Assembly (NCBI RefSeq): GCF_003149025.1
Contig: NZ_QGDV01000018.1
Span: 1-62,701, forward strand
Direction: 5' to 3'
Length of the DNA: 62,701 nucleotides
DNA from: Rathayibacter iranicus NCPPB 2253 = VKM Ac-1602
GTDB lineage: Bacteria > Actinomycetota > Actinomycetes > Actinomycetales > Microbacteriaceae
This document shows positions 1-62,701 of the stretch, piece by piece (position 1 is the stretch's first letter; every line of letters starts with the position of its first letter). A program made the position numbers and the translations under genes. The notes under the pieces were generated by a model that had not been told where the DNA came from, made no database searches, and worked only from the letters and a program-made list of their open reading frames with translations.

Positions 1-479
1 TGGACCGAGAGAGTCTTCGAGGTGCCGTCGCGGACGTCGCCGACGATGACCTCTCCGACGGAGAGCGTGTCGAACTGCTCCGCCGTGAAGACGACCGGGC
101 GGGCGAGAACGGAGCGTGCGGTCGCGTAGGCGCCGAGTAAGTAGTCGACTCCCGGGGAAAACCGTTCAATTTCAGTGTCCGCCGGCCAGATCGTGCGTCC
201 AGCCAGGTCGGTAGCGCCGATCTGCGTGACCGGCTCCGGGGCGACCCAGCGAGTGACCCGTCGGAGCCCGTCGCCTACGAGCAGTGGAGCGGCGTCGGTT
301 GTCGCGAGGTCGAGGCCGTCGACCGTTCCAGAACAGACGACGACGAGACCGAGGACCTCGGCCCGTGGCCCGCCGCGACCCAGGCCGATCGTCGCGGTTG
401 CTGCGGGCTGCTCCGCCGTGCATCCGGCAAGCGCCATGAGGACGAACGCAGCACTGACGGATGCCGACGTGTGCCGCAT
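1..479 (-). CDS. Putative lipoprotein, C-terminus beyond window edge
   Basis: The frame is open from an ATG at 479 to the window edge, about 159 codons, so the 3' end is missing. The N-terminus is a short hydrophobic signal ending in a lipobox L-A-G-C (residues 17-20), so the protein is probably lipidated and exported. A Shine-Dalgarno GGGAGG sits 4 nt before the ATG and a TAGGAT -10-like hexamer lies just upstream of it. The mature part has no domain I recognise. The extent and signal are seen in sequence; the function is unknown. Confidence 0.75.
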   Translation of the reverse strand, partial: MRHTSASVSAAFVLMALAGCTAEQPAATATIGLGRGGPRAEVLGLVVVCSGTVDGLDLATTDAAPLLVGDGLRRVTRWVAPEPVTQIGATDLAGRTIWPADTEIERFSPGVDYLLGAYATARSVLARPVVFTAEQFDTLSVGEVIVGDVRDGTSKTLSV

Positions 480-498
480 GGGACCTCCCGCCGTGATC

Positions 499-783
499 CT
501 ACGCGGGCACGGCGAGGGCCAGTGCGGTCAGGGCCTGGGGGAGGGAGGGGACGCCTTCTGCTCGGAAGACCACGTCACCGTCACTGCGGCGGACGATCAC
601 GGTCGGAGTCGAGCGGATAGCCGCCGCCTCGGCCGCACTGGGATCGAAGGCGACATCACACTCACGGATCTCGATAGCGGGAACGAGTTCGGACGCCCGC
701 TCCAGCACGGAGCGTGCCGCATGGCAGGCGCCGCAGAAGGCGGAGGTGTAGAGCTCGACGATCATGACGGGGACAACCGGCAC
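499..783 (-). CDS. Thioredoxin/glutaredoxin-like protein
   Basis: A 94-residue protein with one thioredoxin-fold core: a beta strand (VELYTS), the redox motif C-G-A-C near residues 18-21, and the conserved cis-proline segment STPTVIVR. It is shorter than classical thioredoxin and closer to glutaredoxin/NrdH-like small redox proteins. It probably acts as a cytoplasmic thiol-disulfide carrier; the partner is unknown. It lies just downstream of the NUDIX gene on the same strand. The start is uncertain: GTG at 783 gives 94 aa, ATG at 765 gives 88 aa, and neither has a clear ribosome binding site. Confidence 0.8.
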   Translation of the reverse strand: MPVVPVMIVELYTSAFCGACHAARSVLERASELVPAIEIRECDVAFDPSAAEAAAIRSTPTVIVRRSDGDVVFRAEGVPSLPQALTALALAVPA

Positions 784-838
784 GACGAGCGCACGATTCC
801 CCCGGGCGGGATCAGCGGCTGTGCACCGTGTGGTCGGC

Positions 839-1267
839 TCAGCGCAGGAGCCAGGCCTCGTTCATCGTCAGGGCGACATCGACCAGCTCGACGCGCTCGA
901 GTTCCTCGACGTCTCCCAGTGGGTACCAGGCAGCGGAATCCGTCGATCCGTCGACCTCGTGCGTCAGCTCGCCCCCGACAACACGGGCGCGATAGACGAC
1001 TCGAATCGCGTGGAGCGGCCCCGCATCCGGGTCGCCGCGGCGGTGCGCCGGGATCACGTGCGAGTCGACACCGATGAGGGATTCGAGTTCGGCGCGGTAG
1101 CCGGTCTCCTCGAAGATCTCGCGGACGGCGGCGTCGGCCGGCGACTCACCCTCGTCGATCCCGCCGCCGGGAAGGGTCCAGGCTGACCACGGGCCCTGAC
1201 TCCAGTGCGCAAGCAGCATCCGCTCGTCGTCGATGATTACGCCGTACGCAGCGACTCGGATGTCCAC
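839..1267 (-). CDS. NUDIX hydrolase
   Basis: A 142-residue single-domain NUDIX protein. The Nudix box G-x5-E-x7-RE-x2-EE-x-G is intact: G35, E41, R49, E50, E53, E54, G56. These residues bind the metal and catalyse hydrolysis of nucleoside diphosphate-linked compounds; the substrate cannot be read from sequence. The GTG start at 1267 lies exactly six bases after a TAGGCT hexamer, a leaderless arrangement. The gene is separated from the upstream gene by a perfect 15-bp hairpin. Confidence 0.9.
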   Translation of the reverse strand: MDIRVAAYGVIIDDERMLLAHWSQGPWSAWTLPGGGIDEGESPADAAVREIFEETGYRAELESLIGVDSHVIPAHRRGDPDAGPLHAIRVVYRARVVGGELTHEVDGSTDSAAWYPLGDVEELERVELVDVALTMNEAWLLR

Positions 1268-1273
1268 CGCAGA

Positions 1274-1279
1274 AGCCTA
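1274..1279 (-). promoter_or_regulatory. -10 element of a leaderless promoter for the NUDIX gene
   Basis: TAGGCT on the minus strand, then six bases, then the GTG at 1267. The expected transcription start falls on or next to the start codon, and no Shine-Dalgarno is present. The same geometry recurs at many genes in this window. Confidence 0.6.
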
Positions 1280-1295
1280 ACCCGGCATCCGGGTA

Positions 1296-1335
1296 CGCCG
1301 AAGAGCCGGACCTCGCGGGATCCGGCTCTTCGGCG
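1296..1335 (-). terminator. Perfect 15-bp hairpin terminator
   Basis: Arms 1296-1310 and 1321-1335 are perfectly complementary (CGCCGAAGAGCCGGA) around a 10-nt loop. It lies 7 nt past the stop of the gene ending at 1342 and before the NUDIX promoter. There is no strong U tract, as is common in high-GC actinobacteria. Confidence 0.8.
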
Positions 1336-1341
1336 GGAGCA

Positions 1342-1905
1342 TTAGGAAGCGGTCGAGGCCGCGTTTTGCGCGGCGCTCTCTGGCTCGTCCTCGGCGACCC
1401 AGAGTTCGTCGTCGGCGCGGAACGTCTGCCAGACGGCATAGCCGATTCCACCGACGGCGACGAGGGCTGCGCCGATGGCGAAGACGGTGCCAACCCGGTT
1501 CTTCTTCTTCTTAGGGGGAGCGGTCAGCTCCTCCCAGCGCGCCTTCGAGATCTCGGCCAGCTTTGCGCGGTTCTTCGAGTCCTTGGCAGCCTCGAACGCG
1601 GCGACGGCGGTGCCTCCGACGGCGGCGACGGTCGGGAGAACTCTGTGCCGGTACGCGTCGCGGGCCGAGGAGTAGGTGCCCTCGACGGCGGAGACTCCAC
1701 TGTCGTAGACCGGCTTCACGCGAGTGTGGTAGGCGCCCTTCACGAGGGGCACGACCTCCTTCTTCGCGTAGATCCCGGCCTGGCGGCGGCTCTTCTCGAG
1801 AACGGAGGCGGCGTGCGCCAGTACCTCCTGCTGCTCGTTCCAGACCGCCTCGGCGTTCTTACGAAGACGCTTGAGGTCCTTCTTGTTCTTACGTGACAGA
1901 CCCAT
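1342..1905 (-). CDS. Conserved Microbacteriaceae membrane-anchored protein of unknown function
   Basis: A 187-residue protein. It has a very basic N-terminus (MGLSRKNKKDLKRLRKN), a long helical charged middle and one membrane segment near residues 140-160 (VFAIGAALVAVGGIGYAVW), followed by an acidic tail. I recall homologues annotated as hypothetical or, misleadingly, DNA helicase in Microbacteriaceae; no helicase motif is visible. ATG 1905 is chosen because GGAGG sits 7 nt upstream; a longer frame to 1956 lacks this. It is probably a bitopic inner-membrane protein with a nucleic-acid- or lipid-binding basic tail (inference). Confidence 0.8.
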   Translation of the reverse strand: MGLSRKNKKDLKRLRKNAEAVWNEQQEVLAHAASVLEKSRRQAGIYAKKEVVPLVKGAYHTRVKPVYDSGVSAVEGTYSSARDAYRHRVLPTVAAVGGTAVAAFEAAKDSKNRAKLAEISKARWEELTAPPKKKKNRVGTVFAIGAALVAVGGIGYAVWQTFRADDELWVAEDEPESAAQNAASTAS

Positions 1906-1987
1906 GTTGGTCCTCCATCGGCTACGAGCAGCGAACTCGTCAATACTGCCACTCATCGATCCGCGTTCGCACCGCGCACCCAGCGCA

Positions 1988-2033
1988 TTGACACCGAGCG
2001 GTGCAGGGGCTTACAGACCCGCTGTGCGAGAAT
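1988..2033 (+). promoter_or_regulatory. ppiA promoter region
   Basis: TTGACA (1988-1993) and TACAGA (2012-2017), spaced by 18 nt, make a sigma70-like promoter. A second possibility is GAGAAT (2028-2033), preceded by TGC as an extended -10 and ending six bases before the ATG, which would give a leaderless transcript. Confidence 0.5.
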
Positions 2034-2039
2034 CCACGC

Positions 2040-2579
2040 ATGCCTTTGCACACCGCAGTCGCGACGTTCCATACCAACAAGGGCGACATCGTCGTCAACC
2101 TCTATGGGAACCACGCTCCCAAGACGGTCCGCAACTTCGTCGGTCTTGCGACCGGCGAGATCGAGTGGACCCACCCGGCCACGGGAGCGAAGACGACGGA
2201 GCCGCTCTACAACGGCACCGTCTTCCACCGGATCATCCCGGACTTCATGCTCCAGGGCGGCGACCCACTCGGCCAGGGGATCGGTGGCCCCGGCTTCCAG
2301 TTCGACGACGAGATCAGCCCCGAACTCGATTTCACCCAGCCCTACATCCTCGCTATGGCGAACGCCGGCAAGCAGGCGGGACGCGGCACCAACGGCTCGC
2401 AGTTCTTCATCACCGTCGCCCCGACCACCTGGCTCCAGGGCAAGCACACCATCTTCGGTGCCGTCGCCGACGACGAGTCGAAGAAGCTCGTGCAGGCGCT
2501 CGCAAGCCTTCCAACGGATGGTCGTGACAAGCCGCTCGAGGACGTCGTGATCGAGCGCGTCGACATCACCGAGGTCTGA
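2040..2579 (+). CDS. ppiA: Peptidyl-prolyl cis-trans isomerase (cyclophilin)
   Basis: A 179-residue cytoplasmic cyclophilin with no signal peptide. Family motifs are present: FHRIIPDFMLQGGDP (the catalytic Arg and Phe/Met of the active site), GTNGSQFFIT and the WLxGKHTIFG segment that carries the cyclosporin-site Trp. It catalyses proline isomerisation in folding proteins. Its place near the kinase cluster matches ppiA of other actinobacteria. ATG 2040 is preferred over an in-frame upstream start because it opens the conserved fold and has a -10-like element six bases before it. Confidence 0.95.
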   Translation: MPLHTAVATFHTNKGDIVVNLYGNHAPKTVRNFVGLATGEIEWTHPATGAKTTEPLYNGTVFHRIIPDFMLQGGDPLGQGIGGPGFQFDDEISPELDFTQPYILAMANAGKQAGRGTNGSQFFITVAPTTWLQGKHTIFGAVADDESKKLVQALASLPTDGRDKPLEDVVIERVDITEV

Positions 2580-2601
2580 TCGCCTCGTCCATCACTCATC
2601 C

Positions 2602-2638
2602 GAGGGCCGGGTCCGCGAGGGCCCGGCCCTCGTTCTCC
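2602..2638 (+). terminator. ppiA terminator
   Basis: Ten-bp arms GAGGGCCGGG (2602-2611) and CCCGGCCCTC (2622-2631) are followed by a short pyrimidine run, 22 nt after the ppiA stop. Confidence 0.8.
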
Positions 2639-2652
2639 CCGGAGGCACGTCC

Positions 2653-3531
2653 GTGACCCAGGTCCCGCCGAGCAGCAGCTACGCCTGCTATCGCCACCCC
2701 GATCGGCAGAGTTTCGTGCGCTGTCAACGGTGTGGCCGCACGATCTGCGGTGAGTGTCAGACGCCTGCTCCCGTCGGCGTCATCTGCCCGGACGATATGG
2801 CACAGCAACGCGCCACTGCTCCCCGCACTCGCAGTCCGCTTGTCGCGCGCGTGCGGGCGATGACCCGCGCCGACCAGCCGACGGTGACCTACGCGATCAT
2901 CGCGCTCTGCGTTGTGGTCTGGATCCTCGAGATCCTGCCCTATATCGGCGATGTCGTCTTCAGTGAACTCGCCTACGCGCCCGTCTTCACCCTGCCCGGA
3001 TACGGCTATCCCTTCGAGCCGTGGCGGATGCTCACCTCCGTCTTCGCGCACAGCACCGCGCTTTTCTTCGTCATCCCGTTCCACCTCGCGCTCAACATGT
3101 ACACGTTGTGGGTATTTGGCATGGTGCTCGAGCGGATGCTCGGACGTGGCCGGTACGTGGCGCTGTTCCTGCTGAGCGGCTTCGCCGGCTCCGTCGGAGT
3201 ACTGCTCCTGTCCGCCCCCGGTACGCCCGTTATCGGCGCCTCCGGGGCGATCTTCGGTCTCATGGGCGCGTACCTGGTGATCCTTCGGCATCTGGGCGGC
3301 CAGGCGTCTCAGCTCTTGGTGCTCGTCGGGCTGAACCTCGTGATCGGCTTTCTCCCGGGGATGAACGTAGCGTGGCAGGCGCACGTCGGCGGTCTGGTCG
3401 CGGGAGCTGTGATCGGCTTGGTCTTTGCCCGCACCCGGCAGCGATCTCAGCGCCGAACGCAGAATCTGCTGGTTGGTCTGATCGGGGTTGGCCTGGTCGC
3501 AATCACCGCGGGGGCCTACGTTCTCGCCTGA
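2653..3531 (+). CDS. Rhomboid intramembrane serine protease with N-terminal zinc-ribbon/B-box
   Basis: A 292-residue membrane protease. Residues 12-45 hold a Cys/His-rich zinc-binding module (CYRHP, CQRC, CGEC, C) typical of actinobacterial rhomboids. Six or so membrane segments follow. Catalytic residues are visible: Ser197 in G-A-S-G and His244 in WQAHVGG, with the accessory HxxxN motif at H144-N148. It cleaves transmembrane substrates within the bilayer; no substrate is known here. The GTG start has GGAGG 7 nt upstream. Confidence 0.93.
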   Translation: MTQVPPSSSYACYRHPDRQSFVRCQRCGRTICGECQTPAPVGVICPDDMAQQRATAPRTRSPLVARVRAMTRADQPTVTYAIIALCVVVWILEILPYIGDVVFSELAYAPVFTLPGYGYPFEPWRMLTSVFAHSTALFFVIPFHLALNMYTLWVFGMVLERMLGRGRYVALFLLSGFAGSVGVLLLSAPGTPVIGASGAIFGLMGAYLVILRHLGGQASQLLVLVGLNLVIGFLPGMNVAWQAHVGGLVAGAVIGLVFARTRQRSQRRTQNLLVGLIGVGLVAITAGAYVLA

Positions 3532-3583
3532 GTCCGCTGTGCCCTCGACCTGATCGCAGCGGTGTCAACAGGTGGGGACGAAG

Positions 3584-3768
3584 TTATCCACAGAGTTGTT
3601 AACACTGGGGAGAACCTCTCAGCTGTCCCCGGGGGGACGACGTATGCGCGAGCTATCGAGGTCAGCCGGCCCTCGCCGCGGCGGCGATGGGGCTGCTCCA
3701 ACTCTCGGATCGGACTTTCCGAGGCCATCAGCGCACTTCTCCACAGGAGATTCCACAGCTGGGGATAA
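3584..3768. promoter_or_regulatory. Cluster of DnaA-box-like sites
   Basis: A perfect TTATCCACA at 3584-3592 (+), TTCTCCACA at 3737-3745 (+, one mismatch), GATTCCACA at 3749-3757 (+, two mismatches) and TTATCCCCA at 3760-3768 (-, one mismatch). They lie in the 237-nt gap between the rhomboid gene and the convergent methyltransferase gene, where no gene is visible. The perfect box and the tight group of three are seen directly; DnaA binding is inference. Confidence 0.45.
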
Positions 3769-4575
3769 TTACAGCGGTGTAGTTCCACCTCGAACGGCGA
3801 TCACAACGGTCGCGTCGCGCTCCTCGTCCCTTTGGATCGAGGTGGTGAATCCCGAGGCGGCGAAGGCGGAGGCGCTGGCCGCGGCTTGGTCTTCGCCGAC
3901 CTCGATCACGACGATGCCCGTCGGGGTGAGCCACAGTGGTGCTTCTCGGGCGATTCTCCGGTGCAGCGCTAATCCGTCCCCGCCGCCATCGAGCGTCAGT
4001 CGCGGCTCGTGCACGCGGGCTTCAGGTGGCATCAGAGCGATCGCCTCGGTGGGGACGTAGGGCGCGTTCACCACGACGACGTCGATCCGCCCGCGTTCTA
4101 CGACGGGCAGGGCGGCAAAGAGGTCGCCCTCGAAGACGGAGGCGAGTCCGGCCAGGGTGCGGCGGGCGCAGGCGACAGCGGCAGGGGAGAGGTCGGCGGC
4201 GAGAAGGCGCACGTCGGGGCGCTCCTGGGCGATGACGCGGGCGATGGCACCCGCGCCGCAGCAGAGGTCGAGCACCACGGCGTCCACGGGCAAGAGCGGC
4301 AGAGCGGAGTCAACGACCCACTCGGTACGGACGCGCGGAACGAAGACTCCGGGTGCGACAGGGACGCGTAGACCGTGAAACGCGACCCAACCGAGGATCT
4401 GCTCGAGCGGCTCCCCCGCTTCGCGCCTGCGCAGCAGCAGCTCGAGCACGGTGGCGGAGGTGGCTGCCTCGTCGAGCAGTGCCTCCTCCTCTTCGGCGAA
4501 GACACAGCCGGCGGCACGTAGACGCGCCACCGACGACGAACGCCCCGTCGGCGGACCGGACGGGGCGTCGTTCAC
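3769..4575 (-). CDS. PrmC/HemK-like N5-glutamine methyltransferase family protein
   Basis: Up to 268 residues. The C-terminal two thirds is a Rossmann SAM-dependent methyltransferase: motif I VLDLCCGAGAIA, an acidic strand end (AADLSP) and a substrate motif N-A-P-Y in place of the usual N-P-P-Y. The N-terminal helical part resembles the PrmC release-factor-binding domain. It may methylate a glutamine in a protein; it is probably not the housekeeping PrmC, which usually sits beside prfA. The GTG at 4575 has no clear ribosome binding site, and a hairpin covers 4541-4567, so GTG 4530 is a serious alternative start. Confidence 0.8.
   Translation of the reverse strand: MNDAPSGPPTGRSSSVARLRAAGCVFAEEEEALLDEAATSATVLELLLRRREAGEPLEQILGWVAFHGLRVPVAPGVFVPRVRTEWVVDSALPLLPVDAVVLDLCCGAGAIARVIAQERPDVRLLAADLSPAAVACARRTLAGLASVFEGDLFAALPVVERGRIDVVVVNAPYVPTEAIALMPPEARVHEPRLTLDGGGDGLALHRRIAREAPLWLTPTGIVVIEVGEDQAAASASAFAASGFTTSIQRDEERDATVVIAVRGGTTPL
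4541..4567 (-). terminator. Hairpin after crgA, overlapping the start of the methyltransferase frame
   Basis: Nine-bp arms CGCCCCGTC (4541-4549) and GACGGGGCG (4559-4567) with a 9-nt loop lie 19 nt past the crgA stop on the minus strand. It would serve as the crgA terminator or attenuator; if so, the downstream coding start may lie inside or after it. Confidence 0.55.
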
Positions 4576-4585
4576 GAGAGCGGGC

Positions 4586-4828
4586 TCAGCGCCAGCGGGT
4601 GGTCATCAGGAAGCCGATGAAGGCAATTCCGAAACCGATGAGGATGTTGAGGTTACCGAGATCGGGGATCGGCAGGCGACCCTGGCTGACGTAAAAAACG
4701 ATAATCCAGGCCAGGCCGAGAAGCATGAAGCCGAACATCACCGGTTTGAACCAGACCGGGTTCGGTGCGTCCTCGCTCGTCCGGGCTTCGTCGCGCTCGG
4801 GCTTCGGGCTCTTCGTCGCTCGTGCCAT
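4586..4828 (-). CDS. crgA: Cell division protein CrgA
   Basis: An 80-residue protein with a charged N-terminal tail and two membrane helices (about residues 28-46 and 58-75) separated by a short loop containing the family signature PDLGNLN. CrgA is an inner-membrane septal protein of actinobacteria that interacts with FtsZ, FtsQ and penicillin-binding proteins. Its length and its place between the kinase cluster and ppiA match the family. The ATG at 4828 follows TACAGT by seven bases, so translation may be leaderless. Confidence 0.93.
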   Translation of the reverse strand: MARATKSPKPERDEARTSEDAPNPVWFKPVMFGFMLLGLAWIIVFYVSQGRLPIPDLGNLNILIGFGIAFIGFLMTTRWR

Positions 4829-4835
4829 GCGGACC

Positions 4836-4841
4836 ACTGTA
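4836..4841 (-). promoter_or_regulatory. -10 element of crgA
   Basis: TACAGT on the minus strand, seven bases before the crgA ATG; no Shine-Dalgarno is present. Confidence 0.5.
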
Positions 4842-4965
4842 CCGGGCGGAGGACGGTGGGCGGCAGCACTCCTGCCCGTGTGCATTCTGAGCGGGCATGG
4901 AGAAGGGACGGAGCGGAGTTCTCCCCAGGTCGCGGTGCAGGCTCCCGGGGCCGCGCACCCCCACC

Positions 4966-4971
4966 TAGACT
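4966..4971 (+). promoter_or_regulatory. -10 element of the leaderless srtE promoter
   Basis: TAGACT, then six bases, then ATG 4978. There is no Shine-Dalgarno in the upstream 20 nt. Confidence 0.55.
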
Positions 4972-4977
4972 CGTCGC

Positions 4978-5763
4978 ATGACTGCCGAGAACTCCGACGG
5001 GATGGCTCTGCGGCCGCGAGGGAAGCGACGAAGGGCTCGCCCGGTGCGCCTTTCGTTCTTCGGAGTCGTCGGCGAGCTGCTGATGACCGCCGGCGTGCTC
5101 GTCCTCCTCTTTCTCGGCTGGCAGCTGTGGTGGAACGACGCCGTCATCGCTGGTCAGCAGACAACGCAGGCGGCCGATCTGCGCGAGAGTTGGGGCGCGA
5201 CCCCTCCGGCTCCGGAGGCGACGGCAGCCGCTCCGGCGGCTCCCGTCGACCCTGTTGTGACGACGGTAGCGGCGCTGGACACGTCCTTCGCCAATCTCTA
5301 CATCCCGAGGTACGGCGAGGGCTGGGTGCGGACGGTCGCCGAGGGCGTCGATGCCGAGAACGTCCTGGACGAGGGCAGCATCGGCCATTACCCCGGCACC
5401 CAGATGCCCGGCGAGATCGGCAATTTCGCACTCGCCGCGCACCGCAGTGCCTACGGCGGGGGTATGCACCTGATCGATGAACTCCAGCTCGGCGATGCCA
5501 TCTACATCGAGACGGCGGACGGCTGGTACACCTACCGGTTCCGCAATCTCGAGTACGTGCAGCCCTCCGACGTGCAGGTCATCGACCCTGTGCCGTGGAC
5601 CCCCAACACCGCTCCCGGCGACAGGCTGATCACGCTCACCACCTGCAATCCCCTCTACTCCACGGCCGAGCGGATGATCGCGTACGGCGTGCTCGAGTCG
5701 TGGCAGCCGCGCTCGGCGGGCGCCCCTGCACAACTCGCCCCTTCTCTGACGAAGGAGGGCTGA
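4978..5763 (+). CDS. srtE: Class E sortase
   Basis: A 261-residue membrane-anchored transpeptidase. A basic N-terminus and a membrane helix (about residues 29-52) are followed by an Ala/Pro linker (75-95) and the sortase beta barrel. The catalytic triad is visible: His155 (AAHRS), Cys223 in the class E signature TLTTC, and Arg232 (STAERM). Class E enzymes attach proteins with LAXTG-type signals to peptidoglycan; no substrate gene is seen in this window. The gene begins a plus-strand run with a small membrane protein and an amidotransferase. Confidence 0.93.
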   Translation: MTAENSDGMALRPRGKRRRARPVRLSFFGVVGELLMTAGVLVLLFLGWQLWWNDAVIAGQQTTQAADLRESWGATPPAPEATAAAPAAPVDPVVTTVAALDTSFANLYIPRYGEGWVRTVAEGVDAENVLDEGSIGHYPGTQMPGEIGNFALAAHRSAYGGGMHLIDELQLGDAIYIETADGWYTYRFRNLEYVQPSDVQVIDPVPWTPNTAPGDRLITLTTCNPLYSTAERMIAYGVLESWQPRSAGAPAQLAPSLTKEG

Positions 5764-5765
5764 GG

Positions 5766-5924
5766 GTGTACGCGGCGCTGTGGCGAATCCTCCCCGGACC
5801 GTGGTGGGTCCGGCTTCTGATCGTGCTCGTCCTGGTGGTGGCCGTGTTGGTTGCGCTCGATGAGTGGGTCTTTCCGTGGGTGCAGTCGCTGGTGCTCGAC
5901 CGGAACGTGACCGTCGGCTCGTGA
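5766..5924 (+). CDS. Small single-pass membrane protein between sortase and amidotransferase
   Basis: A 52-residue protein starting at GTG 5766, two nt after the sortase stop. The ribosome binding site AAGGAGGG lies inside the end of the sortase gene. It has one strongly hydrophobic helix (RLLIVLVLVVAVLVALDEW). Its last codons overlap the next gene by 4 nt. A small protein of this kind in this position recurs in relatives as far as I recall. Its role is unknown; it may stabilise the sortase or act in cell-envelope assembly (inference). Confidence 0.8.
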   Translation: MYAALWRILPGPWWVRLLIVLVLVVAVLVALDEWVFPWVQSLVLDRNVTVGS

Positions 5925-6517
5925 CCGAGGGCGTCGCCCCACGGATCCTGGTGGTCGATCATCACGACAGCTTCGTTTTCACCCTCGTCTCCTATCTTCG
6001 TGAACTCGGAGCGGAGGTCGAGGTCGTTGAGGCCACCGACCTTGGCGACGATCAGGTGTCCGAGCTGATGGCGCGAGCGGAGGGCATCCTGATCTCTCCC
6101 GGGCCGGGGCATCCGCAGGACGTACCCGCCTCGTCGGTCTTGGTCAGGCAGGCACTCGCGCTCTCGCGACCCGTGCTCGGTGTCTGTTTGGGCCACCAGA
6201 TTCTCGCCCACGCGCTTGGGGCTTACGTTGCCGCAGCTCCCGAGTTGATGCACGGACGCACCTCGCGCGTTCTGCACGATGGTGATCCGCTCTTCGCCGG
6301 GATCGCCTCCGGCTTCGCGGCGATGCGCTACCACTCGCTTGCCGTTGACACCGAATCGCTTCCCCGCGAGCTCGAGGTCATCGCAACGACGGAGGAGGGC
6401 GTGGTCATGGCAGTGCGGCACCGCGACGCTCCGCTCGTGGGAGTGCAGTTTCATCCAGAGTCGGTGCTCACGGAAGGCGGGCACCGACTTCTCGGCAATT
6501 GGCTCACCACGATGTAG
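5921..6517 (+). CDS. pabA: Type 1 glutamine amidotransferase (anthranilate / aminodeoxychorismate synthase component II)
   Basis: A 198-residue class I glutamine amidotransferase. It has an N-terminal VVDHHDSFVF strand, an oxyanion region ISPGPGHP, the nucleophile Cys89 in VCLGHQ, and the catalytic His-Glu pair in QFHPES. It releases ammonia from glutamine for a chorismate-using partner. It lies outside any trp operon and next to the kinase cluster, as in other actinobacteria, where it is named trpG or pabA; the sequence alone does not choose between them. The GTG start overlaps the previous stop (GTGA). Confidence 0.88.
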   Translation: MTEGVAPRILVVDHHDSFVFTLVSYLRELGAEVEVVEATDLGDDQVSELMARAEGILISPGPGHPQDVPASSVLVRQALALSRPVLGVCLGHQILAHALGAYVAAAPELMHGRTSRVLHDGDPLFAGIASGFAAMRYHSLAVDTESLPRELEVIATTEEGVVMAVRHRDAPLVGVQFHPESVLTEGGHRLLGNWLTTM

Positions 6518-6894
6518 ATGCGCGAATCGCGCCATATCTGAGAATTTCGCGTCGCCGTGTCGGACTTTTGAGAGCGGTAGGGCTCCAATAGGTTCTTCGT
6601 CTCGTTATGGAGTTCTTTCCTCCGCTCCGAAGATCAGAGAGACGGGAAGGGAGTGCCCCTCAAATGGGGACCAAATTTGTATGGTGACGATCGCGGTGTA
6701 GACAACAGATGACGGCTGAATTGATGGTTCATCCTGGGTTTTTGGTCGCGTAGACCGTTATGACCACGCAAGACCCCCCGATCGGGTGGCGTGATTTGAC
6801 GGGTCATCGGCGGAGAAGACGGAGTCTTCTCCGGGCATAATCAGAGAGCGCTCGCAGAAGTTTGGCAGCGCAACAGACACGTCCGGGGGACGAG
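6518..6894. other. Intergenic region with hairpin upstream of the AraC-type gene
   Basis: No gene is visible in these 377 nt and the base composition is less GC-rich than the flanks. The main structure is a 10-bp stem with a 3-nt loop at 6811-6833 (CGGAGAAGAC / GTCTTCTCCG), 62 nt before the regulator start. It may end transcription from the amidotransferase or be a regulatory stem in the leader. Confidence 0.5.
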
Positions 6895-7887
6895 ATGGTG
6901 GAATCAATATCCTGGGCCTTTTCGGGTATTCGGGAGCTAGAGAACCTCGGGCCGAGGATTGTCGTGAAGCCCGGCACAGTGCCGAGCATCTCAGGGTCCG
7001 GCTTTGAGACCGACGATCTCAGCGTCGTCCTCATGGCCGTTTCTCCGCTACGGGTCCTTCGCGGTACCTGGGGCGCTGACGATCCGTCGTTCCTGAATTT
7101 CACGTTCCTCATGGAGGGATTCGTCCGGCTGGTCGTCCCGGATCGCACGGTGCTTCTGCGCCCCGGATCCATTTCTTACCAGCACGGCACGACCACCTTT
7201 ACGACCGAGTCGACGACGCCCGCGACACTCCTGCACGTCTCCATCCGCGCCGACGAGATGCGGCGGTACGGTTTCGATACCACCGCACCCTTCTACGCCC
7301 TCGACCCCGACGGCCGCACGACCCGTGCTGCGTACGCCTTCACCACGGCATTCGCGCTCGCGTCGGAGTCGGGTACTGGTCTCCCCGGTGAGGCCGAGGC
7401 CACTGGCTTCGGCCACGTCGTCAAACAGCTGCTGACCAGCGCTTTCCTCACGGCAGGGAGCGCTCAGCCCGGGACGACGAGCGCGCGCGCAGCGACGCTC
7501 GGCCGGGCCAGGACGGTCATCGACCGCACCCATCGCACACCGCGCTGCACCCCGGAGGCGGTGGCCGACGCGGTGAACGTGTCGACCCGGTCGCTTCAGC
7601 GGCTGTTCGAGGATGCCGGAACCACGGTGGCAAGCGAGATCGAGCGCTCGCGGGTCGCCAGCGCGATCGAACTGCTGCGTCGACGACCGCGGGAAGTGCC
7701 GCTCGACATCATTGCAACGGCGTCCGGCTTCTCGTCGGCCGACCACCTCCGCCGTGCGCTGAGGCGCCGCGAGGGACTTACGCCGAGCGACATCCGCGGT
7801 CGGATCGGCCGGCCGACGGACGGAACGACCAAGGGCGAGCTCGTGCGCCTCGCGTCGCCGTCGCTGACTGGCGTGCGCCGAGCCTGA
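6895..7887 (+). CDS. AraC family transcriptional regulator
   Basis: A 330-residue regulator. The C-terminal roughly 100 residues hold the double helix-turn-helix of the AraC/XylS family: a first HTH around VADAVNVSTRSLQRLF and a second ending in SGFSSADHLRRALRRREG with the closing LTPSDIR. The N-terminal sensing domain is cupin-like in size but not assigned to a ligand. ATG 6895 is chosen because GGGGGA lies 4 nt upstream; a TTG start at 6862 would add 11 residues. The target is unknown; it ends 15 nt from the pknB stop and is convergent with it. Confidence 0.85.
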   Translation: MVESISWAFSGIRELENLGPRIVVKPGTVPSISGSGFETDDLSVVLMAVSPLRVLRGTWGADDPSFLNFTFLMEGFVRLVVPDRTVLLRPGSISYQHGTTTFTTESTTPATLLHVSIRADEMRRYGFDTTAPFYALDPDGRTTRAAYAFTTAFALASESGTGLPGEAEATGFGHVVKQLLTSAFLTAGSAQPGTTSARAATLGRARTVIDRTHRTPRCTPEAVADAVNVSTRSLQRLFEDAGTTVASEIERSRVASAIELLRRRPREVPLDIIATASGFSSADHLRRALRRREGLTPSDIRGRIGRPTDGTTKGELVRLASPSLTGVRRA

Positions 7888-7902
7888 TCGGCGTGCGCGC
7901 CC

Positions 7903-9606
7903 TCAGCCCGCGCAGTAGCCGAGCTTGATGGTCGAGCCCTGCGGCACGTCGCCCGGGACCATCGACTGGGTGGTGATCGGAGGGTTCGCCCGGGTGGAGT
8001 CGCAGGATGGGTCTGGGACTTCGACGCCGACGAGCCGCAGCTTCTCGGATGCGAGCGTGGCGAGGGCACTACTCAGCGAGGTGCCGACGAGGTCGGGGAG
8101 TGTGACTTTTCCGGAGGAGATCACCAGGTCGATCGGAGTACCCGGGGCGACCTCCTGTCCAGCTGCCGGGGAAGCGGACAAAACCACGTCCCCTGGGACG
8201 GTCGGTGAATTCTCGCGGGTCTGCGATCCCTCGACAAAGCCGACGGCGGTGATCGCCGAGATGGCTTCGGAGAGGGTCTTTCCGGCGGTTTCAGGCACGG
8301 CGACCGGCTGTGGTCCCTGGGAAACGACGACGCGGATCACGGTGTCCGGAGCGACGATCGTCCCCGAACCGGGATCCGTGCGGATCACGTCGCCCTCGGG
8401 AACGCTCGGGCTGTACTCGACGACCTGACTGGGCACGAGATCGAGTCCGGTGAGCGTCGCCTGCGCGCTGTCGTAGGTGGTCTCGGTCAGCGCGGGGACC
8501 TCGCGCGACTGTGAGGGCAGTGTCGAGGACGGCTGGAGCGTGAGCACCCAGATCACCAGGGCAGCGACGATTACTGCGAGTACGACGATCGACGACCAGA
8601 TCCAGAGGACCGGGGGGCGCCGCTGCGTGCGGACGACGGAGTTGTCCTCGGCCAACTGGCGCAGGGCGAGTTCGGAGTCGTTCGCACCACTTTGACTGCG
8701 CGCGGCGAAGAGCGAGGTGGTCAGCTCGTCGATCGGCCTGTGATCGGGGAGCCGGCCGGCGGCGGCTTCTCGGAGGTCGTCGCGGAACTCGGCGGCCCCC
8801 TGGAAGCGCCGATAGCGGTCCTTCGACAGGGCGTGCGCGACGACGGCATCGAGGGCGGGTGTGACCGCTGGGTTGATCGAACTCGGAGCCGGCGGAGTCT
8901 CGCTGACGTGCTGATACGCAACGGCCACTGGAGTGTCGCCGCGGAACGGCGCCCTGCCGGTCAGCAGCTCGAAGAGCACGATGCCCGCCGAGTAGAGGTC
9001 GCTGCGTGCGTCGACCTGCTCGCCCTTCGCCTGCTCCGGCGAGAAGTAGGCGGCAGTACCCAGGATCGCCGTCGTCTGTGCGACGGTCGCGGCCGAGTCG
9101 GATACGGCGCGGGCGATCCCGAAATCCATCACCTTGACCTGGCCGGATGGGGTCAGCATGATGTTGCCCGGTTTGATGTCGCGGTGCACGACACCCGCGC
9201 GGTGCGAGTACTCGAGAGCCGTGAGGATGCCCTCGGTGATTCGGACGGCTTCATCGAGCTCGACGGGGCCCTCAGCGATGAGGTCCTTGAGCAGCCGTCC
9301 CTCGATGTGCTCCATGACGATGAAAGGGCGACGGGACTCGCTACCGTTACCGTCGACGCTGACCTCCTCGCCCGCATCGAAGACGCGGACGATCGTGGGG
9401 TGCGACATCCGCGATGCGGACTGTGCCTCCTGACGGAACCGGAGCCGGAAGGCGGAGTCGGAAGACAGGGAGAGCTTCAGCTCTTTGATTGCCACTGTGC
9501 GGCCGAGCCGGGTGTCGGTGCCGAGATGGACTTCGGACATCCCGCCGTGGCCGAGCCGGGGCCCGACCACGTAGCGTCCCGCGATCAGGCGACCCTCATC
9601 CGTCAC
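7903..9606 (-). CDS. pknB: Ser/Thr protein kinase PknB with PASTA domains
   Basis: About 567 residues. The N-terminal kinase domain has a glycine loop GHGGMSEV, ATP lysine K41 (VAIKELK), catalytic HRDIKPGN and DFGIA. One membrane helix (WIWSSIVVLAVIVAALVIWVL) precedes three extracellular PASTA repeats that sense muropeptides or lipid II. In the family this kinase regulates growth and division and is dephosphorylated by PstP. It is the last gene of the minus-strand operon. GTG 9606 with GGGAG upstream is preferred; an in-frame GTG at 9639 would add 11 residues. Confidence 0.95.
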   Translation of the reverse strand: MTDEGRLIAGRYVVGPRLGHGGMSEVHLGTDTRLGRTVAIKELKLSLSSDSAFRLRFRQEAQSASRMSHPTIVRVFDAGEEVSVDGNGSESRRPFIVMEHIEGRLLKDLIAEGPVELDEAVRITEGILTALEYSHRAGVVHRDIKPGNIMLTPSGQVKVMDFGIARAVSDSAATVAQTTAILGTAAYFSPEQAKGEQVDARSDLYSAGIVLFELLTGRAPFRGDTPVAVAYQHVSETPPAPSSINPAVTPALDAVVAHALSKDRYRRFQGAAEFRDDLREAAAGRLPDHRPIDELTTSLFAARSQSGANDSELALRQLAEDNSVVRTQRRPPVLWIWSSIVVLAVIVAALVIWVLTLQPSSTLPSQSREVPALTETTYDSAQATLTGLDLVPSQVVEYSPSVPEGDVIRTDPGSGTIVAPDTVIRVVVSQGPQPVAVPETAGKTLSEAISAITAVGFVEGSQTRENSPTVPGDVVLSASPAAGQEVAPGTPIDLVISSGKVTLPDLVGTSLSSALATLASEKLRLVGVEVPDPSCDSTRANPPITTQSMVPGDVPQGSTIKLGYCAG

Positions 9607-9710
9607 GCGCACGCTCCCGCCTGTACTTCCGTGTGGCACGGCCCCGAGGGAGCCGAGGCAAGTGTACCTTCGGGCCCCGTGGGCTTCCTGGTGGGTGGCC
9701 CGGGCTACTG

Positions 9711-11492
9711 CTACCCGGGAGGAGTGGTCGTGGTGGCGGTCGGCGACACGGAACTCGACGTGGGTGCCTGCGTGGGCTTGGGTGCGGCGACCGTGACGTT
9801 CAGGGTCGGCGAGGCAGCCGACTCCGATTCGCCGCAGAGCACCGAGTAGGTGACGGCGATTGTCCCAGCAGCAGAGCCGGCGCGGATTGTCGCGGTCGTC
9901 GCGGTCGACGGGTTCGCACTCTCGACGGTCGCGCCGTCACCGGAGGTCGCGACGCGGTAACCGGACACGGAGGTTCCGCTCGGGCACTGGTTGTAATTGC
10001 TCCACGTCACGGTGAATGACTCGCCAGCCTGGACGCTCGAGGCCGTCGGCGTCAGCGTGGGCACGGCGGTGGGCGCGTCGGGCTTGGCTACCTCGGTATA
10101 GACCGAGACGTCGATCGTGGTCCCCTTGATGACGTTGGCGGTGGGATTCACATTCTCGACGGTCCCGACCTTGTCGGCGGTCGGAGCGCTCGGGCCATCC
10201 GTGCGGCGCACTCCCATGCCCAACTGATCGAGCGCTGTCTCGACGTCGCTGAACGGGCGACCGACGTAGTCGCTCTTGGTGATGACGACGGTGTTCGACG
10301 TGGGCGTTACCGAGGGGGTCGGAGTCGGCGACGGGCTCGGCGATGGGGCGGTGCTGCGCGTGGCGCTCGGCGTGGGCTGGGCCTGTGGGCCGCCTCCGGT
10401 CGTCAGGGCGAAGATCGTGCCCGCGATGACGACGGCGAGGATGACGATGAGCGCGACCAGCGGCCAGGTCCAGGGGCTGCGCTTGCGCGGCTCGTCGGCG
10501 GAAACCGCGTCGTCGACCGAAGCAAACGGAGTCGTGGCGAGGTTCGTCATCGAGTTGGACGGCAGGACGGTCGTGGCCTGGGTCGCGCCCTGATTCGAGG
10601 GCAGGACCGTGGTCGCTTGCGTCGTCGCCAGATCACCGACGACCGAGGGGACGGCGAGAGCCGCGCCCCGGACATCTCCGGAGCGCAACGCCTGGGCAGC
10701 CCGCGCGAGGTGCGCCGCGGTGGCGGGTCGGTCGGCCGGCTTCTTGGCGATGCAGGAGTAGACGAGGTTGCGTACGGGCTCGGCGACGGTGACCGGCAAC
10801 TCCGGTGGGGTGTCGTTGATCTGCGCCATCGCGATCGCGACTTGCGACTCGCCGGTAAAGGGGCGCCTCCCGGCCAGGCACTCGTACGCGACGATGCCCA
10901 GCGAGTAGATGTCGGTCGCGGGGGAGGCGGGCTGGCCGCTGGCCTGCTCCGGCGAAAGGTACTGGACGGTGCCCATGACCTGGCCGGTCGCGGTCAGCGG
11001 CACCTGATCGGCGATGCGTGCAATGCCGAAGTCGGTGATCTTGACGCGGCCGTCGGGAGTGATGAGCAGGTTGCCGGGCTTGACGTCGCGGTGCACAAGG
11101 CCCGCGGCGTGCGCGGCGTGCAGGGCCAGGGCGGTCTGCGCGACGATGTCGAGCACCTTGTCGGTCGACAGGACGCGTTCGCGCTCGAGAACGGTCGACA
11201 ACGCCTCGCCGGGGACGAGTTCCATGACCAGGTAGGCCGAACCGTCCTCCTCGCCGTAGTCGTAGACGTTGGCGATGCCTTCGTGGTTGACGAGGGCGGC
11301 GTGCCGGGCCTCGGCGCGGAAACGCTCGAGGAATCCGGGGTCGCCGAGATACTCGTCCTTCAGGATCTTGATCGCGATGGTGCGGCCGATCACGAGATCG
11401 GTCGCCTTCCACACCTCTCCCATGCCGCCGATGGCGATCCGGGACTGTAGTTCGTAGCGTCCCCCGAAGGTGAGCCCTGTTGTGGGTCTCAT
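9711..11492 (-). CDS. pknA: Ser/Thr protein kinase PknA-type with single PASTA and Ig-like domain
   Basis: A 593-residue membrane kinase. The kinase domain has GGMGEVWKA, IAIKILK, HRDVKPGN and DFGIA. A linker with repeated ATTVLPSN segments and a membrane helix (WPLVALIVILAVVIAGTIFAL) follow. Outside the membrane there is a Thr/Pro-rich stretch, one PASTA repeat and a fibronectin/Ig-like domain ending in a Thr/Pro tail. Classical mycobacterial PknA lacks PASTA, so this architecture is a Microbacteriaceae-type variant. Its ATG overlaps the pbpA stop by 4 nt (ATGA). Confidence 0.93.
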   Translation of the reverse strand: MRPTTGLTFGGRYELQSRIAIGGMGEVWKATDLVIGRTIAIKILKDEYLGDPGFLERFRAEARHAALVNHEGIANVYDYGEEDGSAYLVMELVPGEALSTVLERERVLSTDKVLDIVAQTALALHAAHAAGLVHRDVKPGNLLITPDGRVKITDFGIARIADQVPLTATGQVMGTVQYLSPEQASGQPASPATDIYSLGIVAYECLAGRRPFTGESQVAIAMAQINDTPPELPVTVAEPVRNLVYSCIAKKPADRPATAAHLARAAQALRSGDVRGAALAVPSVVGDLATTQATTVLPSNQGATQATTVLPSNSMTNLATTPFASVDDAVSADEPRKRSPWTWPLVALIVILAVVIAGTIFALTTGGGPQAQPTPSATRSTAPSPSPSPTPTPSVTPTSNTVVITKSDYVGRPFSDVETALDQLGMGVRRTDGPSAPTADKVGTVENVNPTANVIKGTTIDVSVYTEVAKPDAPTAVPTLTPTASSVQAGESFTVTWSNYNQCPSGTSVSGYRVATSGDGATVESANPSTATTATIRAGSAAGTIAVTYSVLCGESESAASPTLNVTVAAPKPTQAPTSSSVSPTATTTTPPG

Positions 11493-12943
11493 TTGTTCAG
11501 CACCGCCTCTAATACCTTTTGTCCAATGGGTGCGGCGATCAGGTTGCCGTACCCGGTCTGGCCGAGCCCGCCACCGTTCTCCACGAGCACGGTGATGGCG
11601 TACTGCGGGTCGTCCGCAGGCGCGAAGCCGGTAAACCAGAGGGTGTACGGGTCGTCCGGGCCGTTCTCGGCGGTACCGGTCTTCCCGGCCACAGTGACGC
11701 CACCTATTGTTGCATTCGTCGCCGCGCCGCCCTGGACGCTGGCGACCATCATCGCCTTGACGGCGCTCGCGGTCTCGGTGCTGATGGCCCGGCCGAGCGG
11801 CTTCTCCTGGAACTTCTGTAGCACGCTGAGGTCTTGCGAGCGGATCGCGTCGACCAGGTTCGGCTGCATCACCTCTCCGCCGTTCGCGATCGCGGCGGAG
11901 ACCATCGCGATTTGCAGCGGGGTCGCCTTCACCTCGTATTGACCGAAGGCGGTGAGGGCCGTCTGGGCGTCGTCGGTGGTCCTCGGATACGTGCTCGCCT
12001 CGACCGACATCGGGATCTCGAACGCGGTGTCGAAGCCGAATTTCTCGGCCTGCGAGCGGATCGCGTCGGCGCCCAACTGCACGCCCATCTCGGCCATCGG
12101 GACGTTGCACGAGAGTGAGACCGCGGTCGCGAGAGTGACCGTGTCTCCCGAGCCGCAAAGCCCGCCACCGGAGTTGGTCACCTGGGAGCTTGACCCGGGA
12201 AGCGTGAACGACGGGGCGTTCGGGAAGCGGGACTCGGGGGTGAAACGCCCGGATTCGAGCGCCGCGGAGGCGACGACGAGCTTGAAGACGGAGCCGGGCG
12301 GGTTGAGCGAGCCGCCGATTGCGCGGTTGATGAGCGGATCGGAGGAGTCGTCGTTCAGCGCCCGGTAGGCAGCGAGGACATCGTCCGCGTCGTGGGAGGC
12401 GAGAGCGGTGGGGTCGAAGGTGGGCTTGGAGACCATGGCGAGGACGCGGCCGGTGGTCGGCTGCGTGACGACGACGGCTCCGGTGTAGTCGCCGAGGGCG
12501 TCGAAGGCGGCCTGCTGAGCCACCGGATCGATCGAGAGTTCGACCGACGCGCCCTTCGGGTCCTGGCCCGAGACGAGGTTGTTGATCTTGTCGAAGAACT
12601 GCGAGTTCGAGGTGCCGGAGAGGTAGTCGTTCTCCGAGCGCTCGATACCGGTTGTGCCCTGGTTCAGCGTGAAATACCCGGTCACGGCAGAGTAGAGCGG
12701 GCCGTTCGCGTACTGGCGCTGGAACTTGTAGAGGTCACCCGACGGCGTCGAGGAGGCGATGGGCTGACCGCCGACCAGGATCGCGCCCCGTTCGGTCGAG
12801 AAGCTTTCGTAGAGGGTCCGCGTGTTCCGGCCGTCCTCGTTGAGGGAGTCGGCCTGGACCATCTGGATCGTGGTCGTGGACACGAAGAGGGCGACGAACA
12901 TCGCCAGCACGACGAGGCTCACGCGTTTCAATTCCCGGTTCAT
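11489..12943 (-). CDS. pbpA: Penicillin-binding protein 2 family transpeptidase (PbpA)
   Basis: A 484-residue class B penicillin-binding protein with an N-terminal membrane anchor (residues about 8-30), a dimerisation region and a transpeptidase domain. Active-site motifs are visible: S-V-F-K in NPPGSVFK, S-C-N in SLSCNVP, and K-T-G-T in VAGKTGTAENG. It cross-links peptidoglycan, paired with the SEDS glycosyltransferase encoded just upstream (gap 7 nt). It overlaps pknA by 4 nt, indicating translational coupling. Confidence 0.95.
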   Translation of the reverse strand: MNRELKRVSLVVLAMFVALFVSTTTIQMVQADSLNEDGRNTRTLYESFSTERGAILVGGQPIASSTPSGDLYKFQRQYANGPLYSAVTGYFTLNQGTTGIERSENDYLSGTSNSQFFDKINNLVSGQDPKGASVELSIDPVAQQAAFDALGDYTGAVVVTQPTTGRVLAMVSKPTFDPTALASHDADDVLAAYRALNDDSSDPLINRAIGGSLNPPGSVFKLVVASAALESGRFTPESRFPNAPSFTLPGSSSQVTNSGGGLCGSGDTVTLATAVSLSCNVPMAEMGVQLGADAIRSQAEKFGFDTAFEIPMSVEASTYPRTTDDAQTALTAFGQYEVKATPLQIAMVSAAIANGGEVMQPNLVDAIRSQDLSVLQKFQEKPLGRAISTETASAVKAMMVASVQGGAATNATIGGVTVAGKTGTAENGPDDPYTLWFTGFAPADDPQYAITVLVENGGGLGQTGYGNLIAAPIGQKVLEAVLNK

Positions 12944-12950
12944 CGACGGA

Positions 12951-14327
12951 TCACACCACCAGACGAGGCTGATTGCGGACTGTGTCGGACAGGCGGAGAA
13001 GGATCGCCACGATCATCCAGTTCGCCACGAGGGAGGAGCCGCCGGCCGCGAGGAACGGCGTGGTCAGGCCGGTCAGCGGAATGACGCGGGTGACGCCTCC
13101 GATCACGATGAAGCACTGCAGGGCGACCACGAACGAGAGGCCGACTCCCAGGAGGCGCCCGAAGTCGTCCTGCCCGGCGAAGCCGATGCGGAACCCGCGG
13201 GAGACGAGCAGGAGGTAAAGGCCGAAGATCGCGAATAGGCCCGCGAGCCCCAGTTCCTCGCCGAGGCTGGCAATGATGTAGTCGGACTGGGGGACCGGAG
13301 TGAGATCCGGCATCCCCTGACCCAGGCCGGTGCCGAGAAGGCCGCCGTGCGCGAGGCCGAAGAGGCCCTGCACGAGCTGGTAGCTACCTCCCGGATCGGC
13401 CGCGTAGCGCTCGGGGGTGAACGGCGTCAGCCAGTTCGCGAAGCGGTTTCCGACGTAATCGAGGGTCTGACTCGCCAGGAGCGCGCCGCCGAGGAACAGG
13501 CCGACGCCGATCAGGACCCAACTGGTGCGTCCGGTTGCCACGTAGAGCATGACCAGGAACAGGCCGAAGTAGAGCAGAGCGGTACCAAGATCTCGCTGGA
13601 AGACGATGACACCCATCGTGACGGCCCACACGACGAGGATCGGCCCGAGATCACGCAGCCGCGGAAAGCGCATCCCGAGCACGGTACGACCGACCATCGA
13701 GAGGGAGTCGCGGTTGCGGACCAGGTAGCCGGCGAAGAAGATGGCGACGGCGATTTTCGCGATCTCACCCGGTTGGAAGCTCGCGACGTCGCCGATGCCG
13801 ATCCAGACTCGGGCGCCGCTGACCTCGCGACCGATGACCGGGAGCAGCGGCAGCAGCAGCAGCACGATCGCGGCGAAGCCGGCGACGTAGGTGTAGCGGA
13901 ACAGCGTGCGGTAATTACGGATGACCAGCAGCACCACGATCGCGGCAACGACCGCCAGAGCGCTCCAGAAGATCTGGCGCACGGCCACGGACTCCCAGCC
14001 GGTTACCCCGTCCGCGATGTCGATCCGGTAGATCTCGGCGACGCCCAGGCCGTTCAGGACCGTGGCGATCGGAAGCAGGAAGGGGTCGGCGGCGGGAGCG
14101 GCGAACCGCAGCACGACATGCACCGCGAGCACGAGCACCGACAGGCCGACGCCGAGTGAGACGAGGGTGGTGTCGACGGCTCCCAGGGCCCCGAGCTGCA
14201 CAAGCACGATTGCGCCGGCGTCGATCAGGCACGCGCCGATCAGCAGTAGCAGCTCGAGGTTGCGCAGCTTCTGCCGGAAGAAGCCCTGCCGCTCGGCGGT
14301 GGGGCGGGCGGTGGTGGCGTCCGTCAT
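12951..14327 (-). CDS. rodA: SEDS family peptidoglycan glycosyltransferase (RodA/FtsW type)
   Basis: A 458-residue polytopic membrane protein of the FtsW/RodA/SpoVE family with about ten membrane helices. Signature segments include FQPGEIAKIAVAIFFAGYL, FQRDLGTALLYFG and PLTGLTTPFLAAGGSSL. SEDS proteins polymerise lipid II in partnership with a class B penicillin-binding protein, here PbpA. The ATG has GGAG 5 nt upstream and overlaps the phosphatase stop by 4 nt. Confidence 0.95.
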   Translation of the reverse strand: MTDATTARPTAERQGFFRQKLRNLELLLLIGACLIDAGAIVLVQLGALGAVDTTLVSLGVGLSVLVLAVHVVLRFAAPAADPFLLPIATVLNGLGVAEIYRIDIADGVTGWESVAVRQIFWSALAVVAAIVVLLVIRNYRTLFRYTYVAGFAAIVLLLLPLLPVIGREVSGARVWIGIGDVASFQPGEIAKIAVAIFFAGYLVRNRDSLSMVGRTVLGMRFPRLRDLGPILVVWAVTMGVIVFQRDLGTALLYFGLFLVMLYVATGRTSWVLIGVGLFLGGALLASQTLDYVGNRFANWLTPFTPERYAADPGGSYQLVQGLFGLAHGGLLGTGLGQGMPDLTPVPQSDYIIASLGEELGLAGLFAIFGLYLLLVSRGFRIGFAGQDDFGRLLGVGLSFVVALQCFIVIGGVTRVIPLTGLTTPFLAAGGSSLVANWMIVAILLRLSDTVRNQPRLVV

Positions 14328-15616
14328 GGTGCTCCGTTCGCGTCCGTGAGGCGCGTGACGATGTCGACCGCGGCGGCGTAGGAATCGGCGCTGATGGTCT
14401 GCTCGAGTTGCTCGACGTCGTAGGTGCGGAGCGAGCCGAGCGGAATGCCCGTGTCCTCTCGAACCTCCGAGAGTGAGAGCGGGCCGACCGACTGCTGGAT
14501 GCCCTGGTAGATGATCACGGTGTCGCCGTCGGTGCCGACGTAGAAGCGCGACTGCGTCCAGTCGTACGCGAAGAGCAGACCGAGGAAGCCGACGATCAGC
14601 ACGAGGGAGAGGCCGACCAGCCAGGTGATGCGACGGCGCAAGTGCCGCCGGCGGTCCTCTTCGATCAGCTCGTCGAGATAGTCCTCAGACGCGGGCTCGA
14701 AGTGGGTGGGCCCCTGCGCCGCGGGAGCTCGGGTGTGCAGGCGGAGCCCCGGGATGCGTGCGCGGCTCTGCGAGTCGTCGGTGCTCAGCGGTGTCGGTGA
14801 GGCGGCGGAGCCGACGATCACCGGCTCCTCGCTCGGCGCCAGGATCGGCGCGGTGTCTCCGGCGCCGGGGATGTCGAGAATGACGACCGTGACGTTATCG
14901 GGAGCGCCGCGCGAGAGGCTGTCGCGGATCAGGCGGTCGGCGACCTGCTGGGCGGTCTCGTCGCGGCTCAGTTCCTTCAGGATCTCGTCGTGCGGAACAA
15001 CCCCGGAGAGACCGTCGGAGCAGATGAGCCAGCGGTCGTGCGGCTCGGTCTCGAGCGTCAGGGTGTCGATCTCGGGATTGGTATGCACATCGCCGAGCAC
15101 CCGCATCAGCACGGAGCGGCGCGGGTGCGTCATCGCCTCCTCCTCCGTGATGCGGCCGGAGTCGACCAGGCGCTGCACAAAGGTGTGGTCGGTGGTGACC
15201 TGCTCGAGCTTCCCGTCGCGCAGCACGTAGATGCGTGAGTCGCCGATGTGCGCGATCGCGACCGAGTCGCCCACGCGGGCGATCGCGCTGACCGTGGTGC
15301 CCATGCCGGTGAGTTCCGGATGGTCGACCACCGCGTCGGCGAGCAGGGTGTTAGCGGCGAGCAGTGTGCGCTTGAGTTCGTCCTCGGCCTCGTAGGTGGA
15401 GGCGTAGGGGCGGTCGGCGTCGGCAATCCGCTTGATGGCGATGGAGGAGGCGACGTCTCCGCCCGCGTGCCCGCCCATGCCATCAGCGACGACGAAGAGC
15501 TGCCGACCCGCGTAGCCGGAGTCCTGGTTATTGGAGCGGATCCGGCCGACGTGCGAGACGGCGGCGCTCTCGCGCACCGCGCCGGTACCGGATCCGCTCT
15601 GCGGAGAAAGAGCCAC
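14324..15616 (-). CDS. pstP: PP2C-family Ser/Thr phosphatase PstP
   Basis: A 430-residue protein. The N-terminal 240 residues form a PPM/PP2C phosphatase with metal-binding motifs VADGMGGHAGGD, HIGDSRIYVLRDG, CSDGLSG and APDNVTVV. A long linker, one membrane helix (ITWLVGLSLVLIVGFLGLLFAY) and a short external domain follow. It reverses phosphorylation by PknA and PknB. The GTG start follows the fhaB stop by three nt, and the end overlaps rodA. Confidence 0.95.
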   Translation of the reverse strand: MALSPQSGSGTGAVRESAAVSHVGRIRSNNQDSGYAGRQLFVVADGMGGHAGGDVASSIAIKRIADADRPYASTYEAEDELKRTLLAANTLLADAVVDHPELTGMGTTVSAIARVGDSVAIAHIGDSRIYVLRDGKLEQVTTDHTFVQRLVDSGRITEEEAMTHPRRSVLMRVLGDVHTNPEIDTLTLETEPHDRWLICSDGLSGVVPHDEILKELSRDETAQQVADRLIRDSLSRGAPDNVTVVILDIPGAGDTAPILAPSEEPVIVGSAASPTPLSTDDSQSRARIPGLRLHTRAPAAQGPTHFEPASEDYLDELIEEDRRRHLRRRITWLVGLSLVLIVGFLGLLFAYDWTQSRFYVGTDGDTVIIYQGIQQSVGPLSLSEVREDTGIPLGSLRTYDVEQLEQTISADSYAAAVDIVTRLTDANGAP

Positions 15617-15619
15617 GCG

Positions 15620-16195
15620 CTACGACCGCCGCAGTTCGAACGTGGTGGTGCCAACCTTGACGGGAGTGCTCAAAGGGACCTTCGTGGGAGCGCCCACGCG
15701 ACGGCCATCGAGGAAGGTGCCGTTGGTGGAGTCGAGGTCCTGGATCATCCACTCGTCGTTCCAGAGGAGCAACCGGGCGTGGTGCGTCGAGGTGTAGTCG
15801 TCGCGGATGACGAGGGTCGACTCGGACGAGCGGCCGATGGTCAGCGGCTCGCCGGTCAGCGGGAGCTCGGTTCCGCGCTTGGGACCCGAGGTGATGACCA
15901 GGCGCTGAGCGGTGTGGACCGTCGCGACGCCTCCGGAATCGGTGCGCTCTGACTCGCGGGTGCGGCGGGCTGACGGGGCAGCCGGCTGGGCGGGAGCGGA
16001 AGGCTGCGCGGGAGCGGCGGCGATGATGGGCTGTGCCGCGGTAACGAACGGCGCCTCAGGCGCGCCGCCCTGCGGGAGCTTGCGCACACGCTGCCCGAAC
16101 AGGTCCGAGCGGAGGGCGTAGACGATGCCGAAGACAAAGAACCACAGCAGCGCGAGGAACGCGATGCGCAGGAGGAAGAGGGTGAGCTCGCTCAT
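15620..16195 (-). CDS. fhaB: FHA domain protein FhaB
   Basis: A 191-residue protein with an N-terminal membrane helix (residues about 5-28), an Ala/Pro-rich linker, and a C-terminal FHA domain with the phosphothreonine-binding motifs IGRSSES, STHHARL and DLDSTNGTFLDG. FHA domains bind phosphothreonine on kinase substrates; FhaB/FipA connects PknA/PknB signalling to septal and peptidoglycan proteins. Its ATG overlaps the fhaA stop (ATGA). Confidence 0.93.
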   Translation of the reverse strand: MSELTLFLLRIAFLALLWFFVFGIVYALRSDLFGQRVRKLPQGGAPEAPFVTAAQPIIAAAPAQPSAPAQPAAPSARRTRESERTDSGGVATVHTAQRLVITSGPKRGTELPLTGEPLTIGRSSESTLVIRDDYTSTHHARLLLWNDEWMIQDLDSTNGTFLDGRRVGAPTKVPLSTPVKVGTTTFELRRS

Positions 16196-16935
16196 AGCCG
16201 GTCGTCCCAGAATCCTTCGGCGCCGCGCCCGGTGCTCCTACTGGACGACGGACGCTCGGTGCGCGCGGGCGCGGCGCCCTGCACGACGCGATAGACGATG
16301 GACGTGCGCCCGATCGTGATGGTCTGTTCGGGGGCGAGGGGTGCCTGAGTGACGGGTCGGCCATCGAGCTTCGAGCCGTTGGTCGAGCCGAGGTCGTGCA
16401 CCTGCGCTCGCGAGCCGTCCCAGAGGATCTCGACGTGCTTGCGCGAGGTGCCCGAGTCATCCACGGTGATGTCGGCGTCGCTGCCGCGGCCGATCACCGT
16501 GCGCGCCCTGGTGATCGGGTGGCGTTTCCCGGCGATGTCGAGGACCGGCGTGTAGGCGACGGTGCCCTTGACGCTGCGGGAGTCGACCTCGACCATGCCG
16601 TCGCTGAGTGACGCGTCTGCCGCCAGCGAGATGTCGATCGGACCGGGGAAGCGGTAGCTCTGCTTGGTGGCGTGCTCGGTCGCGACGGTGGTGAGTTCGT
16701 CGATCAGGGTCGAGCCGAGCCGTTCCATCCGATCGAGATCGGTGGCGGACATCCGCAGGAGCAGGCTGTTGGGGACGAGGATGCGGTCGCGACTGACCAC
16801 GGCGGCGGTGGTGTCGAGCTCGCGGCGGAGGGCGGAAGCGAGCTCGACCGGTTGCAAACCCGACTTGAAGGTCCTCGCGAAAGCGCCGTTGACGACGCGC
16901 TCGAGTCCCTTCTCGAAGTTGTCCAGTATGCCCAC
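16192..16935 (-). CDS. fhaA: FHA domain protein FhaA (DUF3662-FHA)
   Basis: A 247-residue protein. The N-terminal 120 residues match the DUF3662 domain (GILDNFEKGLERVVNGAFA), followed by a C-terminal FHA domain with IGRGSDADI, SRKHVEI and DLGSTNGSKLDG. In the family, FhaA binds phosphorylated MurJ-type and PknB partners. The GTG start at 16935 is preferred over longer starts because the conserved family N-terminus begins there and GGAAGA lies just upstream. It is the first gene of the operon. Confidence 0.93.
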   Translation of the reverse strand: MGILDNFEKGLERVVNGAFARTFKSGLQPVELASALRRELDTTAAVVSRDRILVPNSLLLRMSATDLDRMERLGSTLIDELTTVATEHATKQSYRFPGPIDISLAADASLSDGMVEVDSRSVKGTVAYTPVLDIAGKRHPITRARTVIGRGSDADITVDDSGTSRKHVEILWDGSRAQVHDLGSTNGSKLDGRPVTQAPLAPEQTITIGRTSIVYRVVQGAAPARTERPSSSRSTGRGAEGFWDDRL

Positions 16936-17278
16936 AGTCTTCCGATCTTCCGGTTCGTCGCCTTCTCGGCGGTCGCGCACGGATCGAGATCTCTGCGTGC
17001 CCGTCGCCGCTGTCCTGTCTGGTCTGCGCCGCGCACGGCTACGGGCATGTTACTGGGATGGTCTGGATGCGCGATCCTCTGTGGAGGTTTCGCGGGTTAA
17101 GGGCCGTTTGGGCGCGTGGCGGGTCCGGGACGGCTGTCGTGCACGGTGAATGCGCGCGGGCACGGGCCGTTGTGCGGAGCAGCATGCGCGGTGGCATTCG
17201 GCGTGCGCGCTGGTCGAGGTTCGGTTCCTGTGCGGGGGATGTTACGATTTCTCGTCGGCGCTTCGGTGCCGTTGGTGA
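16936..17278. other. Intergenic region between fhaA and tRNA-Leu
   Basis: Divergent control region of 343 nt without a convincing gene. It must hold the fhaA operon promoter on the minus strand (a TAACAT hexamer at 17046-17051 read on minus is a candidate) and the tRNA promoter (TACGAT at 17243-17248). No repeat or conserved RNA is recognised. Confidence 0.4.
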
Positions 17279-17365
17279 GCGCGAGTGGCGGAATAGGCAG
17301 ACGCGCACGGTTCAGGTCCGTGTGCCCGAAAGGGCGTGGGGGTTCAACTCCCCCCTCGCGCACCA
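17279..17365 (+). tRNA. tRNA-Leu(CAG)
   Basis: An 87-nt type II tRNA with acceptor arm GCGCGAG pairing with CTCGCGC, a long variable arm, T arm GGGGGTTCAACTCCCCC and an encoded CCA. The anticodon loop TTCAGGT in stem CACGG/CCGTG gives anticodon CAG, reading the leucine codon CUG, the preferred Leu codon of high-GC genomes. Confidence 0.97.
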
Positions 17366-17382
17366 CAGTTCAGCAGATCCGC

Positions 17383-17420
17383 ACACAGCCCCCGATCGGA
17401 TCTCCGGTCGGGGGCTGTGT
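17383..17420 (+). terminator. tRNA-Leu terminator
   Basis: Perfect 13-bp arms ACACAGCCCCCGA (17383-17395) and its complement (17408-17420) around a 12-nt loop, 17 nt after the tRNA CCA. Confidence 0.85.
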
Positions 17421-17576
17421 CGTGTCCTGCGCATCCGTCTCTGTCGTCGTGGGTGCGCGCCTTGGTTCCGGCGGGACGCGCCGAGGTGTCTCCGGTACTC
17501 GCCGAGTTCGGTTGGTGGGCGAGTACGATGACAAACCACGGACAGTGGGCGGTCAGATCGAGGACTTAAATATGAC

Positions 17577-17600
17577 CTCCCTGTTCGATTGAGAAGGGAG
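17577..17600 (+). promoter_or_regulatory. Stem that could hide the antitoxin ribosome binding site
   Basis: CTCCCT (17577-17582) can pair with AGGGAG (17595-17600), and the second arm is the Shine-Dalgarno of the antitoxin gene (AAGGGAG, 4 nt before ATG 17605). Folding would lower translation. Upstream, GGTCA at 17551 and TGACC at 17573 form a spaced inverted repeat that may be an operator. Confidence 0.4.
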
Positions 17601-17604
17601 AGTC

Positions 17605-17979
17605 ATGCCGGCCCAGGAATCGGTGCGGACGAGCGCTCACGTCGATGCGCTTGAGGTCAGCCCGGACGACATCATCAGGCAACTGGCCGATGTGCTGAGC
17701 AAGCCCGTCGTCGCCTTCATCTTTGGCAAGGACGAGCGGACCATCAGTCGATGGATAGAGAATCCTCAGTTGCGTCTCCGAGCCGATGATGAGCAGAGGG
17801 CGCGGAACACCTACCAGGTCTACGCTCTGCTCGCGCCGTCGGAGGGTCCGCATACTGTGCGTGCCTGGTTCATGGGAATGAACCCGCAACTCGAGGACGA
17901 GGCGCCTGCGGAAGCTCTGGCAGAAGGTCGCTACCGCGAAGTGATGGCGGCCGCGCGCGCCTACGTGAACGGTGGGTAG
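17605..17979 (+). CDS. Xre/MbcA/ParS-type antitoxin of a RES-Xre toxin-antitoxin pair
   Basis: A 124-residue protein. A helical N-terminal region with an HTH-like segment (IIRQLADVLSKPVVAFIFGKDERTI, about residues 23-50, then SRWI) precedes a C-terminal toxin-binding-type region with WFMGMNPQLEDEAPAEAL, the signature of the DUF2384/MbcA C-terminal domain. It would neutralise a RES-domain toxin and repress its own operon. The next gene overlaps it by 8 nt and begins a RES domain, which supports the call. The coding region looks intact. Confidence 0.85.
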   Translation: MPAQESVRTSAHVDALEVSPDDIIRQLADVLSKPVVAFIFGKDERTISRWIENPQLRLRADDEQRARNTYQVYALLAPSEGPHTVRAWFMGMNPQLEDEAPAEALAEGRYREVMAAARAYVNGG

Positions 17980-18358
17980 GCCGCACACCGTTCCCGCTCC
18001 CGACGTGCTCTGGAGGGTCGGGCGGGCGACCGACCCAGCGCGTTTCACGACCGTCGATCCGATCGACGCATCGACGTCGACGGCAGGTAACCGCTTCGAC
18101 GTTCCCGGAGGCGCAGTACTGTACGCGGCGACGGAGCCGAGCGGAGCGTACGCGGAGACCATTTCGCGGCTTCGGCCGACGAGCCGGATGCGGGCACTCG
18201 CACGCGCGCTCACTCCATCGGGAATTCGAGCTGCTCGTCGGGACCAGACGCCGCTCGATGATGGCGAACCTTCACCGGGAACGCCGAACCTGGGCCATAG
18301 GACACGCTCGGGCCGCGCTCGGGCCCGGGAGATTTCTCCAGCAAGTCGCGCTTCATGA
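17972..18358 (+). pseudogene. Truncated RES-domain toxin
   Basis: The frame starts at GTG 17972 inside the antitoxin end. Residues 12-75 match the N-terminal half of a RES domain (WRVGRATDPARF, NRFDVPGGAVLYAATEPSGA, YAETISRLRP). RES toxins such as MbcT degrade or modify NAD+. From about 18210 the frame runs antisense through the tail of the convergent AlbA_2 gene, and its residues become low-complexity Arg/Pro without RES character. The family is usually 150-230 residues with conserved residues in the second half, so the toxin is probably inactive. The antitoxin remains whole. Confidence 0.7.
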
Positions 18359-19979
18359 GATCGGCGATGAGGCGGGAGGCCGTCTGCGCATCAAGATCGA
18401 GAAAGACCCGCACCATTCGGGCGTTGATGCTTCCTGTTTCCCGAAGGAGTTCGATCACCTTGCGATCCAATTGATCGGTCGTTCGTCGTCGATAGGTTAC
18501 CGCGGCCCCGAGAGCCGCGAGAGGACCTTCTCTGAGCCTGTAGCGCGGCAGGGTCTTCCTTGACGTCTCCCGGGTCGGCTCGAGGAGGGGCACTCGTTCG
18601 GAGCTCAGCCGCTCGAGGACCGACTGCGCTTCCGAGGTCCCCGACTTCTGGAGGAGCGGAACGAGTCCGTCGGCGGTCACCGTTCGTTGGGTGAGGAGCG
18701 TCAGGAGGATCGTCATCGTGTCCGCGTCCTCGGTCTCCTCCGGCGGAAGGGTGGCGACGAAGCGGGTGAGCGCGGAGTTGGGGGCGCCCCCGATCAGCGT
18801 GACGCGAACGTGGTCTCCCTCGGAGAGGAAAGAGGGTGGCTGATGGCCGAGTCGTGCCATCTCGGCGTACATCTTGTCGACACCGGACCCGGCGGTCTCT
18901 GCGTACCCCAGAGCACGGAGCGCGCCGGCGAGCTGGCCGTTCCGCGGACGCGAGGACGTCGTCAATACGTTGTCTGCGCGCACTCCGCTGACAAAGCCGC
19001 CGGGCGAGGTGACGACGAGCTGCGTCTGCGTATGCTCGACGGTGACGCGGCCGAGACCCCGATAGTCGCGATGCATGGCCGCGTTTACGACGACCTCGCG
19101 GATGGCTGCCTCGGGCAGATCGGAGACGTGGAGCTGCTGCCCCTTTCCGATCGAAACGGGCGTCGTGTCGATCCGAGCACCGATGAGCTGAAAGAGCTGT
19201 TCGAGGAGGAGCACGAGCGGACCGCTCAGCTGCTCGTTAGCTGTAACTGTTCCGGTAGGAGTCCGCTTGTGGACATAGGAGAACGTCGCAGTGTGCTCGT
19301 ATTGGTTTGTGACGAGGAGCGCGCCGGCGTTGGTGAGGCGGTCGTCCTCCGTCACCACACCGAGACCGCGGAGGACGTCGATGTCCTGCGTCTGCTGAGC
19401 GAGCCGCCGACCAGCAGGCGATACTGCGCGCTCGAGAAGCCGGCGGACCGCGGCGAGCGCGATCGGGTCGCAGGAGGACGCCTTCGTTCCGGACGCGGAT
19501 GCGGACCAGTCCAGACCTCGTCGTTCGGCGATAACGGAGGCGATGCGATCCGTCGACATTTGAGAGCAGGAGTCACCGATGCGCTCAGAGGGGATACGAC
19601 TCTTCGCACTGTGGACAGTGACGCTCGCCGGTACGTCAACGACGACGATCTGAACACCGTCGTGCTCGCGAGCGATGACGTCAACGAGCAGGCTCGGCTC
19701 CGTCAGCTCGTAGATGCGCGAGCGGGTCCGCTCCGGGTCAAGGCGCGAGCCGATGATCGCCTGAGGTCCGGCGATGCGGTCGTGGACACCGACGACAACG
19801 AGGCCGCCTGATGCGTTCGCGAAACAGGCGGCGGCCTCTGCGATGTTGACCAAGTCGTCGTCTGCGGACCGGCCGTCCACCTTGAAGTCGAGGTGCTGAT
19901 GCTCAAGTGCGTGCGCTGTCGATCCGGCCTGCAGAAGCCTGATCGCCTCCTCGAGGTCGCGGGCCGACGTTTCTCGCAT
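18210..19979 (-). CDS. AlbA_2 (Schlafen-type) DNA-binding domain / divergent HATPase protein
   Basis: A 589-residue protein. The N-terminus is an AlbA_2/Schlafen-type domain (residues about 20-140: HLDFKVDG, CFANASGGLVVVGVHD). The middle resembles the divergent ATPase of RecG-like regulators (EAAIREVVVNAAMHRDY, then SPGGF and GSGVDKM). The C-terminus has winged-helix-like segments (TGSINARMVRVFLDLDAQ). Such proteins are transcription-related or defence-associated. ATG 19979 with GGGGAAG upstream is chosen over 20060. Its 3' end overlaps the broken RES toxin, suggesting insertion into the toxin locus. Confidence 0.8.
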   Translation of the reverse strand: MRETSARDLEEAIRLLQAGSTAHALEHQHLDFKVDGRSADDDLVNIAEAAACFANASGGLVVVGVHDRIAGPQAIIGSRLDPERTRSRIYELTEPSLLVDVIAREHDGVQIVVVDVPASVTVHSAKSRIPSERIGDSCSQMSTDRIASVIAERRGLDWSASASGTKASSCDPIALAAVRRLLERAVSPAGRRLAQQTQDIDVLRGLGVVTEDDRLTNAGALLVTNQYEHTATFSYVHKRTPTGTVTANEQLSGPLVLLLEQLFQLIGARIDTTPVSIGKGQQLHVSDLPEAAIREVVVNAAMHRDYRGLGRVTVEHTQTQLVVTSPGGFVSGVRADNVLTTSSRPRNGQLAGALRALGYAETAGSGVDKMYAEMARLGHQPPSFLSEGDHVRVTLIGGAPNSALTRFVATLPPEETEDADTMTILLTLLTQRTVTADGLVPLLQKSGTSEAQSVLERLSSERVPLLEPTRETSRKTLPRYRLREGPLAALGAAVTYRRRTTDQLDRKVIELLRETGSINARMVRVFLDLDAQTASRLIADLMKRDLLEKSPGPERGPSVSYGPGSAFPVKVRHHRAASGPDEQLEFPME

Positions 19980-20121
19980 GTTTTCTCTTCCCCTGATCGT
20001 GTAGGGCTTGATAAAACTAGCGTAAAACTCGTGCAGGGGCCGCGGCTCGGCGTGGGGCATCTCGGCCGCGACTCACTGTGGCCAAACGACGGGTGTTCGG
20101 CGCCGAAAGAGTTGGGCGGGG

Positions 20122-20532
20122 TCAGCGGCGGGTGAGTTCGACCACGGGGATGACACGGGTGGTGCGTTTTTCGTATTCGCGGAAACCGGCGGAGGCGGTG
20201 GTGAACCGGGCCCAGCCCGCGTCGCGCTCGTCGCCGGTGAGGACGCGGGCGCGGACGTCGATGGTGCCGTCGTCGGGGGTTTCGATCCTGAGGTCGGGAT
20301 GCTCGACGAGGTTGTGGAACCAGGCCGGGTGCTTCGGGGCTCCGGCGGCCGATGCTGCGAGCAGCCAAACGTCCGCGGAAGGGTGCAGCGCCATCAGCGG
20401 AGTGACACGCTCCTCACCAGAGCGGGCGCCGCGGTGGTGCACCAGCACGAGACTTCTCCCGAAGCCTCCCGTGGTCACGGTGCCGCCGTTGGTGCGGAAC
20501 TCCTCGATGATGGTGTCGTTCCAGTCGGCCAT
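20122..20532 (-). CDS. Deazaflavin-dependent nitroreductase-like protein (Ddn family)
   Basis: A 136-residue split-barrel protein of the actinobacterial deazaflavin (F420)-dependent oxidoreductase / DUF385 family. Recognisable segments are LVLVHHRGARSGEERVTPL, SAAGAPKHPAWFHNLVEHP and a closing FREYEKRTTRVIPVVEL. These proteins bind F420 or a related cofactor and reduce diverse substrates. ATG 20532 has AGGAG 8 nt upstream. It follows the ROK gene on the same strand with a 23-nt gap. Confidence 0.88.
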   Translation of the reverse strand: MADWNDTIIEEFRTNGGTVTTGGFGRSLVLVHHRGARSGEERVTPLMALHPSADVWLLAASAAGAPKHPAWFHNLVEHPDLRIETPDDGTIDVRARVLTGDERDAGWARFTTASAGFREYEKRTTRVIPVVELTRR

Positions 20533-20555
20533 GCGTGTTCTCCTCGACGTGAGTG

Positions 20556-21788
20556 TCAGGCGTGGGCGCCGAGCGCGTCCTCGCACGCGCTGCGGTCGCA
20601 GGGCGAAGTGCCTCCGCTGACAGCGGCGGGATCCGCCAGCGCTCGTCGCCAGGGTAGCTCTGCGGCGCCGACGAGTTCCAGCCGCGAGCGCAGTGCTGCG
20701 CGCTCGATCCGCACGCCGCGGGCGAGGTCGCTGAGAGCGCGGGCGGAGACGCGGGCGGCGAGGCGCTCGCGGTCGACGGTAAGCAGTGAGCCGAGGAAGC
20801 CGCCGAGGACGACGGCGGTGGGGTTGAAGAGGTTGATGTAGGTCGACAGGCCCTCCGCGAGGAGGTCGACCTGGCGGGCGACCTCGGCGAGCACCAAGGG
20901 GTCGCGGGAGGTGCCGAGGGCGATGTCGAGTTCATCCTGGTCGAGGACGCGGGCGCCGAGGACGTCGAGGAGGGAGCGCATCCGCACCTCGGCCTCGAGG
21001 CAGCCGTGCCGGCCGCAGTTGCAGCGTCGGCCGTTCGTCACGACGAGGGTGTGACCGAGTTCGGCGGCGAATCCCGAGGAGCCCTGGAGTGGGACTCCGC
21101 CGATGATGACGCCTCCGCCGATGCCGCCGGCGCCGCCGGTCACGTAGACGACGTCGGCGACGCCGTGCGCGGCTCCGAAGAGAGACTCGCCGATGGCGCC
21201 GAGCGTCGCGTCGTTGCCGACCGCGACGGGGACATCGAGGGCCCGACCGAGTTGAGAGGCGAGGTCGACGTCGCGCCAGCCGAGGTGGGGTGCGCGGTGC
21301 ACGAAACCGGAGTCGGCCTGAACGAGGCCGGGGACGGCGACGCCGGCGCCGACCAGCACCCGCAGCGGTTCCCGCTCGGCGCGGAAGCCCTCGACGATGC
21401 CAGTGACGACGCGGACGACGGTGGCGGGATTCGCGGGCGTCGGGGTGTCGAAGCGGACGCGGCGCAGCAACTCGCCGTTCAGGCCGACCAGGCCGACGAT
21501 GATCGCGTCGGTGTCGAGGTGGACGCCGACGGCGGCGAAGCGGTGGCCGGGCACGACGGTGGAACTCGGGCGACCGATGCGGCCGTCGGGTGCGGTGGTT
21601 TCCTCCTCGACCCAGCCCAACTCGTTCAGTTCGCCGACCAGGTTCGCCACCGCCGAGCGGTTGAGGCCGGTGAGGCGGCCGAGGTCGGCGCGGCTGGTGG
21701 GTCCGGAGCGGTGCACGAGGGTGGCGAGGGTGGCGAGGTTGGTGCGGCGCAACAGTGCGTTGCTGGACGCTCCGACTGCTCCTGCCAT
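20556..21788 (-). CDS. ROK family transcriptional regulator (NagC/XylR-like)
   Basis: A 410-residue protein. The N-terminal winged helix-turn-helix (residues about 15-70: SRADLGRLTGLNRSAVANLV) is followed by a ROK sugar-kinase-like domain with the zinc motif C-x-C-G-x2-G-C-x-E (CNCGRHGCLEAE) and the segment ELGHTLV. It binds a sugar or sugar derivative and controls neighbouring transport genes. It lies 125 nt downstream of mmsB on the same strand, so it probably regulates the chvE-mmsA-mmsB transporter. Confidence 0.92.
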   Translation of the reverse strand: MAGAVGASSNALLRRTNLATLATLVHRSGPTSRADLGRLTGLNRSAVANLVGELNELGWVEEETTAPDGRIGRPSSTVVPGHRFAAVGVHLDTDAIIVGLVGLNGELLRRVRFDTPTPANPATVVRVVTGIVEGFRAEREPLRVLVGAGVAVPGLVQADSGFVHRAPHLGWRDVDLASQLGRALDVPVAVGNDATLGAIGESLFGAAHGVADVVYVTGGAGGIGGGVIIGGVPLQGSSGFAAELGHTLVVTNGRRCNCGRHGCLEAEVRMRSLLDVLGARVLDQDELDIALGTSRDPLVLAEVARQVDLLAEGLSTYINLFNPTAVVLGGFLGSLLTVDRERLAARVSARALSDLARGVRIERAALRSRLELVGAAELPWRRALADPAAVSGGTSPCDRSACEDALGAHA

Positions 21789-21913
21789 GATCGCCTGTCT
21801 GTCGCTCGGCCCGATCGGGGCACGGATGCACTCGGGCGCAGCACCTCCGAAGAAAAGCCGCGCCCGAGAATTGGAGAAGGGTGCCAAGATGCCCCCGATA
21901 TCTCCCTGGTTCG

Positions 21914-23143
21914 CTAGCGGCCGCCAGCGCGGCGCTTGTTGAAGATATCGAACGCGACCGCGAGCAGGAGCACGAAGCCCTTGATCGCCATCTGCCAGGC
22001 GGCGTCGACCGAGAGGATCGACAGGCCCATGTTGAGGACGCCCATCACGAGACCGCCGATGACGGCTCCGACGACGGTGCCCACGCCGCCCTGAACCGCG
22101 GCGCCACCGATGAAGACGGCAGCGATGGCGTCGAGTTCGTAGTTCTGTCCGGCCGAGGCGACCGCACCCCCGGCGCGGGCGGTGCTGACGATGCCCGCGA
22201 CTCCGGCCAGTGCGCCCATGTTGACGAAGATGAAGAAGTTGACCCACTTCGTCTTGACGCCCGACATCATCGCGGCGAACAGGTTCCCGCCCATCGCGTA
22301 GATGTGGCGGCCGAAGACGGTCCGGCCGAGCACGAAGCTGTAGGCGAGGATCAGCACGGCGAGCACGATCAGGATGATCGGGGTGCCGCTGTAGCCGGCG
22401 AGCAGCCAGGCGAGCGCCATGATGGCGACGACGGCGATGGTCGCCTTTGCCACCATCGAACCGACCGGCTCGCGGGGGAGTTCGAGGCGGCGGAGGGTGG
22501 CGCGGGTCCGAAGCTGTTGTGCGACGAGCACGACGCAGACGAGGAGGCCGAGGACCAGAGTGAGCGCGTCACGGCCGGCGATACCGCCGAGGATGCCCGG
22601 CAGCCATCCGGCGCCGATGGCGGTGAACTCGGTCGGGAGGCCGTTGATGGTTCCGCCGGTGAGCAGTACCAGGGTGAAGCCACGGAAGATCAGCATGCCC
22701 GCGAGGGTCACGATGAACGCCGGTATCCCGACGAAGGCGACCCAGAAGCCCTGCCAGGCTCCGACGGCTGCGCCAGTGACGAGGGCGACGACGACGGCGG
22801 CCCACCAGGGCAGGCCCCAGTTGTTCATCGCAATGGCCGAGATGGCGCCGACCATCGCCACGACCGAGCCGACCGAGAGGTCGATGTGGCCGGCGATGAT
22901 GACCATCACCATGCCGATCGCGAGGATCAGCACGTAAGCGTTCTGCTGAATCAGGTTGTTGACGTTGCCGGGCAGCAGGAGTCGCCCATTTGTCAGCACT
23001 TGGAAGAGCAGGATGATGATGGCCAGCGCGGCGAGGATGCCGTACTGCCGGAGGTTGATGTTGAGCCTGCGCGCGCGCTTGGGCGGGGTGGCGGGCGTGT
23101 TCGCGGGCGTGTTCGCCGGCGCTGTCGTGGTCGTGGCGCTCAT
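21914..23143 (-). CDS. mmsB: Multiple monosaccharide ABC transporter permease
   Basis: A 409-residue polytopic permease of the ribose/xylose (BPD_transp_2) family with about ten helices. Signatures are [33 protein letters not shown] and [19 protein letters not shown]. It forms the membrane channel of the importer. The ATG at 23143 overlaps the ATPase stop by 4 nt and has GGAAAGGA upstream. Confidence 0.93.
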
Positions 23144-24681
23144 CGGGCCTGTTCCTTTCCGGCGGTCATGTAGTGCATGAGGTGCTCCTGGGTGGCGTCG
23201 GCACGGTCGATCTCGCCCGTGATGCGCCCCTCGGAGATGGTGTAGATGCGGTCGGCGAGGCCGATCAGTTCGGGTAGCTCGGACGAGATGACGACGACCG
23301 CCTTGCCCTGGGCTGCGAGTTCGTTGATGATCCCGTAGATCTCGTACTTCGCTCCCACGTCGATGCCGCGGGTGGGCTCGTCGAGGATCAGCACGTCGGG
23401 GCCGGAGAAGATCCACTTCGAGAGGACGACCTTCTGCTGGTTGCCTCCGGAGAGCTTGCCGGTGACGGCCGAGACGGTTGGCGCCTTGATGTTCATCTTC
23501 GAGCGGTAGGAGTCGGCGACTTTGTATTCGCGGTGCTTGTCGATGACGCCGAGTCGAGCCAGACGCGAGAGGGCGGCGGCCGAGACGTTGACGGTGATGT
23601 CGCCGATGAGGTTGAGGCCGTAGCGCTTGCGGTCCTCGGTCGCGTAGGCGAGGCCGTTGCGGATTGCCTCGTCAACGGTGCGAGTGTGGATCTCTTTGCC
23701 GTCCTTGAAGACGCGGCCCGAGATGCCGGTGCCGTAACTGCGACCGAAGATGCTCATCGCGAGTTCGGTGCGGCCCGCGCCCATCAGCCCCGCGAATCCG
23801 ACGATCTCGCCGGCGCGCACGGTGAAGGAGGCATCGTCGACGACTATGCGGTTGATATCGACGGGGTGGTGGACGGTCCAGTTCTCGACGCGCAGCTTTT
23901 CCTCACCGATCTGCGGATCGCGCGGCGGGAACATGCTGTTGAGGTCACGGCCGACCATCGCGCGAATAATTCGGCTCTCGGAGGCCTGCTCGCCGGCCAT
24001 CGGGAAGCTCTCGATGGTGCGGCCGTCACGGATGATCGTGACGGTGTCCGCGATGGCGCGAATCTCCTTCAGCTTGTGGCTGATAATGATGCAGGTGATG
24101 CCCTGGGTGCGGAGCTGATCGATCAGACCGAGCAGGTGGTCGCTGTCCTCGTCGTTGAGGGCGGCGGTCGGCTCGTCGAGGATGAGGAGCTTGACCTCCT
24201 TGGCGAGGGCCTTGGCGATCTCGACGAGTTGCTGCTTGCCGACGCCGAGCTCGAGAATCTTGGTCGCTGGGCTCTCGGCGAGTCCGACGCGGGCGAGCAG
24301 TCGGGCTGCCTCCGCGTTGGTGGCGTTCCAGTTGATGACTCCGCGGGTGGACTTCTCGTTGCCGAGGAAGATGTTCTCGGCAATAGAGAGGTAGGGGCTG
24401 AGGGCAAGTTCCTGGTGGATGATGACGATGCCATCGGCTTCGCTGTCATTGATCGACCGGTACTGCGCCTCCTTGCCCTCGAACTCGATGGTGCCCTCGA
24501 AGCTGCCGTGCGGATAGACGCCGGAGAGGACTTTCATCAGGGTCGATTTACCGGCACCGTTCTCGCCACAGATGGCGTGGACTTCGCCGGGCTGGACCGA
24601 GAGCGAGACGCCGTCGAGGGCGCGGACGCCACCGCCGAATTCCTTGACGATGTCGCGCATGATGAGGATGGGACTGGCCAA
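23140..24681 (-). CDS. mmsA: Multiple monosaccharide ABC transporter ATP-binding protein
   Basis: A 513-residue protein with two fused ABC domains, as in sugar importers of the MmsA/XylG type. The first domain has Walker [10 protein letters not shown] and Walker [10 protein letters not shown]; the second has the signature LSGGNQQKV and Walker B ILDEPTRG. The second domain lacks a good Walker A (GLMGAGRTE), which is normal for this family. It powers uptake of monosaccharides bound by ChvE. Confidence 0.93.
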
Positions 24682-24735
24682 CAGGGCCTCACTTCATTGG
24701 GGGGAGTGGTGTGCGGACAGAGAGAAAGGGGAGAA

Positions 24736-24775
24736 GGGCGGGGTGAGGGAGAATGACTCCTCCCTCACCCCGCCC
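24736..24775 (-). terminator. Strong hairpin between chvE and mmsA
   Basis: Sixteen-bp perfect arms (24736-24751 and 24760-24775, GGGCGGGGTGAGGGAG and its complement) with an 8-nt loop, beginning 6 nt after the chvE stop. It probably terminates a share of transcripts, so that the binding protein is made in excess over the ATPase and permease, and it may protect the chvE mRNA 3' end. Confidence 0.8.
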
Positions 24776-24781
24776 GACGGA

Positions 24782-25909
24782 TCAGAGTCCGACGTCGCCG
24801 GCCTTGAGGAAGCCGGAGTCGACGAGGACGGACTGCACGTCGTCCTTCGTGACGACCTGCGGCTCGAGCAGGTACGAGGGGACGACCTTGCTGCCGTTGT
24901 TGTAGCTCTCGGTGTCATTCACCTCGGGCTTGTCGCCCGCGACGATCGACTGCACCATCTGGAACACACGGTCCCCCAGGGTGCGGGTGTCCTTCCAGAC
25001 GGTCATCGACTGCTCGTCGGCGAGGATCGCCTTCACGTTGGCCTTGTCAGCGTCCTGCCCGGTGATGATCGGGTAGTCGGTGCCAGGGGCGTAGCCAGCC
25101 GACTTCAGCGAGGCCTCGATGCCGATGGCCAGGCTGTCGTTGGGGGAGAGTACGACGTCGACCTTCTGGCCGCCGGTGTAGAAGGAGGAGAGACGGTTGT
25201 CCATCTCGGACTGCGCCTTGTCGGAGGCCCAGCCCTGGATACCGATCGAGGCCCAGTCGTCATCGGATGCGGGCGACTTGCCGGAGGGAACGGTCAGCTT
25301 GCCGCTCTCGATGTAGGGCTGCAGAACATCCCAGGCGCCGGAGAAGAAGAACTTGGCGTTGTTGTCGTCGGGGCTGCCGGCGAAAGGCTCGAGGGTGAAG
25401 GGGCCCGCGGCGTTCTTGAGGTCGAGGGTCGACTCGATGTACTGGCCCTGGAGCTGGCCGACCTTGTAGTTGTCGAACGTCGCGTAGTAGTCGACGTCCT
25501 TGGTGCCGTTGATGAGGCGGTCGTAGGCGATGACGGTCGCATTCTGCTTCTTTGCCTCGGCCAGGACGGGCGCGAGGGCCTCGCCGTCGATAGCGGCGAC
25601 GACCAGGATCTTGGAGCCGCCGGCGATCTGGTTTTGGATCTGCGAGATCTGCTGGTCGGTCTTGTTGTCGGCGTACTGGAGGTCGACGGTGCAGCCGTCG
25701 CCCTTGAGCTTGGTCTGGAGGCCTTCGCCGTCGTTGATCCAGCGCTCGAGGCTGCGGGTCGGCATCGAGATGCCGACGGTGCATTCGCCTTCTGCGCTGG
25801 CGCCTGCTGCGGCGCCGCCGGAGTTGGCGGGGCTCGCTGAACAGGCGGCGAGGCCGAGGGAGATGATGCCGGCGGCGGCCAGCGTAGTGATGCCGCGGGA
25901 GAACTTCAT
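24782..25909 (-). CDS. chvE: Sugar ABC transporter substrate-binding lipoprotein (ChvE type)
   Basis: A 375-residue periplasmic-binding-type lipoprotein. The signal ends in the lipobox L-A-A-C (residues about 19-22), followed by a Ser/Ala/Gly linker and a type I binding-protein fold (VGISMPTRSLERWINDG, AAIDGEALAPVLAEAK, SPNDSLAIGIEASLK, ITGQDADKANV). ChvE-type proteins bind several aldoses. The ATG at 25909 with GAGAGG about 10 nt upstream is preferred to an ATG three codons earlier, which is too close to that site. Confidence 0.92.
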   Translation of the reverse strand: MKFSRGITTLAAAGIISLGLAACSASPANSGGAAAGASAEGECTVGISMPTRSLERWINDGEGLQTKLKGDGCTVDLQYADNKTDQQISQIQNQIAGGSKILVVAAIDGEALAPVLAEAKKQNATVIAYDRLINGTKDVDYYATFDNYKVGQLQGQYIESTLDLKNAAGPFTLEPFAGSPDDNNAKFFFSGAWDVLQPYIESGKLTVPSGKSPASDDDWASIGIQGWASDKAQSEMDNRLSSFYTGGQKVDVVLSPNDSLAIGIEASLKSAGYAPGTDYPIITGQDADKANVKAILADEQSMTVWKDTRTLGDRVFQMVQSIVAGDKPEVNDTESYNNGSKVVPSYLLEPQVVTKDDVQSVLVDSGFLKAGDVGL

Positions 25910-26314
25910 GGAGTGCATTCCTCTCTGAAAGCAGTGTCCGAGGGAGCGGACGGCGCGAGGGCATGCACAGGTGGAGCACGCCATCGTGTCGTCGCCCGGG
26001 GAGGGCGGGAGAGCCCCGAGGGGCTTTGTCCACGGAGAGAACATATTCCTTCGATCCGCGGGTGTAAAGCGCGACGGGACGATATGTCCAGGCGATGCGG
26101 AACTGTGACCTTCAGCCGTCGATCCGCGCCGTTGCTGTGGGAGAACGCTCTCAGAAGGCGTCGGCGACACCGCGTCGTGAGGGAACCGTGAGGACGAGGG
26201 GCGGGGCCGTAGGAGAAGCGTGAGGACGGCTGTGCGGCGCCCGGGCCGGGTGTTGCATCAGGACTCGTGCCGCTTCTCGGCAGGTGCCCGGGCCTCGGGT
26301 GCCGTCTTCTCCGG
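25910..26314. other. Divergent control region of the sugar and Kdp operons
   Basis: No gene is visible in these 405 nt. The chvE promoter (minus) and the kdp promoter (plus) must lie here. The only small symmetry I see is GGAC-N5-GTCC at 26077-26089, a possible operator half-pair. No riboswitch is recognised. Confidence 0.4.
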
Positions 26315-26452
26315 ATGGAGTTTCCCGTGCTCGACCTCGCCTACCTCCTCGGCGTGCTCGCCCTCTTCTCGCTCATCGCTCTCGCTGCGAAGGGGATCGA
26401 GAAGCTGGGCGGACCGCCAACTCCTGCCCGCGACGCGAGGGGTGACCGGTGA
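26315..26452 (+). CDS. Small membrane protein preceding kdpF
   Basis: A 45-residue protein: [12 protein letters not shown], one hydrophobic helix ([19 protein letters not shown]), then a short polar tail. It starts at ATG 26315 without a strong ribosome binding site and its stop overlaps the kdpF GTG (GTGA). Its place and coupling suggest an accessory subunit or leader peptide of the Kdp complex; this is inference. Confidence 0.6.
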
Positions 26453-26538
26453 TCGTCTTCGATGCCCTCGCGGCCGTGTTGGCGCTCGCCGCCGTCGTCT
26501 ACCTCGTCGTCGCGCTGATCCGACCGGAGCGCTTCTGA
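26449..26538 (+). CDS. kdpF: K+-transporting ATPase subunit KdpF
   Basis: A 29-residue single-helix peptide ([20 protein letters not shown] and a closing ALIRPERF). The ending RPERF is typical of KdpF, which stabilises the KdpABC complex. It begins at a GTG overlapping the previous stop and its TGA overlaps the kdpA ATG by one base (TGATG). It is too short for routine gene calling. Confidence 0.88.
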
Positions 26539-28208
26539 TGGATCCGCTCCTCGCTGTCCTCCAGGTCGCGACCGTCGGCCTGGCCGTTGCGCTCCTGCAC
26601 CGCCCGCTGGGCGAGCACATGTTCCGCGTCTACACCTCGACGCGCGACCTCGCGCTTGAGCGCGGCCTTTACCGCCTGATCGGGGTCGACCCGGCGGGCG
26701 AGCAGAGTTGGCGCGCCTACTTCCGCGCCGTGCTTGCCTTCTCGCTTGTCGGCGTCCTTTTTCTCTATGGGATGCAGCGGCTTCAGGCCGTTCTCCCCGG
26801 CTCGCTCGGGCTCCCCGCGGTGCCGGAGGGGCTGGCCTTTAACACGGCCGTCTCGTTCGTCACCAACACGAACTGGCAGTCGTACTCGCCCGAGGCGACC
26901 CTCGGCTTCGCCGTGCAGGTGGGAGGGCTCGCGGTGCAGAACTTCGTCTCGGCGGCTGTGGGACTCGCGGTCGCAGTGGCGCTGATTCGTGGATTCGCAC
27001 GCCGCTCCTCCGGCACGCTCGGCAACTTCTGGGTCGACCTCGTGCGCGGCACGCTGCGCGTGCTGCTGCCGATCTCGCTTCTCGCCGCCGTCGTGCTCGT
27101 CGCGGGCGGAGTGATCCAGAACCTCAGCGACCCGCTGAGCGTGACGACGCTCACCGGCGGCGAGCAGAGCATTCCGGGCGGGATGGTCGCCTCGCAGGAG
27201 GCGATCAAGCTGCTCGGCACCAACGGCGGCGGGTATTTCAACGCCAACTCCGCGCATCCGTTCGAGAACCCCTCGGCCTGGGTGTCGCTGCTGCAGATTG
27301 TGCTGATCCTGGCGATCCCGTTCTCGCTGCCGCGCACTTTCGGCCGGATGGTCGGCGACGTGCGCCAGGGGCGCGCGATCCTCGCGGCGATGGCGACGAT
27401 CTTCGTCGTGTCGCTCGCGGCCCTCACCGCCCTGGAGGCAGCGGGCGGCGGATCCGCGGCGCAGGCGGCGGGTGCCGCGATGGAGGGGAAGGAGACGCGG
27501 TTCGGCATCGCCGGTTCGGCTCTTTATGCGACCGCATCGACGCTCACCTCGACCGGCGCCGTCAACGCGATGCACGACTCCTTTACCGCGCTCGGTGGCA
27601 TGCTGCCGATGCTCAACATGATGCTCGGTGAGGTCGCTCCCGGCGGGGTCGGCTCTGGCCTGTACGGGATGCTCGTGCTCGCGGTGCTGGCGGTGTTCGT
27701 CGGCGGGCTGCTCGTGGGGCGCACGCCCGAGTACCTGGGCAAGAAGCTCGGCCCGCGCGAGATCAAGCTCGCGAGCCTGTACATCCTGGTGACGCCGACG
27801 CTCGTGCTCGCGGGCACGGCGCTGAGCTTCGCGATCCCCGCGGTGCGCGCGGACGTGGAGAGCACGTCGATCCTGAACCCCGGGCTGCACGGGCTCTCGG
27901 AGGTGCTCTACGCCTTCACCTCGGCGGCGAACAACAACGGCTCGGCGTTCGCGGGGCTGACGGCGAACACGCCGTGGCTGAACACGGCGCTGGGCGTTGC
28001 GATGCTGCTCGGCCGGTTCCTGCCGATCGTGCTGGTGCTCGCGCTGGCCGGCTCGCTCGCGGCGCAGTCGCCGGTGCCCTCCAGCGCCGGGACCCTGCCC
28101 ACCCACCGGCCGCAGTTCGTCGGCCTCCTCGTGGGAGTGACGGTCGTCGTGACCGCGCTCACCTACTTCCCCGTACTCGCGCTGGGGCCCCTGGCGGAAG
28201 GACTGTGA
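26538..28208 (+). CDS. kdpA: K+-transporting ATPase subunit KdpA
   Basis: A 556-residue membrane protein of the SKT superfamily with about ten helices. Selectivity-filter loops include [36 protein letters not shown] and [11 protein letters not shown]. It selects and conducts K+ in the high-affinity Kdp pump. Its ATG is coupled to the kdpF stop. Confidence 0.96.
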
Positions 28209-28213
28209 CTGTG

Positions 28214-30385
28214 ATGACCACTGCACTCAGTGAGGCGCCGGCGGAACCCGCCCGGCCCACCCGAGCGGCACTCGGACCGCGCCAGCTTGTCGCCGCGCTC
28301 CCCGGAGCGCTACGGAAGCTCGATCCGCGCCTGATGTGGCGCAACCCCGTGATGTTCCTCGTTGAGGTCGGCGCCGCGCTGACCACGCTGCTGGCGATCG
28401 CCGAGCCGTTCCTCGGCGGGCCGGAGCGCTCCGGCGGATCGACGGTGCCCGTCACCTTCACGGTCGGCATCGCGATCTGGCTCTGGCTGACCATGGTGTT
28501 CGCGAATCTCGCGGAGGCGGTGGCCGAGGGGCGCGGCAAGGCACAGGCCGAGAGTCTGCGCGCGACGCGCACCAGCACTCCGGCGCGGCGCGTCGCCGAC
28601 TACGACTCCGCGGATCCGTCGGCCCTCTCGGCGCAGCTGGTCGAGGTCTCCTCGGCAGAGTTGCAGCTGGGCGACGTGGTCGTGGTGGAGGCGGGCGACC
28701 TCGTGCCCGGGGATGGCGACATCGTCTGGGGCATCGCCTCCATTGACGAGTCGGCGATCACCGGCGAGTCCGCGCCGGTGGTTCGCGAGAGCGGAGGCGA
28801 CCGCAGCGCGGTCACGGGCGGCACCCGGGTGCTCTCGGACCGGATCGTCGTGCGAATCACTTCGCGACCCGGCGAGACCTTCGTGGATCGGATGATCGGA
28901 CTGGTGGAGGGCGCGTCGCGGCAGAAGACGCCCAACGAAATTGCGCTGGACATCCTCCTCGCGAGCCTGTCGATCGTGTTCGTGGTGGTCGTGCTGACGC
29001 TGAACCCGATCGCGTCCTTCGCCGGCGCGTCGGTGAGCGTGCCGGTGCTGGTGGCGCTGCTGGTGTGCCTCATCCCGACCACCATCGGCGCCCTGCTCTC
29101 GGCGATCGGCATCGCGGGGATGGACCGGCTGGTGCAGCGCAACGTGCTCGCGATGTCCGGGCGGGCGGTGGAGGCGGCGGGCGACGTGACGACGCTCCTG
29201 CTCGATAAGACGGGGACGATCACCTACGGCAACCGGCGCGCGGTGGCGTTTCTGCCGCTGGATGGTGTGGCTGACGCCGACCTCGTGGACGCGGCCGCTG
29301 CCTCCTCGCTCAGCGATCCGACGCCCGAGGGGAAGTCGATCGTGGACCTCGCGGGCGACGTGGGTCGTCCTGCCGTCGTGGCTGCCCAGGGTGTTGAGGG
29401 AGCTCAAGGTGTTGAGGGAGCTCAGGCCGTCGTGGTGCCCTTTACCGCGCAGACCCGGATGAGCGGGCTCGACCTTCCGGACGGTTCGTCCCTCCGCAAG
29501 GGCGCCGGCTCGGCCGTGCGTGCCTGGGTGGAGGAGGAGGGGCCGCTGCTATCCGCGGTGGCTGCCCGGCTCACCGTGCTGGTCGACGGCGTCTCCCAGA
29601 GCGGTGGGACGCCCCTCGTGGTCGCGGTGAAGGACAGCGGCGGCGCGCGCCTCCTGGGTGTGGTGCACCTGAAGGACGTGGTGAAGGACGGGCTCGCGGA
29701 GCGCTTCTCGGAGCTGCGGGCGATGGGCATCCGCACCGTGATGATCACGGGTGACAACCCGCTGACGGCCCGCGCGATCGCGGCGGAGGCGGGAGTGGAC
29801 GACTACCTCGCGGAGGCGACGCCGGAGGACAAGCTCGCGCTGATCCGGCGTGAGCAGGAGGGTGGCGCGCTGGTCGCGATGACCGGCGACGGGACGAACG
29901 ACGCGCCTGCCCTCGCGCAGGCCGACGTGGGCGTGGCAATGAATACGGGCACGTCGGCGGCAAAGGAGGCCGGAAACATGGTCGATCTCGACTCCGACCC
30001 GACCAAGCTCATCGACATCGTCCGGATTGGGAAGCAATTGCTAATCACTCGCGGGGCGCTCACCACGTTCTCGATCGCGAATGACGTGGCGAAGTACTTC
30101 GCGATCATTCCGGCGATGTTCGCGGGGGTCTTCCCGGGGCTCGCGGTGCTGAACGTGATGCAGCTGCACTCGCCGGCCTCGGCGATCCTCTCGGCGATCG
30201 TGTTCAACGCGCTGGTGATCGTCGTGCTGATCCCGCTCGCCCTGCGTGGAGTCGCTTATCGCCCGGTTGCCGCGTCGCGCATCCTCAGCCGCAACCTGCT
30301 GGTCTACGGCCTCGGCGGCGTGATCGCCCCCTTCCTCGGCATCAAGCTCGTCGACCTCGTCGTCGCCACCCTCCCCGGGTTCTAA
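28214..30385 (+). CDS. kdpB: K+-transporting ATPase catalytic subunit KdpB
   Basis: About 723 residues; P-type ATPase. The phosphorylation motif D-K-T-G-T ([13 protein letters not shown]), the actuator loop TGES and the hinge [12 protein letters not shown] are present. An in-frame tandem 18-bp duplication (29390-29425) repeats QGVEGA inside the nucleotide-binding domain. Starts at GTG 28205 (overlapping kdpA), GTG 28211 or ATG 28214 are all in frame; GGAAGGA at 28194 fits the later ones. It energises K+ uptake with ATP. Confidence 0.96.
29390..29425 (+). repeat. Tandem 18-bp duplication within kdpB
   Basis: Two copies of GGTGTTGAGGGAGCTCA plus one base (A, then G) lie head to tail. They encode QGVEGA twice and keep the frame. 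Near identity at the DNA level suggests a recent replication slippage event. Confidence 0.85.
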
Positions 30386-30412
30386 TCCGTCCCCTCGTCC
30401 CCCGTCCCTCTA

Positions 30413-30487
30413 CCCCTCCCGCGAAATGCCTCTTCGGTACGCCTCGCTCAGCGTGTTGCGTACTCACGTGGCATCTCGCGGGAGGGG
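30413..30487 (+). repeat. Long inverted repeat in the kdpB-kdpC gap
   Basis: Eighteen-nt arms 30413-30430 and 30470-30487 (CCCCTCCCGCGA... and its complement) pair with one mismatch. Inside, GTACGC (30437-30442) pairs with GCGTAC (30458-30463). In the mRNA this would form a tall two-part hairpin between kdpB and kdpC. Confidence 0.75.
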
Positions 30488-30527
30488 GCAGGGAGAGGGG
30501 GCACCTAGTGAGAAGAGAGTTGTGAGT

Positions 30528-31112
30528 ATGTTGAGGTTTCGTCCGTATGGGGTTGCTGTGCGTGTGATGGTCGTGTTGACCGCGGTGCTGGGGGTGGCGT
30601 ATCCGGCCGCCGTCTTCGGAGTGGGGCAGCTCGTTTTTCCGGCGCAGGCGGGCGGGTCGCTCCTCCGTCAGGGTGGTGAGATCGTGGGCTCGTCGCTGAT
30701 CGGCCAGTCGTTTACGGATGCCGACGGCGCTCCGTTGCCGCAGTGGTTCCAGTCGCGCCCCTCCGCAGCGGGATACGACGCGGGAGCCTCGACCGGCAGC
30801 AATCTCGGGCCCGAAAATGCCGATCTCGTCACGTCGATCCAGGAGCGGCGCACGGCCATCGCCACCTTCGAGGGCGTCGATCCGTCGGAGGTGCCGGCTG
30901 ACGCGCTGACCGCCTCCGGGTCGGGGCTCGATCCCGACATCAGCCCGGCATACGCGCTGCTGCAAGTGCCCCGTGTCGCCGCGGCCCGTGGACTCGACGA
31001 GGACGCGGTTCGCGCGCTGGTCGAGGCGCAGACCAAGGGGCGGGTGCTCGGCTACCTCGGCGAGCCGAGCGTCGGCGTGCTCGAGCTGAACGTGGCGCTG
31101 GTGCGGCGGTGA
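30528..31112 (+). CDS. kdpC: K+-transporting ATPase subunit KdpC
   Basis: A 194-residue protein with one N-terminal membrane helix (VMVVLTAVLGVAYPAAVFGVG) and an external domain with the family motifs GSSLIGQSF, WFQSRPSA, SNLGPEN and the closing SGLDPDISPAYA. KdpC helps ATP binding and stabilises the complex. It is separated from kdpB by 142 nt, unusual for this operon, where genes normally touch. ATG 30528 is preceded by AGAGAG. Confidence 0.94.
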   Translation: MLRFRPYGVAVRVMVVLTAVLGVAYPAAVFGVGQLVFPAQAGGSLLRQGGEIVGSSLIGQSFTDADGAPLPQWFQSRPSAAGYDAGASTGSNLGPENADLVTSIQERRTAIATFEGVDPSEVPADALTASGSGLDPDISPAYALLQVPRVAAARGLDEDAVRALVEAQTKGRVLGYLGEPSVGVLELNVALVRR

Positions 31113-31130
31113 CCCGTCCATCGACGCATC

Positions 31131-31201
31131 CGGCTCGTAGACTCGCGTTCTGCTCGTCAGAAACGTCGGATTCAGCGAGCCGGCGCCGAGTCTGCGAGCC
31201 G
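31131..31201 (+). repeat. Inverted repeat between kdpC and kdpD
   Basis: CGGCTCGTAGACTC (31131-31144) pairs with GAGTCTGCGAGCCG (31188-31201) with one mismatch and a 43-nt interior. The left arm contains TAGACT, a possible -10 for kdpD. It may terminate kdpFABC transcripts or bind a regulator. Confidence 0.55.
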
Positions 31202-31218
31202 AAGGTGAGGGGCGGGGC

Positions 31219-33768
31219 ATGAGCACAGGCCGTCTGCGCGTGCTCCTTGGAGCCGCGCCCGGAGTGGGAAAGACGTACACGATGCTCGAGGAGGGTCGCC
31301 GGCTCTCCGCCGAGGGCCGCGACGTCGTGGTGGCAGTGGTCGAGACGCACGGCCGCTCCGCCACCGCTGCGATGGTCGAGGGCCTCGAGGTCGTGCCGCG
31401 CCGCGCCGTCGAGCATCGTGGCGTGCAGCTGGATGAGATGGACCTCGACGCGGTCCTCGCCCGCCGTCCCGACGTGGCCCTGGTCGACGAGCTCGCGCAC
31501 ACCAACGCCCCCGGCTCGCGGCACGACAAGCGCTGGGAGGATGTGCGGAGCCTCCTCGACGCCGGCATCACGGTCTTCTCTACCGTCAACATCCAGCACA
31601 TCGACTCGCTGAACGATGTCGTGTATGCGATCACCGGAGCGCCGCAGCGCGAGACGATCCCGGACGCGGTCCTGCGCGCCGCCGATCAGATCGAGGTGGT
31701 CGATCTTGCCCCCCAGGCGCTGCGCGACCGCCTCGCCGCCGGCCGGGTCTATCCGTCAGAGCGGATCGACGCGGCGCTCTCCAACTACTTCCGCCTCGGC
31801 AATCTCACCGCCCTCCGCGAGCTCGCCCTGCTCTGGCTCGCCGACGAGGTCGACAGCGCCCTGCGCGACTACCGCGTCGAGCACGGCATCGACAGCACCT
31901 GGGAGGCGCGCGAGCGTGTGGTCGTCACCCTCACCGGCGGACCTGAGGGTGAGACCCTGCTTCGGCGCGGTGCGCGGATCGCGGCGCGCGCCTCCGTGGG
32001 CGACCTGCTCGCCGTGCACGTCGTGACGCCAGACGGCCTGCGCGCCCCGCGGCCGCACGTGCTGGAGGCGCAGCGTGCCCTGGTCGAGAAGCTCGGTGGC
32101 AGTTATCACCAGGTGGTCGGTGAGGACGTGCCGCGCACGCTGGTCGAGTTCGCCCGCTCGGTGAACGCGACGCAGCTCGTGATCGGAGTGAGCCGCCGCA
32201 GCCGACTTGCATCGGCGCTGACCCCAGGAACCGCGGCGACGGTGATCCGCGAGTCGGGAAACATCGACGTGCATATTGTCAGCCACTCGGCCGCCGGGCG
32301 CACGGCCGTGCTGCCGAGGCTCGACGGGGCGCTGACGTGGCGGCGGCGCATCCTGGGCATGGCGCTCGCGCTGATCGGCGGCCCGCTGGTGACCTGGCTG
32401 CTCTCGAGCCTGCGCAGCGACGAGTCGATCACCAGCGACGTGCTCTCCTACCAGCTGCTCGTCGTGCTGGTCGCGCTGGTCGGCGGCATCTGGCCGGCGC
32501 TGTTCGCGGCGGTGCTCTCGGGACTGACGCTCGACTTCTTTTTCGTCGATCCGCTCTACACGATCACGGTCGACGAGCCCCTGCACGCTCTGGCGCTCGT
32601 GCTCTACGTGCTGAACGCGGCGTTGGTGAGCGCGGTGGTGGATCGAGCGGCGCGTCGGGCACGCGCGGCGAAGCGCTCCGGGGCGGAGTCGGAGCTGCTC
32701 GCGACGATCGCGGGCGGCGTGATTCGCGGACAGGGAGCGCTCCAGGCGATCCTCGAGCGCTCGCGGGAGGCGTTCGGGCTGATTGGGGTGCGGCTGCTGC
32801 GTGACGGCGAGGTCGTCGCCTCCGACGGTGAACCCCGGCCTGACGGTGACCCCGCGCGAATCGCCGTGGGTGAGGGTGCCGTGCTGGAGTTGCACGGCCG
32901 CGAGCTGGAGGGGAGTGAGCGGCGGCTGTTGCAGGTGATTGCGGCGCAGCTCGCCTCCGTACTCGAAAACGCGGCGCTCAGCGAGACGGCCAGTTCGCTT
33001 GCTCCGCTCGCCGAGACCGACCGGGTGCGCAGTGCCCTGCTCTCGGCGGTCAGCCACGACTTGCGGCGTCCGCTCGCCGCCGCGACCGCCGCGGTGAGCG
33101 GACTGCGCGCGCCCGACGTGGTGTGGAGCGAACGCGACCGGGAGGAGCTGCTGGCGACCGCGGACGAAAGCCTGACCGTGCTCGCCGCGCTCGTCACCGA
33201 CCTGCTCGATGTGACGCGACTGGAGGCGGGGGCGCTCGCCGTGGCCCTCGCTCCGCTCGACGCCGCCGACGTGGTCCTACCCGCCCTCGACGAGCTCGGG
33301 CTCGGACCCGGAGAGGTCGACCTCGACCTGGATCCGGAGGGCCCGGCGCTGCTCGCGGACACCGTGCTGCTGCAGCGGGTCATCGTCAATCTGCTCGCCA
33401 ACGCCGTCCGTTTCGCGCCGGAGGGGACGCGGGTGCGGGTCGCAGCCAGCACTTTCGGTGGCACCGCGCAGCTCCGGATTGTCGATCACGGCCCAGGGGT
33501 ACCGGCCGAGCGGCGGGCCGAGATTTTCGTGCCGTTCCAGCGGCTCGGCGACGACGACAACCTCACCGGGCTGGGGCTGGGGCTCGCGCTCTCGAAGGGC
33601 TTCACGGAGGGGATGGGCGGCACGCTCGAGACGGAGGACACTCCGGGGGGCGGGCTGACGATGGTGGTGACGCTGCCGCTCGCGCCGCAGAAAGCTGGTT
33701 CCGGTGCTGCTGCGCACGAGGATGGCGCGGGCGTCGCTCCGCACGAAGACTCCGAAGGAGCCGCATGA
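31219..33768 (+). CDS. kdpD: Sensor histidine kinase KdpD
   Basis: An 849-residue membrane sensor. Residues 1-210 are the KdpD domain with Walker A GAAPGVGKT (residues 11-19). A USP-like domain follows (about 230-360), then four membrane helices (about 375-480), a GAF-like region, and the HisKA/HATPase kinase with phospho-acceptor His613 (SAVSHDLRRPL) and N and G boxes (LLANAVRFAP, GLGLGLALSKG). It senses K+ limitation or turgor and phosphorylates KdpE. A GGGGCGGGG run lies before the ATG. Confidence 0.95.
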   Translation: MSTGRLRVLLGAAPGVGKTYTMLEEGRRLSAEGRDVVVAVVETHGRSATAAMVEGLEVVPRRAVEHRGVQLDEMDLDAVLARRPDVALVDELAHTNAPGSRHDKRWEDVRSLLDAGITVFSTVNIQHIDSLNDVVYAITGAPQRETIPDAVLRAADQIEVVDLAPQALRDRLAAGRVYPSERIDAALSNYFRLGNLTALRELALLWLADEVDSALRDYRVEHGIDSTWEARERVVVTLTGGPEGETLLRRGARIAARASVGDLLAVHVVTPDGLRAPRPHVLEAQRALVEKLGGSYHQVVGEDVPRTLVEFARSVNATQLVIGVSRRSRLASALTPGTAATVIRESGNIDVHIVSHSAAGRTAVLPRLDGALTWRRRILGMALALIGGPLVTWLLSSLRSDESITSDVLSYQLLVVLVALVGGIWPALFAAVLSGLTLDFFFVDPLYTITVDEPLHALALVLYVLNAALVSAVVDRAARRARAAKRSGAESELLATIAGGVIRGQGALQAILERSREAFGLIGVRLLRDGEVVASDGEPRPDGDPARIAVGEGAVLELHGRELEGSERRLLQVIAAQLASVLENAALSETASSLAPLAETDRVRSALLSAVSHDLRRPLAAATAAVSGLRAPDVVWSERDREELLATADESLTVLAALVTDLLDVTRLEAGALAVALAPLDAADVVLPALDELGLGPGEVDLDLDPEGPALLADTVLLQRVIVNLLANAVRFAPEGTRVRVAASTFGGTAQLRIVDHGPGVPAERRAEIFVPFQRLGDDDNLTGLGLGLALSKGFTEGMGGTLETEDTPGGGLTMVVTLPLAPQKAGSGAAAHEDGAGVAPHEDSEGAA

Positions 33769-34442
33769 AGATCTTGATCGCCGACGACGACCCGCAGATC
33801 CTGCGCGCCCTGCGCATCACGCTCACGGCCCGCGGCTACGACGTGGTGACGGCGGGCGACGGAACGGAGGCGATCAACCGCGCGGTGGACGAGCATCCGG
33901 ACCTCTACATGATCGATCTCGGCATGCCGCGGCTCGACGGGGTCGAGGTGATCCACGGGCTGCGCGGCTGGACGAGCGTGCCGATTCTCGTGGTCTCGGG
34001 ACGCACGGGAGCCGCCGACAAGGTGGGGGCGCTCGATGCGGGGGCGGATGACTATGTCACGAAGCCGTTCTCGATGGATGAGGTGCTGGCGCGCATCCGG
34101 GCCCTGTCGCGGCGGGTGCAGCCGGCCGACGGCGAGCCGCTGGTCGTCATCGGCGACGTGACGGTCGACCTCGTGGCGAAGAGCGCGACGCGCGACGGCA
34201 CCTCGGTGCGACTCACGCCGACAGAGTGGCAGGTGCTCGAGATCCTGATCCGCAATGCGGGCAAGCTGGTCACCCGCCGCTCCCTGCTGGCCGAAATCTG
34301 GGGCCCCGCGCATGTGACCGACACGGGGTACCTCCGCCTGTACATCGCGCAGCTGCGCAAGAAGCTCGAGCCGGACCCCGCGCGGCCGCGCTTTCTGCTC
34401 ACGGAGGCCGGGATGGGCTACCGGTTCGTGCCGGGGGAGTGA
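33765..34442 (+). CDS. kdpE: Response regulator KdpE
   Basis: A 225-residue OmpR-family regulator. The receiver domain carries the acidic pocket (ADDDP) and phospho-acceptor Asp51 (MIDLGMP) with Lys in VTKPF. The C-terminal winged helix (TPTEWQVLEILIRNAGKLVTR, residues about 145-165, then YIAQLRKKLE) binds DNA upstream of kdpFABC. It overlaps kdpD by 4 nt. Confidence 0.95.
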   Translation: MKILIADDDPQILRALRITLTARGYDVVTAGDGTEAINRAVDEHPDLYMIDLGMPRLDGVEVIHGLRGWTSVPILVVSGRTGAADKVGALDAGADDYVTKPFSMDEVLARIRALSRRVQPADGEPLVVIGDVTVDLVAKSATRDGTSVRLTPTEWQVLEILIRNAGKLVTRRSLLAEIWGPAHVTDTGYLRLYIAQLRKKLEPDPARPRFLLTEAGMGYRFVPGE

Positions 34443-34470
34443 GGCGGCCGGGCGTTCGGGGACACCCTGG

Positions 34471-35097
34471 TCATGGTGGGGTGGACAGAGTCAACTCATC
34501 GCGTGCTTCGATGGCGATGGCGCACACTTCGCTCGAGAGTAGTGCAGCGATAGCTTCACTACTTCCCGCAACGATCGTGCTGTCGACGTCGACCTCGGTT
34601 GCCACGAACCACGATCGGTCGGAAGGCCACCAGATCGTCGAACCCCGAGCACTGACGAAAGGCGCATCGAAGATGGACCCGCGCAGAAGAAAGAGATCTC
34701 TTAAGAACCATCTGATCGCCGCGGAAGTAGGAGGCTGTGATACGTCTCCCCACCCCTCCCATACGCCGAAGCAACAGTCCTCGGCGGTCCGGGTGTGAGC
34801 GTGGAGAATAGCAGCCACTGTGCGTGATTCAGCTTCTTGAAGCATTCCTTTTCGAGGGGCGTGCAGGTTCAGTTCGCCTGTGAGCGAGACCTTGATGTCG
34901 TCCCACTGAGTCGTGGGAGTAAGGTCAACGCCCGCTTCCTCGGCAACGGATGCCCAGGTGTCGGGAGAGACACTGTGGAATACCCGCGCGTAGGCGGGAA
35001 AGCTCGCCGGAATCATCCCACCTACCGAGAACTCAGGGGGAGTTGTTCCCTCGGTGACCCACGCTGCATCGGCCGCGCTCGTCGCAGGGTTGATCAT
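34471..35097 (-). CDS. Conserved hypothetical protein
   Basis: A 208-residue soluble protein. It has no signal peptide. A CFGVWEGWG segment near the middle, FLLRGSIFDA, and WWPSDRSWFVATEVDVDST near the end make a pattern I associate with a conserved family of uncharacterised actinobacterial proteins, without a known function. ATG 35097 has GGAG 7 nt upstream. GC content is lower than in kdpE, so it may have been acquired horizontally. Confidence 0.75.
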   Translation of the reverse strand: MINPATSAADAAWVTEGTTPPEFSVGGMIPASFPAYARVFHSVSPDTWASVAEEAGVDLTPTTQWDDIKVSLTGELNLHAPRKGMLQEAESRTVAAILHAHTRTAEDCCFGVWEGWGDVSQPPTSAAIRWFLRDLFLLRGSIFDAPFVSARGSTIWWPSDRSWFVATEVDVDSTIVAGSSEAIAALLSSEVCAIAIEARDELTLSTPP

Positions 35098-35135
35098 GCC
35101 TTATCTCCTGGTCTCGACTGCGCTGACGTCAACAA

Positions 35136-35594
35136 TCACGACGTCTTCGGCCGCTGAGGTGTCAGTGCTGTCAGCGAAGAAGGCTCCGTAACGGCGCCGG
35201 CGTCGAGGTGTGAGGTGCGCGGGCTGACGCCCGAGGGGAAAGTGACGTCGTCCGAACCGATGCCCCAAGAGATGACGTCCTTGCATGACCTTGCGGCGTT
35301 CGACGAGACATGCGTGTCGTTGTATCGTTGCGCTCATCCGTTCGACTGCTGCGCGCCTCGAAGGCCGGTCGAGACCTAGAGTTAATCCATGACTCCGCCG
35401 GTGCACAGGATGTCGGACGTGACGTTGATCGTTCCCTTCACGCGTCCCGAATTATGAGAATAATGCACGGCGAGCTTGCATGTGATAACCCGACCCCCGG
35501 GTCCTGATGCAGCCTCCGCCGGCGAGGCTAGGCTTGCGACTTCGAGTAGTGCTGTAGTGGTGGCAATGAATGACGAGTGCGTGAATGGCCGCAA
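35136..35594 (-). pseudogene. Small secreted protein gene with three in-frame stops
   Basis: Read from TTG 35594 (AGGGGGA just upstream), the frame gives a signal-like N-terminus (ATTTALLEVASLASPAEAA) and a mature start ITCKLAVHYSHNSGRVKGTI, NVTSDILCTG. TAA, TAG and TGA then interrupt the same frame within 25 codons. After them it continues with SNAARSCKDV and VTFPSGVSPRT to a stop at 35136, which matches the second half of a family of roughly 150-residue secreted actinobacterial proteins. The unbroken register across three stops argues for recent nonsense mutations in a once-functional gene. Confidence 0.7.
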
Positions 35595-36022
35595 TGATGT
35601 CCCCCTGATGCTTCGATAGTATCGTCAGTGATCTCACCATTTCCTTTCGGGCGAGAATGATCAAGACTCCCGACCGAGGGTCAATGGATCTGAGAGGTGA
35701 TACAGGTAGGTACGCCTGTTCACGGTGATCCGACTGGTGCTGGCCAGTCGTCCCCGATGACAGCGGCATGATTCCCGCGGTCTCAAGGGTGATTCGTCCG
35801 CCTGCCGCTCTGCGGAGAGTAGCGGCAGGTCGGGGGGAAATACGCAGTCGCCCGGGGAGGAACGACACGGTCTCGTCCTTCCCAGAAGCGACTTCATCCC
35901 TCCCCAGGCCGGCCGGCGAGCAGTTCTCCACCGATCAGCGACCGGCTCCCCACCGGTTCCCACGGGTACGGCACGCTCGACACAGTGAGCGCTCGACACA
36001 GTGAGCGGAGGAGGTGGTCGGC
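35595..36022. other. Accessory intergenic stretch
   Basis: No supported gene in about 430 nt; the minus-strand frame here has no family character. It ends in a tandem 16-bp repeat (CGCTCGACACAGTGAG at 35974-35989 and 35990-36005) directly before the next gene. Confidence 0.45.
35974..36005 (+). repeat. Tandem 16-bp direct repeat
   Basis: Two perfect head-to-tail copies of CGCTCGACACAGTGAG. The second copy ends 2 nt before the Shine-Dalgarno GGAGGAG of the downstream gene, so copy number would change the leader sequence. Confidence 0.85.
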
Positions 36023-36721
36023 GTGGTCGTCCCGGACAGCGTGCTCGGCGTGGTGGCGCTCGTCGCACTGGTCGTGCCGGGGGTGCTCTACGCCTCAGTG
36101 CGGGTATGGGCGGGCGGATTCCGGTGGACGGACCACACCGTCTCGGCCCGGCTCTTCGAGGCGGTCCTGGTGAGCATCGCACTCGACGCGGCCTACCTCG
36201 TCGTGGCGGGCCCTGAGCTGATGCGCGTCGCCTCAGATCCGCGCGCTGCGCTCCTGCGGGAGCCTGCCGAGGTCGGGCGGTGGATTCTGGTGCTCGGCGT
36301 TCTGGTGCCGGTGGCGCTGGGATGTGCGCTGCACGTACGGCTGCGATGGTGGCGGCCACCCTTGCGGGTACTGCGGGTGCGCGGGCTCCGCTGGGTGCGG
36401 GTGCCGGTGGGACGCACGACGGCGTACGAGAGTGTGCCGACGGCGTGGGACAAGGTGGCTCCACGGATGAGGGATACCTGGGTGCGAGTGCAGCTGCCGG
36501 ACGGGCGACGAGTCGGTGGGTGGATCTCGGTGGCCAGCTTCGCGTCCACCTACCCCCGATCTCGTGACATCTATATCCAGGAGCAGTTTGAGGTGCTCCC
36601 CGATGGCACATTCGGTGCAAAAATAGACGGAACCCGCGGAGTCTGGCTCTCGGTCCCGGACCACTCGGTGGTCGAATGGATCGAGAAGGCCGCCCCGCGT
36701 GCCGAGGAGGAGGAACCGTGA
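36023..36721 (+). CDS. DUF6338-like membrane protein
   Basis: About 232 residues. Three membrane helices occupy the N-terminal half (VLGVVALVALVVPGVLYAS, LFEAVLVSIALDAAYLVVAG, WILVLGVLVPVALGCALHV). The C-terminal half is cytoplasmic (TAWDKVAPRMRDTWVRVQL, GGWISVASFAS), a pattern of the DUF6338 family. The function is unknown. GTG 36023 fits GGAGGAG at 36007-36013 with a 9-nt gap; GTG 36014 would lie too close. Confidence 0.8.
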   Translation: MVVPDSVLGVVALVALVVPGVLYASVRVWAGGFRWTDHTVSARLFEAVLVSIALDAAYLVVAGPELMRVASDPRAALLREPAEVGRWILVLGVLVPVALGCALHVRLRWWRPPLRVLRVRGLRWVRVPVGRTTAYESVPTAWDKVAPRMRDTWVRVQLPDGRRVGGWISVASFASTYPRSRDIYIQEQFEVLPDGTFGAKIDGTRGVWLSVPDHSVVEWIEKAAPRAEEEEP

Positions 36722-36867
36722 CCGAAAAAACTCCCGTGATGTACGGCTCGATGGCTCGCGGCTACCCGCCGGCATACGGACACCCTGCTCCGGCCAACCC
36801 TCCGCCCGGTCGCTCGGGGATCTACGTGCCGCCGTCGCATCCCGGAGCCGCCCCGGAAACAAAATAG
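36718..36867 (+). CDS. Small proline-rich protein coupled to the DUF6338-like gene
   Basis: A 49-residue protein starting at a GTG that overlaps the previous stop (GTGA). It is rich in Pro, Gly and Tyr (RGYPPAYGHPAPANPPPG). No domain is recognised. Tight coupling suggests a joint role with the membrane protein. Confidence 0.65.
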   Translation: MTEKTPVMYGSMARGYPPAYGHPAPANPPPGRSGIYVPPSHPGAAPETK

Positions 36868-36960
36868 CGGGATCACCGATCGCGAGAACATCCCACGGCT
36901 TCCGCCTCCGCTCCTGCCTGCGCGGAGGAGAATGGACGCAGCCCAGCGAAGGAGACCACC

Positions 36961-37428
36961 GTGGATCAGCCGCGCATGAACGTCGAATCGTTCAACCTCG
37001 ATCACCGCACCGTCACCGCACCCTACGTGCGCCTAGCCGACGCGAAGACGCTGCCCGGAGGTGACCACCTCGTCAAGTACGACGTGCGCTTCACCCAGCC
37101 CAACCGCGCCCACCTCGAGATGCCGACCGTGCACTCGCTCGAGCACCTGTTCGCCGAGAAGTCCCGCAACCACTCCGACCGTGTCATCGACTTCTCGCCA
37201 ATGGGCTGCCAAACCGGCTTTTACCTGATTCTTTCGGGTGAGCCCGACCTTTCCGAGGTTCTGGCACTGGTCGAGGCGACGTTGCAGGACATCACCGAGG
37301 CCGACGAGGTCCCCGCCGCTAACGAGACCCAGTGCGGCTGGGGCGCCAACCACTCCCTCGAGGGGGCGCAGGAGGCGGCACGCACGTTCCTCGCGCACCG
37401 GTCCGAGTGGGAGACGGTCACGGCGTGA
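36961..37428 (+). CDS. luxS: S-ribosylhomocysteine lyase LuxS
   Basis: A 155-residue metalloenzyme. Zinc ligands H58 and H62 (HSLEH) and C125 ([10 protein letters not shown]) and the catalytic C83 (GCQTGF) are present. It cleaves S-ribosylhomocysteine to homocysteine and DPD, the precursor of autoinducer-2, in the activated methyl cycle. GAAGGAG precedes the GTG start. It overlaps mtnN by 4 nt. Confidence 0.96.
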
Positions 37429-38123
37429 GTGCGTCGATCGTCCTGGTGGCAATGAATCAGGAGGCGGCGCCGTTCCTCCTGGCCGCAAGCACTGCCTCCG
37501 CGCCGTGCTCCGTCGGCACCGCGCTGCAGTGGGAGCTTGAACTCGACTCCCGCCCGGTGTTGCTGGTCCGCACGGGGATTGGGCTGGTCAACGCGGCGGG
37601 GGGACTCACCGCCGCAATCCTGCGCGAGGGCGGCAACCGACCGCTCGTGGTCAGCGCGGGCACGGCCGGTGGACTGGGTGCCGACGTGCGCGTGGGCGAG
37701 GTGGTGATCGGCACCGAGTACGTGCAGACCGACGCCGACGCGCGCGCCTTTGGTTACGCGCTCGGTCAGGTGCCGGGGATGCCCGCGCGCTACTCCGGCC
37801 AGGCGGCGGCGCTCGCAGCGGAACTTTCGCCGACGATGCCGGATGGCTCCGCGGTCGTGGTGCGGCGAGGGCTGATCGTCTCGGGCGACACCTTCGTCTC
37901 GGCTGAGTATGGTGATCGGGTCCGTGCAGACTTCGCCGGCGTACTGGCGACCGACATGGAGTCGGTCGCGCTGGCCCAGACGGCGCACGTTCACGGCCTG
38001 GATTTCGTGTCGGTCCGCGGCATCTCAGACCTTTGCGCGCCCGGCGAATTCGAGGCGCACGTTGACGATGCCGCCGAGCGTTCGATGGCCGTCGTCCGGT
38101 CACTCCTCGGCGCACTCGCCTAG
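37425..38123 (+). CDS. mtnN: 5'-methylthioadenosine/S-adenosylhomocysteine nucleosidase
   Basis: A 232-residue nucleosidase. Signatures are [20 protein letters not shown], the [11 protein letters not shown] purine-binding loop with the catalytic Glu, and VRGISDLC with the catalytic Asp. It hydrolyses SAH to S-ribosylhomocysteine, the LuxS substrate, so the two overlapping genes form a two-step detoxification and AI-2 pathway. Confidence 0.95.
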
Positions 38124-38148
38124 CGCCGAGACGGCCGCTCCCCGACAA

Positions 38149-38171
38149 GACGCCGCGCGGGAAGCGGCGTC
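38149..38171 (+). terminator. Terminator after mtnN
   Basis: GACGCCGC (38149-38156) pairs with GCGGCGTC (38164-38171) across a 7-nt loop. A competing outer pair CGCCGAGACG (38124-38133) / CGTCTCGGCG (38168-38177) shares the right arm, so the element can form alternative folds. Confidence 0.75.
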
Positions 38172-38213
38172 TCGGCGAGAGCGGGCCGTGCTACCAACCG
38201 CCTCGCGGAAGCG

Positions 38214-38399
38214 TCAGTCGGTACCGACGTGCTGGTCGCCGGCCTCCTGGGCCTTATCGACCTGGCCGGCGAACTTCCCGCCGGTCGCCGAGTCGGCGGC
38301 GTCGGCAGCCTTGTCGAGACCCTTGTCGGTCAGCTCCTCACCCTTGTCGCTGTTCGCCGCGTTCTTCGCCTTGTCGGCGAGTCCTCCGAGATCCACCAT
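38214..38399 (-). CDS. MT0933-like antitoxin family protein
   Basis: A 61-residue, Lys/Ala/Asp-rich amphipathic protein (MVDLGGLADKAKNAANSDKG and KGLDKAADAADSATGGK). It matches the family annotated as Rv0909/MT0933-like antitoxin, which is widespread in actinobacteria and may be a stress-type protein rather than a true antitoxin. No toxin gene lies beside it. AAGGA precedes the ATG at 38399. Confidence 0.8.
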   Translation of the reverse strand: MVDLGGLADKAKNAANSDKGEELTDKGLDKAADAADSATGGKFAGQVDKAQEAGDQHVGTD

Positions 38400-38554
38400 G
38401 GGAGTCGTTCCTTCCGTCGATGAGCGCCCGTCGAGCGGCGGGCCGTAGCCAGTCTCCGTCGGCGGACGCTGCTCCGCTCGGGGGTTGCGGAGCCGCCCAG
38501 CCGGGTGCACCCTCCGTGCCCCGAGTGCGAGGGTTCCCTCAGCGGGAGGGGCGG

Positions 38555-40210
38555 CTACGCCTCCGTGACCACGCCTCCGGAGACGCGCCAGTGGCGGGTC
38601 AGGTGCACGGTCTCGAGCATCCGACGGTCGTGGGTGACCAGCAGCAGGGTGCCCTCGTACGCCTCGAGGGCCTGCTCCAGCTGCTCGATCGCGGCCAGGT
38701 CGAGGTGGTTGGTCGGTTCATCGAGCACCAGGAGGTTCGTGCCGCGCGCCTGGAGCAGGGCGAGTGCCGCACGGGTCCGCTCGCCCGGCGAGAGCTCGTC
38801 GACGCGGCGGCTGACGTGGTCGGTCTTCAGCCCGAACTTCGCCAGCAGCGTGCGGATCTCGGCGGTCGGCCACTCCGGCACCAGCGCCTCGAAGGCGTCG
38901 GCGAGCGGCAGATCCGAAGCGAGCATCGCGCGCGCCTGGTCAATCTCACCGATGGCGACACTGGCGCCGAGCGAGGCTGTGCCCTCCTCCGGATCGGAGC
39001 GGCCCAGCAGCAGGGAGAGGAGCGTCGACTTGCCCGCGCCGTTGGGTCCGGTGATCCCGATCCGATCGCCCGCGTCGACCTGGAGTGACACCGGCCCGAG
39101 CGTGAACGTGCCGCGCCGAGCGACCGCGCCATTCAGCGTCGACACCACTGAGCTTGAGCGCGGCGCACTGCCGATCGTGAAGGCGAGCTGCCACTCCTTG
39201 CGTGGCTCCTCCACCTCCTCGAGCCGCGCGATCCGGCTCTCCATCTGGCGCACCTTCTGCGCTTGCTTCTCGCTCGACTCGGCGGAGGCCTTGCGGCGGA
39301 TCTTGTCATTGTCCGGCGCTTTCTTCATTGCATTCCGGACGCCTTGGCTCGACCATTCGCGCTGCGTTCGGGCCCGCGAGACCAGGTCGGCCTTCTGCTC
39401 GGCGAAGTCCTCGTACTTCTCCCGGCGCTGGCGGCGCGCGGTCTCGCGTTCCTCCAGGAACGCGTCGTAGCCGCCTCCGTAGACGCGCGTGGTGCCCTGG
39501 GCGAGGTCGAGCTCGAGCACGCGGGTGACGCTGCGGGCGAGAAACTCGCGGTCGTGGCTGACGAGGACCGCCCCACCGCGCAGGCCCCGGACACAGGCCT
39601 CTAGGCGCTCCAGCCCGTCGAGGTCGAGGTCGTTCGTCGGCTCGTCGAGCAGCACAACGTCGAAGCGCGAGAGCAGCAGGGCGGCGAGGCCCACTCGCGC
39701 CGCCTGCCCACCTGAGAGCGAGGTCATCAGTGAGGACGAGGAGACGGCAGTCCCCAGCGCAAGGCCCAGATCGGCCAGCACCACTGGCACCCGCTCGTCG
39801 AGGTCGGCCGCTCCGCTGGCCAGCCAGCGGTCGAGGGCGAGGGCGTAGCGGTCGGCGACCGAGCCGTCTGGGTCGGGGTCAGCGAGGGCGGAGGCGGCGG
39901 CATCGAGTTCGGCGGAGGCCTCGGCGCAGCCGGTGCGGCGGGCAATGTACCCGGCGACGGTCTCGCCCTCGCGGCGCTCGTGCTCCTGCGGCAGCCAGCC
40001 GACGAAGGCGTCCCCGGGGGAGAGCACCACGCTGCCCTCGAGCGGAGGAGTCTCGCCGGCGAGGATGCGCAGGAGGGTCGACTTGCCCGCTCCGTTCGCG
40101 CCGACGACGCCGACCACGTCCCCGGGGGCGACCGTCAGGTCGAGGTGGTCGAACAGGGTGCGGTGCGCATAGCCTCCGGAGAGGCCTTTGGCGACGAGAG
40201 TAGCGGTCAC
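38555..40210 (-). CDS. ABC-F type ATP-binding protein
   Basis: A 551-residue soluble protein with two ABC domains and no membrane helices. Walker A GANGAGKST and GPNGAGKST, signatures LSGGQAAR and LSPGERTR, and Walker B LLDEPTND and VLDEPTNH are present, joined by a charged linker. ABC-F proteins act on the ribosome in antibiotic resistance or translation regulation. GTG 40210 lies six bases after TACGCT, so it is probably leaderless; the divergent MarR gene may regulate it. Confidence 0.92.
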   Translation of the reverse strand: MTATLVAKGLSGGYAHRTLFDHLDLTVAPGDVVGVVGANGAGKSTLLRILAGETPPLEGSVVLSPGDAFVGWLPQEHERREGETVAGYIARRTGCAEASAELDAAASALADPDPDGSVADRYALALDRWLASGAADLDERVPVVLADLGLALGTAVSSSSLMTSLSGGQAARVGLAALLLSRFDVVLLDEPTNDLDLDGLERLEACVRGLRGGAVLVSHDREFLARSVTRVLELDLAQGTTRVYGGGYDAFLEERETARRQRREKYEDFAEQKADLVSRARTQREWSSQGVRNAMKKAPDNDKIRRKASAESSEKQAQKVRQMESRIARLEEVEEPRKEWQLAFTIGSAPRSSSVVSTLNGAVARRGTFTLGPVSLQVDAGDRIGITGPNGAGKSTLLSLLLGRSDPEEGTASLGASVAIGEIDQARAMLASDLPLADAFEALVPEWPTAEIRTLLAKFGLKTDHVSRRVDELSPGERTRAALALLQARGTNLLVLDEPTNHLDLAAIEQLEQALEAYEGTLLLVTHDRRMLETVHLTRHWRVSGGVVTEA

Positions 40211-40216
40211 GGCTCC

Positions 40217-40222
40217 AGCGTA
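40217..40222 (-). promoter_or_regulatory. -10 element of the ABC-F gene
   Basis: TACGCT on minus, six bases, GTG 40210. Confidence 0.55.
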
Positions 40223-40243
40223 GGCGGGGCTCACCTCGCTAGA

Positions 40244-40252
40244 ACGTCACGT
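40244..40252. promoter_or_regulatory. Possible MarR operator
   Basis: ACGTCACGT lies between the two divergent -10 elements. ACGT-N-ACGT is a small inverted repeat that could bind a MarR dimer half-site. Weak evidence. Confidence 0.25.
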
Positions 40253-40264
40253 AATCAGGCGATC

Positions 40265-40270
40265 TAGGAT
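40265..40270 (+). promoter_or_regulatory. -10 element of the MarR gene
   Basis: TAGGAT, six bases, ATG 40277; no Shine-Dalgarno. Confidence 0.55.
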
Positions 40271-40276
40271 GGCCGG

Positions 40277-40831
40277 ATGAGCGACACAAGCCTCCGCAGC
40301 GGCGCGGGGTACTGGTATCCCGATGAGTCATCGACTCGTCGCGCCGTCGAGGTGTTGAGCGCCATGCGCAGCTACCGCGTGTCGGAAGTCTCGATGCGGC
40401 GCCGCACGCGCGAGCGGATGGCGATGGGTGAGACTGACCTCGTCGCGGTGCAGTACCTCCTCCGTCAGCAACGCATCGGTGTTCTCGTCACGGGCAAGGA
40501 TCTGGCCGGTCACCTCTCGATCTCGTCCGCATCGACCACGGTCCTGATCGACCGGCTGGTCCGCAGCGGTCACCTCCTCCGCAAGCCGCACCCCACGGAT
40601 CGCCGCGGCATCGTCGTCGAGGCGACTATCGACAGTGACCAGGAGGTCCGCGCGACCTTGGCGGAGATGCACCGCCGGATGCTCGAGATCGCCGAGGGCC
40701 TCGATGCCGCACAGGCTGAAGTCGTCGTGAACTTCCTCCGCCGGATGAGCGCCGCCGTGGATGAGGTCGACGTGGAGGGTGAGCACCCTACGGTCGACAA
40801 TTCTGTAGCGAAAGCCCCGAGTGGGAATTAG
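40277..40831 (+). CDS. MarR family transcriptional regulator
   Basis: A 184-residue winged-helix regulator. The DNA-binding core is at residues about 70-120 (GKDLAGHLSISSASTTVLID, RLVRSGHLLRKPHPTDRRG with the wing Arg-Gly tip). Helices before and after form the dimer interface. It stands back to back with the ABC-F gene and probably represses it and itself in response to a small molecule. Confidence 0.9.
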   Translation: MSDTSLRSGAGYWYPDESSTRRAVEVLSAMRSYRVSEVSMRRRTRERMAMGETDLVAVQYLLRQQRIGVLVTGKDLAGHLSISSASTTVLIDRLVRSGHLLRKPHPTDRRGIVVEATIDSDQEVRATLAEMHRRMLEIAEGLDAAQAEVVVNFLRRMSAAVDEVDVEGEHPTVDNSVAKAPSGN

Positions 40832-40863
40832 CTAGATAGGCTAGTAATTATCGACGTGGCCTC

Positions 40864-40869
40864 TACTCT
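40864..40869 (+). promoter_or_regulatory. -10 element of a leaderless promoter
   Basis: TACTCT, six bases, ATG 40876. Confidence 0.55.
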
Positions 40870-40875
40870 GGCCGA

Positions 40876-41178
40876 ATGGGTCAATTCCTCTACGGCACTC
40901 CGCCTGCCGTCATCGAGATCGAGGATCGGACCTTGGCCCACTTGCAGATCGTGGTCTACGCCAAATTTCGCCGCGACGAGCGCTTCAGCCTCACCCTCGA
41001 CTCGATGCCTGAGGGCGCCCGCGGGCGGCACTCCTTCTGGATGAACCCCAACATCGCGCTCCAGTTCCACTTCGCCGGCAGCCGGCAGCCGACGATCAAT
41101 GCGGGTTGGGTGGAGTTGCTGATGGACGCGGCAAATAGCGGCGGTGGGCTGCGTCTGCTCCCTGAGCCCACCTCCTGA
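40876..41178 (+). CDS. Conserved small protein (often annotated ATP-dependent DNA ligase-like, DUF7882)
   Basis: A 100-residue protein starting MGQFLYGTPPAVIEIEDRTL, with SFWMNPNIALQFHF and a Gly-rich end. I recognise a Microbacteriaceae family that databases have carried as DNA ligase or DUF7882. It is far too short for a ligase and has no ligase motif. The function is unknown. Confidence 0.85.
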   Translation: MGQFLYGTPPAVIEIEDRTLAHLQIVVYAKFRRDERFSLTLDSMPEGARGRHSFWMNPNIALQFHFAGSRQPTINAGWVELLMDAANSGGGLRLLPEPTS

Positions 41179-41265
41179 CGCCGATCAGCCTGACTCGTGG
41201 CGTCCCGAGCCTCGCCGAGTCTCCTAGGGTGAAGCGAGCGCCATCGGCGCGCGAGAGGTGACGAC

Positions 41266-41748
41266 ATGCGAAGAACAGCTCTCGGAGCGACGGCACTGAT
41301 CGTCGCGACCATCCTGACCGGCTGCACGGCGCCCGCACCGGCCCCCACCGTCACGGTGACCATCTTCGCCACCGCCACTCCAACTCCGACTCCCGCGGCC
41401 CCGGACCCGACCGTGACGGCGCCGCTCCCGCAGTCGACCGCGACGGTCTACGCTCCGGTCCCGGAGGCGACCGTCACCTTCACGCCGAACCCAACTCCGG
41501 ACATCCCCGAGACGGCCATCGCGACCGACACCGGCACGGTCCCCGGAGCGACCGGCGAGCCGACGCGCAACGGCGCGGGCGACATCGTGAGCTACACGGT
41601 GGTGCAGGGCGACACGTTCTTCGACATTGCCCAGCGCTTCGCGATTCCGGTGCAGCAGTTGCTGCGGATGAACCCGAAGGTCACTGGAGCGGGCGAGGCC
41701 GTCTACATCGGCTCGGTCGTCAACCTCGACGCGAGCACCCTGGGGTAG
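41266..41748 (+). CDS. LysM domain lipoprotein
   Basis: A 160-residue lipoprotein. The signal ends in lipobox L-T-G-C (residues 18-21), followed by a long Thr/Pro/Ala stalk (to about residue 105) and a C-terminal LysM domain (YTVVQGDTFFDIAQRFAIPV, LLRMNPKV). It probably binds peptidoglycan from the outer face of the membrane. AGAGGTGA lies upstream of the ATG. Confidence 0.92.
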   Translation: MRRTALGATALIVATILTGCTAPAPAPTVTVTIFATATPTPTPAAPDPTVTAPLPQSTATVYAPVPEATVTFTPNPTPDIPETAIATDTGTVPGATGEPTRNGAGDIVSYTVVQGDTFFDIAQRFAIPVQQLLRMNPKVTGAGEAVYIGSVVNLDASTLG

Positions 41749-41760
41749 TTCGCCGGCGAG

Positions 41761-41931
41761 CTACTGCGATTTCGGCAACACGTGGAAGGCGACCGCGAGG
41801 GATCCGGAGATCATCACAATGCCGCCGAAGAAGAGGAAGCCGGCAATGTCGGGCAGTAGGAACGAGTTGCCGAGAACGAGGATCCCGCCGAGAAAAAGCA
41901 CGAACGAGAGGACGACGCCCAGACCAGTCAT
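41761..41931 (-). CDS. Small two-helix membrane protein
   Basis: A 56-residue protein with two hydrophobic helices (GVVLSFVLFLGGILVLG and GFLFFGGIVMISGSLAVAF) and a short polar end. The ATG at 41931 lies six bases after TACGAT, a leaderless geometry. No domain is recognised. It is too short for routine gene calling but has strong coding character. Confidence 0.75.
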   Translation of the reverse strand: MTGLGVVLSFVLFLGGILVLGNSFLLPDIAGFLFFGGIVMISGSLAVAFHVLPKSQ

Positions 41932-41937
41932 GCGTTC

Positions 41938-41943
41938 ATCGTA
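41938..41943 (-). promoter_or_regulatory. -10 element of the small membrane protein gene
   Basis: TACGAT on minus, six bases, ATG 41931. Confidence 0.55.
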
Positions 41944-41949
41944 CGCAGG

Positions 41950-42645
41950 TCAGGGAAGGAGGAGATCCGCGAGTTCGTCGGCGTGGGTCACCATCGCGAT
42001 CGTTCCGACCGCCTCGACCGCCGAGCCGTAGCCCCACTCGACCATGATCGTGGGCACCCCGTGGGCCGTGGCTCCCTGCACGTCGTGCTCCCGGTCCCCC
42101 ACCATCACGGGCGCCGAGAGGTCGATGCCGAGGGCGCGGAGCCGGCGTAGCGCCTCCTCGACCACGTCGGCTTTTGCGCTGCGCACCTCGTCCTCCGAGG
42201 CGCCGCAGATCACTGTGAAGTGCTGAGCGAGCCCATAGTGCTCGAGGATCCGCGTGGCTGCCGACTCCGGCTTTGACGTTGCCAGCGAGAGCGGGATGCC
42301 CGCCTCGGCGATGCGCGTGAGCACGTCGGGTAGCCCCGGATAGACGGAGGAGTCGAACAAGCCGTCGGCGTTGTAGCGGCGGCGATAGACGGCCAGCGCG
42401 GCCTGCGCCTCCCCGACACTCATCCCGCCCAGTTCGCAGAACGCGTCGAGCAGGGGCGGGCCGACGTAGGCCAGCAACTCGGCTGGAGTCGGGACGGGGC
42501 GGCCGAGTTCGACGAAAGTGTCCACGAGGGTGCCGGTGATTCCGGGGGCGGAGTCGGTGATCGTGCCGTCGAGGTCAAAGAGGATGCAGGACCAGGTCCC
42601 GGCTCGCTCGTCGACGCCGGTGGCGGCGAGGGTCGTATCGGACAT
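41950..42645 (-). CDS. HAD family hydrolase (phosphoglycolate phosphatase-like)
   Basis: A 231-residue HAD phosphatase with nucleophile motif FDLDGTITDS, a cap domain, the Ser/Thr motif ATSK and the acidic motif VGDREHDVQGA. It removes phosphate from a small metabolite; phosphoglycolate phosphatase (Gph-like) is the closest class. AGGAG lies 6 nt before the ATG. Confidence 0.9.
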   Translation of the reverse strand: MSDTTLAATGVDERAGTWSCILFDLDGTITDSAPGITGTLVDTFVELGRPVPTPAELLAYVGPPLLDAFCELGGMSVGEAQAALAVYRRRYNADGLFDSSVYPGLPDVLTRIAEAGIPLSLATSKPESAATRILEHYGLAQHFTVICGASEDEVRSAKADVVEEALRRLRALGIDLSAPVMVGDREHDVQGATAHGVPTIMVEWGYGSAVEAVGTIAMVTHADELADLLLP

Positions 42646-42704
42646 GACGGGCTCCTGACCTCGGGGACGCGGTGATGCCGGCGCTGTCTCGCCGGGGGCA
42701 CACT

Positions 42705-43142
42705 CTACGGCCGTTCTGTGTCGAGGGCCCTTTCGATGAACGAACGGGCCACGACTTGCGCGATGGATCCCGGGTCGAGCTGGACGGCGACGAAGTCGGC
42801 GGTGCCGATGAGGGCGAACGCCTCGCGGCCGGGAAGGACGAGCATCTGCACTCGCGGGTGCTGCGCGCGGGGGACGGCGGTGCGGACTTCGTCGGTGGAG
42901 GTAAAAAGCGGAAGCACCTGCTCGCCGGTGGTCGTCGCCACGGTGCGCAGATGCGGAACTCCGCCGGGCTGAGAGCCGGTGATGTCGACCACGAGCGAGC
43001 CCCTAAGGCACGCGGTGAGGAGAAGATCAATCGCGGCAGTGGTCGGCTCGGTCACCAGTGCCTCAAGTGCCTCTCGTGCGGGAGTATTGCGGTAAGGGCC
43101 GGGACGCGCGGGTCGTGCAGGGGGTCCGCCTCGTGGAGCCAT
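42705..43142 (-). CDS. SseB N-terminal domain family protein
   Basis: A 145-residue soluble protein. The C-terminal 100 residues match the SseB N-terminal domain pattern (LLTACLRGSLVVDITG, LPLFTSTDEVRTAVP, AFALIGTADFVAVQLDPGS). The function is unknown in actinobacteria. The ATG lies six bases after TAGCGT (leaderless). Confidence 0.85.
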   Translation of the reverse strand: MAPRGGPPARPARPGPYRNTPAREALEALVTEPTTAAIDLLLTACLRGSLVVDITGSQPGGVPHLRTVATTTGEQVLPLFTSTDEVRTAVPRAQHPRVQMLVLPGREAFALIGTADFVAVQLDPGSIAQVVARSFIERALDTERP

Positions 43143-43148
43143 GACTCC

Positions 43149-43154
43149 ACGCTA
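43149..43154 (-). promoter_or_regulatory. -10 element of the SseB-like gene
   Basis: TAGCGT on minus, six bases, ATG 43142. Confidence 0.55.
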
Positions 43155-43416
43155 ACGAACATCGTCCTTCGTTCGGAATCGTCCTCGACTCCGAGTGGCA
43201 CTCTGAGTCGTCTATCAGGACACTGTGTCGACTAATCGGCTGGGAGTGAAGTCGTGCTCGCCCCTGATTAGCCTCTTTTCTCCTGGACATTTCCTCGATC
43301 GTGGCGCGTGAATGGACCGAAAAGCGCCAGGCCTCCCACATCATCTTCTCGGAGGGGGTAATGTTTCATCCGGCACGCACTACTACAGGTCGGCCCCGAG
43401 CACTCCAGGAGGAGAA

Positions 43417-43758
43417 GTGGCACAGAAGATTACTCTTGTCGACGATATCGACGGAACCCCTATCGAATCCGGTGACGGCGGCACCGTCCGCTTCGGTATC
43501 GAGGGCGCGAACTACGAGATCGACCTCGGTCCCGACAACATCGCCCAGTTGCACTCGGCCCTCGAAAAGTTCATCTCCAATGGCCGTCGACAGGGCGCGC
43601 GTTCTGGCGCCGCGGCGACGACCGGCTCCGCATCCAAGAGCGACCCCAAGCAGCTCAAGGCGATCCGCGACTGGGCGAACGCGAACGGTTACAAGGTCTC
43701 TCACCGCGGACGCATCCCCGCCGAGGTCCAGGCCGCTTACCAGGCCGCCAACAAGTAA
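43417..43758 (+). CDS. lsr2: Lsr2 family nucleoid-associated protein
   Basis: A 113-residue xenogeneic silencer. The N-terminal oligomerisation domain (VAQKITLVDDIDGTPI) and the C-terminal DNA-binding domain with the AT-hook-like RGR (VSHRGRIPAEVQAAYQAA) are both present. Lsr2 coats AT-rich DNA and represses foreign genes, which may include the low-GC island at the end of this window (inference). GTG 43417 has AGGAGG just upstream. Confidence 0.95.
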   Translation: MAQKITLVDDIDGTPIESGDGGTVRFGIEGANYEIDLGPDNIAQLHSALEKFISNGRRQGARSGAAATTGSASKSDPKQLKAIRDWANANGYKVSHRGRIPAEVQAAYQAANK

Positions 43759-43779
43759 TCCCGCATCGGGTTCGTTCCC

Positions 43780-43829
43780 GACACGAGGAAGGCCCCCGAG
43801 GAGTGATCCCCGGGGGCCTTCCTCGTGTC
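43780..43829. terminator. Bidirectional terminator between lsr2 and nucS
   Basis: Nineteen-bp perfect arms 43780-43798 and 43811-43829 (GACACGAGGAAGGCCCCCG and complement) with a 12-nt loop. It lies between convergent genes, so it can serve both. Confidence 0.92.
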
Positions 43830-43863
43830 CGAACTGCGCGTGCCGGCTGAGGCTTGCGCCCAT

Positions 43864-44559
43864 TCAGAACAGGCGAGTGTGCGAATCGTCGATTCCGCGC
43901 ATCGTCTCGTAATCGAGGACGACGCAGCGGATACCACGGTCCTCCGCGAGAGTGCGCGCTTGCGGCTTGATCTCCTGTGCCGCGAAGACTCCCTTGACCG
44001 GTGCGAGATGCGGATCGCGATTCATCAACTCCAGATAGCGGGTCAACTGCTCCACTCCGTCGATCTCGCCGCGGCGCTTGATCTCGACCGCGACAGCCGC
44101 TCCGCGGGAATCTCGCGCGAGGATGTCGACAGGTCCGATGGCGGTCATGTACTCGCGCCGGACGAGAGTGTGACCCTCGCCGAGAAGGCTGATCTGCTCC
44201 GCGAGAAGCCGTTGGAGATGCGACTCGACTCCGTCTTTCACGAGTCCCGGATCGACGCCAAGTTCGTGGGTCGAATCATGAAAGACCTCGTGGATTGACA
44301 CGACGAGCGCATCGCCGGTCTTGCGGTGTGCGACGGTCCATTGCTGCGTGACTCCGCCCGCCCGGGCTTCATCGTCGGGCTCGCCGGTGATCAGAGTGCA
44401 GGGCGGGCTCATCCAGTTCAGTGGCTTGTAGGAGCCGCCGTCGGAGTGGATGAGGACGCTCCCGTCGGCCTTGACCAGGAGGAGCCGAGTGGCGAGCGGA
44501 AGGTGGGCGCTGAGACGGCCGGTGTAGTCGACGGAGCAGCGCGCGATGACGAGACGCAC
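43864..44559 (-). CDS. nucS: Mismatch-specific endonuclease NucS
   Basis: A 231-residue endonuclease. The N-terminal DNA-binding domain starts [16 protein letters not shown]. The C-terminal nuclease domain has [12 protein letters not shown] and [18 protein letters not shown] with the catalytic Asp, Glu and Lys. NucS performs MutS/L-independent mismatch repair in actinobacteria, with the beta clamp. GTG 44559 is exactly six bases after TATCCT and begins the conserved sequence; an upstream extension crosses an inverted repeat. Confidence 0.95.
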
Positions 44560-44565
44560 CCGTCG

Positions 44566-44571
44566 AGGATA
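44566..44571 (-). promoter_or_regulatory. -10 element of nucS
   Basis: TATCCT on minus, six bases, GTG 44559; leaderless geometry. Confidence 0.6.
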
Positions 44572-44597
44572 GACGCCCTCCGTGCGGGCGTGGGGCT

Positions 44598-44682
44598 GTG
44601 CGATGTGCAGGGGATTCGACCTCCACCGCCTCGCCCGGGCGGCGGAGATGGATCTCTGGTGCGAAAGTCCTGCACATCGCAC
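44598..44682 (-). repeat. Long inverted repeat between MFS gene and nucS
   Basis: GTGCGATGTGCAGG (44598-44611) and its perfect complement (44669-44682) enclose 57 nt with further complementarity (CCGCC / GGCGG). It begins 16 nt past the MFS stop. It may be a terminator or a REP-like element; a copy elsewhere would support the second. Confidence 0.65.
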
Positions 44683-44697
44683 GCCGGTGCGGCGGAG

Positions 44698-45894
44698 TTA
44701 CCGTCTGCGGGCGGCCGGCGAGGCCAGCCCGGCGACGATGACGAGCGCGAGCACCAGGAACAGTGCGTTCAGCAGGCCAAAATGCTGGCCAAGGAAGCCG
44801 ATCGATGGCGGTCCGACCAGGAACGCCACGTAACCGAGCATCGCGACCGCACTGACGCGAGCGGCCGAGTGTGGCCCCTCCGCCGCGGCCGACATGCCCA
44901 CCGGGAAGCCGAGCGAGCAGCCCAGCCCCCAGGCAAGCGCTCCGACGATCACGAGTGCGTCGATCGGACCGAGGATGAACAGCAGGATCCCGACGATGGC
45001 GAGCAGGGCGGAGGCGCGCAGCACCGGCACGCGCCCGAAGCGGTCGAGCACGGGGCCGCCGATGACGCGACCGACGGTCATCGCCGCCACGAAGACGCCG
45101 AAGACCACGGCAGCGGTCGTCATATCGGCGCCGTGCCCATCGACCATCGCGAGGGTCAGCCAGTCGTTCGCCGAACCCTCCGCGAACGCCATGCCGAGCA
45201 TGATGACGCCGATCAGGACGAGCCGACCGTCGCGCCACACGCCGAGGGAGGCGGCGATGCGTTGACGGACCGGCGGCGTCACGGCATCGGCGGTGTCGAG
45301 TTCTTTCCGAATGGGAACGAAGCGAATCGCGACGAGCGCGGTCACGACCATGATCACGGCGACCGCGCCGAGATGCGCCGCCACGCTCACGTGCAGAGCG
45401 GAGGCGCCGGCGCCCAGGAGTGCGCCCGCGACGGTCCCGAGGCTGAAGAAGGCATGAAAGAGCGGGAGCAGGGTCTTGCCGAAGGCCGCCTCGTTGGCCG
45501 CACCCTCGACATTCATCATCACGTCGACGGCGCCGTTGCCGAAGCCGAGCATCGCCATGCCGGCGAAGGCGACCGGAAGGATGCCGACCATGTCCGCGCC
45601 AACGCCGAGCACGGCAAGCCCGGCCGCGGACACGGTGAGGCCGAGCACCATCCCGCGCCGGGGGCCGACCGCGCCCATGATCGGTGTCGAGAGGCCGAGA
45701 CCGACGACGGCGCCGATCGACATCGAGAGGATCAGCAGGCCGACGTGAGAGGTGGTGAGCTGAAGTTCGTCGCGGATGGCAGGAGTGCGCGAGACCCAGG
45801 TGGCGATCGCGATCCCGCTGAGGACGAAGATCGTGAAGACGGCGTTGCGCCAGGCGATGAGCTGCGGGCGCGTGAGTGCGGAGGTCGATGTCAT
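44698..45894 (-). CDS. MFS transporter
   Basis: A 398-residue major facilitator with about 12 helices. Motif A-like GRVIGGPVLDRFGRVPVL and the N-terminal signature FVLSGIAIATWVSRTPAI resemble the YbjJ/fucose permease-like group. The substrate is unknown. AGGAG lies 8 nt before the ATG. It is divergent from a LacI regulator with a palindromic operator between them. Confidence 0.9.
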   Translation of the reverse strand: MTSTSALTRPQLIAWRNAVFTIFVLSGIAIATWVSRTPAIRDELQLTTSHVGLLILSMSIGAVVGLGLSTPIMGAVGPRRGMVLGLTVSAAGLAVLGVGADMVGILPVAFAGMAMLGFGNGAVDVMMNVEGAANEAAFGKTLLPLFHAFFSLGTVAGALLGAGASALHVSVAAHLGAVAVIMVVTALVAIRFVPIRKELDTADAVTPPVRQRIAASLGVWRDGRLVLIGVIMLGMAFAEGSANDWLTLAMVDGHGADMTTAAVVFGVFVAAMTVGRVIGGPVLDRFGRVPVLRASALLAIVGILLFILGPIDALVIVGALAWGLGCSLGFPVGMSAAAEGPHSAARVSAVAMLGYVAFLVGPPSIGFLGQHFGLLNALFLVLALVIVAGLASPAARRR

Positions 45895-45951
45895 GCCGGT
45901 TCTCCTGGTGCGGGCGGGACCCGGGCGGCGGCGGCGGATCGAGGAGCACGG

Positions 45952-45965
45952 TCGAATCGATTCGA
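45952..45965. promoter_or_regulatory. LacI-type operator candidate
   Basis: TCGAATCGATTCGA is a perfect 14-bp palindrome in the 138-nt divergent region between the MFS and LacI genes, as expected for a LacI-family dimer site with a central CG. Confidence 0.6.
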
Positions 45966-46032
45966 AGCGGGCCGGTCTAAGCTATCCGGAACCCCGGGAA
46001 CGGTCAACCAAAGAGCCCCGAGGAGGAGGAAC

Positions 46033-47082
46033 GTGCAACCCCGAAAGAGCCCTCGCCCGACGCTTGCCCGCGTCGCCAGCCGGGCCGGAGTCTCGCCCTC
46101 GACCGCCTCGCTCGTGTTCAGCGGCGCCGGACCGGTCTCGGAGTCGACCAAAGAGCGGGTGCTCCGCGCGGCGGCCGAGCTCGACTATGCGGGGCCCGAT
46201 CCGCGGGCGCGCTCCCTGCGCCGAGGACGCTCCGGGATTGTCGGAGTGGTGGTCGATGAGCGACTGCTGTACGCCTTCCGCGATCCGATCAAGCTCGCCT
46301 TGCTCGATGGCATCGCGGACGTTCTCGGCGGCATCGACGCGGGCATCCTGCTGCTCACCGAGACGGAGGACGGGGCCGGGCTGCTCGCGACGGCGCCGGT
46401 CGACGCGATGATCCTGATCGGGTGCAGCCCCTCCGCTGACGACTCCGTCGCCGTGCTGCGTCGCCGGGGAGTGCCGGTGGTGGTGGTCGAGGGAGTCTCG
46501 GCGCTCGGCGGCGCGGTGATCTCGCTCGACAATCGCGAGGCGAGCCGTACTCTGGCCGAGCATCTGCGCGAGCTGGGGCACGAGCGCGTCGCCGCAGTCT
46601 CGCTCCCGTTCGCGAAGGATCGCCGGCGCGGGCCGATCCCGGCCGACTGGCGCTCGAGCCCGAGCGTCACTCCGGTCGACCGCCTGCTCGGTGTGCAGGA
46701 CGTGTACCCCGACGTGCAGGTGGTGGCCGCTGCGGCCAGCACGGTCGATGAGGGAGTGATGGCGGGCAGGGCGCTGCTCGACGTCGCCCAACCGCCGACG
46801 GCCGTCGTGGCGCAGAGCGACCTGCTCGCAGCGGGCGTGATCCTCGCCGCGGAGGAGCGGGGACTCCGCGTGCCGGGGGACCTCTCGGTGGTCGGCTTCG
46901 ACGGGGTGCAGGTGCCGGGTCTCGCCGCCGAGTACGACCTGACGACGATGGCGCAGCCCGCGGTCGAGAAGGGGCGCGCGGCGGGTCGAGCCGCGGTGGC
47001 ACTCCTCGCGGAGGAGGAGGCCGTGGCCGTCTGCTTCGAAGCGGTGTTTCACCGTGGGAACACGAGCGCGCCGCCGCGCTGA
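46033..47082 (+). CDS. LacI family transcriptional regulator
   Basis: A 349-residue regulator. The N-terminal HTH (LARVASRAGVSPSTASLVFS) with the hinge helix ARSLRRGRSGIVGVVV is followed by a periplasmic-binding-like effector domain ending in VVGFDGVQVPG. It binds a sugar-like effector and probably controls the divergent MFS gene. AGGAGGA lies upstream of GTG 46033. Confidence 0.92.
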   Translation: MQPRKSPRPTLARVASRAGVSPSTASLVFSGAGPVSESTKERVLRAAAELDYAGPDPRARSLRRGRSGIVGVVVDERLLYAFRDPIKLALLDGIADVLGGIDAGILLLTETEDGAGLLATAPVDAMILIGCSPSADDSVAVLRRRGVPVVVVEGVSALGGAVISLDNREASRTLAEHLRELGHERVAAVSLPFAKDRRRGPIPADWRSSPSVTPVDRLLGVQDVYPDVQVVAAAASTVDEGVMAGRALLDVAQPPTAVVAQSDLLAAGVILAAEERGLRVPGDLSVVGFDGVQVPGLAAEYDLTTMAQPAVEKGRAAGRAAVALLAEEEAVAVCFEAVFHRGNTSAPPR

Positions 47083-47116
47083 GCCGGACGTGGCCCCAGA
47101 ATCTACAGCCCAGGGG

Positions 47117-48418
47117 TCAGCGGAGCCAGACGTCGCTGCGGACACGGAGCCCGAGCGTGAGCGCCCGGGCGCCGAGGTAGCCCACGGCGAAGGCGAGCCA
47201 CAGCGCCAGCAGCCGCGACGGGGTTGGCGCGGAAGGTGCGAGCAGTGCCAGCGGCGCGAAGACGGCGAGGTTCACCAGGCCGCTGAGAGCGAGGTAGCGG
47301 CCGTCACCGGCGCCGATCAGCACGCCGTCGAGCACGAAGACGAAGCCGCCGAGCGGAGCCGTCAGGCCGACCACCGCGATCGCCGAGGGCAGCAGGCGTA
47401 CCACCTCCGGATCGCTCGAGAAAACCGACGGCAGAAGGCCGCTCAGAGACACGACGATGGCGCCGAGTGCGACTCCGGTGCCGACTCCCCAGCTCACGCA
47501 GCGTTTCGTGACCGCGCGAGCCCGCGCGTGATCGCCCTCGCCAAGGAGTCGTCCGAGCAGCGCCTGCGCGGCAATCGCCACCGCGTCGAGTGCGAAGGCC
47601 ACCGTCGAGAACAGCGTCATCGCCACCTGGAACGCGCCGAGTTCCTCCGCCCCGAGGGAGGTGGCGACCGCCACGGCGAGCAGGATCGCCGCGCGCAGAC
47701 TCGCGGTGCGCAGCAGCATCCAGCCACCCGAGCCGGCGGAGGAAGCGAGGCCCGCGAGGTGGGGGCGCAGCGGCGCGCCGACCTTCCGCGCGAGGCGCAG
47801 CGCGACTCCCGCGTAGGCCGCGAGCATCGCCCACTGGGCGATCACTGTTCCGAGCGCCGACCCGGTTATCCCCAGGCCGGCCGGGTAGATGAGGAGGGCG
47901 TTCAGCGCGGCGTTCAGCGCGAATCCGCCTGCCGCGATCACGAGCGGAGTGCGGGTGTCCTGGAAGCCGCGGAGCAGACCGGTGAGTGCGAACACGCCGA
48001 GCATGGCGGGAATTCCGGCCATGCTTACCGCGAGGTAACGAATGCCGGCCTCGGCGACCGCCGGCTCCGCTCGGAAGAGTGCGATGACGGGCCCGGCGGT
48101 GAACGCGCCGACGAGGGCGATGACTGTTCCAAGCAGCAGGGCGAGCCAGCCGCCGTCGATCCCCGCGGCCACCGCGCGGCGCTCGTCGCCCTCGCCGAGT
48201 GCCCGCCCCACCCGCGGGGTCGTGCTGTAGGCGAGGAACACCATCAGCCCGACGATGGTCTGGAGCACGGCGCCGCCGAGCGCGAGCCCCGCCAGCGGCA
48301 CCGCGCCCAGATGCCCCACCAGAGCGGAGTCGGTCAGCAGGAACAGCGGCTCGGCGACGAGCGCTCCGAGCGCCGGCACCGCGAGCCGCAAAATACTGCG
48401 GTCAAGTTCGGAGATCAC
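47117..48418 (-). CDS. MATE family efflux transporter
   Basis: A 433-residue membrane protein with about 12 helices of the MATE/DinF group (LAVPALGALVAEPLFLLTDS, ALVGHLG). These proteins export drugs or metabolites using H+ or Na+. GTG 48418 is six bases after TAGCGT (leaderless). Confidence 0.92.
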   Translation of the reverse strand: MISELDRSILRLAVPALGALVAEPLFLLTDSALVGHLGAVPLAGLALGGAVLQTIVGLMVFLAYSTTPRVGRALGEGDERRAVAAGIDGGWLALLLGTVIALVGAFTAGPVIALFRAEPAVAEAGIRYLAVSMAGIPAMLGVFALTGLLRGFQDTRTPLVIAAGGFALNAALNALLIYPAGLGITGSALGTVIAQWAMLAAYAGVALRLARKVGAPLRPHLAGLASSAGSGGWMLLRTASLRAAILLAVAVATSLGAEELGAFQVAMTLFSTVAFALDAVAIAAQALLGRLLGEGDHARARAVTKRCVSWGVGTGVALGAIVVSLSGLLPSVFSSDPEVVRLLPSAIAVVGLTAPLGGFVFVLDGVLIGAGDGRYLALSGLVNLAVFAPLALLAPSAPTPSRLLALWLAFAVGYLGARALTLGLRVRSDVWLR

Positions 48419-48424
48419 CGCCCG

Positions 48425-48430
48425 ACGCTA
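48425..48430 (-). promoter_or_regulatory. -10 element of the MATE gene
   Basis: TAGCGT on minus, six bases, GTG 48418. Confidence 0.55.
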
Positions 48431-48495
48431 CAGCCCCCCACCCGTCCCCCACCCCCGTCCCTACCGGGGTTCCCTGGGCGGGGGAGGCGCGAGCC

Positions 48496-49746
48496 TCAGG
48501 TCGTCTTGACCGCGTTGTCCCCGTGGTTGCCGATGACCTCGTAGGCCGTGCTGCCGACGGCGCGGACCGGCTTCACGTTCATGTGGCCCGTCGCCCACTG
48601 ATTGCCGAGCACCGAGACGGCCCGGGCGTTGACCGCTTCGACGCAGTGGGTCCAGCCCGCGCCCTGGTCCTCGCACGCGAAGATGTTGCCGGTGATGCTG
48701 AAGCCGACCGTCCGCGCGACCGGCGAGACGCCCAGGATCTGGATCGCCGGGTAGGTGTTCGCCGCGGCCTTGCCTCCGTTGCTGATCGCGTTGCCGACGA
48801 TCTGGATCTGCGCGAGGTCCTCGCTCAGCCACGGTGGCATCGTGTAGACGAGGGACTGGCGACGTGCACCCTCCATGATGTTGTTCGCGATGGTGATGCG
48901 TCGATTGCCGCGGAGTTCGATATTGACCTGCGGCGATCCGTCGAGGTGATTGCCGAGGATCCGTAGGGGGCCGCCCTCGACCGAAATGTCGGCCTCGCTC
49001 GCGCCGATGTTGTTCTCGACGATCCAGGAGTCGATCATCCGGTAACTCGACCAGATGCCGGTGCCGGTGCACTGGTCGATGCTGCAGCGCTGGATGCGGT
49101 TGAGCAGGCCGAGGTCGCCGAATGTGCCGTCGTTCAGGCGCATGCCGAATCCGGTCCAGCCATAGAGTTGGAGGGAGTCGAGCACGGACTTGTCAAGGTG
49201 GGCCGAAACACAGGGCGCGCCGCGGCCGTCCGCATCAAGGATCAGATTGTCGAAGCGGCAGGAGGTGAAGGCACCCGAAACGACCGGTGCGTTCGTCAGC
49301 GAGCGGATGCGGGTCGAGAGTTCGCCCGCGCCACGGAAGGCGATGCTCGACAGACCCGTAGCCCGGCCGATCGAGCCGGCGATGCGGTAGATGCCGCGGG
49401 GAAAGTAGACGACGCCGCCGAACGACGCGATTGCGGCGTCAATTGTGGTGTTGATCGCGGGTAGGTCGTCGGTGCTGCCGTCGCCGGTCGCACCGAAATC
49501 CTGCACGTTGTAGACCAGCTCGCCCTTGGCGACCGGGCGCTCGCCGGAGTCGGTGCGGACTGCCTCCGGCAGCTGCGCGACGGGAACGAGGGAGTCGGCG
49601 TCGAGACCGGCGACGCCCAGGGGGGAGCCGATGGCGGATCGGAGGAGGGGGTCCCCGGGGGAAGGAGTGACGAGCGTCGCGCCGAAGGGGCTGGCGAAGA
49701 GACCGCGGCGGGTGAGCTCGGCGGTCAGTGCTGCGAAGAGGGGCAT
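48496..49746 (-). CDS. Right-handed beta-helix (pectate lyase superfamily) protein
   Basis: A 416-residue protein. Residues about 75-130 carry the pectate lyase 3 entry motif (FGATGDGSTDDLPAINTTID, GGVVYFPRGIYRI). The rest is parallel beta-helix coils (LRILGNHLDG, RRITIANNIMEG, FSITGNIFAC). It has no clear signal peptide in the first 40 residues. It may cut or modify a polysaccharide, as lyases near exopolysaccharide loci do; placement next to the synthesis genes favours this. GTG 49752 would add two residues. GACTGT lies six bases before ATG 49746. Confidence 0.8.
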   Translation of the reverse strand: MPLFAALTAELTRRGLFASPFGATLVTPSPGDPLLRSAIGSPLGVAGLDADSLVPVAQLPEAVRTDSGERPVAKGELVYNVQDFGATGDGSTDDLPAINTTIDAAIASFGGVVYFPRGIYRIAGSIGRATGLSSIAFRGAGELSTRIRSLTNAPVVSGAFTSCRFDNLILDADGRGAPCVSAHLDKSVLDSLQLYGWTGFGMRLNDGTFGDLGLLNRIQRCSIDQCTGTGIWSSYRMIDSWIVENNIGASEADISVEGGPLRILGNHLDGSPQVNIELRGNRRITIANNIMEGARRQSLVYTMPPWLSEDLAQIQIVGNAISNGGKAAANTYPAIQILGVSPVARTVGFSITGNIFACEDQGAGWTHCVEAVNARAVSVLGNQWATGHMNVKPVRAVGSTAYEVIGNHGDNAVKTT

Positions 49747-50067
49747 GCGCACACAGTCGACCGCGGGAGACGCGAGCGCATCCCTCCGGATGGGGGTCTT
49801 GCCGCGGTAGCGATCGTCGGCAGGTCGGGTCTCAGGACGCGCGCTGCCTGATGGCCCCGTGGCGGCGGCCCCTCGGGGTGCTGGCGGAGCCGCAGAGCGT
49901 GGCTCCCGCTGCGGGGTCGAGTGGTCGTAGATGGGGGTGTGACTGGCGGAGGGAGCCCGGTGCGCGAGTGTTCGTGGCGCGGGGGATCTCGAGACGCGGG
50001 CTTTAGCCCGGGGTGCCACTCGGGCGGAGGGAACGCGCCACGGGACCCTGGCGCCTACCATGCAGAC
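49747..50067. other. Divergent control region of the exopolysaccharide locus
   Basis: No gene is visible in 321 nt. It carries the -10 of the GGDEF-EAL gene (50056-50061) and of the beta-helix gene, and a small hairpin CGGGCT-TT-AGCCCG near 49997. Confidence 0.4.
50056..50061 (+). promoter_or_regulatory. -10 element of the GGDEF-EAL gene
   Basis: TACCAT, six bases, ATG 50068. Confidence 0.55.
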
Positions 50068-52395
50068 ATGCAGCGTTCGCAGGGACTGGGGCTCCTCGAC
50101 GTCGCGATCGCGGGCCTGCTGGGGCTGTTCGCTCTTGCGGTGATCGTGCGAGCGACTGCGCTGTTCATCGTCGATCCGCCGGTGAGCTGGTCGTTCGTCA
50201 TCGCGTTCGGCACGGCCGTGGCGCTCACCGCCGCTCTGCGCATCCCACTCGGCCGCCGCTCCGGGATGCCGACCGCCGGCCTGAGCGTCACCCTCCTCGT
50301 GATCGCGGCGCCCGGCGCCGACCCACTGCGCCTGCTGGGCATCCTGACCGCGGCGACCCTCGTCACGCAGCTGGTGCAGACCCGCAACGTCGCGGTCGCC
50401 GCCTATGTGACCGGCCTCGGCTCTCTCGCCTCGCTGGCCCACATGGAGGTGCTCGCCGCGCTGGAGAAGCTGGTGCCCGCTCCGCTGGCCTTGCTCCCCG
50501 CGACCGCCGTGTTCCTTCTGATCGTGCTGAGCGTCGATCTGCTCCGTCAGCGCGGGCGCTGGAGCATGGACTGGACGCCCGGGTTCGACGCGCTGGTGCC
50601 GCGTCGGGTGGCGCTCCTCTTCGGGACTCTGTGGCTGCTCGCGGTCGTGATCCGCTTCCTCGACCGCACCGTCGTTCCGGCGATGGCCGTGGATCCGACG
50701 CTGGAGCAGAGCCCGATCGTGGTTCTCGTGGTCGCGGCTCTCGTGTTCAGCGTCGCCAAGCGGCTGGAGGTGCACCGCGTCCGGCGTCGCCTGGCCGGGG
50801 TGCTCGACGCCGCGCTCGAGCTGCCCTGGGGAGGTGTCGCCCAGGCCGAGAGCACGCTTCTCACTCACGCCCGCACGAGCATCGAGGCCGACGACATCGT
50901 CATGCGCGATGAGCCAGCATCGGGGACTGAGATCGGCTCCGAGATGCTGCTGCCCGACGGTCGCATCCGCCATGTCGTCGCCTCCAAGCGGGTCAGCGCC
51001 GTGCCGTTCGGCGTCGAGGAGGAGCGGGTCCTCGACGCCCTCGCGCACATGGGCGCCGATACGCTGGGCGCCCGCGACGACGTGGAGTCGCTGCGCCGCT
51101 TCGTTGACCGCGATGCGCTGACCGGTTTGCCCAACCAGCGGGCGTTCCAGGCGGCGCTCGCTGAGGCCAACCGCGACCGGCGTCCGCTCGAGGGGATCGC
51201 GGTGCTGTTTCTCGATCTCGACGACTTCAAGAATCTCAACGACGGACGTGGACACCATGTCGGCGACAAGATGCTCAGCCTGGTCGGGCAGCGCCTCGGC
51301 GAGGCGGCGGCCGAGGGCGGCGGCTTCGCGGCGCGGATCGGCGGCGACGAGTTCGTGTTCCTCCTGCGCGGACTGCGCTCGGCGACGGATGCGCGCACGC
51401 GCGCTCAGGCGCTGATCGAGGCGGTGAGCACCCCGGGCGTCGTCGAGGGCGACACTCTGGCGCCGGTGCTGAGCGGTGGAGTGGCGTTCTCGGCGCACGA
51501 AGAGCCGGACCCGTCGCTGATCGTGATCGAGGCGGATCGCAGTATGCTCGCGCTCAAGCGCAGCCGCGGCAGGAACGGGCGGGAGCGTTCGAGTGCGCTG
51601 GATGTCATGTCGGTCGTCGCCGATCCGGTGCGGGAGGCTGCGGTCCGGGCCGTGCGCGAGCACACCCTGGATGTCGCATACCAGCCAATTGTCAATCTGC
51701 GCACGGGATGCATTTGGGCGTTCGAGGCGCTCGTGCGCCTCGAGGATCCCGTCGTCGGGCAGGTGGACCCTCCGCTCCTGATCGAGCACGTCCGAGACCT
51801 CGGCCTGCTTGATGAGCTGACCGTGCAGGTGGTGGAGAAGGCGATGGGCGCGGCCGAGAGCTTCCGCGCCACCGCGCCGGGCGTGACGTGCATGAGCGTC
51901 AACGTGGACCTCGAGCAGCTTGGTGTCGATCGGCTCGGCGCTTATCTGGCTGAGCTTCCGGGCCGATTCCCGCAGCTGCGTCTGTGCGTGGAGCTGAACG
52001 AGCGCTCACTCGACGCCGCGGACGACGCTCTGCGGATGCAGGCGCGGCGGCTGCGTGAGGCGGGCCTGCTGATCGCGCTCGACGACTACGGGGCCTGGGG
52101 CACCTCCGCGTCGGCCGTCGCCACGTTTCCGCTCGACATCCTCAAACTCGACCGCAGCCTGATCGAGGATCTCGGAAACGTGCACTCCCGCGAGCTCGTG
52201 CGCGCTCTGCACTCGTTCGCGGCTGCGGTCGGCGTGCGTGCGATTGTCGAGGGCGCCGAGGACGAGGAAACGATCACGCTGCTCAAGGAGCTGGGAGTGA
52301 CGGATGTGCAGGGGTATTTCTTCGGCCGCCCCGTCACCCGGAAGGGGGCGGAGTACCGCCTGCTGGCAACGGGATCCATGGCGGTGATTCCCTAG
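50068..52395 (+). CDS. Membrane GGDEF-EAL protein (cyclic di-GMP metabolism)
   Basis: A 775-residue protein. Six or seven membrane helices fill residues 5-230. The diguanylate cyclase domain has LDLDDFKNLNDGRGHHVGDK and an intact GGDEF at 425-429. The EAL domain starts at 553 (FEALVRLE), but later motifs deviate from consensus: DDYGAWGTSAS for DDFGTGYSS, and IVEGAEDEE for the usual AEGVE. So a cyclase activity is likely and the phosphodiesterase activity uncertain. It leads the plus-strand exopolysaccharide genes and probably sets local cyclic di-GMP. The stop is 1 nt before the next open frame. Confidence 0.93.
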   Translation: MQRSQGLGLLDVAIAGLLGLFALAVIVRATALFIVDPPVSWSFVIAFGTAVALTAALRIPLGRRSGMPTAGLSVTLLVIAAPGADPLRLLGILTAATLVTQLVQTRNVAVAAYVTGLGSLASLAHMEVLAALEKLVPAPLALLPATAVFLLIVLSVDLLRQRGRWSMDWTPGFDALVPRRVALLFGTLWLLAVVIRFLDRTVVPAMAVDPTLEQSPIVVLVVAALVFSVAKRLEVHRVRRRLAGVLDAALELPWGGVAQAESTLLTHARTSIEADDIVMRDEPASGTEIGSEMLLPDGRIRHVVASKRVSAVPFGVEEERVLDALAHMGADTLGARDDVESLRRFVDRDALTGLPNQRAFQAALAEANRDRRPLEGIAVLFLDLDDFKNLNDGRGHHVGDKMLSLVGQRLGEAAAEGGGFAARIGGDEFVFLLRGLRSATDARTRAQALIEAVSTPGVVEGDTLAPVLSGGVAFSAHEEPDPSLIVIEADRSMLALKRSRGRNGRERSSALDVMSVVADPVREAAVRAVREHTLDVAYQPIVNLRTGCIWAFEALVRLEDPVVGQVDPPLLIEHVRDLGLLDELTVQVVEKAMGAAESFRATAPGVTCMSVNVDLEQLGVDRLGAYLAELPGRFPQLRLCVELNERSLDAADDALRMQARRLREAGLLIALDDYGAWGTSASAVATFPLDILKLDRSLIEDLGNVHSRELVRALHSFAAAVGVRAIVEGAEDEETITLLKELGVTDVQGYFFGRPVTRKGAEYRLLATGSMAVIP

Positions 52396-52516
52396 AATGA
52401 CGCGAGAACGGGCGTTCCCCGACACTCCGACAGGAACCAGTGCGACCGTTCGGTTCCTCGACACTCGAGCCCCGTCACAGCGGATGCTCACCTCCGCTGA
52501 TCGGATCGACAGCTCC

Positions 52517-54589
52517 ATGCCCTCCTCCCTCCTGCACCGACGCGTTCTGCACCGGCGCCTCCTGGCCGCCGCCCTGGCGCCGGCGCTGTGCCTCGGACTT
52601 GCGCTCGGCGCCACTACTCCGGCCGCGGCCGCCGACATCGTCGACCCCGTGACAGGAGCGGTCGTGCAGGGAGCCGCGACGGGCGCCACGATCACTGTGG
52701 CGGCCGGAGCGCCGTTGCAGTACCTGGCTGTTCCGATCGCCGAGGGCGTCACTCCGACCCGCGTCCTCGCCACGCTGGCGACGGATGCTCCGGTGCAGGG
52801 CGCGCTCGTCGTGGTCGTCGCCGGCCGCACCGTGCAGACCGTCGAGGCCTCAGCTCGGACCCTCGACCTGCCCGTCCAACAGGGCGACGTGGTCGACGGC
52901 GTGCTGGCAATCGGCTTCCAGCTCACCGGCGCCTCCGCCTCGACCGGCGCCCTCTGCGAGGTGCCCGGACGCGCGCTGACCGTCTCCGACGTCGCGGTGC
53001 TCAGCGACGGCACTCCGACCGCCCCGACCACCGTGGGCGGCTTTTTCCCCGACGCGGTCTCGGCCGTCTCGATCCTGGTGCCCGACGGCGCCGGCGACGC
53101 TCTGCGCGCCGCAGGGCTCTCGGCGGCTGCCTCGCTCGCCTCCCGCTACCCGGTCGGCACGAGCATCACGGTCTCGGAGGAGGGCGCCACCGGCGCACGC
53201 CCGCAGCTCGACGCCGCGACCGGCCGCGTCGTCCGCTTCTCCGCGGGCGAGGGCGCCGTGGTCTCGGCGATCGCACAGAACGCCGGAGTCCCCGAACTCA
53301 CGCTGACCGGCGCGGAGGGCGATCTTGCCGCGGCCGGAGCGGCACTCGGCAGCGAGTTCGCCGGCCTCGCGTCGAGCGCGAGCACGACCGGGCTGGCGCA
53401 GAAGGTGATCCCGTCGAGTTCGCTCGAGCACTCCCTGGCCGATTTCGGAGCCGAGCGGATCGCGCTCGGCAGCACAGGCGCCTCCGCCAGCTACACCACA
53501 ATCACGCAATCGGCGTTCGGCGGTCCGGTCTCGACGGTGCAGGTCGACCTCGTCGGCACGCACTCCGCGATCCCCGCGGGTATTACCGCGACCGCGAACG
53601 TGTACTGGAACGACTTCCTGATCGGCTCGAGCGTCCTCGGCACGGACACGGCGATCGACATGCAGCTCACGGTGCCCACTGGCCAGCTCGCCTCCTCGAA
53701 CGCCCTGTCGGTGCGGCTCTCGGCAGTGCGCGAGGGCGACGGGCAGTGCATCGGCTCGGCCGACACCGTGCCGATCGAGTTTTTCGTGGACGGAGCGGGC
53801 TCCACCGTGACGGGCGTCCGCGGCGAGTCGCCGGCTCCGGGCTTTGGCCGGTTTCCGCAGGCGTTCGGCGGCGAACTCGCTGTGGCGTTCGGCGGATCGG
53901 CGAGCGGCCCCGACGCGCTACGCAGCGCGGGCGACCTGGTGACGGCGCTGCAACGCGTCGACTCCCGACCGCTCGCCGTCTCGGTCGTCGGACTCGACGA
54001 CTTCCTCGACTCCGACAGCTCGGGCCTGGTCGTCAGCGCGGGCGCAGACGAAGCGGAGGCGCTGCGCTCGCCGCTGCGCCTCGCCTCCTTCACGGCCATC
54101 GATTCTTCCCGTGTGGAGTACGGAGTCGGCACCGAGGCGCCCTACGCTGCGCTCGAGGCGTTCACGGCCAACGGACGCGACATCGTCCTCCTCGGGGGGT
54201 GGAGCCCGGACGGCGCGTCCTCCTCCGAGCTACAGACGTCCATCGCCGCCTGGGCCGCCACCGAGGGCTGGGCCTCGCTCGCCGGTGACCTGGCCGTCTC
54301 GGGCAGCGCCGGTGCCGATCCGGTGCAGATCGACAGCAACGAGATCACTCCGCAGGCCGAGGTGAAGGACGACTACTCCGCCTACGCGATCTGGTTCGTC
54401 GTGGCCGTCGTCGTGATCGGCCTGCTCATCCTGCTCGGCTGGCTGCTGCGCCGCCGACGCTCGCGTCGGGTCGCGTCCTACGTCGATGCGCAGGAACGGG
54501 CCGGCTCGGAGACGGGACCCGGCGACCCGGCCGGCCCCGTCACTCCGCTCGACCCCGCCACCCCTGACGACCGACGCCCGGCCCACTGA
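52517..54589 (+). CDS. BcsB-like membrane-anchored exopolysaccharide subunit
   Basis: A 690-residue protein. It starts with a signal peptide (RRLLAAALAPALCLGLALGA, with AAAA cleavage region), has a long external part with carbohydrate-binding-like beta folds (PTTVGGFFPDAVSAVSILVP), and ends in one membrane helix (YAIWFVVAVVVIGLLILLGW) and a short basic tail. Layout and order next to a QxxRW glycosyltransferase match BcsB, the partner of cellulose synthase BcsA. The first in-frame ATG at 52397 would add 40 residues without a signal; ATG 52517 begins the signal. Confidence 0.8.
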   Translation: MPSSLLHRRVLHRRLLAAALAPALCLGLALGATTPAAAADIVDPVTGAVVQGAATGATITVAAGAPLQYLAVPIAEGVTPTRVLATLATDAPVQGALVVVVAGRTVQTVEASARTLDLPVQQGDVVDGVLAIGFQLTGASASTGALCEVPGRALTVSDVAVLSDGTPTAPTTVGGFFPDAVSAVSILVPDGAGDALRAAGLSAAASLASRYPVGTSITVSEEGATGARPQLDAATGRVVRFSAGEGAVVSAIAQNAGVPELTLTGAEGDLAAAGAALGSEFAGLASSASTTGLAQKVIPSSSLEHSLADFGAERIALGSTGASASYTTITQSAFGGPVSTVQVDLVGTHSAIPAGITATANVYWNDFLIGSSVLGTDTAIDMQLTVPTGQLASSNALSVRLSAVREGDGQCIGSADTVPIEFFVDGAGSTVTGVRGESPAPGFGRFPQAFGGELAVAFGGSASGPDALRSAGDLVTALQRVDSRPLAVSVVGLDDFLDSDSSGLVVSAGADEAEALRSPLRLASFTAIDSSRVEYGVGTEAPYAALEAFTANGRDIVLLGGWSPDGASSSELQTSIAAWAATEGWASLAGDLAVSGSAGADPVQIDSNEITPQAEVKDDYSAYAIWFVVAVVVIGLLILLGWLLRRRRSRRVASYVDAQERAGSETGPGDPAGPVTPLDPATPDDRRPAH

Positions 54590-54594
54590 ACACC

Positions 54595-56274
54595 GTGACC
54601 GCGACGCTCACCGCCCGCCGGCGCATCCCCACGTCCGCACGAGCGCCGTGGTGGCGGGAGGCATGGGAGCGTCTCGGCCGGCCCGTCACCGGGCGTCAGG
54701 TCCCCGGCACAGTCGTGGTGCTGGTCGTCGCGCTGCTGGTCGGCTTCGTCGCGTGCCTGGTCACCACGTCCTCCGGCATCAACCTCGCCTACGCCGACAC
54801 GCAGAGCCACCTCGCCATTTCGCGGCGCATCATCGACTCGAAGGCTCCCGGATTCACGCAGCTCGGCACCGTCTGGCTGCCCATCCCGAGCCTCGTGCTC
54901 ATCCCGTTCGTGCAGTCGCTCTGGCTCTGGCACACCGGCTGGGCAGCCGGGCTGCTCGGGATGATCTGCCTGGCCGGCACCGCGTGCGGCGTCTATCGAA
55001 TCTCGGCACGGGTCGGGCACCTGCGCGCCGGACGGATCACCGCCGTCCTGCTCGTGCTGGCGAATCCGGGCGTCCTCTACTCCTTCTCTACCGCGATGAC
55101 GGAGCCGGTGCTCATCGTGACGATGGTCGCCTGCTTCTCGGGTCTGGCGCACTGGGTCACCAGCCGCCGCAGCCTCAGCGCCGGCGAGATGATGGTGTTC
55201 TCTGGCCTTCCCGCAGCGGCCGCGACCCTCTCGCGCTACGAGGGCTGGGTGCTCGTCTTCGGCGGGACAGTCGTCGTGCTGATCGTCGCGTGGCGGCGCA
55301 AGCGCTCCTTCTTCTACGCGGTGAAAATGGCTTGTGCGTTCGGGATTCTGCCGCTGGTCGCGATCCTGTGGTGGCTCGTCTACAACTTCGCCGTGTACTC
55401 CAATCCGCTCGAATTCATGAACGGGCAATACTCGGCGGCGAACCTCCAAAAGTCGGTCGCGGATGCCGGACTGCTGGCCTACCAGGGCAATGCGGGCCTC
55501 ACGCTCTGGACCTACAACTGGGCCGTGCTCGAAACCTCGGGCCTGGTCACGGTCGCGCTCGGGCTCGCGGGGGCACTCGTGCTCGCCTGGCGGCGCGGGA
55601 TCTCGGACGACGCTCTCGTGATCTGGCTGATGATCGTCTCGTATGCCTTCTCGCTGCTGAGCCTCTACCTCGGCCAGACGCACATGAACAACGATCACAC
55701 CTTCCCCACCAATTGGTGGAACAACCGCTACGCCCTCTCGGTGCTGCCGTTTCTCGCCGTGCTCGCGGCCGTCCTGGTCGACGCGCTGCGGCGCCTTCCG
55801 CGGGTCGGAGTTGGCGCACTCGGCCTGGTGCTCGTTCTGCTCGGCGCGCAGACGGCCTGGTGGGCGCAGGACCTCGACCGCAACGCCGTGATCGCTGAGG
55901 CCAGCGGCTACGTGCAGTTGAAGGAGGCATCGGGAGCCACCGCGGCGGCGCGCTTCCTCGGTGAGCACTACGACGGCGGGGGCGTGCTGATGGACGAGAG
56001 CGCCGCCGGCAACGCGCTCCTCCCCGAGATCGGCATCCCGCTGGCCGAGTTCTACAACCGCTCGACCGGCGAACTCTTCGACGAGGCCCTCGCTCATCCA
56101 GCGACCCACGCGAAATGGGTTTTCGTGACCACCGCCGACGCGCCCGAGCTGAGCGAGACCGGCGTCGCCGACCTGGTCTACGACTCCCTCACCCGCGACT
56201 CCACCTTCGACACCCGCTACCGGCCGGTGTTCTCGCGGGGCAACTACGTCGTCTACGAACGGCTGGGAGGCTGA
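54595..56274 (+). CDS. GT-C family membrane glycosyltransferase
   Basis: A 559-residue polytopic protein with about 11 helices. The first external loop has an acidic motif (YADTQSHLAISRR) like the DxD/ExD of GT39/ArnT-type enzymes that use polyprenyl-phosphate sugars. A soluble C-terminal part follows. GTG 54595 starts 5 nt after the BcsB-like stop. It may add side sugars or modify the polymer. Confidence 0.82.
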   Translation: MTATLTARRRIPTSARAPWWREAWERLGRPVTGRQVPGTVVVLVVALLVGFVACLVTTSSGINLAYADTQSHLAISRRIIDSKAPGFTQLGTVWLPIPSLVLIPFVQSLWLWHTGWAAGLLGMICLAGTACGVYRISARVGHLRAGRITAVLLVLANPGVLYSFSTAMTEPVLIVTMVACFSGLAHWVTSRRSLSAGEMMVFSGLPAAAATLSRYEGWVLVFGGTVVVLIVAWRRKRSFFYAVKMACAFGILPLVAILWWLVYNFAVYSNPLEFMNGQYSAANLQKSVADAGLLAYQGNAGLTLWTYNWAVLETSGLVTVALGLAGALVLAWRRGISDDALVIWLMIVSYAFSLLSLYLGQTHMNNDHTFPTNWWNNRYALSVLPFLAVLAAVLVDALRRLPRVGVGALGLVLVLLGAQTAWWAQDLDRNAVIAEASGYVQLKEASGATAAARFLGEHYDGGGVLMDESAAGNALLPEIGIPLAEFYNRSTGELFDEALAHPATHAKWVFVTTADAPELSETGVADLVYDSLTRDSTFDTRYRPVFSRGNYVVYERLGG

Positions 56275-56276
56275 GC

Positions 56277-58214
56277 ATGGGAGCGACACGCACAGCCCGA
56301 GTGGGCGAGATCCTCCTCGAGCGCGGGCTGATCTCACCGGAGCAGCTAGACGAGGCGCTGCGCCGCCAGACTCGCGAGGGTGGGCTTTTGGGGCGGCACC
56401 TCATCCTCGACGCGGCCATCACTCGCCGCGAGATGTACGACGCCCTCGCCGAGCAGTGGGATGCCCCACTCGTCGACCTGATTGCCGAACCCCCCGAGGC
56501 CGAGCTGCTTGCCCGCGTGGGCGCCGAAACGCTGGTCGACGCCGGCTGGGTGCCCTGGCGGGTGCTGAGCGACGGGACCGGAGTGATCGCCACTTCCGTA
56601 CCGCCGACCCCGGCGGTGCTCGCTGAGGCGCGCGCGATGCTCGGCGTCTCGCGGGTGAGCGTGCGCACCACCACCGACTGGGACATCTTCCGCGCCGTAG
56701 AGAGCGCCTGCCGGTCGGCGCTGCTGTTCGGTGCGGCCGACGCGCTGGCGGTCGAGAGCGGCGACGAGTCGGCGAAGGCCGGCTTGCGGCGCTGGCAGGT
56801 CGTCACTCCGCTCGTCGTCGTCGCGTTCGTGGTCGTGGGCGCCGTGCTCGCGCCGAGCCTCACCTTCGTGGTCGTGCTCGCGGCCGCGAACCTGCTGTTC
56901 CTGATGAACATCGCGTTCAAGGCGCTGGCCGGGCTGCGCGCGCCGCTGAATCGGAGTTCGGTGACGGCGTGGGAGGAGGAGGTGGCGATCGAGCGCGCCC
57001 GCCGCGGCCTCCCCGTGCACCCTCCGCGCATGACCGACGACGAGCTGCCGATCTACACGATCCTCGTCCCGGCCTACAAGGAGGCCAACATCATCAGCAA
57101 GCTGCTGGTGAACCTCGGCGCCCTCGACTACCCCAAGGCCAAACTCGAGGTCCTCGTCCTGCTGGAGGCCGACGACGACGAGACCATCGCGGCCGTGCGG
57201 CGGATGAGCCCGCCCGAGTACGTGCGGATGGTCATCGTGCCGCCCGGCGGACCGCAGACCAAGCCGCGCGCCTGCAACTACGGGCTCAGCTTCGCCCGCG
57301 GCGAGTTCGTCGTGATCTACGACGCCGAGGACCGGCCAGACCCCGACCAGCTACGACTCTGCGTGCGGCTGTTCCGCGAGGACGCCTTCGAGCGCGAGTT
57401 CGTCGATCCCCGGCAGAAGCAGCTCGTCTGCCTCCAGGGCGCGCTGAGCTATTTCAACGCCGACTACAACGTGCTCACCCGGATGTTCGCGGTCGAATAC
57501 GCGCACTGGTTCGGCGCGATGCTGCCGGGCCTCGACCAGTCGCATCTCCCGATCCCGCTGGGCGGCACCTCGAACCACTTCGACACCCGCGTGCTGCGCG
57601 GACTCGGTGCCTGGGATCCCTACAACGTTACCGAAGACGCCGACCTCGGCCTCCGCGTCGCCGCGCACGGCTACCGGGTGGGCGTGGTCGACTCCAACAC
57701 GTGGGAGGAGGCGTGCGCGGAAGTCCCGGCGTGGATCCGCCAACGCACCCGGTGGATCAAGGGATACATGATGACCGCTGGGGTCAACACGCGACATCCG
57801 ATCCGCTGGTTCCGGGTTAATGGAATCCTCGGCTCGCTGAGCTTGGTGGCGCTGATTATGGGAACTCCGGTGGCATTCCTCCTCTATCCGCTGGTGCTGG
57901 GATTCACGGTGGTCACCTATATCGGCGTGCAGTTCCTCGGGCTCGACATTCCGGAGTGGCTGATCATCGCGGGCACCACGAACATGCTGTTCTCGAATGC
58001 GCTGATGATCGTGGTATCCGGGATCGCAGCGTGGAAGCGCTACAACTGGCGCATCGCCGCCTTCGCGCTGCTGAATCCCGTCTATTGGGTGTTGCACTCG
58101 ATTTCGGCCTGGCGGGCCGCCTGGCAGATCGTCTTCAGCCCGCACAAGTGGGAGAAAACACCGCACGGTCTTACGGAGGAGTACGAGGACTCGACAATCG
58201 GGGCTCCTGCGTGA
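56277..58214 (+). CDS. Processive-type GT2 glycosyltransferase with N-terminal MshEN cyclic di-GMP-binding domain
   Basis: A 645-residue protein. Residues 8-31 fit the MshEN motif position for position (R8, G10, L13, L14, G17, L18, I19, L24, L28, Q31). A second, weaker copy covers 37-60 (G39, L42, I43, I48, L57, Q60). Two helices (about 175-215), a GT2 domain with VPAYKEAN (264-271), DAED (349-352), TEDAD (452-456) and Q489-R-T-R-W493, and five C-terminal helices follow. Such QxxRW enzymes polymerise and export polysaccharide. MshEN is known to bind cyclic di-GMP, so direct activation is inferred. Confidence 0.88.
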   Translation: MGATRTARVGEILLERGLISPEQLDEALRRQTREGGLLGRHLILDAAITRREMYDALAEQWDAPLVDLIAEPPEAELLARVGAETLVDAGWVPWRVLSDGTGVIATSVPPTPAVLAEARAMLGVSRVSVRTTTDWDIFRAVESACRSALLFGAADALAVESGDESAKAGLRRWQVVTPLVVVAFVVVGAVLAPSLTFVVVLAAANLLFLMNIAFKALAGLRAPLNRSSVTAWEEEVAIERARRGLPVHPPRMTDDELPIYTILVPAYKEANIISKLLVNLGALDYPKAKLEVLVLLEADDDETIAAVRRMSPPEYVRMVIVPPGGPQTKPRACNYGLSFARGEFVVIYDAEDRPDPDQLRLCVRLFREDAFEREFVDPRQKQLVCLQGALSYFNADYNVLTRMFAVEYAHWFGAMLPGLDQSHLPIPLGGTSNHFDTRVLRGLGAWDPYNVTEDADLGLRVAAHGYRVGVVDSNTWEEACAEVPAWIRQRTRWIKGYMMTAGVNTRHPIRWFRVNGILGSLSLVALIMGTPVAFLLYPLVLGFTVVTYIGVQFLGLDIPEWLIIAGTTNMLFSNALMIVVSGIAAWKRYNWRIAAFALLNPVYWVLHSISAWRAAWQIVFSPHKWEKTPHGLTEEYEDSTIGAPA

Positions 58215-58641
58215 TGGCTGCCGTTCGTAACCGAGGTTGAGAGCGCCTGCGCGCGGCTTTTCGGCGGCTGACGGCGGTCCTGACCTCGGTTGCGAACGCT
58301 CGGATCATCGGGCGAGCCTGGCTGGAGCGCAGGCGCTGATCGTTCTCTGCCTGGTCGATGACGAACTCCGAGAAGCCGGGCACAGCGAACGACAGGTGAC
58401 CGTGCTTGTTCGCGTCGATGAGCCCCCTGTCGAGGAGGCGCTCGCGACTGACGGAGACGGTCGTGGCGCCAAGCATCTCGGCGAGTGTTGAGCGCTTCAC
58501 ATGGGTGCCGCCGAGGACCCGTGGAACGAAGCGGCCCTCAGAGGAAATTCAGAGCGCCGCCTGGCCGAACTGCTGCAACTTGTCTGCCCGGCCGGGCAGT
58601 TTCGGCGGGACCGACCCCGGGGTGTAGGGATTGAGTAACAT
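58171..58641 (-). pseudogene. AAA ATPase remnant with internal deletion
   Basis: From ATG 58641 the frame reads MLLNPYTPGSVPPKLPGRAD, a typical start of an AAA ATPase family, then meets TGA at residue 31. The same frame goes on with SEGRFVPRVLGGTHVKRSTL and LGATTVSVSRERLLDRGLID to VPGFSEFV, the C-terminal winged-helix of the same family, ending at 58171. The whole ATPase core with Walker motifs is absent. So about 250 codons have been deleted and a stop is present. It overlaps the GT2 3' end by 44 nt. Confidence 0.75.
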
Positions 58642-58902
58642 CAGAGCCTCGCTATCACGCTGTTATACATCGGGCCGATGTGCGACAATGCGACAAACGA
58701 TCTCGAGGTGAGCAGTTGACATTGCGCGGCCGAGCGTTTTGCAGGGGCCGGAGACGTCGCTGCTGTTCCCGGCGTACCAGAGATCGAGGTCTAAGACCTT
58801 TTCGGCGATCTGAGGCCTGTGTAGGTCGAGTGAGGGCCGCGGTGGCCCCCGCTTCCATCCTTGGCGCGGGAAGTGTGGGTGCAGGTCAGACGTCGCTTTG
58901 GG
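58642..58902. other. Intergenic stretch at the start of the low-GC island
   Basis: About 260 nt without a supported gene. A TTGACA hexamer lies near 58717 on plus, without a convincing partner -10. Base composition is lower in GC than the exopolysaccharide genes. Confidence 0.35.
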
Positions 58903-59550
58903 CTAAAACGACTGGAGATCATTCTGACCTCGATCCGACATTTTCATGATTCGCGCGAGTTCGTGGATACGATCAAGAAGAAGAGCGGGGACTTTCGCGT
59001 CGGAGTCGTAGAGGGCATCGACGACCGTCTCCAGGCAGAGCACGTACTCCGTGTGCTTGTTCAAGTCTCGGCACCAGGAGAACCATTCGGGATCGAAACG
59101 CTCCTCCAGTCGATCGAGCAACTGACCGAGGGCAAGTTCCATTCGGGTGGAGTAGAGGATGCCGAGGCTCTTGCGCAGGATGCGCACCGTTTCCGGACGA
59201 ATCGGCCCGCGGTATTTTCGGCGCCAGAAGCCCCTCGCGCGGATGGGATCAAGCGGCCCGACTCCCTCCTCCCATGTCCCGGACGAGGCATGGGCACCGG
59301 CACACCGCGGGACTCGATCCATGACTGTGTCGAGGTTCACGATGTACGCGACCGGGTAGTTTCGGGTCAGCACGTCCGGCCAGTTCTCGCTGTCCAGCCC
59401 GTGGAGGAGTTCATCCAGGCAGAGGGCGAAATCTTCGCGGCTCAGCGGATGTCGCAGGTACACCTCAGTCTGGGGATCGAGTCGCCGGCGCACCCGGTGG
59501 AGCACAGTGCGGAGTTCGGTGCGCACGCGGCGGAGTCGCTGGTCGTACAT
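58903..59550 (-). CDS. Unrecognised protein with a duplicated domain; probable immunity protein
   Basis: A 215-residue soluble protein. It contains two related halves marked by FALCLDEL (41-48) and YVLCLETV (169-176), each in a predicted helical context. The same [FY]-x-L-C-L-[ED] motif occurs as YRLCLEQI in the gene at 60426-61283. I do not recognise the family by name. Position in a row of immunity-like genes suggests it protects against a toxin. AGGAG lies 6 nt before ATG 59550. Confidence 0.65.
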   Translation of the reverse strand: MYDQRLRRVRTELRTVLHRVRRRLDPQTEVYLRHPLSREDFALCLDELLHGLDSENWPDVLTRNYPVAYIVNLDTVMDRVPRCAGAHASSGTWEEGVGPLDPIRARGFWRRKYRGPIRPETVRILRKSLGILYSTRMELALGQLLDRLEERFDPEWFSWCRDLNKHTEYVLCLETVVDALYDSDAKVPALLLDRIHELARIMKMSDRGQNDLQSF

Positions 59551-59645
59551 GGGTTCTCCTGTTCACGATGATGCGTGATGTGACCGGAACTACTGCGCCA
59601 CCGGTCCGCGACGGTACAACCCTGGTGGCCAAGTGTGCAGACAAT

Positions 59646-59852
59646 TCACGACGCAGAGGCCGGATACACCAACTGCAAGCGGCCATCGGAGACATCAATT
59701 TCGATAGGAAGCATATCCAAAGCTACCAGTCCCCCTCCGAATATATCTGGAGCACGGTCGAGGAAAATAAGAGAATGCTCTGTTGTGCGGTAGACAAGCC
59801 GTCCTCCCGTTGGCTCTACGTCGTCGCCAGGTCCTATCACGATAGCCTTCAC
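59646..59852 (-). CDS. Small hypothetical protein
   Basis: A 68-residue protein (MKAIVIGPGDDVEPTGGRL, then VYRTTEHSLIFLDRAP). Alternating hydrophobic residues suggest a small beta-rich fold. Its GTG start is directly preceded by GAGGAG, too close for ideal spacing. It sits in the immunity row. Function unknown. Confidence 0.5.
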   Translation of the reverse strand: MKAIVIGPGDDVEPTGGRLVYRTTEHSLIFLDRAPDIFGGGLVALDMLPIEIDVSDGRLQLVYPASAS

Positions 59853-59892
59853 CTCCTCAACCAGTGTGGTAAATTAGTTTTATGTTTTGTTT

Positions 59893-60183
59893 CTAGGCGA
59901 GCTGAAGGGCAATCTCGTAGAGCCGATTCCGCAGCAAGTCGAGTTCTTCATTGGGGCCGCGCGGGTAAGTGCCGTTGGTGTAGATGAGGACGTCGTTGAA
60001 ACTTCCCATCCCTCTATACATGTGAAGAATATTCCTTGACGTGTCGCTGACGTCTGCGGGGCTGTCTGAGGCCTGGACTTCCTCGAGTAGGGCTTGAAAC
60101 GCTTTGGCCCAGGACGCGTCTCTTGCGTCGACAAAAAGCTTCTCCAGTGCTGAAAGCGTTTCGAGCATCGTTTTAACACTCAT
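59893..60183 (-). CDS. DUF6966-like protein
   Basis: A 96-residue helical protein with MYRGMGSFNDVLIY and the ending LDLLRNRLYEIA, the signature I associate with DUF6966. Such small proteins are common near polymorphic toxins and may be immunity proteins. The frame can be extended to GTG 60297, which lies 13 nt after the expected start site of a good TATACT promoter; the family match begins near 60183. Confidence 0.7.
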   Translation of the reverse strand: MSVKTMLETLSALEKLFVDARDASWAKAFQALLEEVQASDSPADVSDTSRNILHMYRGMGSFNDVLIYTNGTYPRGPNEELDLLRNRLYEIALQLA

Positions 60184-60425
60184 GTGAGTGACCAAGCGCC
60201 GAGAACTTCCACGCCATCGGAAAGTGATAGCTTGCCAACGGGGGTGGAGCTTCAGCGAAACACTGCGCAAAAGATCCCGTTTCATTTCCCGTTCCACTAT
60301 TGCCTGCTTTTGATACAGTATAAAAACCTATTGGAAAGCTAGTAATTATACCTCGCGCTGTGAGGCTCATTCAGGACGTTCTGAATGGTCGGTGAGGATG
60401 CTTGTCACTAGGGCTTTTGCTGCGC
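60184..60425. other. AT-rich gap with minus-strand promoter
   Basis: About 240 nt, distinctly AT-rich. TATACT read on minus at 60317-60322 is the best -10 match in the window and faces the DUF6966-like gene. The 5' part near 60297 may be coding if the longer start is used. Confidence 0.45.
60317..60322 (-). promoter_or_regulatory. -10 element for the DUF6966-like gene
   Basis: TATACT on minus, in an AT-rich setting (TTTTTATACTGTATC). Near-consensus for sigma70-type recognition. Confidence 0.5.
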
Positions 60426-61283
60426 TCAGCTGGGTTGTGAAGAGGCGTCTGTGTCTCCTTCTGGCGAGGCATAGAGGATCGGTTCGAGGCCGTGTCGACC
60501 CCATCTTTCCTGGACGGTCGCGAGGGCCTCGAACTCGGTGAAGAGCGTGACGATCAAGGGGAGAGCTGGGCGGTCCGAGGAGTGACCTTCCGCAATTGGC
60601 TCGCTCCAGATTTTTCCGGTGCGCTGGAGGGAGCCGGCGAGAAGCTCGGTCTCCGCCTCGGGTCTGTCGCGCAGGAGATGTTCTGACTCCATTACCGCGA
60701 GGAAGATGCCAAACCCGACGTCCTGTTTTCCGAGGTCGCTCAGACATGCATCGAAGGCGTCTGCGTTGCCGTCGGAGTCGTACGGCAGCTGCAAGGCGGC
60801 GGAGATCTGATCGAAGACACGTGCGATGTCCGGCATCGCTCGGCCGCGCAGGAGCCGACTGGTGAAGCCGCGGCGCTCGTATTCGGCGACGAGACTTTCG
60901 GCCGCACCAGGTGTGTCATGGACAAAGCGGAAGGAAAAGCCAGGCTTATCAAGGGTGTCCCATGACTGGGCGCGAGGTGCTTGAATTGTTCCGAAAGGCT
61001 TGAACGGAGTCGCAGGGTCCGCGATCAGATTGCTCCAGATCGCCGCAGGGAGTTCTAGCTTCTGGGTCGTATCGACGATGACGTCAAGCACCCAAGCGTC
61101 AACAGTTCGGTAAAGGTCGTTCAGCCCGAGAGCGATCTGCTCGAGGCAGAGTCTGTACTGATCGTTGTCGAGAGAGACCCGGGCGGATCGAGCGCGCGGT
61201 CCTGGGATCACGTGCTGTGTAGCGGCGAGGACGAGCTCAAGGTCCCGGGCGATCTGTTGCTGTTGTTCTGCATTCAGGCGCAT
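60426..61283 (-). CDS. Immunity-type fusion: [FY]xLCL domain plus barstar-like domain
   Basis: A 285-residue protein. Residues 1-80 form a helical domain with YRLCLEQI (43-50), shared with the gene at 58903-59550. Residues about 118-275 are barstar-like: ALQLPYDSDGNADAFDACLS, with LLAGSLQRTGKIWSEPI and PLIVTLFTEFEA. Barstar-type domains block RNase toxins. The domain combination suggests protection against two toxin activities or a joined immunity pair. AGAGAGG lies 5 nt before the ATG. Confidence 0.75.
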   Translation of the reverse strand: MRLNAEQQQQIARDLELVLAATQHVIPGPRARSARVSLDNDQYRLCLEQIALGLNDLYRTVDAWVLDVIVDTTQKLELPAAIWSNLIADPATPFKPFGTIQAPRAQSWDTLDKPGFSFRFVHDTPGAAESLVAEYERRGFTSRLLRGRAMPDIARVFDQISAALQLPYDSDGNADAFDACLSDLGKQDVGFGIFLAVMESEHLLRDRPEAETELLAGSLQRTGKIWSEPIAEGHSSDRPALPLIVTLFTEFEALATVQERWGRHGLEPILYASPEGDTDASSQPS

Positions 61284-61324
61284 AATTCCTCTCTGGTGAG
61301 TTGACGGGTTTGCGTGGTGGCTAG

Positions 61325-61721
61325 CTACTGTCGCATCGACGTCGCGCTTTTAATCGGCGGTCGTGTCGTAGTGAGTGCCGATCGTGATTGGGGTAGATCA
61401 GCCGGAGGCCGACGATCCTTCTCGCTGGTGGCGCCCATCGCACCGCTTTCGGAGAACCGATACGCCGGCGTAATCTGAGGTAGCCCTTTCTGCGCGACTC
61501 TCAGATGGATTTTAGACGGGTCCATCTCGACGACAAATTTCACTTTGGAAGGAGCGGTCGGAGATCCTTCGCAAATAGTCCTGTGGGCCGTCCGGCGCGG
61601 GACGGTCCGCGTCCACCCATTCACGGCAAACGAGTATTCGAGTTGGTTTACGTCGATGGCGATCTTGCCTTGACGGTTATGTGCATTCGCATGTGCGGAC
61701 TGGTCTCCTTGAACAAGGCGC
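61325..61721 (-). pseudogene. Probable toxin C-terminal fragment without a start codon
   Basis: A frame stays open from within the upstream barstar gene tail to the stop at 61325. The stretch GKIAIDVNQLEYSFAVNGW and KVKFVVEMDPSKIHLRV reads like coding sequence, but no ATG, GTG or TTG occurs before the GTG at 61624. It lies between two immunity genes, the place of displaced toxin C-terminal domains. No toxin family is recognised. Confidence 0.4.
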
Positions 61722-62255
61722 TTACACCTCGTGGTTCGGAATCGGTGGCTGAATGAGGTCTATATGCTGCTCTGACCATCGACGTATCACCTCGCCATAC
61801 TGTTCGAGGGGAGAGAGAAGGGTAACGATGAGTGGTTTGGCGTCTCTGTCCCATTCTTGTGCTTCATTTATCGGAGTTGACCATATCCGGCCCGCGCGGC
61901 GTAAACTGCCGGCCAAGAATTCGAAGACGTCGGATGGCGATTCACTGAGGAGCAGGTGCGCGTCTGTGATCGTAATGCACACACCTTTTCCGACCTCGCG
62001 ATCTCCTAGGTCGCTGATGCACTCGTTAAAGGCGTATGGATTGTATCCGAAGTAGTATGGAAATTGCATCCCGGCGGCAAATTCGTCGTAGAGGGCTTCC
62101 TCGGACAGCATCTTATTCCCTCGAAGTCTTTTCGAAAAGTAGCCTTCCTTCTTTTGGTAATCAGTTAACTGCTGACCCAAGTCTGCGCCAGCGTTCATGA
62201 AGTAGGTCTGTAACCCGGGCTCGGGTCGCAGAGACCATGGTGTCGAAGATTTCAC
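61722..62255 (-). CDS. Barstar-like immunity protein
   Basis: A 177-residue protein. The core MQFPYYFGYNPYAFNECISD matches the barstar pattern, followed by VGKGVCITITDAHLLL, FLAGSLRRAGRIWSTPI and PLIVTLLSPLEQYGEV. Residue-level similarity to the barstar half of the gene at 60426-61283 shows they are paralogues. It probably binds and blocks an RNase toxin. AAGGG lies 5 nt before GTG 62255. Confidence 0.78.
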   Translation of the reverse strand: MKSSTPWSLRPEPGLQTYFMNAGADLGQQLTDYQKKEGYFSKRLRGNKMLSEEALYDEFAAGMQFPYYFGYNPYAFNECISDLGDREVGKGVCITITDAHLLLSESPSDVFEFLAGSLRRAGRIWSTPINEAQEWDRDAKPLIVTLLSPLEQYGEVIRRWSEQHIDLIQPPIPNHEV

Positions 62256-62567
62256 TGGCGCCCTTTTCCTGTGTGAACTTGCACACTGCCGTGATCGGTG
62301 GATATTTGCTGTTACTCGCTCAGAGTGTACGACCTCCGTGGTCGGCGTAGTCTGCGGCGCACTTGATTTGGTCAGGGGTCATTTTGCCTATCGTCGAGTT
62401 GATTAATTCGCTTGGCTGACGCTCGCGTGGGCTCTAAGTGCTTTATTCATCTTCTCTCCCTCAAGCATCGAAAACCCTGTTAGATGCTTTCTCCATCCAG
62501 AAGCGCACGGATATTTCTTTGTCGAATTGATCGGCTCGGAAGGGCGCGGTTAGCTCGGTAAATTGGC
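62256..62567. other. AT-rich decayed stretch with minus-strand micro-ORFs
   Basis: About 310 nt. On minus I see three short frames with starts: 36 codons (MSQFTELTAPFRADQFDKEI), 14 codons (MNKALRAHASVSQ, with GAGGGAGAGAAG before it) and 20 codons (MTPDQIKCAADYADHGGRTL). None is a recognised protein; they may be remnants. GGGCTCTAAG at 62429 could be the terminal repeat of the neighbouring insertion sequence. Confidence 0.35.
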
Positions 62568-62701
62568 TCATCGTAATTGGGGGTGTAGTCGGGGTCTGAA
62601 GCCGCCAGTTTCGAGCAGGCTGCGGGCGATGTAGTTGGTGAGGTTGCGGAAGCCGAGGGCGGTGCCGCGGAGGTGTTCGAGGCGGCCGTTGATCGCTTCG
62701 G
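62568..62701 (-). mobile_element. C-terminal end of an ISL3-type transposase, cut by window edge
   Basis: The last 44 codons of a minus-strand gene are visible: EAINGRLEHLRGTALGFRN, LTNYIARSLLETGGFRP, then the stop at 62568. The INGRLEHLRGTALGFRN stretch is the common C-terminus of ISL3-family transposases of actinobacteria. The rest lies outside the window. It marks the edge of the accessory island. Confidence 0.85.

Follow-up and report, generated by a model that had tools for sequence, protein, structure and literature searches.

Gene content and comparison among relatives suggest that a locus of five genes in Rathayibacter iranicus NCPPB 2253 (= VKM Ac-1602) is probably a private cyclic di-GMP (c-di-GMP) switch for one surface polysaccharide. 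It lies at positions 48,496-58,214 of the window, by which we mean the whole stretch of 62,701 nucleotides that was analysed (GCF_003149025.1, NZ_QGDV01000018.1, positions 1-62,701 of the forward strand).

Organization of the locus

A previous sequence-only reading had placed five genes in this region, and all of them were found in place:

48496..49746, minus strand: beta-helix protein, pectate-lyase-like, divergent (PF12708, E 3.2e-13)
50068..52395, plus strand: membrane GGDEF-EAL enzyme, 775 aa (PF00990, E 4.9e-31; PF00563, E 3.3e-46)
52517..54589, plus strand: BcsB-type subunit, 690 aa (no family match of its own; assigned through relatives and fold)
54595..56274, plus strand: GT-C type membrane glycosyltransferase, 559 aa (PMT_2 matched weakly, short of its cut-off; family match in relatives; hydropathy)
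56277..58214, plus strand: MshEN-GT2 synthase, 645 aa (PF05157, E 7.4e-11; GT2, E 3e-25)
56298..56369, plus strand: MshEN motif I, residues 8-31 of the synthase (11/11 tested positions kept)
56385..56456, plus strand: MshEN motif II, residues 37-60 of the synthase (8/11 kept; R to L, G47 to A, next hydrophobic to A)

The gene order is the same in three congeners, so the arrangement is not a product of chance. A search of Rfam at gathering thresholds gave no match between 44000 and 62701.

The GGDEF-EAL enzyme has an intact GGDEF motif, without an RxxD I-site, and both it and three orthologues keep the EALVR, N, E, DD, K, E and Q residues of the EAL domain. We take these GGDEF and EAL residues to be catalytic, and by their integrity the protein is a bifunctional enzyme of predicted activity. 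The search for c-di-GMP domains covered GGDEF, EAL, MshEN and PilZ. In the genome, which scored 100% complete, it detected one GGDEF and one EAL domain (both in this protein), one MshEN domain and no PilZ; the three domains present all lie within the operon, and the profile search found none of the four types elsewhere. The locus had been called self-contained, and this inventory bears out the description more strongly than it was put. Among the domain types searched, the synthase looks like the only c-di-GMP receptor detected in the genome.

In the synthase, an MshEN domain (about residues 8-146) is followed by transmembrane helices (about 170-224), a GT2 domain (about 254-500) and C-terminal transmembrane helices. 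The TED (452-454) and QxxRW (489-493) motifs can be read directly, and D349, E351, D352, T452-E453-D454, Q489, R492 and W493 are invariant among 21 aligned sequences; with its DxD-like motif, TED, QxxRW and membrane helices, the protein has the features of a processive GT2 synthase. Its GT2 structural model resembles BcsA and hyaluronan synthase. The Pfam MshEN score is 42.3 bits (cut-off 23.1), that of the MshE-related c-di-GMP motif NF053729 is 59 bits (cut-off 38), and Pfam detected no PilZ domain in the protein. In NCBIfam the synthase is matched best by an MshEN-bearing glycosyltransferase model and by the MshE-related c-di-GMP domain. The NfrB equivalog cut-off of NCBIfam is missed by a wide distance (26.5 bits vs 1170), the MshEN domain of the synthase being N-terminal.

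The protein between the GGDEF-EAL enzyme and the GT-C gene has a signal-peptide-like start, an ectodomain and a single C-terminal transmembrane helix. Its start had earlier been put at ATG 52397, which is not conserved in the three congeners and was rejected in favour of ATG 52517. The window protein itself lacks a PF03170 match and any other family match in Pfam and NCBIfam. Among its 17 aligned relatives (two of the rows are one protein), however, PF03170 matches eight (best E 4.9e-11), and the 22 best PDB fold matches of its model (pLDDT 72.6) are BcsB chains, with a best E of 3.1e-26, a TM-score of the query of 0.34-0.55 and an rmsd of 7.7-12.8 over the whole ectodomain. No BcsB turned up when PDB sequences were searched with the protein or with its alignment; the fold search alone brought it out. 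Because PF03170 occurs in relatives and the model adopts a BcsB fold, we regard the predicted product of 52517-54589 as established to be BcsB-type, which upholds the earlier description of a BcsB-like anchored partner.

Hydropathy gives the GT-C protein many membrane segments, and its PMT_2 match is weak and below the cut-off (E 0.0066). A putative glycosyltransferase family is matched at E <= 0.01 by 12 of 16 aligned members, the window protein included, which itself scores 18.4 bits (cut-off 200).

The beta-helix protein begins with LTRRGLF (LTRRSLF or LTRRALL in relatives), presumably a TAT-like pattern, which suggests export by TAT; it is possibly an enzyme acting on the exopolysaccharide. 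Its gene is the least general part of the locus: it lies near the synthase in eight of 13 carrier genomes (the window, three congeners and four genomes of a second genus), and no match was found in the other five.

Conservation across the family

The family survey comprised 299 genomes, 39 of them with a GT2 protein, which was of the window type in 13 (15 loci) and of another kind in 26. BcsB-like and GT-C genes are present in 13/13 genomes of the first group and in 0/26 of the second. A dispersal of the genes among relatives, which would speak against a functional set, was looked for in these 299 genomes: the BcsB-like and GT-C genes adjoin the GT2 gene in the carriers (convergently in G027), with the sole exception of G065, where contigs break. 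A GGDEF gene occurs <=10 kb from the GT2 gene in 12 of 15 loci, the enzymes being dissimilar and the gene orders different, against 0.26 loci expected under a simple density model that ignores shared ancestry. Two congeners without the locus (G045 and G221) have neither GGDEF nor EAL. As the sequence-only reading had supposed, the comparison predicts a synthase under the c-di-GMP control of its own cyclase.

Proposed mechanism and alternatives

Gene identities, conserved linkage and the lack of any further GGDEF, EAL, MshEN or PilZ domain detected in the genome can be read from the data directly; ligand binding, the direction of control, the identities of the sugars and the role of the beta-helix protein we infer. 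The membrane GGDEF-EAL protein would sense a cue and set the level of c-di-GMP, which would bind the N-terminal MshEN domain of the synthase and thereby switch on polymerisation from a nucleotide-sugar and export across the membrane. The BcsB-type subunit would hold and guide the chain outside, and the GT-C enzyme, acting at the outer face, would add to it a sugar carried on polyprenyl phosphate, for which D-arabinofuranose supplied by a UbiA-DprE1-DprE2 set is the likeliest candidate in this lineage. The polymer may be trimmed or released by the beta-helix protein, which is probably exported.

UbiA-, DprE1- and DprE2-like genes, presumably counterparts of Rv3806c, DprE1 and DprE2 of the mycobacterial decaprenyl-phospho-arabinose (DPA) pathway, adjoin the GT2 gene in six relatives (nearest gene <=1.3 kb), so the GT-C enzyme may add D-arabinofuranose from polyprenyl-phospho-D-arabinofuranose. 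In the window genome they lie on another contig; the GT2 gene there has an Rhs/immunity island beside it. UbiA there scores 338 bits against an NCBI cut-off of 207 and matches a solved phosphoribosyltransferase at E 3.3e-64. The DprE1-like protein, which has Ala at the position that we take to be C387, reaches 346 bits against an equivalog cut-off of 500 and matches a solved DprE1 at E 3.7e-71. The DprE2-like protein reaches 138 against an equivalog cut-off of 250, a general SDR model scoring better and likewise below its cut-off (205 vs 267). DprE1 occurs in 8/13 carriers vs 3/286 other genomes, a count that ignores shared ancestry; UbiA is also present in 13/286 non-carriers.

We consider, tentatively and as somewhat short of an even prospect, that this lineage may have, as its entire c-di-GMP system, a single bifunctional enzyme and a single MshEN synthase whose genes lie together and which gate an arabinan-type exopolysaccharide, in bacteria with no mycobacterial wall. 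The D-arabinofuranose branches of the polymer would be supplied by a DPA pathway of mycobacterial type that the locus has recruited. A plausible alternative, though again not a probable one, retains the synthase and its c-di-GMP control and assigns the DPA genes to another envelope glycan, the GT-C enzyme using a different polyprenyl-phosphate sugar. DprE1 was not found in five of 13 carriers, though these have GT-C, so arabinose cannot be a general feature of the operon. DprE1 is present in three genomes that do not have the locus, and the GT-C alignment, compared with PDB sequences, Pfam and NCBIfam, matched no arabinosyltransferase family or structure and gave no donor specificity. Yet congeners without the locus are also without DprE1, and in G007, G153 and G203 the stretch from the beta-helix gene to BcsB is made up entirely of c-di-GMP, DPA and synthase genes, with no other candidate transferase, while G248, of the same genus, has an additional DUF559-type nuclease-like ORF there.

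It is unlikely that the MshEN domain is a structural relic or too weak a binder of c-di-GMP, with control being transcriptional and the GGDEF-EAL protein acting mainly as a phosphodiesterase or sensor. The MshEN receptor pattern consists of two 24-residue motifs with a 5-residue spacer (PMC5013675). In the synthase, motif I keeps 11/11 positions, the spacer is 5 residues long and motif II keeps 8/11, lacking R, G47 and one hydrophobic residue; this imperfection would suit a relic, as would the degenerate or missing MshEN of other Microbacteriaceae GT2 proteins. In Escherichia coli NfrB, moreover, the majority of single substitutions in MshEN were without effect or moderate in effect, though G491L abolished phage killing and G519S did so in part (PMC8669472, PMC8669469). 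Against decay stands motif I, of which 12 of the 13 carriers retain 10 or 11 of the 11 positions; the remaining one, G027, retains BcsB, GT-C and GT2, has no GGDEF or EAL and keeps only 4/11. If the domain were a relic, nothing else detected in the genome, among the receptor types searched, would be there to read the signal. Further afield, and less favourable to c-di-GMP binding, motif I keeps 9/11 positions in two Arthrobacter-type relatives (R and Q missing) and 7/11 in an Acidobacteria relative that has all three genes and GGDEF genes ~7 kb off.

That the locus is simply an actinobacterial operon of the cellulose (bcs) type, as the BcsB-type subunit and the BcsA-like GT2 fold might suggest, is very improbable and was ruled out as the main reading, given that PilZ is found in neither protein nor genome, the cellulose synthase score in NCBIfam is far below cut-off while MshEN-bearing models match best, and a GT-C gene belongs to the unit in 13/13 carriers.

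Comparison with known systems

The BcsA-BcsB cellulose synthase likewise pairs a polymerase with a BcsB subunit, and c-di-GMP control would be expected in both systems, but its receptor is a PilZ domain in BcsA and it is not known to have a GT-C partner. The Pss operon of Listeria is reportedly a Gram-positive GT2 exopolysaccharide operon. The mycobacterial DPA pathway is approached by UbiA (above its cut-off) and by a protein close to solved DprE1; it differs in that the DprE1- and DprE2-like proteins fall below equivalog cut-offs and in that the genes stand, in relatives, beside a c-di-GMP synthase and not beside arabinogalactan genes. The arabinose polysaccharide of Sinorhizobium (ApsS) was discarded as a model, as nothing in the literature listings ties it to MshEN.

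NfrB of E. coli, a tested c-di-GMP-controlled GT2 with MshEN and measured c-di-GMP binding, has a dedicated cyclase, DgcJ, and in a related cluster from Achromobacter there is a BcsB homologue, as in our locus (PMC8669469, PMC8669472). It had been cited as a precedent with the domain at the other end, and rightly so: as far as the available parts of these reports go, its MshEN is C-terminal, the system has an outer-membrane pore, and the cyclase is encoded outside the nfrBA-ybcH operon in a cell with 12 cyclases (PMC8669469, PMC8669472).

The MshEN-GT2 architecture is widespread and cannot count as new, an N-terminal MshEN-type GT2 with BcsB having been published as Sfz1/Sfz2 of stalk-forming Zetaproteobacteria, a gene set likened to xagBCD (PMC8250860). 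There, too, a BcsB-like protein that bears a signal peptide and, at its C-terminus, a transmembrane helix stands beside a GT2 with N-terminal IPR007831 (T2SS EpsE-like), TED and QxxRW. In the passages available, that domain is read as EpsE-like with a possible role in translocation, c-di-GMP binding is proposed via RxxD/RxxxR motifs and not MshEN, GT-C or DPA genes go unmentioned, and GGDEF and HD-GYP genes lie near other stalk-former genes (PMC8250860). The gts operon of Lactobacillus acidophilus is a Gram-positive GT2 exopolysaccharide operon with a single cyclase gene; it differs in its proposed receptor, a degenerate EAL protein, and the parts of the report at hand mention no MshEN, GT-C or DPA genes (PMC6123363).

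A search of mainly non-subscription literature found no description of the set in Microbacteriaceae, which is weak evidence of absence; matches for c-di-GMP and exopolysaccharide were off-topic by title. Among mainly non-subscription papers, neither DprE1 in Microbacteriaceae nor a single diguanylate cyclase in Actinobacteria was found, and for decaprenylphosphoryl-arabinose exopolysaccharide in Actinobacteria none of the matches listed was apt by title.

Many bacterial c-di-GMP networks comprise numerous enzymes and receptors, which makes the pairing of enzyme and target hard to settle. A genome in which a single operon holds the one enzyme and the one receptor detected would allow each step, from signal through enzyme and receptor to output, to be measured without cross-talk. 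If the proposed switch is real, Microbacteriaceae join the bacteria in which c-di-GMP controls a polysaccharide. Through the DPA link, decaprenyl-phospho-arabinose would gain a use beyond walls of the mycobacterial type, and the sugar composition could be put to the test. G027, with no cyclase found and a decayed receptor motif, offers a ready evolutionary comparison.

Organization of the locus

The sequence-only reading had described five genes of an exopolysaccharide locus between 48496 and 58214, and both their anatomy and their placement are borne out for all five:

48496-49746, divergent (- strand): beta-helix protein (Pfam PF12708, E 3.2e-13)
50068-52395, + strand: membrane GGDEF-EAL protein, 775 aa (Pfam GGDEF E 4.9e-31, EAL E 3.3e-46)
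from ATG 52517, + strand: BcsB-like protein, 121 bases after the GGDEF-EAL gene
54595-56274, + strand: GT-C enzyme, 5 bases after its upstream neighbour
56277-58214, + strand: MshEN-GT2 synthase (GT2), 2 bases after its upstream neighbour (Pfam MshEN E 7.4e-11, GT2 E 3e-25)

An earlier start of the BcsB-like gene, at ATG 52397, was ruled out, as this ATG is not kept in three congeners (genomes of the same genus).

The GT2 model (pLDDT 86.5) resembles BcsA, with a c-di-GMP-containing structure at the top of the list, as well as hyaluronan synthases (query TM 0.37-0.48, E about 1e-12 to 1e-11); TED and QxxRW are invariant across 21 GT2 sequences. Scored against the motif in the available part of PMC5013675, with 11 tested positions per motif, the window MshEN keeps 11/11 positions of motif I, a spacer of 5 residues and 8/11 of motif II, whose G47 position is Ala here and in both Arthrobacter-type relatives. 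For the BcsB-like protein, which begins with a signal-peptide-like segment and has a single TM helix at its C-terminus, no BcsB model matched among Pfam and NCBIfam profiles, and PF03170 was found in 8 of 17 aligned homologues (window counted, two rows being one protein; best E 4.9e-11). The top 22 PDB fold matches of its AlphaFold model (pLDDT 72.6) are BcsB chains (best E 3.1e-26, query TM 0.34-0.55, 12-14% identity), and by this predicted fold the protein is a distant BcsB.

Relation to known systems

The MshEN-GT2 plus BcsB architecture is already known, because precedents are in print. According to the portions available of the respective papers, NfrB, which like the window synthase is a GT2 with MshEN, is a tested c-di-GMP binder with a dedicated cyclase (PMC8669469, PMC8669472), and an Achromobacter cluster includes a BcsB homologue (PMC8669472). 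Sfz1/Sfz2 likewise share with the window locus a BcsB-like partner and an N-terminally extended GT2, whose IPR007831 domain was interpreted as EpsE-like (PMC8250860), and a single cyclase, together with a GT2 EPS operon whose proposed receptor is of the EAL type, is described for Lactobacillus acidophilus (PMC6123363). In the literature searched we found no description of a private circuit, i.e. the sole detected c-di-GMP enzyme and the sole detected receptor-like domain in one operon, or of a link to decaprenyl-phospho-arabinose (DPA). New here are the singularity of the detected c-di-GMP parts in the window's genome, the recurrence of unlike c-di-GMP enzymes beside the same synthase, the comparison with genome G027 and the putative DPA link.

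A probable private c-di-GMP circuit

In the window's genome (3.38 Mb, 49 contigs, scored 100% complete) the GGDEF and EAL domains of the locus protein are the only ones detected, as is the MshEN of the synthase, and PilZ gave no match. We consider a private c-di-GMP-switched polysaccharide operon the probable reading, with confidence slightly reduced because congeners hold further GGDEF/EAL genes and UbiA is spread more widely (see below). Counts vary among the other carriers of the locus: G070 also has one GGDEF and one EAL, both at the locus; G065 (83% complete) has one of each on a different contig from the locus; the three congeners that carry the locus show another GGDEF gene away from it and three EAL domains, so a single enzyme is not the rule in this genus. 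No GGDEF or EAL was found in the two locus-less congeners (G045, G221).

GGDEF occurs in 154 of the 299 family genomes, namely 12/13 carriers of the window-type GT2 versus 142/286 others (Fisher p 0.003). In 12 of 15 loci (13 genomes) GT2 has a GGDEF gene no more than 10 kb away, against 0.26 expected under a simple density model that ignores ancestry; the exceptions are a second locus in G146, G027, and G065 (contig break). Among seven draft genomes with another GT2 type, five have GGDEF, never on the GT2 contig. The neighbouring enzymes are orthologues within the genus (68-73% identity); in a second genus, EAL and GGDEF are encoded separately in three of the four genomes, and the fourth, G248, has a GGDEF-EAL and a GGDEF gene; elsewhere the GGDEF-EAL proteins are dissimilar. 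That the locus would be governed by its own cyclase, as had been proposed, appears right by comparison. G027 retains BcsB, GT-C and GT2, gave no GGDEF or EAL match, and keeps 4 of 11 positions of MshEN motif I, a decay consistent with the state that signal loss would leave.

Distribution

GT2 was found in 39/299 family genomes (E 1e-30 or better), and the window type (at least 48% identity) in 13, all 13 with BcsB-like and GT-C genes, for which the 26 genomes with another GT2 type (about 32-47% identity to the window) gave no match. In the loci read from 17 of these 26 (L015-L031), MshEN is degenerate or absent where it could be read, with 0-7 of 11 motif I positions, the N-terminus being unaligned or spurious in five rows (L019, L023, L025, L026, L029). 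The set is read as Microbacteriaceae because the G027 locus falls inside L034, a Microbacteriaceae MAG, and that of G242 inside L052, a Salinibacterium, which we take to belong to this family.

In a wider scan of genome contigs at least 589 places were confirmed, and among the best 80 of 589 seven have a BcsB match: two Arthrobacter-type, one Acidobacteria (a contig-edge piece), three Anaerolineae-type, and L034, the G027 locus again; L043 has a BcsB homologue by clustering. Among the matches listed, GT2 proteins from many phyla carry an N-terminal MshEN-like module, more or less intact. Three Anaerolineae-type loci and one Gemmatimonadetes locus share a protein, about 470-630 aa long by ORF calls, 3' of GT2 (cluster c10; L044:11811-13307), without Pfam match in the one member scanned.

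Candidate donor sugar

DPA-type genes (decaprenyl-phosphate phosphoribosyltransferase- or UbiA-type, DprE1- and DprE2-like) adjoin GT2 in six genomes (G171, G263, G007, G153, G248, G203), with GtrA in five of them; DprE2 is closest, at 18 to 1252 bases. From beta-helix to BcsB, the blocks of G007, G153 and G203 hold solely DPA-type/GtrA, c-di-GMP and synthase genes plus a PAP2 phosphatase (absent in G153); that of G248 has an extra DUF559-type ORF between DprE2 and GT2. DprE1 occurs in 11/299 genomes, 8/13 carriers (all of two genera) versus 3/286 others (p 1.4e-10, uncorrected for ancestry); UbiA is less specific (21/299; 8/13 carriers and 13/286 others). In the window's genome these genes are found at C7:152665-156129, UbiA over its profile cut-off, DprE1 and DprE2 under theirs; against solved enzymes, the DprE1-like protein matches the mycobacterial one at E 3.7e-71 and UbiA a phosphoribosyltransferase at E 3.3e-64.

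A pathway with DprE1 and DprE2 implies arabinose rather than ribose. The only candidate user of this donor seen in the block is GT-C, whose donor may vary, since five carriers lack DprE1. The DprE1-like protein (L180:11090-12379) has alanine in place of the mycobacterial cysteine, presumably residue 387. Two locus-less genomes (G066, G163; L182, L183) have DprE1/DprE2-like genes beside a longer protein with a weak UbiA match, by eye a HAD-UbiA fusion, so DPA may serve another use in the family.

Right flank

Synteny with the window's relatives ends at the GT2 stop codon; beyond it (58214-62701) G+C drops and barstar-like and MafI-type immunity genes follow. On contig C7, about 8 kb from whose end the DPA-type set lies, an Rhs protein stands beside DprE2 (G000:C7:156297-161786 = L180:13298-18787). 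One inserted polymorphic-toxin (Rhs/immunity) island may separate GT2 from the DPA genes here, which would explain both contig ends. In the congener G116 a second copy of the GT2 gene end (175640-175897 of C20; window residues 548-633, 95% identity) lies downstream of the intact gene; together with the distance of about 25 kb between GT2 and the DPA-type set, this points to an insertion by which the end of the gene was duplicated.
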